Shown in pieces: positions 1 to 38,971 of a stretch of DNA of 38,971 bases. Every line of letters starts with the position of its first letter. Position 1 is the first letter of the stretch. The notes beneath the pieces are model-generated. The model did not search any database. It was not told where the DNA came from and worked only from the letters and a program-made list of their open reading frames with translations. This DNA is from Chitinispirillales bacterium (GTDB lineage Bacteria > Fibrobacterota > Chitinivibrionia > Chitinivibrionales > Chitinispirillaceae). The position numbers and the translations under genes are program-made. The DNA lies in NCBI GenBank assembly GCA_031286265.1, contig JAITUP010000122.1:1-38971 (forward strand), written 5' to 3'.

Positions 1-2
1 CC

Positions 3-758
3 GGTGTTAGCGATACGGTGAGAACGCGGGTATCGTGGAATACTTTTGCTGCCGGTGCAAGCGGTATGACGAATAAGTACGTGGACGCAGCGGCGCATAA
101 CGACGCGCTCGCTACAGCCCTTGCCGGGATGCCAAATGACGATAGCGGTAAGTTCACTTTAGAGACAATTGAACTTATTGAAGCGCTTGTCGATCAAACA
201 GGCTTGCGCCCGGTAAAGTTCGGTGGTAGAGAATACCGCGCGTTGGTTCTTCTCGATCCGCGTAACGCTTTTTCTCTGCGTCGCGATGAACGGTTAGAGA
301 AAAAATGGATATTCGCCTTGCCGCGCGATTTCAAGAATCCTGCGCTTTATAACAGGGATATTCTTGTGCTCAACGAGATCCTTTATCTGCCCGTACAGAT
401 AATGAAGTGGTTCCGTCCCACGATAGACAGTGACGCCGCAAACGGTAACCAAATTCGTTTCGGTTGCGGGATGAATTTAGACCCGCGCGCCAAAGATTTC
501 ACGAACAATAGCAATATCACCTCGTCTATCGTTTTAGGCGCGGGGGCATTGCGTAGAGGGCGGCGTTACGGCGAAGTTAAGTTTACGTCCGAAACCGGCC
601 GCCACGGGGATGGCTTGGAACTCGCTGTCCGTTATGATGACGGATGGATGCGTAACGAATGGTATTCTAAGGACGATCGCGGCGAGGAAGAGATGTTTTG
701 TGATTCGTCGTTCACGGTGTTTAATTATGATACCGGCCCAAGCGGCGTAAGCATTTAA
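3..758 (+). CDS. Phage major capsid protein, N4-gp56 family-like, 3' part (truncated by window edge)
   Basis: The frame is open to the window edge (GVSDTVRTRVSWNTF...), so the GTG at 18 is probably not the real start. The motif-level pattern (LIEALVDQTGLRPVKFGGREYRALVLLDPRNAFSLRRD...GAGALRRGRRYGEVKF) resembles N4-gp56-like capsids. It is followed by small head genes. Confidence 0.65.
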   Translation, partial: GVSDTVRTRVSWNTFAAGASGMTNKYVDAAAHNDALATALAGMPNDDSGKFTLETIELIEALVDQTGLRPVKFGGREYRALVLLDPRNAFSLRRDERLEKKWIFALPRDFKNPALYNRDILVLNEILYLPVQIMKWFRPTIDSDAANGNQIRFGCGMNLDPRAKDFTNNSNITSSIVLGAGALRRGRRYGEVKFTSETGRHGDGLELAVRYDDGWMRNEWYSKDDRGEEEMFCDSSFTVFNYDTGPSGVSI

Positions 759-801
759 TTAGTTATAGTACCGATTTAGTTGCTGTATCTATGTTGCAGT
801 T

Positions 802-828
802 GGCAGGGCGCGAAAACCGTGCCCTGCC
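802..828 (+). terminator. Stem-loop downstream of capsid gene (possible terminator or mRNA-processing hairpin)
   Basis: GGCAGGGC (802-809) pairs perfectly with GCCCTGCC (821-828). There is no clear U-tract. Confidence 0.4.
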
Positions 829-856
829 TAAAACAAATTAACAAAGGGGTATTATT

Positions 857-1222
857 ATGGGGTTGCTTAAAGTTGCAGATCAAAAGAAGATTAAAGCGCA
901 GTTCATTAGGCCGTCGAGAGCCACGGCAGTAGCAAATGCGAACAATGGCCTCTCAAGTGTTGTCGGCACGATAGACGTTGCGCTCGGCAGCATCTTGAAC
1001 CATCGGACTAACGTTCATGTCTTGACGATACCGCCGAATACGGAAGGGCTTGATTTGAAGCCTAAGGTCGGAGACATCGCGCTTGTTTATTTTGTGGACG
1101 ATGAGCGTACCGATAACCCGTACGGCTTCGCGATTTATGTTTATAGTCGCCCACAGGACCCGGCTGGAGCGATGCAGGCAGCCAGTACTTTAGCTTGGCG
1201 TCCAATCAGGCCGGTAGTATAA
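857..1222 (+). CDS. Small phage structural (head-associated) protein, 121 aa
   Basis: Position directly after the capsid gene; RBS-like AAAGGGG upstream; no motif recognised. Confidence 0.5.
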   Translation: MGLLKVADQKKIKAQFIRPSRATAVANANNGLSSVVGTIDVALGSILNHRTNVHVLTIPPNTEGLDLKPKVGDIALVYFVDDERTDNPYGFAIYVYSRPQDPAGAMQAASTLAWRPIRPVV

Positions 1223-1230
1223 CAAACAGC

Positions 1231-1287
1231 GGGACGGAATAATTATCAACGGGCGGACGTGCGCTAAGCAGCCCCGCCTTCCGTCTC
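1231..1287 (+). other. Two-tier intergenic hairpin
   Basis: Outer arms GACGGAA (1233-1239)/TTCCGTC (1279-1285) enclose inner arms GGCGG (1252-1256)/CCGCC (1274-1278). Confidence 0.4.
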
Positions 1288-1314
1288 TACCATCATTAAC
1301 ACGAAAGGATAGTT

Positions 1315-1845
1315 ATGAATAAAGTTACAGGTACCACAGTGGCCGCCGTTCGCAACGGGGTCAACGCGGAGCTCGAAGCCAAGGCTAAGAGATTCGACGA
1401 GGTTGAAAAGGAAAATGCAGTGTTTAAGGCGGCCATAGATCAACTTACCGCCGATAACGCCACGCTTTCCGCCGCGGTGAAAAAACTCGCGGAAGAACGA
1501 CCGGCCGCTAACGCTTCGCCGGCAGCGGAATTGATTGAAGTTGTCGCCGTGCCTTTTGAAGGCGTGACCGCACCGGCGCATCTTGTTTTTGGCGGTGTGA
1601 AATACGAAGCGGAAATAAAATCCGGCTTCAATCATTACAAGGTGCCGCAGAAATACGCGGAGGTATTGCTCACCGACACAAGTCGCGGGTGGCCCTTTCG
1701 CTTGGTGGGACGCGATGAGCCTATCACTGTCAAACGCCGCGTAGGGCAATTTACCAAAGACGTGAAGATAGTTCCGCACGTCCTCGACAAAACTACGTCC
1801 GGGAAGTTTTTTTGGAAACCGGTTAAAGTTGAGGATAGTAAGTAG
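1315..1845 (+). CDS. Phage structural protein with N-terminal coiled coil, 176 aa
   Basis: Upstream AAAGGAT; heptad-like region ELEAKAKRFDEVEKENAVFKAAIDQLTADNATL; ends immediately before the next ORF. Confidence 0.55.
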   Translation: MNKVTGTTVAAVRNGVNAELEAKAKRFDEVEKENAVFKAAIDQLTADNATLSAAVKKLAEERPAANASPAAELIEVVAVPFEGVTAPAHLVFGGVKYEAEIKSGFNHYKVPQKYAEVLLTDTSRGWPFRLVGRDEPITVKRRVGQFTKDVKIVPHVLDKTTSGKFFWKPVKVEDSK

Positions 1846-2397
1846 ATGGCAACGCTGCAAAGTTATAAGGAGCGGATGCCGGTCATCTATCAAACCCGAT
1901 ACGAAGACACGTATTGGATATGCTGGGCTAATGCGTTGCTCGAACGGCTAAGCGGGGTGGGACTTATCCCCCCGCAACGCCGATCGGAAACAGCGGAGGT
2001 CTACGACGGCGTTTGGTTAGACCGGCCGGACGGCTGCCGGAACGTGCGGGAAATAAGGAGGCCAGGTAATACGGCACCGCAATTTCGTTTCGTTGAAGAA
2101 GACGGCCGTATTCGTTTGTTAGGCGTTACCACACCCGATGGAGAGGAATTAACGGTGATTTACATGGCCGCGTTCAATCCCATCGAAACTATGGAAGATG
2201 AATTACACTTAGGCATGACGTATGAAAATTTGGCCGATACGTGGTTCAGATGGAAAGTAGAAGAACAGGTTTCTTCTATTTCATCGGAGTGCCAGTATTG
2301 GGGTAATCGGTTTGCCGAGGAGATCCGCCGCATACGGGCGGAAGCGTCGAGCCGTACAAACGTTTCGCGGGGCCGTACGCTCGCGGGTTTCAAATAA
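1846..2397 (+). CDS. Phage connector/adaptor-like protein, 183 aa
   Basis: Position and size between capsid and tail genes; starts one base after the previous stop codon. Confidence 0.4.
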   Translation: MATLQSYKERMPVIYQTRYEDTYWICWANALLERLSGVGLIPPQRRSETAEVYDGVWLDRPDGCRNVREIRRPGNTAPQFRFVEEDGRIRLLGVTTPDGEELTVIYMAAFNPIETMEDELHLGMTYENLADTWFRWKVEEQVSSISSECQYWGNRFAEEIRRIRAEASSRTNVSRGRTLAGFK

Positions 2398-2408
2398 GGA
2401 GCGGATAA

Positions 2409-3914
2409 ATGCCAAGGTTTCTGACAGTGCGAGATACGGGCTATGTTAGCGGCATGAATACCGTTGACAATCCGAAGACGCTGAAAGACGGGGAATGCGT
2501 CGAATTGGTAAACGCATATCCCGGTTATCCGGTTGTGCCGCGTCGAGGGTGTAAGGTTTCGCAACTACCCGATAGTTGGTATCCCAATATGGGCATCGTC
2601 CCCGGTACTCTATTTAGCTTTGATTTTGACGGAGAAGAGTATTTTTTGGTTTGGATGGCTGATTACTCTATTCCTAATCAGTTACTTGTAAATTTATTTT
2701 GTGTTCGCAGTGACGGTTCGTTGGCTGGTGTCGGCGGTCTCCATGAAAGTACAGCTATCAAACAGGATGGCGGTAGAGTTGTGAGTTATGCCCGTGTAGG
2801 CGATTCTGTTTTTGTGTCTGCCGGTGATAGGTTATGGCAAGTTGAGCCGTCTCGCCATATAGATACGCATGGCCTAAACGTGCGCATTTTACAAATCCCA
2901 ACTATCGGTAGCGATTTACCCGAAGTGGGAGTTGAAACGTCGAGAGTTCACGGAAATAGCCCTGATCAGTGGGCCTATGGCTACAGTTTTACATTCGTGC
3001 GTAACAAGCAGGGATCGCTCTACAATAGCGTATCGGAAGTGTTTACCCCAGTAGAAATTGAGGTAGAGGTACCGGGTACAAGCGGCGCTTCCGTATGGTC
3101 TTTGGTGGATGGCGGTGTTAATGGCCGTCCACGACTTACGTTTAACTTTCCTTCTTTGGTTGGCGGTGTGTTTGTAAATCCTTTTTCGTTTACGCACATC
3201 AGGGTATATCGAACGCTCAATCAAGCGGAAGCAATCAACGGGATGGATTTAAATGCTTCTCGATGGCTTCCGGGAGTGAGCGCCATGACTACGATTACCC
3301 TTCCGGTCCTATCGTGGCTACGTTCGATGACTTTTAGGCGCGATGCTAACGGAGTTGCCCATTTTCGTCAACGGGATAAAGAAGAATATACTCAATGGAT
3401 TACGCAAGCGCACGGCGGCAACCGTCCTGATTATTTGGCATTTTTTAATGGGCATTTTGGCAATGGGTATCTTTTTAGTGATAATAATGAATGGTCCGAA
3501 TTACGCAACCCTGACATGGATTTAGGTGATTCTCGATGGCTTCCGGGAGTGAGCCCTGAAACCGTCTTTACTATCAGCGGCTCCCCTGTGCCTGTGCCGG
3601 GGCTTAATTCGTTAGTTGGTCGATCGGATAGTAGCGGTATCCTGTGGTTCAAGGCTGGGGATTTCAATAGATATATGCCCTGGCTTGAAAACGCTGGGAA
3701 TTGGGCTTGGCTTGCGAGTGGCCCTAATGCCCATCTTAATAATTATGCGTTCAGCATTGATAACGAATGGTCCGAACTGCGCAACCCTGACGAAGAAGCA
3801 AACAGAAGTCTTATTAGAGACGTGCTTAACGGCTCGACACGATTTTTCCTTATAGACATTCCTTTCAGTGTCCACACATCACCAACGATATTAATGATGG
3901 GATACTTGCTATGA
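2409..3914 (+). CDS. Phage tail/stopper-like protein with internal repeats, 501 aa
   Basis: RBS AAGGAGCGG upstream; repeated blocks SRWLPGVS...NEWSELRNPD; next to the tail fibre ORF. Confidence 0.55.
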   Translation: MPRFLTVRDTGYVSGMNTVDNPKTLKDGECVELVNAYPGYPVVPRRGCKVSQLPDSWYPNMGIVPGTLFSFDFDGEEYFLVWMADYSIPNQLLVNLFCVRSDGSLAGVGGLHESTAIKQDGGRVVSYARVGDSVFVSAGDRLWQVEPSRHIDTHGLNVRILQIPTIGSDLPEVGVETSRVHGNSPDQWAYGYSFTFVRNKQGSLYNSVSEVFTPVEIEVEVPGTSGASVWSLVDGGVNGRPRLTFNFPSLVGGVFVNPFSFTHIRVYRTLNQAEAINGMDLNASRWLPGVSAMTTITLPVLSWLRSMTFRRDANGVAHFRQRDKEEYTQWITQAHGGNRPDYLAFFNGHFGNGYLFSDNNEWSELRNPDMDLGDSRWLPGVSPETVFTISGSPVPVPGLNSLVGRSDSSGILWFKAGDFNRYMPWLENAGNWAWLASGPNAHLNNYAFSIDNEWSELRNPDEEANRSLIRDVLNGSTRFFLIDIPFSVHTSPTILMMGYLL

Positions 3915-4552
3915 TCAGAGGTGGGACGGGGCGGAATACCGAGCCACAGTTAATGACACACCTGTCTTGTTCAAATACACGTAGGGGCATACTTCAATCA
4001 TTTAGCAATACCGATAGTGGCAATTTGCCGGGGGTTACGGGTACGTTAGGAGTACAGCATGGCGGCACTGGTCGAGGGATAACTACACAAACAGGTGCTC
4101 TGTACAGAACAAGTTCTTTACAGTCCGCTGGGTTTGATATCGGCACACTCCCGATAGCGCAGGGAGGTACCGGACAAACCACTGCCGCCCTCGCGCGTAA
4201 TGCTCTTGGCCTCGGCAACACCACCGGAGCTTTACCGATAGCCAACGGTGGCACCAATGCAATAACCGCCGCTAATGCCCGTACGCAACTTGGGATAACG
4301 CCCACTAACATCGGGGCGTTGGCTACATCGGGCGGTACATTGAGCGGTAGCCTACATATTGATATAGGCGATCATAGATTAACGATAGACGCAAGATCAA
4401 TAACATTTTCTCCACGTGTGTTAAATAGCAGTAGCTTGAGTTTTAGGCTCTATTACTTTGGAGATGCTGTTGCAATACAACGACGCATAGGATTATCTAC
4501 GGCCACGTGGCAATTTGCCAATACTACAAGTGGAGGTAATGTATGGAATTAA
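3911..4552 (+). CDS. Phage tail fibre protein (GGTG-repeat type), 213 aa
   Basis: Typical tail-fibre motifs GTLPIAQGGTGQTTAALARNALGLGNTTGALPIANGGTNAITAANARTQLG; overlaps the preceding stop codon (ATGA). Confidence 0.75.
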   Translation: MIRGGTGRNTEPQLMTHLSCSNTRRGILQSFSNTDSGNLPGVTGTLGVQHGGTGRGITTQTGALYRTSSLQSAGFDIGTLPIAQGGTGQTTAALARNALGLGNTTGALPIANGGTNAITAANARTQLGITPTNIGALATSGGTLSGSLHIDIGDHRLTIDARSITFSPRVLNSSSLSFRLYYFGDAVAIQRRIGLSTATWQFANTTSGGNVWN

Positions 4553-5697
4553 TATCCAAATATTACATCGAATATCCGATACCCATACGCTGCGATCTTC
4601 GCTGCGGCTACTGCTTCCACGGTGAGGCGTGGGAGCTTGATGCCGCAGGAAAATTTGAAGATAAGTATACGCATACATGCCCGTTCACCCCGCGGCAATT
4701 TATGAAGTGGCGGGATAAGCATTTGGCGGACGGTACTGATTTTATCTACGAATTGCACGGTGGCGAGCCTTCGTGCAGTCATGGCGTTGTACTTGAAATA
4801 CTTGATACTATCGATAAGGGGAAATTTCAACTGCAGACGCATGGGTTAGGCGATGCTGAATTTTACGAGGCACTGATTAAACGCAAAGATAAGATCGACC
4901 GCATAGGCTTTACGTATCATCGCAAAGCGTTAAAAGGTAACGGGGCCGTAGACGCTAAATTCGCCAACAACGTTTTGAGCGTCGACAGAGCTGGAATACC
5001 CGTTTATGTGAAAGAACTGTTACATCCCGACTTAAAAGATGTTATTCTGAAAAATAAAACGTTTTGGAAGAGCATGGGCGTTGAGTTTAGGATACAGGAT
5101 TTTAAGGGGCGTCGTGGATGTGAACCGATACCGAACACGCCCGAGGATTACGCGCTTATCCATCATGAGTATAAACATTATGGTTCTCAATGCGCTTGCC
5201 GTGAAGGACGCAAGCAAGTATTAATACGCGGGTATGATATATTCGCCGGCGATGTGCTCGCTTGTTGGAATGACCCGGTTGTGGTAGGAAGCGTAATAGA
5301 CGATTGGTATAATGGCGCTTATGTCATCAATAGGGCAATTGATGGCGCCATCGAAGTAACGGGTGTCGGTAAGGCATATCGCGGCAGTTATCCCGGTGAC
5401 GTTTGGACGCCGGAAAATGAAAAGTCGTTTGGAAACTTTAACAAAACGCAATTAAAAGAAAGGAAGGTAGTGATGGAAGAGAGCGTAATGAATTTTGCTA
5501 AGGGCCAGCTGGAGCAACTCCCGAATACGTTACGGCAAATTAACGAAACGCGGGGGTATCATTTGGCGGAAGCCGAGCGTTTACGCAAGGACGCGGAACA
5601 AGTGGTCGGCGCAATCGCCGCATATGAAGCGGTTGTTGATGTGGGCGAAGCCGCTGCGGGAAAAATAAAAGATGAACTCTTAAAAGCAGGGGGATGA
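4543..5697 (+). CDS. Phage-encoded radical SAM protein with SPASM/twitch-like C-terminus, 384 aa
   Basis: CDLRCGYC = CxxxCxxC; ELHGGEPSC = GGE motif; QCACREGRKQVLIRGYDIFAGDVLACWNDPVVVGSV resembles the SPASM/twitch C..C..G..I..dGDv..C...lGsv pattern. Overlaps the end of the tail-fibre ORF. Confidence 0.8.
   Translation: MELISKYYIEYPIPIRCDLRCGYCFHGEAWELDAAGKFEDKYTHTCPFTPRQFMKWRDKHLADGTDFIYELHGGEPSCSHGVVLEILDTIDKGKFQLQTHGLGDAEFYEALIKRKDKIDRIGFTYHRKALKGNGAVDAKFANNVLSVDRAGIPVYVKELLHPDLKDVILKNKTFWKSMGVEFRIQDFKGRRGCEPIPNTPEDYALIHHEYKHYGSQCACREGRKQVLIRGYDIFAGDVLACWNDPVVVGSVIDDWYNGAYVINRAIDGAIEVTGVGKAYRGSYPGDVWTPENEKSFGNFNKTQLKERKVVMEESVMNFAKGQLEQLPNTLRQINETRGYHLAEAERLRKDAEQVVGAIAAYEAVVDVGEAAAGKIKDELLKAGG
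5473..5697 (+). CDS. Possible internally initiated coiled-coil protein (74 aa) in frame within the radical SAM ORF
   Basis: In-frame ATG at 5473 preceded by AGGAAGG (5461-5467) at 5-nt spacing; the product MEESVMNFAKGQLEQLPNTLRQINETRGYHLAEAERLRKDAEQ... is helical and unlike a radical-SAM core. Confidence 0.4.
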   Translation: MEESVMNFAKGQLEQLPNTLRQINETRGYHLAEAERLRKDAEQVVGAIAAYEAVVDVGEAAAGKIKDELLKAGG

Positions 5698-5698
5698 T

Positions 5699-5884
5699 AT
5701 GGGGGTTTTAATAGATAATTGTGTTAAAATGGATAGTGGGTTGTTCCTTTGTTGGGATAAAGTTGATAATTGTTGTTATGTGATAAATTTGGAAAAACAG
5801 GAGGCTACCTCTGACAATACCGAAGTAGGAGACTGGGTAGAGTTAGCGAAACTTTTGGCAAATAAAAACAGAAAGGAAGGTTGA
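5699..5884 (+). CDS. Small cysteine-containing phage protein, 61 aa
   Basis: Directly follows the radical SAM ORF with AGGGGGATG upstream; contains four Cys (NCVK, LCW, NCCY). Confidence 0.5.
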   Translation: MGVLIDNCVKMDSGLFLCWDKVDNCCYVINLEKQEATSDNTEVGDWVELAKLLANKNRKEG

Positions 5885-5885
5885 T

Positions 5886-6299
5886 ATGTCGAATCAAGAA
5901 CTACTAATTAGGCAAAGATTTACACGGCAAGAATTACAGTGCCGTTGCGGGTGCGGCGCAATGCCGCCGCAAGCATCTATTGAAAGGTTAACGGCACTGC
6001 GCTATGTGTTGGATATGCCGCTAACCATCAATTCGGCGGCGCGGTGTGTGCGTCACAACACTAATATCAAAGGGGCCACTAACAGCCCTCATATTGTTCC
6101 GTCTACCGCGCGGCCGGGAGAACAAAAAACGTGGGGCGGTTGTGGATTCGACATTAGGATTACTTCCTTAGCTCATGCAACGCGCATTGCCATTGCGGCC
6201 GAAAAGGTAGGATTTAGAGGGATCGGTATATCGACGAAAAACAATTTTATCCACATCGACGATATGGCGCGGCCGCAAATCACTCATTGGGATTATTAA
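5886..6299 (+). CDS. Peptidase M15-type endolysin, 137 aa
   Basis: FTRQELQCRCGCG...LTALRYVLDMPLTINSAARCVRHNTNIKGATNSPHI...GCGFDIRI...HIDD matches the M15A (Ala/carboxypeptidase) pattern. Confidence 0.8.
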   Translation: MSNQELLIRQRFTRQELQCRCGCGAMPPQASIERLTALRYVLDMPLTINSAARCVRHNTNIKGATNSPHIVPSTARPGEQKTWGGCGFDIRITSLAHATRIAIAAEKVGFRGIGISTKNNFIHIDDMARPQITHWDY

Positions 6300-6314
6300 G
6301 AAAGGGGGCATGAT

Positions 6315-6752
6315 ATGATCGAGACAACAATGAACAATGTATCCGGAATGGCGCGGGATGTGTCCGACCTGTATCAATTGGTCGCGCTAACCGTCGTCTG
6401 CGTCTGCGGGATTGTTGCGCTGTGGCTGTATACCAAAAAAGGGCTTGCTCGAAATTGTGATGCTGAATTAGCGCGAACCGCACAGCGCAAAGCTGAGCGC
6501 GATAGGGAATTGACGGAACTGCGTAGCGAAATAAGGAAAGGCCGCGATGTGGCTGATGACGTAGGCAAATCCCTCGACAGGCATTTAGAATGTCACAAGG
6601 AATCCGACGACCGTATGCAGCGCACATTTGATCGTCTCGACAGAACGATTAATACGTTGCAAACCAGCGTACACGAAATAGACAAGGGTGTGACCGAAAT
6701 ACGCACCATCGTCAAAGAAAAGTTTAAGATGAGAGGAGAAAGTAGGCCATGA
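6315..6752 (+). CDS. Single-TM coiled-coil protein, putative holin or inner-membrane spanin, 145 aa
   Basis: TM segment LVALTVVCVCGIVALWLYT followed by a long charged coiled coil; located next to the endolysin. Confidence 0.5.
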   Translation: MIETTMNNVSGMARDVSDLYQLVALTVVCVCGIVALWLYTKKGLARNCDAELARTAQRKAERDRELTELRSEIRKGRDVADDVGKSLDRHLECHKESDDRMQRTFDRLDRTINTLQTSVHEIDKGVTEIRTIVKEKFKMRGESRP

Positions 6753-7678
6753 ACAGTCAATTGTTTCAGCAGCAGAACAGGGCGGCTATGGCAAGTATAA
6801 ACGGAAATTCGAGAGACCGGCAACAGGCTCCCCCGTCTGTAGGATCGGGTACGCCGCTTGCTAAACAGCAACAACGGCAGGGGCAACAACAAATGAATCA
6901 AGTTGCCCAAAATAACATGACCACCGCGGGAAACCGTTTCGGCGACATGATGACCGGCCAACCTTTTGCCGCTCAAGCCGCACAGCAACGCGAAGCGCAG
7001 GCACGGGCCGAAGCAAACCAGCGGGCGGCTACGGCGCATCAAATACAGCAGGCAGGCTTTGCCGGAACTCCGCTTGCTGTAATGGCGGGAAACGCGGCGG
7101 AATCGCAACTGCGGCGTGACAGGTTCGACAATATCATGGGGCTTGAAACCGAGCGGCAAAACATGATGACGCAAGGGGCGCAGTTAGCCACCAGCCACGC
7201 GGGGGAAGTTAACAGGTTTGAAGCGGATAGGTTGGCCGTGGACACGGCCGCGTATAATGCTGCCGGTCTAAAATTCAATGACTTCTTGGCAACACATCCC
7301 ACACTGGTTAATGATTTGCTGGCAGCAGGTAGAGATCCGAGACTTGACGTAGCGGGAATGATACAGAAGAATCCAGGGCTACACCAAGCACTTTCTGAAC
7401 TCCATTCACGCGAGGGAGGAAGCGGAAATTTCGATACCCAGTGGGCGTTGAATAAACTGCAGAACTGGCAAACCAGCACAAACGAAGATGATGTACAGAT
7501 TCGGGGGCTTGTAGGTCTTGGGTTAGATCGTCAGGATGCAGAGCTGATTGTGAATAAAACTCAATTAGCAGGGTTAGGATATGCGTTTGACCCGAATACG
7601 AATCAATTCGTACACAAAGATAGCGGTCATCAGATCGCTCGCGGGTATGGTGAACATAGAAGAACGGCTTTTCATTAA
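6749..7678 (+). CDS. Phage internal-virion-like, Q/A-rich structural protein, 309 aa
   Basis: ATGA overlap with the previous ORF; low-complexity Q/A-rich N-terminus; syntenic position before core-like proteins. Confidence 0.45.
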   Translation: MNSQLFQQQNRAAMASINGNSRDRQQAPPSVGSGTPLAKQQQRQGQQQMNQVAQNNMTTAGNRFGDMMTGQPFAAQAAQQREAQARAEANQRAATAHQIQQAGFAGTPLAVMAGNAAESQLRRDRFDNIMGLETERQNMMTQGAQLATSHAGEVNRFEADRLAVDTAAYNAAGLKFNDFLATHPTLVNDLLAAGRDPRLDVAGMIQKNPGLHQALSELHSREGGSGNFDTQWALNKLQNWQTSTNEDDVQIRGLVGLGLDRQDAELIVNKTQLAGLGYAFDPNTNQFVHKDSGHQIARGYGEHRRTAFH

Positions 7679-7699
7679 ACAATAAAGAAGGGAAATGCT

Positions 7700-8023
7700 A
7701 TGGATCCGGTAACTATGATGTTGGTAGGCACCATCGGCGGTGCGGCGGTAAAAGGCGTAGGCAGCCTAATAACCAATTCGCAAAACAAGCACGAGGCTCG
7801 CCGTCAGCAAGCGACTGCCGATCAAATGGCCAATCGTCAATTCGCATGGGGCCAACAAATGGATCGGTTCAATATGGATATGCAGAACCGCCAGCAGAAT
7901 GAAGTTGAAAAAGTAAATCAACACAGAATAACGCAGGACAGAGTTAGCCAGCTTAATGAAAAGCTGAAGACTAACATGGCCCTGCAGAATCACGTACGTT
8001 CGTTATGGGGAGGTGGACAATGA
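7700..8023 (+). CDS. Phage internal core-like protein, 107 aa
   Basis: N-terminal glycine-rich hydrophobic segment PVTMMLVGTIGGAAVKGVGSLI, then an amphipathic Q-rich helix; resembles podovirus gp14-type internal proteins by architecture. Confidence 0.45.
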   Translation: MDPVTMMLVGTIGGAAVKGVGSLITNSQNKHEARRQQATADQMANRQFAWGQQMDRFNMDMQNRQQNEVEKVNQHRITQDRVSQLNEKLKTNMALQNHVRSLWGGGQ

Positions 8024-9828
8024 ACGCAAACTTCGGAAACTACAGGCCGATAGACTACGCGCATCACAGCACGGCCGGGCGTGATATCGGCAACGCGCTC
8101 GGCGATGCGTTCGCGAATGTTCCTATTGCCGTTAGGGCCGGGCAAGAATGGCAACAAGAAATAGATGAACGTAATGTACGGAAGATGGAAGTAGGAGACG
8201 CGCATGCCTTTTTCCGTAATACGTTTGGGCCAGCCGGCTTCACCAATGTTCCCGATCCACGAAAAGGGGAATCGCTTGATGATTATGTGGCACGTGTCAG
8301 CAAGGCGGCAGATACGTTCTATCAGGGGCTTAGCGAGCGAGATAAAGGTATTTATTACCAAAAAGCCCAAAAGGCCGTTGACCAATATAAAGGCTTGACG
8401 CATTCACAGGGACACCTCGACAGGTTTAACGTGGGAGCAATGCAGAGCAAGCCCCTCGGGGAAGCGCCTAAACAAGGCGGGGAATACGGTCAAACCCCGT
8501 TGGCCGTTCAAGCTATCGATGAGAGGAACGACCTTCCAGGGTTTGGCGCACAGCTTGGGGAGGGTTTGTTTCCGCAAGGCGCACAGGGGCCGAGCCTACA
8601 AGTGGGGAGCAATACACCGATCTCTATACCGCCTATGCCGCAACCGCAAGCTACATCACCGATGAGTTTAGGGCCAATGTCTGCCCCTCAAACTCCGCCG
8701 AGTATGGACGGGCTTGCGCTGAATACGCCGCAACTCCCAACCGGCACCGGAACGCCGGTACCAACCTACGGCAATCATGGAAGCGGCGGTATAATATCAC
8801 AAATGGCGGAACACGCCGAACAACAATTAAGCGCACCGCAATCGCCGCAAGCCACACCGCAATCGTTCAGTGAGCAACTTAATGAAGCTGATCAACGTTT
8901 TGTAGTGGAGGCGGCTAATGAATTACGGCGCAGACATGCGGAAATAGTGGAGATGCACCAGCGACGCCTAATCAGTCCAACGGAGGCATTGGCGGAAGAA
9001 CGCAAGATTAGGGCAGAGTACGCTGCGCTAATGAAAGGCAAGACAGCACGTGAGATACAATTGTTAGAACAGCAAATGGCCCAAGAGCGAGAAGACAATG
9101 TCGCACGGCGAACCCATGTTTGGGGCCAGCAAAATCAAAATGAGTTCATCGATAGAAGAACCGGTAAGGCAATGACACATATCAACCCGGCAGATTGGGA
9201 GCATGTTGATTTTGGTGAAAACTTTGGCGAGAGACAGAGGAGACACGGTAGAAATATGGACCATGCCAATCTCGAAATAAAGAGAGAGGCATTAGCCCAA
9301 AAGGGGACAGGCGGTAGTGGCAGTGACGAATTACTATCCCAAGAAATACAAAGGTATCAATCTACACGTGGTGATTTACGCGCTAAATTATCTGATAAAA
9401 CATTAAGGATACCAGATGACGTAAGAGAAAACATGATGAGGCAATATGAGGCAGAAGGTAGACATTTGGATGTTTTAGCGGATGCGAGGGAGTTTGTAGC
9501 AAGACATAGAGTGTCCCCCGATGAAGGGCGAAGAGCGGCGCAACTGATGCATAGAAACGAGCTATCGTTATTTCTTCCTGCACTTAGACAGAGTGAGGGC
9601 TTACAACAAACTCTAATAGGAATAGCGCGAGATCGGAACGTGACAGCTAAAGAGATAAGAGACGGGTTAATTAAGCACTTAGCACGCAACGAGCGAAACG
9701 GATACGCTGATGATATTTTGGGCTTGAATGTTGCAGAACAAACAAAGTGGATCAATACTTTGTTGGAGAAAAACGGGTATGACTGGGTTCCTGATGAACC
9801 AGTGGGTAACAGGGGGCGGCGCAGATGA
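8020..9828 (+). CDS. Phage internal-virion-like protein, about 602 aa
   Basis: Likely start is the ATG at 8020 (GGGGAGGTGG upstream, overlapping the previous stop) rather than 8005; P/Q-rich centre and helical ends. Confidence 0.5.
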   Translation: MNANFGNYRPIDYAHHSTAGRDIGNALGDAFANVPIAVRAGQEWQQEIDERNVRKMEVGDAHAFFRNTFGPAGFTNVPDPRKGESLDDYVARVSKAADTFYQGLSERDKGIYYQKAQKAVDQYKGLTHSQGHLDRFNVGAMQSKPLGEAPKQGGEYGQTPLAVQAIDERNDLPGFGAQLGEGLFPQGAQGPSLQVGSNTPISIPPMPQPQATSPMSLGPMSAPQTPPSMDGLALNTPQLPTGTGTPVPTYGNHGSGGIISQMAEHAEQQLSAPQSPQATPQSFSEQLNEADQRFVVEAANELRRRHAEIVEMHQRRLISPTEALAEERKIRAEYAALMKGKTAREIQLLEQQMAQEREDNVARRTHVWGQQNQNEFIDRRTGKAMTHINPADWEHVDFGENFGERQRRHGRNMDHANLEIKREALAQKGTGGSGSDELLSQEIQRYQSTRGDLRAKLSDKTLRIPDDVRENMMRQYEAEGRHLDVLADAREFVARHRVSPDEGRRAAQLMHRNELSLFLPALRQSEGLQQTLIGIARDRNVTAKEIRDGLIKHLARNERNGYADDILGLNVAEQTKWINTLLEKNGYDWVPDEPVGNRGRRR

Positions 9829-12800
9829 GTTCAAGAGTTGACGCTATAGCGGAGATGTTTCGTAAAAACCATGAAGAAGCGGAAAGCCGTTCAAGAGTTG
9901 ACGCTATAGCGGAGATGTTTCGCCAAAATATGGGAGATATTGCTATTAACCGAGCAGATATTACTCCTTCCGAATCATTTCATTCATCGACCGACCGACC
10001 GGAGCCTATCGACAACGAGCATACCGAAAGCCAACCCATAGACTACGGGCCACCCTCAACGTTTCCGGCCAACCGTGATGACGACGATGAGCTACCTCCC
10101 GAGCATCTTGGGCGAATTGACAAGCTGGGAGAGTTGACGAGGCCGGTACGTAGTTGGGCGCAGGGTGCGGGTAGGCGGATATTGGGGGGTCTCCACGAGG
10201 CGGCTTCAGCTTTAACGCCGGTCGGGCACATGGTTGAAGCGGCGCGGGGTGTGGCGGATGCCGTAGATATGTATGAGACGGAGTACGCCGAATCATTAGG
10301 TAATCGTGTCCGCCACGGTGCGCTTAATGCGGTAAGGCGGATGCCCGAAGCAAGCAATCCGGTGTCACGTACTCTTCGAGGGTTTGGCGAGACCATGGCT
10401 CATAGTCGGATGGCTTCCCACCTCTCCCCGCTTAGTCGTGAAGAGCAACGCGAGCAAAAACTCCGCACTCCCGCGCCTATCGATCACAGAGAATCAACGC
10501 ACGTCCCCGGTTCTGAATTGGGGCGATTGCCGAGGGGTGTGTATCCCCATGAGCACTATAAAAACGACCCTGATTATTTCAATGAGGACGATTATATTAG
10601 TGCCGAGCAAGCCGAGATGCTCGGTGTTGCCGGTACCGGATATCGCGAGGGCGCGGCAGGGCCGGATATTACGCCGGTTAGATTCGATTTTGAGGGTAGT
10701 GATGGGTGGTTAGCTAAAAACATTTCAAAATACATCCCATCCTTAAACGGTTCTCCAAGTATGAACCGCCAAATTCGCCGAGTAATAGAAGACGGGTTTA
10801 CCGATGAAGAGTATGCGGGTTTCCGAGAGATAGGCGAATATCTTTTGGGGGAAATGCAAGACCTTTCAAGCCCTAACCGTCAACAGGATTTCTATCTTTC
10901 GTTGCCCCGTGAGGATCAAATAGCTTTAGACCACGTGCGATTTGATTCCGGGCGGAGTGTCGCGGCCCGGGCGCAGGCGGGACGCGCCCTTCCCCTTAAT
11001 GCCTATTGGATTCCCGAACGCAGGTCCGAACAGGTAGCGTTAGAAAAGTACCCTTACACTGCCATGGCTGCCGGGATGGCTACTAATGTCGCCCAAACGA
11101 TGGCGGTTGCCGGTTATGTTGGCGCGGGGGTTGGAAAAATCGGCAAAGGCTTGAGCGGCGTTAAAGGGGCGGGGGCGGTCGGCAAAGCGGCGCGAAGTAC
11201 GGGGGACGCGATTGGCGCGGTCAGAAGGGTAACGTATGGAGATACGGTAATTGATGCGTCCTCACTCTTAAGAGGTGCGTTAACGCGCGGAGCTACAGCA
11301 GGGACTATGAGCATGTCGAGAGATGCCGGTAGGGCTACGTGGGAAGAAATGCTGCTGAATGCTACGCGAGCGGCGGCGGGGTCTATGGTGTCTATCGTGC
11401 CGGAAGTGGGTATCAGCGCCGAGGGTATGGGGATATTGCTACAGGCGCCGGCCAGCCTCCTCGTTGATAACGCTTTCGACTTTGCGTGGGGAGTGGCGGC
11501 GAATGAGGATATACATACAAAGGAGTGGTGGATAAACACGACTATGGCAAACGCCGTATCGATGGGTTTTTCGATAAAGGATACGTTTAGCGGCGACACT
11601 TTCAGGGCCCAGCAATTAGCCCATCGCGCCGACGCGGGGGCAATTAAAAGCAAAATCCGCGGATGGAGGCGGGGTAAGGGCAGTGAGGGATTTGAGATTG
11701 TGCCAACTAAGGGTGGCAGGGTAGTCGGATGGGATGAAGCTGAAATCGCCTCACTTGAAAATGCCTATGACCGAGTTCAGACCGAGAAGCCGGACCAGTC
11801 TGTAGATTTTTCCCGAACATGGGGCGGTTCCGCCGAACGGCAACGGGGAGAGCTACAGGATGTATGGCGGGAAGGGACGCAGAGAGGGAGGCCGCAGAGA
11901 GGGGTACGCCATGAGGCCGAAGCGAGGGGAAGGCAGGAAGCCCCCGAAATATCGACAGAGAGGGGCCAGGGAGCGCGTCATGAAGACGGGGCGAGGGTTA
12001 GAGAGGGCGAGACAAGAGACGGCGATTTTGGACGGTCTACGACAGAAAGAGGCGTAGCGACGGTAGATCAGTTGAACGCTCGCCATGAACAACACCGGCA
12101 AAAGATTGAAGATTTTGCGCCTGTAAGGGAAGAACTGGCAGGGTGGGTAGACCCGGAGATTTTACAAAAATATCCCGCAGAGCATAGAGAAACGATAAGG
12201 AGAGATTTGGCAGACATGGAGGCGAAGGTCGTGGCCGGTTCCCTCGCTCCCCACAAGGTAGTATCGGAGGAAAGGATTAAAGGCATATTGGGGGAACTGC
12301 AACGGAAGGGCGTTCCTTTTATTATGGAGGGTACGGACGTTGGCAATCTCGGCGGCCTGAATGCTCACCACAATAATGACCATCCAGCGGCAAACGTCAC
12401 CTTCCGCAAGGTGATAGGCGGCGCGTATATAGACGAGGTGAATAAGTTTGGGGGGATAGTGGCGCGTGTGGGCGGTGACGAGTTCGCTACGCTTTGGGTT
12501 GGCTATGATAATGTGGCCGACGTTAATAATATACGACATGCGATTGAAGGCAAAATACGACAGACGCGAGACGATCTCGGCCTTGGCGATTTGGTATATC
12601 CGAAAAGTCTTAAAAAGGATTATGATTTTGACGGTCATATACGTACCGGTGCGCTTCATACCAACTACGGTTTTGTCAAAGGAGACAACACGAGTAGCTT
12701 TGACGCATTGCTAAGTCGAGCGGATCAGAAAGCGGCCAAGCAAAAAGGGGATGAAATTAGAGCCTTCATTAAAGCACAAAGCGGAGAGGCTACAAAAAAT

Positions 12801-15800
12801 GATATCGACGCGCAAAATAATTCTGCAAAAGCTGAAAATAGGCCTTATAATGATGGTATAGGGAAAGGAGAAAATTATGAGCCAAGAGTCACGGGACAGA
12901 AGGATGGGGATCACGCCGGAAATGTCCATGGAAGAGAGATGGGCAATTCGGAACAAAGGCTTCACTCCCGAACAATTAGAGGAAATGACCAGGCAGAATC
13001 TGAACCAGTTGGATCATTGGAACGGCCGGGGCATATACGCCGGCAAACCGTGGATGGAGCTACAACCGGTGTAGACCGCCCTCTCCCCACCAACTGGCGC
13101 GGCGTTGTCCAAGACCTCTACGAGCGTTTTGGCTTCCCCGCCAAACGCGCCCCGGACCCATTACCGGCGCCGGAAGCCCCCGCCGATTCGCCGCGTGCCC
13201 AAAGGCAACGCAGGCTAAAAGCTGCCAGGCAAGAAACTGCTGAACCTCGTAAGAAAAAATGGCAGGACATCCCCGAAGAAGACCACTCGCCCGAATACCA
13301 CCGCAATACCGTCGCCCACCACCTTTCCGATCAGGTACACGCCGCGCTAAAAGCATCCGGCCACACGGGATGGCTCACGGACTACCGCATCATAACGGGG
13401 CAGCCCATGTTTGCTAAAAATGTCCGTAGGGAGATTACACCCGAAGCGCAGAACGTCATAAACAGAATAGCCGGTCGCGTTTCCCGCGCCTACGATTCTG
13501 ACTTCCAAGGCCGGCAAATGGCAGACGATGGCCAACGCGGTACCCATGTCGGCGATAATCCGTATAATAGGGCGGGGTTAGAAGTGCCTACGCACGGTGA
13601 CGACGTCCGTAATATCCTCGAACGCAACTACATGAGTGGAGACAATTTTTTGAAATGGCGCAGGAGCTACGCCGACGTTCACTGGAAATCAAAAGCCGAG
13701 GCGGAAGCTAACAGCGCGAAATTGTCCGAGGCCTACCGCGTGTTTGAAGAAGAACCCCACAGGCTAACACGGGAGCAACGGCGGCGGATAGAAGACGACT
13801 GGCAGGCCGATTTGGTTGAAGCCATGCGCGACATGGGAGCGCCTGACAACATCGTAGACGCGGTGATAAGGGCTACCGAGGGGGAGAGTAGCGGGGGTGG
13901 CCGTGGCGGGAAACATAATTACAGTATCGGCGAGTACGCTAAAGACGTGGGGTCGGGGAGGGATTACGGGGATACTGGCATCGGCAGGAATTATTTTCAG
14001 GGGCAGGAGGCTAAGGCGGATATGTATAAGCATGGTGTGAGCGCCCAAGAAGCGCGCAGTAAACTCAATGATTTGCTTAGTGAAGATCGGGTGTTGTTGG
14101 TAACAAGCAAGGACGGCAATGAGGCGAGGATAAGCCGCTCTACTGTCGGTAAGATGCTTTCAGATACCGCAGTAAACAAATCTGTAGACAATGGTTTTAC
14201 TGCGAGGCAACATTATGCAGTTGTTTCTGATATTGAAAACGTGTATCGCAATTCTACCAGGGTTTCAAGTAGCCCCGACAAACACGGCTACCCTGATGTT
14301 ACCATACATAGATTGGCTACTCCATTAGGCTTTAACGAAAGTGCAGCGTACATTACGGTAAAAGAAACGATACAAGGCGGGAATAGGGTACATAGCGTAG
14401 AACTTATAGAAATAAGGAAGCTTGGTAGCACCTTTCGGACCGGCGGGAATAAACCCGACGACTCCTTCCTACCAAGCTCCTCTACTACTAATCTACGACA
14501 TTCCGGCGAGAAAGTCAATAGCAAAAGTAAAAATTCTTCAAATACCGGCTCCGATGCTTCCAAGGGTGACTACAATGACCGTCCGCAGTCCGGCCCGTCC
14601 GGTGAATCTTCCGGCCTACGCCCCATCGAGATGCCGGAATTAGTAACAATTGTGCGGGAACTCTTGGATGGCAATTCTCCCCGAATCATGCGCTATATGA
14701 GGGTACTCGAGGCACGGGGCGCAGCCCATCGTGTAAAAGACGAGAACGGTAACTGGCAATGGAAGCGTATCGATCTTGCCGCGGATATTTTCAAAGACCC
14801 GGGGCAAGCCGCTAAGGTGCTGGCGCATGAGATAGGGCATATTATGACACGGTACGGCGGGGAAGGCAAATACAAGGCCATTGCGCAGAAAATTAAAAAC
14901 GCTTCGCACCAGTTCAAACAATTTATCGAGGACGACCCCAACGCTACAATGCTAACGGCCAAAGATCGCCTACGTATTAAAAAAGAATCCGAGCAGCTTC
15001 TGAAGCACGGCGAGCGGTGGATAGACGAGATAATTACCAAGGAGACACGGTACACCCCGGACGAGATCAAAGCGATATGGAATAGCGTAGATATGGGCAA
15101 AGCAGACCCTATACTGTCGGACTACATCAAAGGATTAAACAGCGCTTCGAAGAAGGCGCTTGTCACCGCCGTCATCAGGAATAAAGCGACACCGGACTAT
15201 GTCCCCAAGAGAACGGAGCAGGTGGCTACGGGGAACAGATTCCTCGACACATCCAAGCCAACGCCGGCAGAGCTCGCCACCGCCTACCGCCGCGCCATCC
15301 TCAAGGAAGCCGAAGCGCGGAGGTTGACGGAAGTCAAAATCCTCTACGATGAATTGTACGCATTCTCCAAAAAATGGCGTCCGTTTGATGAGAGCAAAGC
15401 AAATTTCAGGCACCGCAAGTATCGGGCGAAAGGCGAGGAAGTTTTCGCCGATGCCATTTCGGCATACATCAATGATCCAGCATTTTTAAAGCAACAGTGT
15501 CCTAACTTTTGGCGGGTGTTCCACGGGTGGGAAGGAAGCCGAAGCCCATTTACCGAGGCACATCGTGGGATTCAGCAGTTGCTTGGGCGTGGGGATGATG
15601 CGGTGCAAGACGCAAGAATAGCCCAGTCCATCAAAGGATTCGATGATAAATTACAAGAGAAAATAGATGAACGTAAAGCACGGGAAGCAAAGAAGAAAAA
15701 AGGGGTGGAGAGGGGCAAGGCGGTGGTAAAAGAGGCTGGCAGAGCGCTTGTGGACAAATACCGCAGCATACTCAACGCCGAAAGGATTTTAGAGGGGGAG

Positions 15801-18050
15801 GGCATTCTCAAGGGCGCGGCCAAGAGAGCATACTATAAATTCCGCTCCCTCGGCCACGTGGCGGGGCAGCAGGACGCTTACACAAACGACACCGCGAATC
15901 GTATAAGAGATATACTTTATCATAACGATCAGGTAGGCAAAGCGAGCGACCAACTCACTGATAAAGACTTTCAGGATGTTGGCCTATACGGGAAGTACAA
16001 CCGTATCCTCAACGGCGACCGTAGTCACCTCGCTAATCCCGATGGACATTCCCCCGAAACGGCGGCGGCCGCGCTGGCGCGGATGAAACGGAGGTGGGGA
16101 GACGAACGGTACAACAGGGTGAAGAAAGCGGCGGAAGCCTACGCGGAGGTTCGCGACAAACATATTATTCCTGTTCTTGAAAAGAGTGGAATATTGACAC
16201 CGGAACTCTTAGCAAAGATAAAAGCGAACAAGGATTATATGGCCTTCGACATTGTACGGGATTTTTACGATCTTCACGGCGACCACGTTACCAACTCCAT
16301 TTACAGCGGCGGTTCCGTTACCGGGCTTAAGGGGCAGATGGGCACTTTAAGAAAAATCGGTAACCCGTTTACCGCAACTTACTTGAACGATCTCGCTTTA
16401 CTCCGCCTCGCCGCACGTAACGATGCCATACGGACGGCGGTAGAAAACGTAAAAGGGCATGAAAATCTTACAGGGATAGTGGTACGGGAGAGCAAAAGAC
16501 AAAGTAATGGGGAATTTAAGAATGTGGATAATGACGATATGCGCACCGTCTATTTCAAAGACAAAGGAAAACTCGTAGCATACGACATAAGCCGGGACTA
16601 TGCAACCGCCCTAATGGAAGCCCCAAAGCCACATGCCGTGACTATGGATATATTGAAAGGCATTGCGGCAGTCCAACGAGGACTCTTTACCGTCTACAAT
16701 CCAAAGTTCCACGTCCGAAACGTAGTACGGGACTTCAAGCAGTTCCACGTGAACTTGCCGGGCCACATGGTCACCAAAGCCCGGAGGATTCTTGAAGCGT
16801 TGCCGGAAGCGTGGGCTTTTAGGATGCACGGAAAATTGAGCGCAGACTTGGAAGCTCTCCTAATGCAACGGGGGTTGCTGTCCGGTTCATCCCACGAAGA
16901 ACACAACATATTGGGATTTGACCGCGCTATTGAAAACGCGCTCGCGGGTCTTGGCGGCGATCTGCAAAAACAAAAAAACTGGGCTTCGAGGTTTTTGAAA
17001 AAAGCCACAAACTTCTTCCCCGAGTTCCTTGCGTTGGAAGAAACAACAATGAAATTAGCGGGGTACAAACACCTGAAAAAGGTATATCCCGACATGGACA
17101 GAGCGGAACGGATGCACTTGGTGCGTACGCAGGTGGGAACATCGGATATAGCTTCCGGCGGCACTTTAAGGCCGTGGACAAACACACTGTTGTTATACTC
17201 AAATTCGACTATTCAGGGGTGGTACGGGTCGATGGAGGCGGCAAAACGTGATCCCCTTAACTACGCTACGAAATTCATGATGTACACTGTCGCCCCGAAA
17301 GCATTCTACACTTTGGCGAAGTATGGATTACTTGGTGACGCTTTGCGAAATAATAACCTTATTAGCGACGCCTTGGATGCTGCCGGCGTACCCATCCATA
17401 ACGCAATCGCGGGTAACTTATTTGGTGAACATGTTAGCGATGCGCAAGATTTAATTAATTACTGGGAAGACGCTTTTAACATGATCCCCGACTATTGGAA
17501 AGCGCGCTACGACGCAGTACCGCTACCGATAAGGACGTACGACGGCAGACAGCTTTTTATCCCCGTCCCTAAAAGTTTTGAACAGCAAGTACTTTCAGAA
17601 GCCATCTACTACGCGCTCGATGCCATTGTAGCCAAAGCGGTAGGCGAGGAATTTACGCCTATGGAAAAGTTAAAGGCAGGCGGAAAGGCGCTCGGCGCGG
17701 TTGTCTCCGCTAATCCCATAGGAGACAGTAGCCTACTGCCTATATTTAAGTTGGCCGCTGTGTGGGGAGATTTTGCACAAGGGAAAAATCCATACGACAG
17801 CTTCTACGGAAGACAAGTTATATCGAGAGATAACTACTCAAACAGCCTCGCCGGTTCATTCGGAGATATGAGTAGATGGACGTATAAGGCCATCGGCGGA
17901 GAGGTATTTTGGATACTCCCCAAAGAACTTAGCTGGGAATGGTTTGAAAGCCTGAGCGCCGTCGAGAAAGCGCACCACATCCCAATCCTCGGCGGCCCAG
18001 CAAGCGCGATAATCAGAGCCACACCGAAAGAGGGGGGGAATTGGAGATGA
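9825..18050 (+). CDS. Giant multidomain phage (polyvalent-type/ejected) protein, 2741 aa
   Basis: ATGA overlap with upstream ORF. Contains a duplicated N-terminal motif, a Gly-rich hydrophobic region, GGDEF domain, HEIGH metallopeptidase, a toxin-like/LPD-like region and a C-terminal region resembling polyvalent-protein LPD38-type sequence (VYNPKFHVRNVVRDFKQFHVN). Confidence 0.8.
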   Translation: MSSRVDAIAEMFRKNHEEAESRSRVDAIAEMFRQNMGDIAINRADITPSESFHSSTDRPEPIDNEHTESQPIDYGPPSTFPANRDDDDELPPEHLGRIDKLGELTRPVRSWAQGAGRRILGGLHEAASALTPVGHMVEAARGVADAVDMYETEYAESLGNRVRHGALNAVRRMPEASNPVSRTLRGFGETMAHSRMASHLSPLSREEQREQKLRTPAPIDHRESTHVPGSELGRLPRGVYPHEHYKNDPDYFNEDDYISAEQAEMLGVAGTGYREGAAGPDITPVRFDFEGSDGWLAKNISKYIPSLNGSPSMNRQIRRVIEDGFTDEEYAGFREIGEYLLGEMQDLSSPNRQQDFYLSLPREDQIALDHVRFDSGRSVAARAQAGRALPLNAYWIPERRSEQVALEKYPYTAMAAGMATNVAQTMAVAGYVGAGVGKIGKGLSGVKGAGAVGKAARSTGDAIGAVRRVTYGDTVIDASSLLRGALTRGATAGTMSMSRDAGRATWEEMLLNATRAAAGSMVSIVPEVGISAEGMGILLQAPASLLVDNAFDFAWGVAANEDIHTKEWWINTTMANAVSMGFSIKDTFSGDTFRAQQLAHRADAGAIKSKIRGWRRGKGSEGFEIVPTKGGRVVGWDEAEIASLENAYDRVQTEKPDQSVDFSRTWGGSAERQRGELQDVWREGTQRGRPQRGVRHEAEARGRQEAPEISTERGQGARHEDGARVREGETRDGDFGRSTTERGVATVDQLNARHEQHRQKIEDFAPVREELAGWVDPEILQKYPAEHRETIRRDLADMEAKVVAGSLAPHKVVSEERIKGILGELQRKGVPFIMEGTDVGNLGGLNAHHNNDHPAANVTFRKVIGGAYIDEVNKFGGIVARVGGDEFATLWVGYDNVADVNNIRHAIEGKIRQTRDDLGLGDLVYPKSLKKDYDFDGHIRTGALHTNYGFVKGDNTSSFDALLSRADQKAAKQKGDEIRAFIKAQSGEATKNDIDAQNNSAKAENRPYNDGIGKGENYEPRVTGQKDGDHAGNVHGREMGNSEQRLHSRTIRGNDQAESEPVGSLERPGHIRRQTVDGATTGVDRPLPTNWRGVVQDLYERFGFPAKRAPDPLPAPEAPADSPRAQRQRRLKAARQETAEPRKKKWQDIPEEDHSPEYHRNTVAHHLSDQVHAALKASGHTGWLTDYRIITGQPMFAKNVRREITPEAQNVINRIAGRVSRAYDSDFQGRQMADDGQRGTHVGDNPYNRAGLEVPTHGDDVRNILERNYMSGDNFLKWRRSYADVHWKSKAEAEANSAKLSEAYRVFEEEPHRLTREQRRRIEDDWQADLVEAMRDMGAPDNIVDAVIRATEGESSGGGRGGKHNYSIGEYAKDVGSGRDYGDTGIGRNYFQGQEAKADMYKHGVSAQEARSKLNDLLSEDRVLLVTSKDGNEARISRSTVGKMLSDTAVNKSVDNGFTARQHYAVVSDIENVYRNSTRVSSSPDKHGYPDVTIHRLATPLGFNESAAYITVKETIQGGNRVHSVELIEIRKLGSTFRTGGNKPDDSFLPSSSTTNLRHSGEKVNSKSKNSSNTGSDASKGDYNDRPQSGPSGESSGLRPIEMPELVTIVRELLDGNSPRIMRYMRVLEARGAAHRVKDENGNWQWKRIDLAADIFKDPGQAAKVLAHEIGHIMTRYGGEGKYKAIAQKIKNASHQFKQFIEDDPNATMLTAKDRLRIKKESEQLLKHGERWIDEIITKETRYTPDEIKAIWNSVDMGKADPILSDYIKGLNSASKKALVTAVIRNKATPDYVPKRTEQVATGNRFLDTSKPTPAELATAYRRAILKEAEARRLTEVKILYDELYAFSKKWRPFDESKANFRHRKYRAKGEEVFADAISAYINDPAFLKQQCPNFWRVFHGWEGSRSPFTEAHRGIQQLLGRGDDAVQDARIAQSIKGFDDKLQEKIDERKAREAKKKKGVERGKAVVKEAGRALVDKYRSILNAERILEGEGILKGAAKRAYYKFRSLGHVAGQQDAYTNDTANRIRDILYHNDQVGKASDQLTDKDFQDVGLYGKYNRILNGDRSHLANPDGHSPETAAAALARMKRRWGDERYNRVKKAAEAYAEVRDKHIIPVLEKSGILTPELLAKIKANKDYMAFDIVRDFYDLHGDHVTNSIYSGGSVTGLKGQMGTLRKIGNPFTATYLNDLALLRLAARNDAIRTAVENVKGHENLTGIVVRESKRQSNGEFKNVDNDDMRTVYFKDKGKLVAYDISRDYATALMEAPKPHAVTMDILKGIAAVQRGLFTVYNPKFHVRNVVRDFKQFHVNLPGHMVTKARRILEALPEAWAFRMHGKLSADLEALLMQRGLLSGSSHEEHNILGFDRAIENALAGLGGDLQKQKNWASRFLKKATNFFPEFLALEETTMKLAGYKHLKKVYPDMDRAERMHLVRTQVGTSDIASGGTLRPWTNTLLLYSNSTIQGWYGSMEAAKRDPLNYATKFMMYTVAPKAFYTLAKYGLLGDALRNNNLISDALDAAGVPIHNAIAGNLFGEHVSDAQDLINYWEDAFNMIPDYWKARYDAVPLPIRTYDGRQLFIPVPKSFEQQVLSEAIYYALDAIVAKAVGEEFTPMEKLKAGGKALGAVVSANPIGDSSLLPIFKLAAVWGDFAQGKNPYDSFYGRQVISRDNYSNSLAGSFGDMSRWTYKAIGGEVFWILPKELSWEWFESLSAVEKAHHIPILGGPASAIIRATPKEGGNWR
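9829..9922 (+). repeat. 34-bp perfect direct repeat, 60-bp period
   Basis: gttcaagagttgacgctatagcggagatgtttcg at 9829-9862 and 9889-9922; encodes SRVDAIAEMFR twice. Confidence 0.95.
12316..12790 (+). other. GGDEF (diguanylate-cyclase-like) domain within the giant phage protein
   Basis: PFIMEGTDVGNLGGLNAHHNNDHPAANVTFRKVIGGAYIDEVNKFGGIVARVGGDEFATLWVGY...NYGFVKGDNTSSFDALLSRADQKAAKQKGDE; GGDEF codons at 12471-12485. Confidence 0.8.
12877..13074 (+). CDS. Candidate nested overlapping gene, 65 aa (+1 frame inside the giant ORF)
   Basis: AAAGGAG (12864-12870) 6 nt before ATG; product MSQESRDRRMGITPEMSMEERWAIRNKGFTPEQLEEMTRQNLNQLDHWNGRGIYAGKPWMELQPV has natural composition. Confidence 0.5.
   Translation: MSQESRDRRMGITPEMSMEERWAIRNKGFTPEQLEEMTRQNLNQLDHWNGRGIYAGKPWMELQPV
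14630..15540 (+). other. Zinc metallopeptidase-like domain (polyvalent-protein type)
   Basis: VLAHEIGHIMTRYGGEG (HExxH) and a downstream EEVFADAISAYINDPAFLKQQCPNFWRVF block that could supply the third ligand. Confidence 0.7.
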
Positions 18051-18111
18051 TACGGTAAACGAGTAAAAAGGGTGTGTATGGTGCCGTAGCAGTTTTTGGT
18101 TTAAGTTTTAA

Positions 18112-18132
18112 TTTTGTAGCTGTTTTGTAGCT
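18112..18132. repeat. Tandem direct repeat TTTTGTAGCT-G-TTTTGTAGCT beyond the phage gene block
   Basis: 18112-18121 and 18123-18132 are identical; includes a GTAGCT/AGCTAC dyad; lies in the gap between convergent phage and host genes. Confidence 0.5.
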
Positions 18133-18218
18133 ACCTTGCCTACGCTTGGATGCACAAGCGCGGTTAAATCAATGAGTTACAGGAGGTGGAATAATATAAT
18201 ATATACCATCATCTATTT

Positions 18219-19241
18219 TCAAGCCCCATTTTTTTTGCTACTGGATTTGTACATTTTTTCAGTAACGAAGAAAAAACCGCCCAATGAACTTATGGCTATG
18301 GCGATCAGCGACGCCAAAAAACCCATGATGAAAGCCGCATCGGGCTGAAAACCGGCAAGGGCGAAAAGTACCCCGCCAAACGTCTCCCGCACGCCAAAAG
18401 GCAGCGGCACGGTCATGAGCATGGAAACGATCGGTATGAATATGAAAAAATATTGGAAATTCTCGGCGGTCACGAGGTTCAAAGAAGCCGCTATGAGAAT
18501 GTTTGAGCCAATGCGTAAAAATTGTGTCAGAAACGCAAGCATGGCTACGGAGGCGAGCAGTTTATAATCTTGCGCCTCAAAAAGCATCTCGGAAATGATC
18601 TCTTTTATTTTCAACTTTCGAAAAAAGGCGAATCTGTCGGTGATGGAAAAAAAGAAAATCTGTATGGGTTTGAAAATGAGGAATAGCATAATGCCGGCAA
18701 AAAGCGCAAACGCGGCAAAAAGCGCGATTACAGCCGTTTCAATTCTGCCGTGAGTGAGCATTCCACGACTCAAAAGAATTATGCTCCCCACGACCGCGAA
18801 GCCGCAGAGAGCCCAAAGCCCCGCGAACCTATCTAAAAACGTAGCGGCAAAACCGACTTTCCCTTTCCCGTCACGCGCGCGTATGGATGCGACCTTAACG
18901 GCATCTCCCACAATTCCGCCCATGATAAAATTGTTGAAAAACATCCCCACAAAATAGAGCTTAAACGTGCGGGAAAACGGAAGAGACAATCCCCTATTTC
19001 GCAAAAGCCAATACCACTGCACGGAGCCAAGCCATATACTCACAAAAAATACGACCGAACCGGCAGCAAGCCACAACGGATTGGCGCCGGCTATCGTGGT
19101 GGCGATTGTGCCCCATCCAAGCCTCCTGATTAAAAAAGCAATTATCAGGACGGTCGCCAACAGTTTGGCCGATGACGATATTATTTTTCGCGTATGATTT
19201 TTTGAAGCCACTCTTCTACCTTTTGCGCACTCGCGTCCCAT
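18219..19241 (-). CDS. YbhN/lysylphosphatidylglycerol synthase TM-region-like flippase family membrane protein
   Basis: Multi-TM with the family pattern GWGTIATTIAGANPLWLAAGSVVFFVSIWLGSVQWYWLLRNRGL...FNNFIMGGIVGDAVKV. Confidence 0.8.
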   Translation of the reverse strand: MGRECAKGRRVASKNHTRKIISSSAKLLATVLIIAFLIRRLGWGTIATTIAGANPLWLAAGSVVFFVSIWLGSVQWYWLLRNRGLSLPFSRTFKLYFVGMFFNNFIMGGIVGDAVKVASIRARDGKGKVGFAATFLDRFAGLWALCGFAVVGSIILLSRGMLTHGRIETAVIALFAAFALFAGIMLFLIFKPIQIFFFSITDRFAFFRKLKIKEIISEMLFEAQDYKLLASVAMLAFLTQFLRIGSNILIAASLNLVTAENFQYFFIFIPIVSMLMTVPLPFGVRETFGGVLFALAGFQPDAAFIMGFLASLIAIAISSLGGFFFVTEKMYKSSSKKNGA

Positions 19242-20293
19242 GAAAAATTTTGCGCCCTAAGGCGGCCGCTCTCACCCAATTTTTTTTGCAAGTCCCTATC
19301 GTCAAGCATTTTTTTTAATGAACATGCGAGAGATTGAATATCGTTTTCACTATACAGCAGTCCGGTTTCATTGTTGACTACAGAATCGCGCAGGCCAGGA
19401 GCGTCGTTGGCTACGACAGGCGTACCGCAAGCCGCCGCCTCAATGTTCGTTATCCCCCACCCTTCTTTTTCAGACGGGTTGACGAATATCGCGGCTTTTC
19501 GATAATATTCGATTTTTTTATCTTCATCAACAAATCCGACAAATTCAACTCTATCCCCAAGACCCAATTTGCCAGCGCTTTTTTTAAGACGCGGCATATC
19601 ATCGCCCGTCCCGACAATAGCGAGCCTCGTCACATACCCGCTTTTATCAAGTATACTCATCGCCTTAAAAATATTGTCAACGCGTTTATATTTTTTAAGG
19701 CGGCCTACAAATAAAAGTAAATCTTCTTCACGTTTTGTCGATTCATCTATACAATAACGATCCGTATCAATTCCATTTTCGATAATCGTCAATTTGCTTT
19801 TATCAATCCCCTGTTTTTCAAGTTCGTCGGCGGTGCTTTGTGATACCGCGCAGCAATGAATATTTTTATGTCTGTGCGCATAATGTTTTTCCGTAAGATA
19901 AATATAGAGCGCCGTCGGCCAATTTGTCAGGCTGAAAACGGTTTTTCCAAACAAGTGATGGAAAAAGGCGCCGCACGGTATAGACGGGAAACGGCGGTTT
20001 GTGTAGAAGGGTAATTTATTGACATCGTCTATTATGCAATCGTATCGTTCTGTTTTGAGAAGTTTTTTGATAATGGACGGCGTTTGCCGATTGAATAATA
20101 AATTATTTCCGCGGCGCAATATTTTTATGCCGCGATAATCGGCATTATTCTGACATCCTTTGAAGCGTGAGCAGAGCAAAGTTATATCATGGCCTTTATC
20201 GGCAAGCCTGCCGAAAATTTCAAAAAAATGCACCTCGGCCCCACCGGCCTCGGGGTGTTCCATATCGCGCCAATTTAATACAAGAACTTTCAT
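19181..20293 (-). CDS. Glycosyltransferase family 4 protein
   Basis: MKVLVLNWRDMEHPEAGGAEVHFFE...LLFVGRLKKYKRVDN...VNPSEKEGWGITNIEAAACGTPVVAND. Confidence 0.9.
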   Translation of the reverse strand: MKVLVLNWRDMEHPEAGGAEVHFFEIFGRLADKGHDITLLCSRFKGCQNNADYRGIKILRRGNNLLFNRQTPSIIKKLLKTERYDCIIDDVNKLPFYTNRRFPSIPCGAFFHHLFGKTVFSLTNWPTALYIYLTEKHYAHRHKNIHCCAVSQSTADELEKQGIDKSKLTIIENGIDTDRYCIDESTKREEDLLLFVGRLKKYKRVDNIFKAMSILDKSGYVTRLAIVGTGDDMPRLKKSAGKLGLGDRVEFVGFVDEDKKIEYYRKAAIFVNPSEKEGWGITNIEAAACGTPVVANDAPGLRDSVVNNETGLLYSENDIQSLACSLKKMLDDRDLQKKLGESGRLRAQNFSWDASAQKVEEWLQKIIREK

Positions 20294-20326
20294 TTTAAAA
20301 ACCAAAAGATAAAAGATAAAAATTTT

Positions 20327-22768
20327 TTATTCCGAGCATAGTCTGTCTTCCCGTAATGCCTTTCGCCCTAAAATCAAAAACAACAATGCCGCAATTAATG
20401 TTAGCGAACTTATCCATGCGCCGATATTAAAAAAACGCGAATCGTATTTGAATATAACTTTGGATTTCCCGGCTGGAACGACTACCGCTCTGAAGCTGTG
20501 ATTCGCCCTGTGTATTTTTGTCTCTTCTCCGTTAATCGTCGCTTTCCACGCCGGAAACCATATCTCGCTCAACCACAGTATCGCCTCTCGGTCACTTTCA
20601 ACATTAAGCTCAATCCTGTTGATTCCGTATTTGGTAATTTGCGCGGTTCCAGCTCCTCCGCTATGTGTATGCTCTGCAAAAAATTGATCGGTAACCACGA
20701 TCTCGTTATGATGGTCGTATAACGCGCTGTTCATATATTCCAAAATAAGCGAATCATTATCTTCAATAACTTTCGCCTTATAAAACAACTTCGCCCGCGG
20801 CAAGCGCGTCGCGTTAAGAAGAAACGGGCTTCGCTCCTCCCCCGCCTTGAAAGCCGGATCAACATAATATCTTACATTCATAAGGTCGAGCATCACGTTA
20901 AAATTTTCTCCACGAAGCGGCAACGACGCATATCTCAAACGAAACTGATTATATCCTTCTGTGGTTTCTATCCCGCTCACGTAACCCTGATTCCTGTCCA
21001 TGAACATCATCCTCTGTTCAACGACCGGCTCCCCAGAGTTTACTACATACTGCCTTGTATTGATTCTGAACAATTCCTCTTCCCGCATGTTCCTTATTTG
21101 CCCCGCCATACTTTCAGCTCGTCCAAACACGACGTGCCCTCCGTCGCTGCGTGTGATGTGCTGGCCGGCGGCGAATGTCAGCATATCTATGGCAATGCAA
21201 ATAATAATGAAAATTTTCGTTGTCTTGACAGTTATCTTATTTTTGAAAAAAAGTATCAGCACAATCCCAAAGAGCAGTGCGTTGATAAACAGGATAAGCC
21301 CTTGTTGCGACGCGTATCCCATCCGTCCCTGCATAACCTGTTGCGACACCTGTTTGCTCGTGAGTGACTGGAAAAATGTCTCCAGCCCGCCGGCCGCGGT
21401 AATTATCCCAAGCAGAGCGGCGCCGCCGCATAGCAATAACGATATAGACTTGAGTTTTGACGATGATTTGAGATCATTCAAAGAATCGAGTACGGCGGCG
21501 GCCATCATCGGAAACAGGAAACCCCATATAAAAAGTATTCTGGGCGTGCAACGAAACGAATTGAAGCCCGGTATGCCTAATGAAAAGAGCAATTTGTAAA
21601 AGAAAAAATTACCGCCAAGCGCAACCATGAAAGAAACGATTATCAGCAGCGACACAAAAAGCAATCGGTGATTATCGGCGATAAAATCAAATATCGATTT
21701 TTGTTTCCTAAATTTGATTTTACTGAATAGAAACAGCGATAATATAAGCGTAGATACTCCAAAATAAAAACTCGATTCCCAATAATTATAGTAGCCATGC
21801 CTAAACGAATCCTCAAGCCAAAACGGTGGAACGCCGTCGGAGCCGGTATACGCTCCAAAAATTTTCGGCATGAGCGCGGTTATTAACTGGATAAATTGCA
21901 ACGACCCCTCGCTCGCGTCATACAGCGTATACTGAATACGCATCGTGTGCCCGCTCGCTTCGAATATCGGCAGATACTGCACAAGAGACAACCCTGCCGC
22001 GACCCCAAAAAACACGACGACGGCAATAGCGCGTTTGGCTAACAGATCTTTCCTTGACAGGATGAAAAAATACGCGGCATATAAAAAGAGGAAGACGACG
22101 GCGTATAGCATGACTTGCGCGTGTCCAACCTGCATCACGGCGCCGAGCAGCAGCCCGCCAATCACCGCATATTTAGGCTTGGCTTCGCGAATGCCTCTCT
22201 CCAAAAGCAACAACTGCAACGGCAGCCACGCCGCTATATACAACAAGCTCGGATGAATTACGCGGGTAATCATAAATCCGCTCAACATGAATGCCGTCGC
22301 GCCAAACAGAGCGGCTGCATTCGTCATTTTTTTGTAGCGCAAGTATACAAACATACACAGGCCGCCAATTAACACATGCAAAACTATGACAAACTGTGTG
22401 AGCCACCAAAAAGCCGCATCGCTTACCGGTAGCAATGTAAGTATGAAATTGAACGGATAAAGAACTCCGGCACCCGTCGCGTGGAACGGCATACCGCTGA
22501 ATGAATAGGGGTTCCAATGCGGAAACTCAAAATTTAGAAACGCGGCCCGAGCAAAATAGTGAAACGGGTATCCTTGGAATATAATGTCTTCCCATAAATT
22601 TCCGCCACCCGTCAGCACATTGAAAAATTGGATGAGCCAAAGCAGACAAAGCGTGGCAACGCACAGGATAATGCTCCGGCGCGGATTCAAAAAAGGCTTG
22701 TCGGCGGCTAATGTCGGAGCCGGAAGCGGATTATGAATTTGATGTTTCTTTTTTTTCTTCTCTGCCAT
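20327..22768 (-). CDS. YfhO-like membrane protein, 813 aa
   Basis: Multi-TM; FPHWNPYSFSGMPFHATGAGVLYPFNFIL and C-terminal ILWLSEIWFPAWKATINGEETKIHRANHSFRAVVVPAGKSKVIFKYD are typical of the YfhO family. Confidence 0.85.
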   Translation of the reverse strand: MAEKKKKKHQIHNPLPAPTLAADKPFLNPRRSIILCVATLCLLWLIQFFNVLTGGGNLWEDIIFQGYPFHYFARAAFLNFEFPHWNPYSFSGMPFHATGAGVLYPFNFILTLLPVSDAAFWWLTQFVIVLHVLIGGLCMFVYLRYKKMTNAAALFGATAFMLSGFMITRVIHPSLLYIAAWLPLQLLLLERGIREAKPKYAVIGGLLLGAVMQVGHAQVMLYAVVFLFLYAAYFFILSRKDLLAKRAIAVVVFFGVAAGLSLVQYLPIFEASGHTMRIQYTLYDASEGSLQFIQLITALMPKIFGAYTGSDGVPPFWLEDSFRHGYYNYWESSFYFGVSTLILSLFLFSKIKFRKQKSIFDFIADNHRLLFVSLLIIVSFMVALGGNFFFYKLLFSLGIPGFNSFRCTPRILFIWGFLFPMMAAAVLDSLNDLKSSSKLKSISLLLCGGAALLGIITAAGGLETFFQSLTSKQVSQQVMQGRMGYASQQGLILFINALLFGIVLILFFKNKITVKTTKIFIIICIAIDMLTFAAGQHITRSDGGHVVFGRAESMAGQIRNMREEELFRINTRQYVVNSGEPVVEQRMMFMDRNQGYVSGIETTEGYNQFRLRYASLPLRGENFNVMLDLMNVRYYVDPAFKAGEERSPFLLNATRLPRAKLFYKAKVIEDNDSLILEYMNSALYDHHNEIVVTDQFFAEHTHSGGAGTAQITKYGINRIELNVESDREAILWLSEIWFPAWKATINGEETKIHRANHSFRAVVVPAGKSKVIFKYDSRFFNIGAWISSLTLIAALLFLILGRKALREDRLCSE

Positions 22769-22825
22769 ATATATGTTTGTATCCCTGCTATTCCCTTATT
22801 GGTCGCTATGTTTTGCGTATAGTCA

Positions 22826-22912
22826 TTCCACCTTAAAATTGCATATGCGTTGTCCGACATCACGGAGTAACGTGCTGTCGTTGGGCAATGTAGGCGCTAT
22901 TTTAAAGTGGAA
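22826..22912. repeat. Large nested inverted repeat overlapping the nusB 3' end
   Basis: Outer arms TTCCACCTTAAAAT (22826-22839)/ATTTTAAAGTGGAA (22899-22912); inner arms CGACATCACG/CGTGCTGTCG around GAGTAA. Confidence 0.6.
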
Positions 22913-23376
22913 CCACTATATACATCTTTACGGATAGAGTCCATTATTCCGTTGACAAACTTGCCTGAGTCATCGGTACCGTAGATTTTCGCGATTTCTA
23001 CCGCTTGGTCGATTACTACCTTGTAGGGTACGGTCTCTTTGAGATATATGAGTTCGGCCGACGCGAGCCGCAGCACGTTACGGTCGACCGCGGCCATTCT
23101 GCGCAATTCCCAGTTTGCGGCCTTGCCGGATATAATAACATCAATGCTCTCAAGGTTCTCTATTGTAAAGCTCAAGAGCTTTGACGCATATTTTTTAACT
23201 TTGGAGCTTAATTGATCGTTCTCGGCAATATCTTCAAGCATTTGCTCCCATTTGTCGCTGCTGTCGACTTCATAGGCATAGAGCGTACGAAGCGCCAATT
23301 CACGGCTTTTGCGCCGATTGCGCGCGAGTTCGCTTTGTTGTTGTTTGTCTGACATATTTTTTATTCCAAGTTTCAC
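22897..23376 (-). CDS. nusB: Transcription antitermination protein NusB
   Basis: NRRKSRELALRTLYAYEVDSS...NWELRRMAAVDRNVLRLASAELIYLKETVPYKVVIDQAVEIAKIYGTDDSGKFVNGIMDSI. Confidence 0.93.
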   Translation of the reverse strand: MKLGIKNMSDKQQQSELARNRRKSRELALRTLYAYEVDSSDKWEQMLEDIAENDQLSSKVKKYASKLLSFTIENLESIDVIISGKAANWELRRMAAVDRNVLRLASAELIYLKETVPYKVVIDQAVEIAKIYGTDDSGKFVNGIMDSIRKDVYSGSTLK

Positions 23377-23381
23377 ATTCC

Positions 23382-23846
23382 CTATAATTTCGTGAATAAA
23401 TCGGCCATTTCGAGCGCAGATAATGCCGCGTCCCAGCCCTTGTTGCCGGCTTTCGTTCCGGCCCTCTCGACCGCCTGTTCAATGGTATCGGTCGTCAATA
23501 CGCCAAAAATCACGGGCAGGCTTTCATCGAGGCTCACCTTGGCGATGCCCTTTGATACCTCCGCCGCCACATAATCAAAATGCGGCGTACTTCCGCGGAT
23601 GACCGTGCCGAGACAGATTATGGCATCATATTTTTTCGAGCGAGCCATACGCTGCGCCGCCACCGGTATTTCGAACGAACCCGGCACCCAGCACATAGTG
23701 ATATCTTTTTGCGAAACGCCATGACGCTCAAGACAATCAAGCGCGCCGCCAACTAATTTGCTCGTGATTAATTCATTAAATCTGCCGGCCACAATCCCAA
23801 ACTTTTTACCGGAACCGGCAAACATTCCCTGCACTACTATTGACAT
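23382..23846 (-). CDS. ribH: 6,7-dimethyl-8-ribityllumazine synthase
   Basis: [28 protein letters not shown]...[16 protein letters not shown]...[21 protein letters not shown]...[27 protein letters not shown]. Confidence 0.95.
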
Positions 23847-23849
23847 ACA

Positions 23850-25058
23850 TCATCCTCCTTCGTCTTTTATTAAATGCCCCATTTTTTGCTTCTTTGTATT
23901 AAGATAATTTTTGTTCTCGCATCTAGCTTCAATTTCTATCGGAATCCTCTCTACGACCTCCAGTCCATATCCCTCAAGCCCCACGATCTTACGTGGATTG
24001 TTTGTCATCAAACGTAGCTTGCGTATCCCCAAATCAACCAATATCTGCGCCCCGATTCCATAATCTCGCAAATCCGGCGCGAAGCCGAGGCGCTCGTTTG
24101 CCTCCACGGTATCCATGCCGCCGTCTTGCAGGGCGTACGCTTTGATCTTGTTGACGAGGCCAATGCCGCGACCTTCCTGACGCAAATATAAGACGACGCC
24201 GCCTTCAAGCGATATCTGGCGCATGGCGGCGGCCAACTGCTCACCACAGTCGCAACGCAACGATCCTAGCAAATCCCCGGTAAAGCACTCCGAATGCACC
24301 CGCACCAACATCGGTTTATCGGAACAAATATCACCCGATTGAAGCACAATGTGTACCGCCCCCGACAAACTGTCTTCGTAGGCGACCATCTTAAATTCTC
24401 CAAACCGCGTGGGTAACCTCGCTTCCGCCGACCGCTTGATAAATTTTTCGTGCGCGGTGCGGTAACGGATTATGTCTACCACGGATATGATTTTGACGTT
24501 GTGCTGTTTCGCTATTTTCATGAGCTGCGGCATCCGTGCCATCGTGCCGTCTTCGTTCATTATCTCGCATATTACGCCGGACGGCATCAGGCCTGCAAGC
24601 CGCGCCATATCGACCGAGGCCTCAGTCTGGCCGCTACGCACAAGCACCCCGCCGTCTCTAGCCCTGATGGGGAACGTATGCCCCGGCATAACGAAATCGC
24701 CCGGTTTACTGTTTGGATCGGCGAGTTTGAGAATTGTCGTTGATCTGTCGTGTACGGATATCCCGGTCGTTGTCCCCTCCTTAGCTTCAACGGAAATAGT
24801 AAACGCCGTTTCGAATCGTGACGTATTTGCGGGAACCATCAGCGGAATTTTTAATTCGTCAAGCCTCGTTCCTTCCATAGACACACAGATGAGGCCGCGG
24901 CCGTGGGTGGCCATGAAATTTATCTTTTCGGGCGTGCACAACTCCGCCGCAAACGCGAAATCACCTTCATTTTCGCGGTCTTCATCGTCCACTATAATGA
25001 TGATTTCACCATTACGGTAATCATCAATTACTTCTTCTATTTCCTTAAAAGTTTTCAA
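23850..25058 (-). CDS. ribBA: Bifunctional 3,4-dihydroxy-2-butanone-4-phosphate synthase/GTP cyclohydrolase II
   Basis: [17 protein letters not shown]...[24 protein letters not shown] plus [23 protein letters not shown]...[22 protein letters not shown]. Confidence 0.95.
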
Positions 25059-25693
25059 AAACCGAGCCTTTCCATTTTGTCAATCAGGGATTCCGAACCG
25101 CCTGACATTTTTATCATTCTATATATATATCTCGCAAATACATCGCATTCGATATTGACAGTATCACCGATTTTTTTTGTCGACATCGTCGTTCTCTCTA
25201 TCGTAGCCGGAATCAGCGACAGTGTTATTGTGTTGATGCCGGATTTCGCGATTGTCAAACTAATACCGTCAACGGCGATTGATCCCTTTTCCGCAATGAA
25301 CATCGACAAATCATTTGGTACTTCAATCGTCCGCATAACGCTCACGCCGATATGCTCATCGCTAACAATCCTGCCGACCGCGTCTACATGCCCCAAAACG
25401 ATGTGTCCGTCGAGCCGGCCGTCAAGCCGCATCGCCCGTTCCAAATTGACCTTGCGACCGGGAGCGACCCGGTCTAACGTGCTGCGTTTCAAGGTTTCCG
25501 AAACTGCCGTGAAAAACATCTCCCCACCGGCGCCAAACCTCTCAACCGTCAAACAAATCCCGTCAATCGCCACAGATCCGCCAATCTCGACATCATAATC
25601 AGGCATCCCCGAGACGATGCAAAGCTCAACGCTCCTATTGCACGAACGTACGCCGGCAATAGTTCCCATTGTTTCAATCAGACCGGTAAACAT
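25055..25693 (-). CDS. ribE: Riboflavin synthase alpha chain
   Basis: The [10 protein letters not shown] start at 25693 is more plausible than 25849; two lumazine-binding repeats ([22 protein letters not shown]). Confidence 0.92.
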
Positions 25694-25721
25694 CAACATA
25701 AAATACATTAAAGTCAAAACC

Positions 25722-25742
25722 AAAGTCAAAGACTTTGACTTT
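25722..25742. repeat. Perfect palindrome between glmM-like gene and ribE
   Basis: AAAGTCAAAG-A-CTTTGACTTT (25722-25731/25733-25742). Confidence 0.7.
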
Positions 25743-27084
25743 AAAAAGCCAGCACCATATCCGCCAACTCCCTCGCCGACTCCGCTGTTTTCGCTTCCGC
25801 GTAACACCTGATTATCGGCTCCGTATTTGAGGCGCGTAAATGCACCCAACCATAGTCACGAATAATTTTCAAACCATCGGTAAGATCTTTTTTCTCATTC
25901 ACGAAATGGCCGTCTAATTTTTGTATCAACGCCTGCGGATCAACGCCTTCGCAAGAAATTTTATCCTTAACAATGTAATACACCGGCCATCGTGATACAA
26001 GATCATATAATTTTTCTCCGCTCCGCGCCATTTCTTCGAGGATGACCGCCATTGCCGCGAGACCGTCTCTCGCTTTGGAAACGACCGGGTATATCAGCCC
26101 GCCGTTACCCTCTCCGCCTACGGCGCAACCATGGCTATCCATGCCTTCAACAACGTTCGCCTCACCGATTTTTGTCCTTATAACATTGACTCCGTAATGT
26201 TTGGCGACATCGTCTATAAGCATAGATGTCGACAGATTCGTCGCTACGTCGGTTTTGTTTTTTGGCAGAATGTTTTGCAGAGCGAGGGCCAAAGTCATTT
26301 CTTCGGTAATTTCCTGGCCTGCCTCTCCCATCACCGCCAGACGATCCGCATCGGGATCAAACACGAATCCGCCCCAAAAATTGTTATCGCTCTGCAACAA
26401 CTCGCGAAGATCGCCGAGATGTTCCGGGCGGGGTTCGGGGTTGTGGGCGAAGTCGCCGTCCAGTTTGTTGTGAACGCCTTTCCATTCCACAGACAGCGCG
26501 TTTAGCAACTGGGGGAAGACCGCCCCTGCCGCGCCGTTTATCGAGTCTACGGCTATGCGAATGCTCTTTGAACGGATTAAATCGACATCAATATTATGCA
26601 GAATTTTACCGATGTGTATAGACGACGCGTCAACCGTTTCAATTGTCTCGTTGTCATATTTAAAAAACTCATCATCAATTGGATAATCACCATTTTTGTA
26701 TTTTGCGTAGACTTCCTCGCATTCATCACCCTTGAATAATCTGCCTGTTTTATGAACCATCTTATAACCGTTATACGGCAATGGATTATGACTTGCGGTG
26801 ATTATTATTCCGGCGCTCGCCCCTAAGGCCGATACTGCCACGCACGTCGTAGGCGTTGGCGCGATGCCAATGTCGATCGGTATTCCACCGGCAGCCCTGA
26901 TCCCCCGCGCCGCTGCTTTCATCAACACCTTGCCCGTGGGCCTTGTGTCTCTGCCGATAATTACCTGCCCGCCCCCCGCGATTTGCGTTTGAATAAAGGC
27001 GATACGGGAAATGAAAGTGTCGTTAAGCGTCTCTCCGTATTTTCCTCGGATGCCGGATACGGTCATCATTGGTAGTTTAGTCAT
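25741..27084 (-). CDS. Phosphoglucosamine mutase/phosphomannomutase family protein
   Basis: VSGIRGKYGETLND...IGRDTRPTGKVL...GIIITASHNPLPYNGYK...FDPDADRLAVM...RASNTEPIIRCYAEA. Confidence 0.93.
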   Translation of the reverse strand: MTKLPMMTVSGIRGKYGETLNDTFISRIAFIQTQIAGGGQVIIGRDTRPTGKVLMKAAARGIRAAGGIPIDIGIAPTPTTCVAVSALGASAGIIITASHNPLPYNGYKMVHKTGRLFKGDECEEVYAKYKNGDYPIDDEFFKYDNETIETVDASSIHIGKILHNIDVDLIRSKSIRIAVDSINGAAGAVFPQLLNALSVEWKGVHNKLDGDFAHNPEPRPEHLGDLRELLQSDNNFWGGFVFDPDADRLAVMGEAGQEITEEMTLALALQNILPKNKTDVATNLSTSMLIDDVAKHYGVNVIRTKIGEANVVEGMDSHGCAVGGEGNGGLIYPVVSKARDGLAAMAVILEEMARSGEKLYDLVSRWPVYYIVKDKISCEGVDPQALIQKLDGHFVNEKKDLTDGLKIIRDYGWVHLRASNTEPIIRCYAEAKTAESARELADMVLAF

Positions 27085-27151
27085 GATTAATAAACCTTTT
27101 TTTAAAAAGCCAAACTCGAGAAGCGGTATTAGGGGGTTAGGCGATACTTTG

Positions 27152-27179
27152 TTAAAAAAGGGCGCGATGAATCGCGCCC
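27152..27179 (-). terminator. Rho-independent terminator for the upstream envelope cluster
   Basis: On - strand: GGGCGCGAT-TC-ATCGCGCCC followed by TTTTTT. Confidence 0.85.
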
Positions 27180-27200
27180 CTGTTATACGCTATTGCTCTA

Positions 27201-29504
27201 TTACTCTAAACCTTCAAGCTCTCTGCGCAGTCTTTCGAGTTCGTCGTCGACGCCGGTGTCTCTCGTCGGGACGGCTGTGGCGTGTCTTGCGAAACGGGCC
27301 ATGGCGTACTCTACGTCATCCTTAACCGTTTGGTAGGAACGTGAGAAGAAAGCCCTGCGCCTATATTCGTCCTCAAATCTGTGGTGCTGGTCGATGGCGG
27401 ATTTGGTTCTCGTCGCCGGGCCCGCCAAACTGTCTATGGAGGACAACACTACCGATGACTGACGCGCCTGACCGAGCTCGTTTATTCTCATTCCTATGTT
27501 TTCGTAGTTCACTCTCACGCCCCTGTATTGACCTCTGTTTTGGGCCAATTCCGCTTCGGCCGGGGGTGTGTAGGCATTCAATCGCCTTAGCGCATCGTCT
27601 AACAAGGTTACCGCTTGCGGGAAGTTTCTGTTTTGGGAGTGCGCATAAGCTTGTATCAGCAAACCCTCACTCTGCAACACGGGATCGGTCGCGACTCTCA
27701 CAAGTTCGGCGCCCGCGGTGATACAGTCGCTCCATTGGCGCGCCTTAATGGCCGTCCATCCGAGACCGAGGAGCGCATCGGTGAAGTAGTAACTGGTTCT
27801 CGGCACTCTTCTAAGAGCGGTAACAGCTCTTGGAAGTGCGTTTTCAATGGTCAAGTCTTCATAAAACAAAAGCCCCAAAAATACGAACGAACGGTTGATC
27901 ATCTCCTCTTCCGCCCTGTTTCTCGGTTCTACGGCAATTACGAGCTCAAGGTCGGCTATCGCGCCCTGGAGGTTGTCGGCCATCATATTGGCCACAGCCG
28001 CCGAGTGAAAGGCGAAAACGAAATCGGGATGGCCTTCCGGTATGGAGACGAACAATTCACGCGCCCTCACAAATTCGCCGCGCTGCATGTGCGCCTGACC
28101 CATTATATAGTTGGCATGAAGTCTGATTGAGTCGGGCACGCCAAGCGCGTTGAGCAATTCAAACTGCGTGTCGACGGCGGGGTGATTGCCGCTTCTATAG
28201 TATAGGCGCATGAGGCCAAGATCGGCGTACGGCACCGCTATACTGCGTGAAAATTCCTCTTTAGTACGCTTATACGTGGCTTCCGAACTCAAACGCATGT
28301 CCATGAACTCAAGACAGGCCCCCTGATAATAGCTGACCATGTCATTTCTGAAAAAGTCGGGGTACTCAACGGCAAGCTGCGAGAAAATCCAGTAGGCCCT
28401 GTAGTACTCGCCTCTGTGGAAAAGTTCAAGAGCCTGATTATACAAATTGTTCGGTCCGAGTGCGCCGAGCCGAGCCATTTTGCGGGCATAAATCTCTTCT
28501 CTGTGTTTGCCGAGTTCGGTGCGCGCGTAAAACGTTACGTGGTTCGCCTCGCTGTCGCCGACGGAGACGAACTGCATCAGCCCCTCTATGTCGCGGCCGT
28601 TAAAGAAACCGGGCATGTTGACACCGAACGCAAAACCGTAGTGGTCAAATCCCTCCGGGTTAAAACCGGCGAGAACATATATTCTGAACAGACGTAGTAT
28701 GTCGAAACCGAGTTTTTGGGTAAATTCCCAAGGCGCCACTTCGTTGACGCGCCCCACCCAACCCGGATCATCGGGAGTTGGCCAAACGTCTCCCCCTTCC
28801 ATCAACTGTACAAAATCTTTAAGCACGAAGTCGGCTCCGTAGAATACCCTTCTCTCCCAAAAATCGGAGAGGAGTGACAATCTGAACGCGTTTGTAAACG
28901 CGTCTTCGGTATCACCGAGCATCATGTGGACGATGTTGTTCGTCGACATTCCTACTATGTGGTTCCCAAGCAACTGGTGACGCAGGAGTTTCCACGAAAG
29001 ACCGACGTCGAGACTCAAACCGAATCTCATCGTGTTGTTGGCGTTTTCGTCCGGCACGTTTTGGAGGATGATATTCATATTTCCTCCAACGGTCAGACGG
29101 CTCCATAGGTTACTGGCATAGGTCAGCGCGAAGATATTGGTCTGGTCGGTAACCGTTATCCCCAGCGGCTCTCCTCCTGAGCCGGTCGCCTCGTAGGAGC
29201 CCGCGCTCTGCATCATCCACGCGAGGCCCGCGGCGTCATGAAGGCCGAGGGGCAACGTTACGCCTGCCTCGTGCATGTAAAAGTGCTGGAGCGTGTTGGC
29301 GAACATAAAACGCAACGAGAGGTAGTTCTCCTCGTTTATGAACGCCGGATTGCTTATGCCCGAGTGCCTCGAGTATACGTGGCGCCAACGGTCCGACGTC
29401 ATAAACTCCCCGGAAAGGCCCTGTGCTCCGACTTGCACGGCGGTAATCGCCATGAAAGCGACGACAAACACAATTCGTAATTTACGGCTGTTAGGTATTA
29501 TCAT
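27201..29504 (-). CDS. Exported protein with outer-membrane-like N-terminus and TPR-rich C-terminus, 767 aa
   Basis: Signal peptide FVVAFMAITAVQVGAQG; PorV/PorP-like beta-rich start (SGISNPAFINEENYLSLRFMF); helical repeat pairs downstream. Confidence 0.6.
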   Translation of the reverse strand: MIIPNSRKLRIVFVVAFMAITAVQVGAQGLSGEFMTSDRWRHVYSRHSGISNPAFINEENYLSLRFMFANTLQHFYMHEAGVTLPLGLHDAAGLAWMMQSAGSYEATGSGGEPLGITVTDQTNIFALTYASNLWSRLTVGGNMNIILQNVPDENANNTMRFGLSLDVGLSWKLLRHQLLGNHIVGMSTNNIVHMMLGDTEDAFTNAFRLSLLSDFWERRVFYGADFVLKDFVQLMEGGDVWPTPDDPGWVGRVNEVAPWEFTQKLGFDILRLFRIYVLAGFNPEGFDHYGFAFGVNMPGFFNGRDIEGLMQFVSVGDSEANHVTFYARTELGKHREEIYARKMARLGALGPNNLYNQALELFHRGEYYRAYWIFSQLAVEYPDFFRNDMVSYYQGACLEFMDMRLSSEATYKRTKEEFSRSIAVPYADLGLMRLYYRSGNHPAVDTQFELLNALGVPDSIRLHANYIMGQAHMQRGEFVRARELFVSIPEGHPDFVFAFHSAAVANMMADNLQGAIADLELVIAVEPRNRAEEEMINRSFVFLGLLFYEDLTIENALPRAVTALRRVPRTSYYFTDALLGLGWTAIKARQWSDCITAGAELVRVATDPVLQSEGLLIQAYAHSQNRNFPQAVTLLDDALRRLNAYTPPAEAELAQNRGQYRGVRVNYENIGMRINELGQARQSSVVLSSIDSLAGPATRTKSAIDQHHRFEDEYRRRAFFSRSYQTVKDDVEYAMARFARHATAVPTRDTGVDDELERLRRELEGLE

Positions 29505-29596
29505 CGTTCTTTAGTCCCTTGATATGTTAATTAAATCATAATTTTACGCTTTTCGCGGCGCTGGCGCCGCCACATCCAACCATTACACAAATATAA

Positions 29597-30802
29597 TTAA
29601 TAGTTAAGCCTCGCACCCAAATTTTCTCCGCTCGAGCTTCTTTCCTGACAGCACAAGCCCGGGTCTAAATTGAAATTCATGCCCGATCGCGGCGCTATGA
29701 ACGCCGGATCAAAAACATAATTGCCTTCCGGCACCGGCCTGTTGGGCTGAAAGAGGTTGCGATAAAAATTGTTGGCCGATACTTGAATTCTATCCGGCCC
29801 TTCCAAAACCTTGAGCCCGAATTTTTCATTGAACGCAATGAGATTGTTCTCTATGATAAACTCCGACGACCCGCCTATCGCTATCCCGTGATTGCCGTTG
29901 TAGGCAATGGAATTGTGGTTCACCGAAGTCGCTGTGGAGCGGACGTCCCAGGCCTGTATGCCCGACGCGCCGTTGAACGCTATGATATTGTCCTGTATCT
30001 GTGGAAGCTGACGCACGGTAATAATCCCGGTCATAAAGTTTCTTACGATACGGCACCGCGTGATATCGTTGCCGATGTCGCTCGTAAAAACGCCGATGGT
30101 GCCGTTCGTTATCACGAATCCGTCGATGGAGCCGTTACGAGCCATCGTGACCACGGTACCTCTGCCCTTACCGTTAATCGTCGCTCCAAACAGCTCGGTC
30201 GATACGAGCGCTACGCCGGGAGCCATAACGACACGTTCGCGGTAGATACCCGGCGCGACCTTGACACTATCGCCCACCCTGGCCATTAACATGGCTTCCA
30301 TAATAGTAGGAACCTGAGAAGGAACGTGAATCACGGCCGCCGGAGCGGGGGGAGGCGTTTCGGCGGCGATTCTGGCTTCCTCGGCAGCGGCAGCGGCCAC
30401 GGCCTCCGCGGTAATAGCGGCCTGAGTAGCGGCAACGGCCTCACTCGTAAGTTGCGATGAAATCTCCGAAAGTCCCGTCATGGCATCATCCATGACAGCG
30501 TCCACACTCGGCAAACGGCCGACCGCGGCCCTTTCAATAACCTCTTGTACAATCGGCCTGACCGCTTCCAAAAGTTTCTCGGCAAGGTCCGCTTTAGTCT
30601 CGTCCGACAATATGGGCGTGTCGTCGACCAACACCTTGATTTTGTCTACGATACCTCCCATAGCCTCTTCGGCGAGCCTCTCCGAAGCCGCGGCATGAGC
30701 CCTTCTTTGGGCGGCCGTCTGCGCGTGGATGAGATTTGGCATCGTCATCGACACCAAAACCGCCAGCGTAACTACGGTCCAAACAATTTTTATTCTTTTC
30801 AT
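29597..30802 (-). CDS. Secreted right-handed parallel beta-helix protein, 401 aa
   Basis: Signal peptide; repeats IDGFVITNGTIGVF...ITRCRIVRNFMTGI...IQDNIIAFNGASGIQ...NHNSIAYNGNHGIAIGG...IENNLIAFNEKFGL. Confidence 0.8.
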   Translation of the reverse strand: MKRIKIVWTVVTLAVLVSMTMPNLIHAQTAAQRRAHAAASERLAEEAMGGIVDKIKVLVDDTPILSDETKADLAEKLLEAVRPIVQEVIERAAVGRLPSVDAVMDDAMTGLSEISSQLTSEAVAATQAAITAEAVAAAAAEEARIAAETPPPAPAAVIHVPSQVPTIMEAMLMARVGDSVKVAPGIYRERVVMAPGVALVSTELFGATINGKGRGTVVTMARNGSIDGFVITNGTIGVFTSDIGNDITRCRIVRNFMTGIITVRQLPQIQDNIIAFNGASGIQAWDVRSTATSVNHNSIAYNGNHGIAIGGSSEFIIENNLIAFNEKFGLKVLEGPDRIQVSANNFYRNLFQPNRPVPEGNYVFDPAFIAPRSGMNFNLDPGLCCQERSSSGENLGARLNY

Positions 30803-30836
30803 GCAAAATCCCTCATATATGGTTTAACTGTCATTT

Positions 30837-31727
30837 TCAACGCAAAATTCTCGCGCCAAGATTCTGGTTATCGGTACCCGCGCCTATACTGCGGGATCCC
30901 GAACTCAAACTGAAATCCAAGCGCCGCGCGTCCGCGAAAAGCGGATCGTCGGAAATATTGTCCGCGGGCATATTGATAGACATGCGCGCGTTTTGATAAA
31001 AATTGTTGTTAGTCAACTCAACACGCACGGTCTCCTCGGCAGGCTTCACACCAAATTGACCGTTAAAAGCGATAATATTGTTCTCGACCGTTATGGAAGT
31101 GCTACCCCCAAGGGAGATCCCGTGGTTGCCGTTGAAAGCGATGGTATTATGATTTATGGAACCGCTCGTGGTGCGCACGTCCCAACCCTGTATGCCCGAC
31201 TCTCTGTTGAAAACAATGAAATTATCCTCCATCATAGGCAACACGCCAACACACACCACACCACTTTGAGTATTGCTCATAATTCTGCAATTACGAATGA
31301 CAGCCTGAGGCGCGGCTGAAAAAATACCGACCGTACCGTTCCTGATTACAAAACCGGATATGGTCGACCCGCCGCCCATACTGACGACGATGTTACGACC
31401 CCGACCGTCTAAAACAGCCCCAAAAAGGTTCTCCGCCTCAAACACAACCCCGGGCGTAACGAATATACCCCGCCTGTCCTTGTATACCCCGTCCCTCACT
31501 CGAACCGTATCCCCAACCCGGGCCATAGCCATTGCCGCGCCGATATTACGGGCCTCAGACGATGGAACTACAATAACACGCCCGTCAACGACATCGGAGG
31601 GAATGGGAAGCGGCGCGTCATCAGACCCGGAGAGCGGGAGAGCGAGAGACAGAAAAACTCCCGCAAGAAAAACGGCGCGCGTTTTTTGGGACAACCTTAA
31701 AATCATTTCAAAGCTCCATAAAAACAT
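30837..31727 (-). CDS. Secreted right-handed parallel beta-helix protein, paralogue, 296 aa
   Basis: Same repeat core as 29597-30802 (ISGFVIRNGTVGIF...EDNFIVFNRESGIQGWDVRTTSGSINHNTIAFNGNHGISLGG...ENNIIAFNGQFG). Confidence 0.8.
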   Translation of the reverse strand: MFLWSFEMILRLSQKTRAVFLAGVFLSLALPLSGSDDAPLPIPSDVVDGRVIVVPSSEARNIGAAMAMARVGDTVRVRDGVYKDRRGIFVTPGVVFEAENLFGAVLDGRGRNIVVSMGGGSTISGFVIRNGTVGIFSAAPQAVIRNCRIMSNTQSGVVCVGVLPMMEDNFIVFNRESGIQGWDVRTTSGSINHNTIAFNGNHGISLGGSTSITVENNIIAFNGQFGVKPAEETVRVELTNNNFYQNARMSINMPADNISDDPLFADARRLDFSLSSGSRSIGAGTDNQNLGARILR

Positions 31728-31745
31728 CTTTGCTGTTCAATATTA

Positions 31746-31768
31746 GCAAGGGGGCATAACCCCCTTGC
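31746..31768. terminator. Strong intergenic hairpin, possible attenuator/terminator
   Basis: GCAAGGGGG/CCCCCTTGC with loop CATAA; no clear U-tract. Confidence 0.45.
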
Positions 31769-31819
31769 CGACAAATAAACAATTATTCACAACGTTACTC
31801 TCAATTCAAACCGCTTTCA

Positions 31820-33451
31820 TTACTGCACGCTAACATTTCGCGCCACCGTAGCGGTGTAGCCCGTACCCATACCCAAGGCTACATACGTGATAGTATACTG
31901 TCCGGGCTGCGGATCGGCCGGATTTAGCGTCCCAAAGTGTATCAGATATCGATATGGCGCTTCCCCCACCGCGGTATAGCAGTCGCCTATCTGAATCCGC
32001 ACACCGTTCCAAAGGTTAGCCGCACCACTCCAAGGCACACCTGCCGGTAGTATGAGCGGGTTGGCGCCGGTAATATCAATTATTGGTGGCCCACTAGGTT
32101 CACTATCAGGCCAACAGGTGGCGTTAGCAGTCAACCGTTCATATACGTGAATGAGGCGCTGTGCGCTATTGGCACGGTATTGTAAGTTAGGATCATCAGG
32201 AATGGAATATATACGTGGATGCGATCTAAACATTGGAGGAGTTAAGGTAGTAGGCGGGGTTGTCACAAGATCTACAGGCACATCCACTTCCGCCCCAACG
32301 GTACAACCATTGGTATTCGCAGGTCCACAGATATAATACGCCCGCTGGACACCCTTACTGGTATACACAGTCTGGTCAGGAGCCACGTTTCCGAAAGCAA
32401 CCGCCGTATCAGGAGAATTTATTACGAGACCGTCAATATTGTGGGTGTATTGCCCAAGAATTATTCGAATAGTCGGCAACGTTCCGGGATCATGTACGGT
32501 TACGTTCACGGTTCTCGTTACGGAACCGGTATGGGGGTTGCCAAAAATTTGCGATGCCGCTTCATAGACAATCCTGAAAGACGCCGGTTCTTGTGTAAGC
32601 CCCGCAAAGACAGTATTTACAAAAAGCGGAATCTCATTGACCGGAATACCATCTGGGTATCCCCCCGTAAGAGAAGAGGTAATCGGGGTAGTTGCACCGT
32701 CCAAGAAGATGTCCACACTCACAAATCTGGTAATCGGCAAACCATTGCCGTCTGTCGCCGTGGCTCCCTCGTCTGAATAGGTACCGCCCACCGCCACCTC
32801 TACTACATCCAAACCTGCGAGTGCCACACTTATTGGGCGGTCTTGGCCTTCTATGTTCGTAGCTTCTGTTTGTATTATTACCGTTCTTCTAGCGGCGACG
32901 GATGCCACTGCTCTCCCTCCGCACTGCCTCTCGACCATGTATTCAACGAAGTATGTCCCCACCGACAGCACAACACCCAAGTGGTAAGGTTCGAAAGTAT
33001 ATCCGTCGGGGGGGCTATGCATATTATACAAATTAATATTGGTTACCACCGCGTCGTCATTCTCCGGGTGGCTCTCAAGTCTCCCATCCACCATCAAGAG
33101 CGCGTCGAGTTCAAAGCCGCCCGCACCGCCCATGAGGGATTGAAGCTCAGCACTTCCCTGCTCAAGATTCGGCCGCCCTATTATTGCCGGGTTAGGACCT
33201 ATAACCGCAACCACAGGTACTCTGAAGTTACAATCTCTTAGGGTGGGATCCGTCAAAAAACCGGGCACACCGTTCTCGTTTGTCGCTGACATCTGGTTCT
33301 TGAGCGGGCCATCCTGAACGCCGTCCAAGAAATAATTATCCCCACGCTCGTCCAGCGGGTTATCAAATACAATCTCCGCGCAGTAGATAAACGCCAGCGC
33401 CGCCGCCGCTACCGCCGCCCACAAGACCATCTTTTTTCGTTGAGTAGACAT
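31820..33451 (-). CDS. Lipoprotein-like protein with Ig-like (DUF5011-like) domain, 543 aa
   Basis: Hydrophobic N-terminus with LAFIYC, then NPLD; VEVAVGGTYSDEGATATDGNGLPITRFVSVD resembles DUF5011. Confidence 0.6.
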   Translation of the reverse strand: MSTQRKKMVLWAAVAAAALAFIYCAEIVFDNPLDERGDNYFLDGVQDGPLKNQMSATNENGVPGFLTDPTLRDCNFRVPVVAVIGPNPAIIGRPNLEQGSAELQSLMGGAGGFELDALLMVDGRLESHPENDDAVVTNINLYNMHSPPDGYTFEPYHLGVVLSVGTYFVEYMVERQCGGRAVASVAARRTVIIQTEATNIEGQDRPISVALAGLDVVEVAVGGTYSDEGATATDGNGLPITRFVSVDIFLDGATTPITSSLTGGYPDGIPVNEIPLFVNTVFAGLTQEPASFRIVYEAASQIFGNPHTGSVTRTVNVTVHDPGTLPTIRIILGQYTHNIDGLVINSPDTAVAFGNVAPDQTVYTSKGVQRAYYICGPANTNGCTVGAEVDVPVDLVTTPPTTLTPPMFRSHPRIYSIPDDPNLQYRANSAQRLIHVYERLTANATCWPDSEPSGPPIIDITGANPLILPAGVPWSGAANLWNGVRIQIGDCYTAVGEAPYRYLIHFGTLNPADPQPGQYTITYVALGMGTGYTATVARNVSVQ

Positions 33452-33486
33452 TATATAAATTACTCCTTTAAGTTAATTTTTTATCG

Positions 33487-35481
33487 TTAGAAAAAGAACG
33501 TTAAGGCCACGCCGGTAAGCCCCGCCACCGACATCGCGTACAGCGCGTTGCGCCAAAATACGGCGGCGTTTATGTCATCCCTCAACTCCCTGACGCCATC
33601 AAGCGTTTGCGCCCTGTTAGTGCCGTCGAGCATGACTTCTCCATCCCAGTCTCTGTATTCCTCGTTCAAACTCTCCGCTCTCGAATTCATGAATAACCCG
33701 CCAGCCAGCCCGCCAGCGGCAACCACGCCACCCGTTATACGCAACGTCAGCATTAGCGGACTTAGCTTCATGGCTGCCAATGTTTGGTCCTCACGAATTC
33801 TTCTTATTTCAATTCCGCACAAGTTAAACAACTCTTCCGCCTCGGGTATCGTATCAAGACCTCTCAACACATCCGGTATCCTTCTGCAACCGCGCTCACC
33901 CTCGTTGAAGAGTAAGCGTGCGTAGCTTATGGATACCTCGGTATCGGAGAAACGTCTGTCCAAAAACAGCGAGTACGCGTCCTTGGCCTTGTCTGACATG
34001 CCGAGACGCTCGTATATTCCGCCGGCAGTTTTCAGCCTGCCGCTGTTTCCGTGCATGGAAATTCTGAACATATTGACATAGGCGTCCGCCCTTGCCTGCT
34101 CGTTTCCGGTGCGTTCGTGTATGCCCGCTATAATCCGCCACGCAGCCTCGTTGGCCTGCCTCGCGCCCATACTCCGCATCAGCATTTCTATCGCCCTCGT
34201 TTCCTGCCCCGGTATCGCCGCGTATGCCGATCCGATCTCAAAGAGCTGTTCATCATCAAGCACAAACCCACTCTGCTCGGCACGTGACAGGTAACCCTCG
34301 CTATCGGCGATTCTGTTCCTTTGTATGCTCAACACCGCCAACTGGAAAAATACGCGCCCGTCGGCGTTACCGGATTCGAGAATTGTGTTGTATGTGGAAA
34401 ACGCGCGCTCCAGATCGCCCTGCGCCTGATGTATCATCGCTACCTCGATATTCGCGGGGATGTTCAGCGCGGGGACCGCCGCCGCTATTCCCGCCGCCCT
34501 CATCGCGTCCGGGAAGCGCTCCGCGCCGCGCATGAATTCCGCCATGCGCAACTGCAACGCCGGGTGATTGCCGGACCTGCTCAGTACTATTTCGAGGTGT
34601 GAAATCGCTCTGTTAAAATTCTCGGCACGGCCGGCGAGGAGCGCCGCGCCGTACTGGAGCCCAAGTAACCCTGAGTTCCTGTTTATCAACCGCTCCACAG
34701 ACGCATACACCGTCGCCGCGGCTTCGCTTGTAAACTGCTCCTCCTGAGCGAGCGCGTTTCCAAAGCCTTCCTGCACCCTCTGATCTCTACCCCAAAGCCC
34801 GACGCTCATGCCCGGCGCGGTCATAGCCCCCGGATCCATCGCCGCGGCGATACCCTGCACCCCGGAGTTCATGCCGTTTTCAAAATCGTTGTGGTGGAGT
34901 TCCACCGTACCTCTCACGACCGTGGCGTTTTCGGCGATCCAAAAAAGTTCCATGGAATAGTTCGTCCTGCGACCGTCTCTGTTCGGCTGGTATTCCTGAA
35001 ACAGTAAGTGAGTGGCGCCAAGCTTTCTTGCCGCCTCAATATAGTGCTGGCGACCGAACCGTCTTGTAAAATCACGCGAGTTGGGCAAGACGCTATTGAC
35101 CTGCTCCATAGTGAACACGTGTGTACGCGGGAAAGACGATATCTTGTAGTATGTGTGGAGTTCTCCAAGCGCGGCTATCCACTGCGTCCTGGTTTCGGGC
35201 TCAAACAGCGCGTAGATCGGCCGGCTGATGAGCAATTTGTACTCGCCTTCAAACGGCGGGAGCTCCCGCACGGGCGCGGCCTCCACCGGCGTCGTCGGCT
35301 CCGGTTGGAACGTACCGAAGAGGCGGTCGATGTCATCGTCGACGACGGTGGCACCCGCTGACGGCGCGCTTTCCTCAAGTTCATCGGCGTAAACGAACGC
35401 GCCGAAGCCTATGGCGAGCGCAAAAATAAGCGCGCTCCGAACAATAAACCCTCTTGTCTTTATCACCCGACGCCTCCTCAT
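33487..35481 (-). CDS. TPR-repeat envelope protein with C-terminal TM hairpin, 664 aa
   Basis: Signal peptide; repeated helical pairs; C-terminal MLTLRITGGVVAAGGLAGGLFM...WRNALYAMSVAGLTGVALTFFF. Confidence 0.6.
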   Translation of the reverse strand: MRRRRVIKTRGFIVRSALIFALAIGFGAFVYADELEESAPSAGATVVDDDIDRLFGTFQPEPTTPVEAAPVRELPPFEGEYKLLISRPIYALFEPETRTQWIAALGELHTYYKISSFPRTHVFTMEQVNSVLPNSRDFTRRFGRQHYIEAARKLGATHLLFQEYQPNRDGRRTNYSMELFWIAENATVVRGTVELHHNDFENGMNSGVQGIAAAMDPGAMTAPGMSVGLWGRDQRVQEGFGNALAQEEQFTSEAAATVYASVERLINRNSGLLGLQYGAALLAGRAENFNRAISHLEIVLSRSGNHPALQLRMAEFMRGAERFPDAMRAAGIAAAVPALNIPANIEVAMIHQAQGDLERAFSTYNTILESGNADGRVFFQLAVLSIQRNRIADSEGYLSRAEQSGFVLDDEQLFEIGSAYAAIPGQETRAIEMLMRSMGARQANEAAWRIIAGIHERTGNEQARADAYVNMFRISMHGNSGRLKTAGGIYERLGMSDKAKDAYSLFLDRRFSDTEVSISYARLLFNEGERGCRRIPDVLRGLDTIPEAEELFNLCGIEIRRIREDQTLAAMKLSPLMLTLRITGGVVAAGGLAGGLFMNSRAESLNEEYRDWDGEVMLDGTNRAQTLDGVRELRDDINAAVFWRNALYAMSVAGLTGVALTFFF

Positions 35482-35522
35482 GCGTGTATTTTCCGCTTCC
35501 GTGCGCCTCCCAAGCGGTGCAG

Positions 35523-35574
35523 CCGCGCACAGTGTGTGTAATCAATATACAATGTGCGCGGTTGAACGCGCACA
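35523..35574. promoter_or_regulatory. Inverted GCGCACA motif array upstream of the TPR gene
   Basis: CCGCGCACA (35523-35531)/TGTGCGCGG (35553-35561) plus a third GCGCACA (35568-35574). Confidence 0.4.
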
Positions 35575-35727
35575 ATAATATACAACCCCGCAATACGCAA
35601 AGCCGACCGCCCCCTAAAGACGCAGCAAATCCGGCTCCCTCATATAATGTATAATTGTTTCACACAAATTGCAAGTTTTTTTTTATCTCTTGCGAAAAAA
35701 AATAAATACGCCCGATTTTTACAATTT

Positions 35728-38700
35728 TTACCAATCACCAAAATTAACCTCTTCCGATGCCGTCTGCCCCGTCCGCGGCGCATTCGCCGGAACCTGCGGC
35801 TCCGACGGCGACGGCGTATCGCCGTCACCGTCCAAGTCAAATCCCCAGGCGAACTCCGCCTCCGCTTCCTCTTCTTCCACTATCTCCGGCTCCGCCCTGC
35901 AGTTCTCCGTCGGCGGCGTTACCCGCTTCAAATATGCCTCGTATTGATTGAAAAAGCCGTTCGGAGCCCTCACTCCCGCGGTTTTCAGCAAACCGGATGT
36001 CAAAAATTTGTGCAGCGACTTTCCGTCCCGCGGTCCGGTAAACTGCAAATTGCCCTCACCGATAGAAGCGATGGTAATGTCCCTCACCTCGGACGCCGCG
36101 CCTCTGCCGGCCCCGGGGAGCTTCGAGAGGTCGATGCGGATCACCGCATTCCACATACAGTAGTTCGTGCGCGCCCTGCTCGACGCGTCTACGTTGAACG
36201 GACGCAGGATATCGTCGGACGTACCGCTCTTCGCGAAGTTGGATACCGGCGCGTCTAAATAAAACGCGTCCGGGTCAAACCTGAGCGACGCGTAAACCGG
36301 GTCGGTCTCATCAATTCTATAGGCAACGTCAAAATCTGCCAGCCCGTCCCACCGCGGACCGATCAACCGCTTGTGCAGCCCAAGCAGCGTGGGACGTATA
36401 TTATTGTAATCGGCAAACGGGCGGTAGCGCCTGAGCGTATCGTTGAGCGCGACCGGACGGCCGTTTAGCTCTATGGACTTGATGGCAAGGCTGTTGCGCT
36501 CGTGGGCGCGCTCAATCAACTCATTATTGTATAGCACGTTGAAAAGGTGCATCTGCTCATAAAGCGACATTTCCATAGTCCCGAGCGCCATGGAATACAT
36601 GCTGTCGGAAACCGCTACCCTGCGGGTCCCCTGCATCATACTGTCGACCGGGATACCCGGAACGCGCGCCATTTCCTTAAAAGCCCTCACGCCCGTAACA
36701 TGATCCAGCCGCAACTCGTCGCGGACTCTCGAAAGCGCGCCCACACGGTAGAAATAGTTAACAAGCGGAAACGCGCCCGGCGCGATATCGCCGCCGCGGT
36801 CATAGAGACGTTGGTTTAATCTGTACATAATCTCGAGCGCCAAAATGTTGTTTGACGTGTTGATCAGGTCGAAAACGTACTGGCACCCCTCGAACCTCCG
36901 CCCAAAGTTGCGTACCGTGTATCCCCTCCCCCGCACCGCGCTCTGATCAAACACCACGCCAACCGGCCGACCGCCCTCATAGAGCAGCGTTCTGCTCCAC
37001 GGCACATCGTCCCGCACCTCTCCCTCGTCCGACCAGCGGCTATACGGCCTGAATATGCCGAGATCATAACTCATGGCGTTCATAATCGGCTTGACTAACG
37101 ACGATCCGTTTGGTGTGCGGTTGCGCATGAGGCCGCTCAACCGGGACCCAAGCTTGTCCCTCGAATGATACGCAAGCAACTCCCCGGTTTTCGAGCACAT
37201 TATGGAATAGGCGAAATATTGCCCGTCGACCTGCCTCGGCCTGCGCACATAGTAAAAGACGCTACGGCGGTAGTTATTGCCGCCTGTCCTCGAATAGCGA
37301 ATATTTTCCACAATGGTGTCGCCCGCGGCAAGTGAGGTTACGAAAGGCCGGCCGGGCTCGGAGAAATCGGTCGCGGCGGTCAAGACACGGACATGCCTTA
37401 CGGTATCGCGCGGCACGGCCGCGGAGGTTATGTTATCGCCGTGGCTTCCTATACGCACTTCGTTTACAATAACGGTATCGGGCCCATATCCCCTTTCGTC
37501 CACAAGTTTTTCGAGCATCTTTTGCAGCGGCAGGTCAATCGTCAATTTTATCGTGAGATTCCCTTTGCGCCTGACAAGCGAGTTGGGATCGATGATGTCC
37601 ATCTGCGCGATTTGAGCCGGGCTCGATCCGTTGTGGCGCAGCGTCTGGAGCCAAAATTCGTTCGCCAGATCGACAAGCGGCCCGTGCTCGCCCTCAATGC
37701 GCCTCGGCCTCTGGAATGTAAGCTGCTCAATTTCCTTCAAAACCTTCTCGCGATATTCCTCGCTCCACCCGAGCGCGTCGCCCATGCGCGGCATGTCTAT
37801 TCTGGTCTGCGCGACGATTCTGGGCTTGACGTTGCGGCCCCACTTCACCATACGCGCGAGGTATACGCACTCCGCGTCCGTAAGCTCGTGCAATTCCTTG
37901 CCGAAAAGCCCCCGCGCGATATCCTTGTAGCCGATAAGCCCAAAATCGCTGGTCACCGCGTGGTTCATATAAACTTCGAGAATCTCATCCGGCTGATACT
38001 TCTTCCTGAGCGCGGCGGCCAATTTGAGTTCGCGCGTTTTGCGGTTAACGGTGTTCGACACCTGCCGCTGCCCCGCTTCGTCAAGCCGCGACATAAACAA
38101 TTTCGCGACCTGCTGGGTGATGGTAGACGTACCGCGGGGCGACACCCACCCCCTGTTGTTTACAAAGCGCGGAACGGCAAACACCGTGGCGCGCACAAAA
38201 CTCTTGTATTCAAACCCAAGCTTGTTTTCTCGAAAATTTCTATCCTCGGCGGCAATAAGCGCCGTAACAAGCGTCGGTGGGAACTCATCCATCCGGGCCC
38301 GGTGATGATTGGTATTAATCCGCGTAATCGCGTTGTCGTTGCGATCCGTGATAAGTATCGTATTGGAATATTCGCGCACCTCATTGAGCAGTCTGACCAC
38401 CGCAAGCGACGGGAAGTCGGCGGCCTGCTCCCCACCGGCCGCCCCCCTGCCCCCGGCATCCGCGGCCTCGGCGTCAATAATCCTCCGCGCCTCAAGCTCC
38501 ATCGCCCTGTCCATGAGCACGTCCTGCCACCCCGCCCCATACTCCGTGGAAAGCAATCCGCGGCTTTCGAGGTCGACCAACTTGTTGCCCCAACCGGAAA
38601 AATACCAGTTAAATCCAGCCCAACCAACGAAATAACCGGCAACCGGGCTGACTATCGCGATAATTATCAGTATCAATAAAATTTTAAGCGGTTTTTTCAA
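35728..38700 (-). CDS. Class A penicillin-binding protein (GT51 + transpeptidase), divergent, 990 aa
   Basis: N-terminal TM; AAEDRNFRENKLGFEYKS, GTSTITQQVAKLFMS, ILEVYMN; SxxK = SLVK, SxN = SNN, KSGTSD. Confidence 0.85.
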   Translation of the reverse strand: MKKPLKILLILIIIAIVSPVAGYFVGWAGFNWYFSGWGNKLVDLESRGLLSTEYGAGWQDVLMDRAMELEARRIIDAEAADAGGRGAAGGEQAADFPSLAVVRLLNEVREYSNTILITDRNDNAITRINTNHHRARMDEFPPTLVTALIAAEDRNFRENKLGFEYKSFVRATVFAVPRFVNNRGWVSPRGTSTITQQVAKLFMSRLDEAGQRQVSNTVNRKTRELKLAAALRKKYQPDEILEVYMNHAVTSDFGLIGYKDIARGLFGKELHELTDAECVYLARMVKWGRNVKPRIVAQTRIDMPRMGDALGWSEEYREKVLKEIEQLTFQRPRRIEGEHGPLVDLANEFWLQTLRHNGSSPAQIAQMDIIDPNSLVRRKGNLTIKLTIDLPLQKMLEKLVDERGYGPDTVIVNEVRIGSHGDNITSAAVPRDTVRHVRVLTAATDFSEPGRPFVTSLAAGDTIVENIRYSRTGGNNYRRSVFYYVRRPRQVDGQYFAYSIMCSKTGELLAYHSRDKLGSRLSGLMRNRTPNGSSLVKPIMNAMSYDLGIFRPYSRWSDEGEVRDDVPWSRTLLYEGGRPVGVVFDQSAVRGRGYTVRNFGRRFEGCQYVFDLINTSNNILALEIMYRLNQRLYDRGGDIAPGAFPLVNYFYRVGALSRVRDELRLDHVTGVRAFKEMARVPGIPVDSMMQGTRRVAVSDSMYSMALGTMEMSLYEQMHLFNVLYNNELIERAHERNSLAIKSIELNGRPVALNDTLRRYRPFADYNNIRPTLLGLHKRLIGPRWDGLADFDVAYRIDETDPVYASLRFDPDAFYLDAPVSNFAKSGTSDDILRPFNVDASSRARTNYCMWNAVIRIDLSKLPGAGRGAASEVRDITIASIGEGNLQFTGPRDGKSLHKFLTSGLLKTAGVRAPNGFFNQYEAYLKRVTPPTENCRAEPEIVEEEEAEAEFAWGFDLDGDGDTPSPSEPQVPANAPRTGQTASEEVNFGDW

Positions 38701-38856
38701 CTTTTACTCCGAGATTTTTGGATTTTGATTTCAGGCTTTTGACCTCAGGCTTCAGGCTTCATAGATATGCCCGACCGTAATATAATAAATGCTGCCAATA
38801 TGCAAGCCGTTTTATCTCAAATTTTTCATTTATTAACCCGGCGGTAATTGATCTCG

Positions 38857-38915
38857 ACGTTAAAATCAAAGCCTTTAAAGTCTTTAAAATCAAAATCTTT
38901 AAAATCAAATTCTTT
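38857..38915. repeat. AT-rich imperfect tandem repeat (TTTAAAATCAAA-like)
   Basis: gttaaaatcaaagcctttaaagtctttaaaatcaaaatctttaaaatcaaattctttttt. Confidence 0.6.
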
Positions 38916-38971
38916 TTTGGTGACAGGGGCTCCGCCCCCGTAACGCCCCCATTCTAAAACCTAATACGCTA

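Follow-up and report, generated by a model that had tools for sequence, protein, structure and literature searches.

The window examined here, a 38,971-nucleotide stretch of a Chitinispirillales genome, carries phage genes at its left. Its longest open reading frame (9825-18050, forward strand) encodes a giant protein of 2741 aa; no further phage gene separates it from the host junction, and its start overlaps the gene upstream by 4 nt. This upstream neighbour (8005-9828, forward strand) specifies a 607-aa phage protein, and the part of the window preceding the giant also holds a weak major-capsid match, a tail-fibre-like segment and an M15 endolysin. A small phage protein encoded at 6315-6749 has a detectable relative in another locus (L135, E 1e-11) and represents one of the few genes shared besides the giant. 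Chromosomal genes follow from 18219, and the right phage-host junction zone, which carries no strand, spans 18051-18242, with synteny to congeners beginning at about 18243. In six congeners a glycosyltransferase (GT2) gene adjoins the LPG synthase gene or sits nearby. This pair is split in the window genome, where the GT2 ortholog lies at the end of another contig, so the window contains an integrated prophage's right end. The contig beside the displaced GT2 gene (L048 about 930-996, G000:C194 end) presumably ends in group II intron-like sequence. A tRNA was sought at the phage-host junction and none was found.

Several features of the giant identify it as a polyvalent protein, namely its length, a large polyvalent protein-associated domain 3 (LPD3; 14049-14384, forward strand; Pfam PF18798, 43 bits, above the cut-off), a GGDEF fold, a HEIGH zincin-like motif (14826-14840) and the prophage structural and lysis genes upstream. 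The motif lies in a C-terminal region (14784-17348, forward strand) for which phmmer and tblastn found a homologue in the giant that Pelagibacter phage EXVC032P Baldr encodes (phmmer i-E 3.9e-34, residues 1654-2508). The homology covers the zincin and the C-terminal half; tblastn with the window's GGDEF domain detected no counterpart in the pelagiphage giant, in which respect the two proteins differ. The pelagiphage giant is preceded by a 606-aa protein, matched in size and place by the 607-aa protein of the window, and no sequence similarity was detected between these two. LPD3, the zincin, the pelagiphage-like C-terminal half and the gene order together suggest delivery, and the giant is probably carried in the virus particle. 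An earlier note on this DNA, made from the sequence alone, had described a giant phage virion-type protein. The phage-type polyvalent protein is borne out, and the succession of a 607-aa protein and a giant, as in the pelagiphage, fits an ejected virion protein.

The GGDEF-fold core, delimited by hhalign, AlphaFold and Foldseek, comprises residues 806-989 (12240-12791; this and the features below are on the forward strand). Translation places an intact GGDEF motif at residues 883-887 (12471-12485), as the earlier note had reported, and the composition of the 2741-aa protein gives a chance expectation of about 0.003 for such a motif. The signature TDVGNLGGLN, which had been taken for an upstream metal-site-like segment, occupies 12333-12362, and its alignment with PleD agrees with that description: D838 corresponds to the metal ligand D327, N846 to the base contact N335 and Gly843 to K332. 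The downstream block that had been noticed, NYGFVKGD followed by SRADQKAAKQKGDE, is present at about 12663-12755 within the same uninterrupted reading frame. In the alignment, TNYG (12660-12671) is the counterpart of the SxG beta strand, and the C-terminal GGDEF helix SRADQKAAKQKGDEIR (12714-12761) carries K974, equivalent to K442, while the R446 equivalent is lost. Beyond the core, a tail with the pattern YNxxIGKGExYE (12846-12881) is conserved in the closest relative only, and this stretch is possibly a processing or docking element.

Single-sequence comparisons of this domain are weak. The Pfam GGDEF model scores it at 13-13.4 bits, below the curated cut-off of 23.8, while PHROG 9661, which in searches of genomes acts like a GGDEF family, matches the window protein with an E-value of 0.003. 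A phmmer search of the PDB returned two matches, both diguanylate cyclase or GGDEF proteins, at non-significant E-values of 0.1-0.2, and a two-sequence profile found nothing significant there. When 23 GGDEF domains from the host's phylum were combined into a profile, the window domain scored 15.7 bits against it and its closest relative 13.6; one of 1365 scored shuffles of the window domain did better (17.1 bits), while all shuffles of the relative stayed at or below 8.8. The full protein has weak matches or none in Pfam and PHROG, and a single shuffle exceeded the local profile score, which could be taken to mean that the motif is a coincidence devoid of GGDEF homology. This reading, however, is refuted by profile-profile comparison, structure and reciprocal searches, and we regard it as scarcely credible. 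Homology was settled by the addition of one close relative to the hhalign query: the resulting two-sequence phage family aligned to nine host GGDEFs with a probability of 96.1% and an E-value of 3e-9 over 142 columns, reaching the final helix. In the reverse direction, a profile of the five-member group described below found ordinary chromosomal GGDEFs with E-values down to 1e-9. The weak matches of the two-sequence profile within the phylum (L014-L016) include ordinary chromosomal GGDEFs.

Structure prediction points in the same direction. An AlphaFold model from the two phage sequences was of low confidence (pLDDT 46) and ranked GGDEF structures at the top of the PDB, none of them significantly. 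When the alignment was extended to 27 sequences, by adding 25 viral GGDEFs to the window domain and its closest relative, pLDDT rose to 93 and pTM to 0.87, and the best 50 PDB matches listed by Foldseek were all GGDEF structures or GGDEF-containing (best E 3.8e-8). GGDEF sequences were already in the alignment behind this second model, so it is no independent test of the GGDEF assignment; the positions of its helices and strands agree with the unassisted two-sequence model. Homology and fold place the domain in the GGDEF family and the Pfam curated cut-off leaves it outside. The window domain is a real but strongly remodelled GGDEF-fold domain in a prophage giant.

The extent of remodelling is apparent at the active site. 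Relative to 25 ordinary viral GGDEFs, the window domain keeps 12 of 34 near-invariant positions, defined as columns at least 88% conserved among those proteins, and the closest relative keeps 10. Residue roles have been described for D327, N335, D344, E370, K332, K442 and R446 of PleD (PMC12943098). Aligned to these, the window domain retains a metal site in D838, D885 (equivalent to E370) and E886 (the last acidic residue of the motif), the base contact N846 and the phosphate contact K974, so that both the metal-site Asp and the GG(D/E)EF motif (G883-F887) of a diguanylate cyclase are in place. Lost are the DxLTGL start, the K332 equivalent, now Gly843, and the R446 equivalent, which is no longer Arg; of the three phosphate and transition-state residues K332, K442 and R446, only K442 has its equivalent kept, as K974. 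Of the pair that contacts the base, N335 has its equivalent in N846, whereas the guanine-specificity position (PleD D344, GacA Ser348) is occupied by N857 (12393-12395), an assignment of moderate certainty since a 2-residue insertion makes the loop register less secure there. Across the phage group this position holds Asn or Asp. The inhibitory RxxD site is absent, as the earlier note had stated, its position being taken by KFGG (12444-12455) and by ELGG in the closest relative. The same note's premise of an ordinary GGDEF domain was too simple: fold and metal carboxylates hold, but the site is remodelled, and the changes at the K332, R446 and D344 equivalents had gone unmentioned there. Read conservatively, these alignments point to a nucleotide site that is functional but whose chemistry is uncertain.

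Such a site invites comparison with active diguanylate cyclases. The protein might raise c-di-GMP in a new host cell or a lysogen and so alter motility, attachment or superinfection, a suggestion to which the intact GGDEF motif, the missing inhibitory site and a host c-di-GMP network of seven GGDEF matches and one EAL match lend some substance. Against it stand Asn in place of the guanine-selecting Asp and the loss of the transition-state Lys and of Arg446, and we consider it unlikely. Alternatively, the domain may be catalytically dead and serve the giant as a nucleotide sensor, a structural module or a dimerisation unit, in the manner of FimX-type proteins or the GTP-sensing CC_3396. Sensor roles are established for degenerate GGDEFs (PMC12943098), and the lost K332 and R446 equivalents and DxLTGL, the Asn at the D344 position and the GSDEY motif of the closest relative would all accord with it. 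The metal carboxylates, N846 and K974 are nevertheless retained throughout the five giants that make up the group considered below, and the signature is near-identical in two proteins that share 41% identity, which suggests constraint on the site. On balance a dead domain seems somewhat unlikely, if a serious contender.

Within the phylum, a close relative of the window domain occurs in one other genome only, of the same genus, and is 41% identical. Its host, the MAG Chitinispirillia bacterium Co191P1bin56, belongs to a class which we take to be assigned to the Fibrobacterota. The relative lies in a prophage giant of 4468 aa (contig L010, 6950-20353) which, like that of the window, combines LPD3 with a zincin motif, here HELSH, and is about 41% identical over the domain and its flanks. 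It differs from the window giant in its length, its GSDEY motif, an Asp at the 344 position, a different domain order and additional PBECR and ART domains: PBECR5, a sub-threshold PBECR3 and four ART-PolyVal stretches accompany two LPD3 stretches.

We scanned for the pattern D..NL....N, 108 nt, G.(D/E)E(F/Y), and obtained five further giant ORFs (L136-L140). The NL, the N and the spacing were part of this pattern, while GG and PK lay outside it. Three of the five (L137, L138 and L140) carry NLGG[LF]N with a PK motif; L136 and L139 are more canonical. The window itself shows D-x-x-N-L-G-G-[LF]-N, a downstream PK, no I-site and a giant phage ORF. None of the five pattern matches is in an ORF shorter than 1164 aa, whereas among 75 ordinary viral GGDEF ORFs one is 1000 aa or longer (Fisher p 2e-7), and most of the five contain InPase, ART-PolyVal, PBECR3 or ddrB-ParB domains. 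In a phylogenetic tree, the window, L010, L137, L138 and L140 fall on one side of a branch with support of 97/91, which is still 92 (SH-aLRT) when the signature columns are removed. The branches are long, for which reason this grouping is suggestive; a grouping of all seven giants was not rejected (p 0.45). In all five signature giants the metal site and the equivalents of N846 and K974 are present, and Asn occurs at the 857 position in three of the five, always with GGDEF and never with GGEEF. L138 and L140 connect the window domain with ordinary GGDEFs: both pass the Pfam cut-off (33-41 bits), and a search with the L140 domain retrieves annotated GGDEF proteins (E 1e-5). Both also carry an InPase (inorganic pyrophosphatase) domain N-terminal to the GGDEF, an order which may fit removal of the pyrophosphate released by a cyclase reaction. 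No relatives were recovered by tblastn of the window domain against phages and plasmids or by scanning viral and genome contigs with the single sequence, and two sets of candidates, L035 from a signature scan and L050-L053 from a TGALHT scan, were dismissed as chance matches.

The Asn at the specificity position recalls the Hypr enzymes, in which the D344 position governs base choice and Ser or Thr there occurs only alongside GGDE[F/Y] (PMC6456294). By the same logic of position and motif, the coupling of Asn857 to GGDEF in three of the five group members might indicate a promiscuous cyclase with another cyclic dinucleotide product, for example one resembling cGAMP. The window shares with the Hypr cGAMP synthase GacA a substitution at the guanine-specificity position together with Asp in the GGDEF motif, but it has Asn where published Hypr enzymes have Ser or Thr, more of its substrate contacts are changed, and the loop register is uncertain. 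This proposal appears improbable to us.

Several known systems delimit what is new here. GGDEF domains in phage polyvalent proteins, and their use as delivered nucleotide-signalling weapons, were proposed in 2017 (Iyer et al., PMC5512222), and the phage-delivered signalling idea of the earlier note, with which fold and carrier type agree, is therefore not new. The Acetonema longum protein WP_004096050.1 described there also places a GGDEF in a giant multi-domain prophage protein with a zincin and other conflict domains, and the role in nucleotide signalling proposed for it and its kind is the same as for the window. What would distinguish the window domain from those polyvalent GGDEFs, the Acetonema sequence itself left aside, is its score below the Pfam threshold and its remodelled substrate loop. 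With canonical diguanylate cyclases (PF00990; PleD, WspR, DgcB) it has in common the fold, the metal Asp, the Asp/Glu-Glu pair and the equivalents of N335 and K442; unlike them it lacks DxLTGL and the I-site, has K332 replaced by Gly, D344 by Asn and R446 lost, and has additional residues in the loop that follows the first metal Asp and ahead of the SxG strand. The kind of system is thus known, and the novelty is a remodelled variant that is sub-threshold for Pfam, has a shared signature and has an altered site. A limited search of the open literature found no paper on phage diguanylate cyclases.

Taken together, the alignments and models favour a divergent GGDEF-family nucleotidyl cyclase or nucleotide-binding domain in a phage polyvalent protein, which would act on nucleotides in the host. 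We assign this nucleotide-acting role, the most likely of those considered, a probability of about 60%. Canonical synthesis of c-di-GMP specifically is less likely, since the K332, R446 and D344 equivalents are all changed. The giant would be packaged in the virion and ejected along with the DNA, and the zincin may then free the GGDEF domain, an idea raised previously (PMC5512222). In the newly infected cell the domain would bind purine nucleotides and may act on host nucleotide signalling, through c-di-GMP or a related cyclic dinucleotide, free of product inhibition. Diguanylate cyclases function as dimers, which a virion protein might not form; this, the mere 12 of 34 near-invariant positions kept and the GSDEY motif of the closest relative weigh against our explanation. 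Interference with CBASS, as a target in the present host, is not favoured because a search of eight genomes of the host genus turned up no CBASS-type SMODS synthase, a result that bears on one defence class only. A bolder version, in which a phage-specific NLGG[LF]N GGDEF lineage is packaged in virions and, within minutes of the start of infection, produces some cyclic or linear nucleotide distinct from c-di-GMP that serves as a signal or decoy injected by the phage, is doubtful.

If the domain is active, the phage would supply the cell with a second-messenger enzyme made in advance, able to act ahead of all phage gene expression and without product inhibition, and the control of biofilm, motility and defence by cyclic dinucleotides would be tied directly to the content of the virion. 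The signature of the group offers a simple route to further members missed by Pfam.
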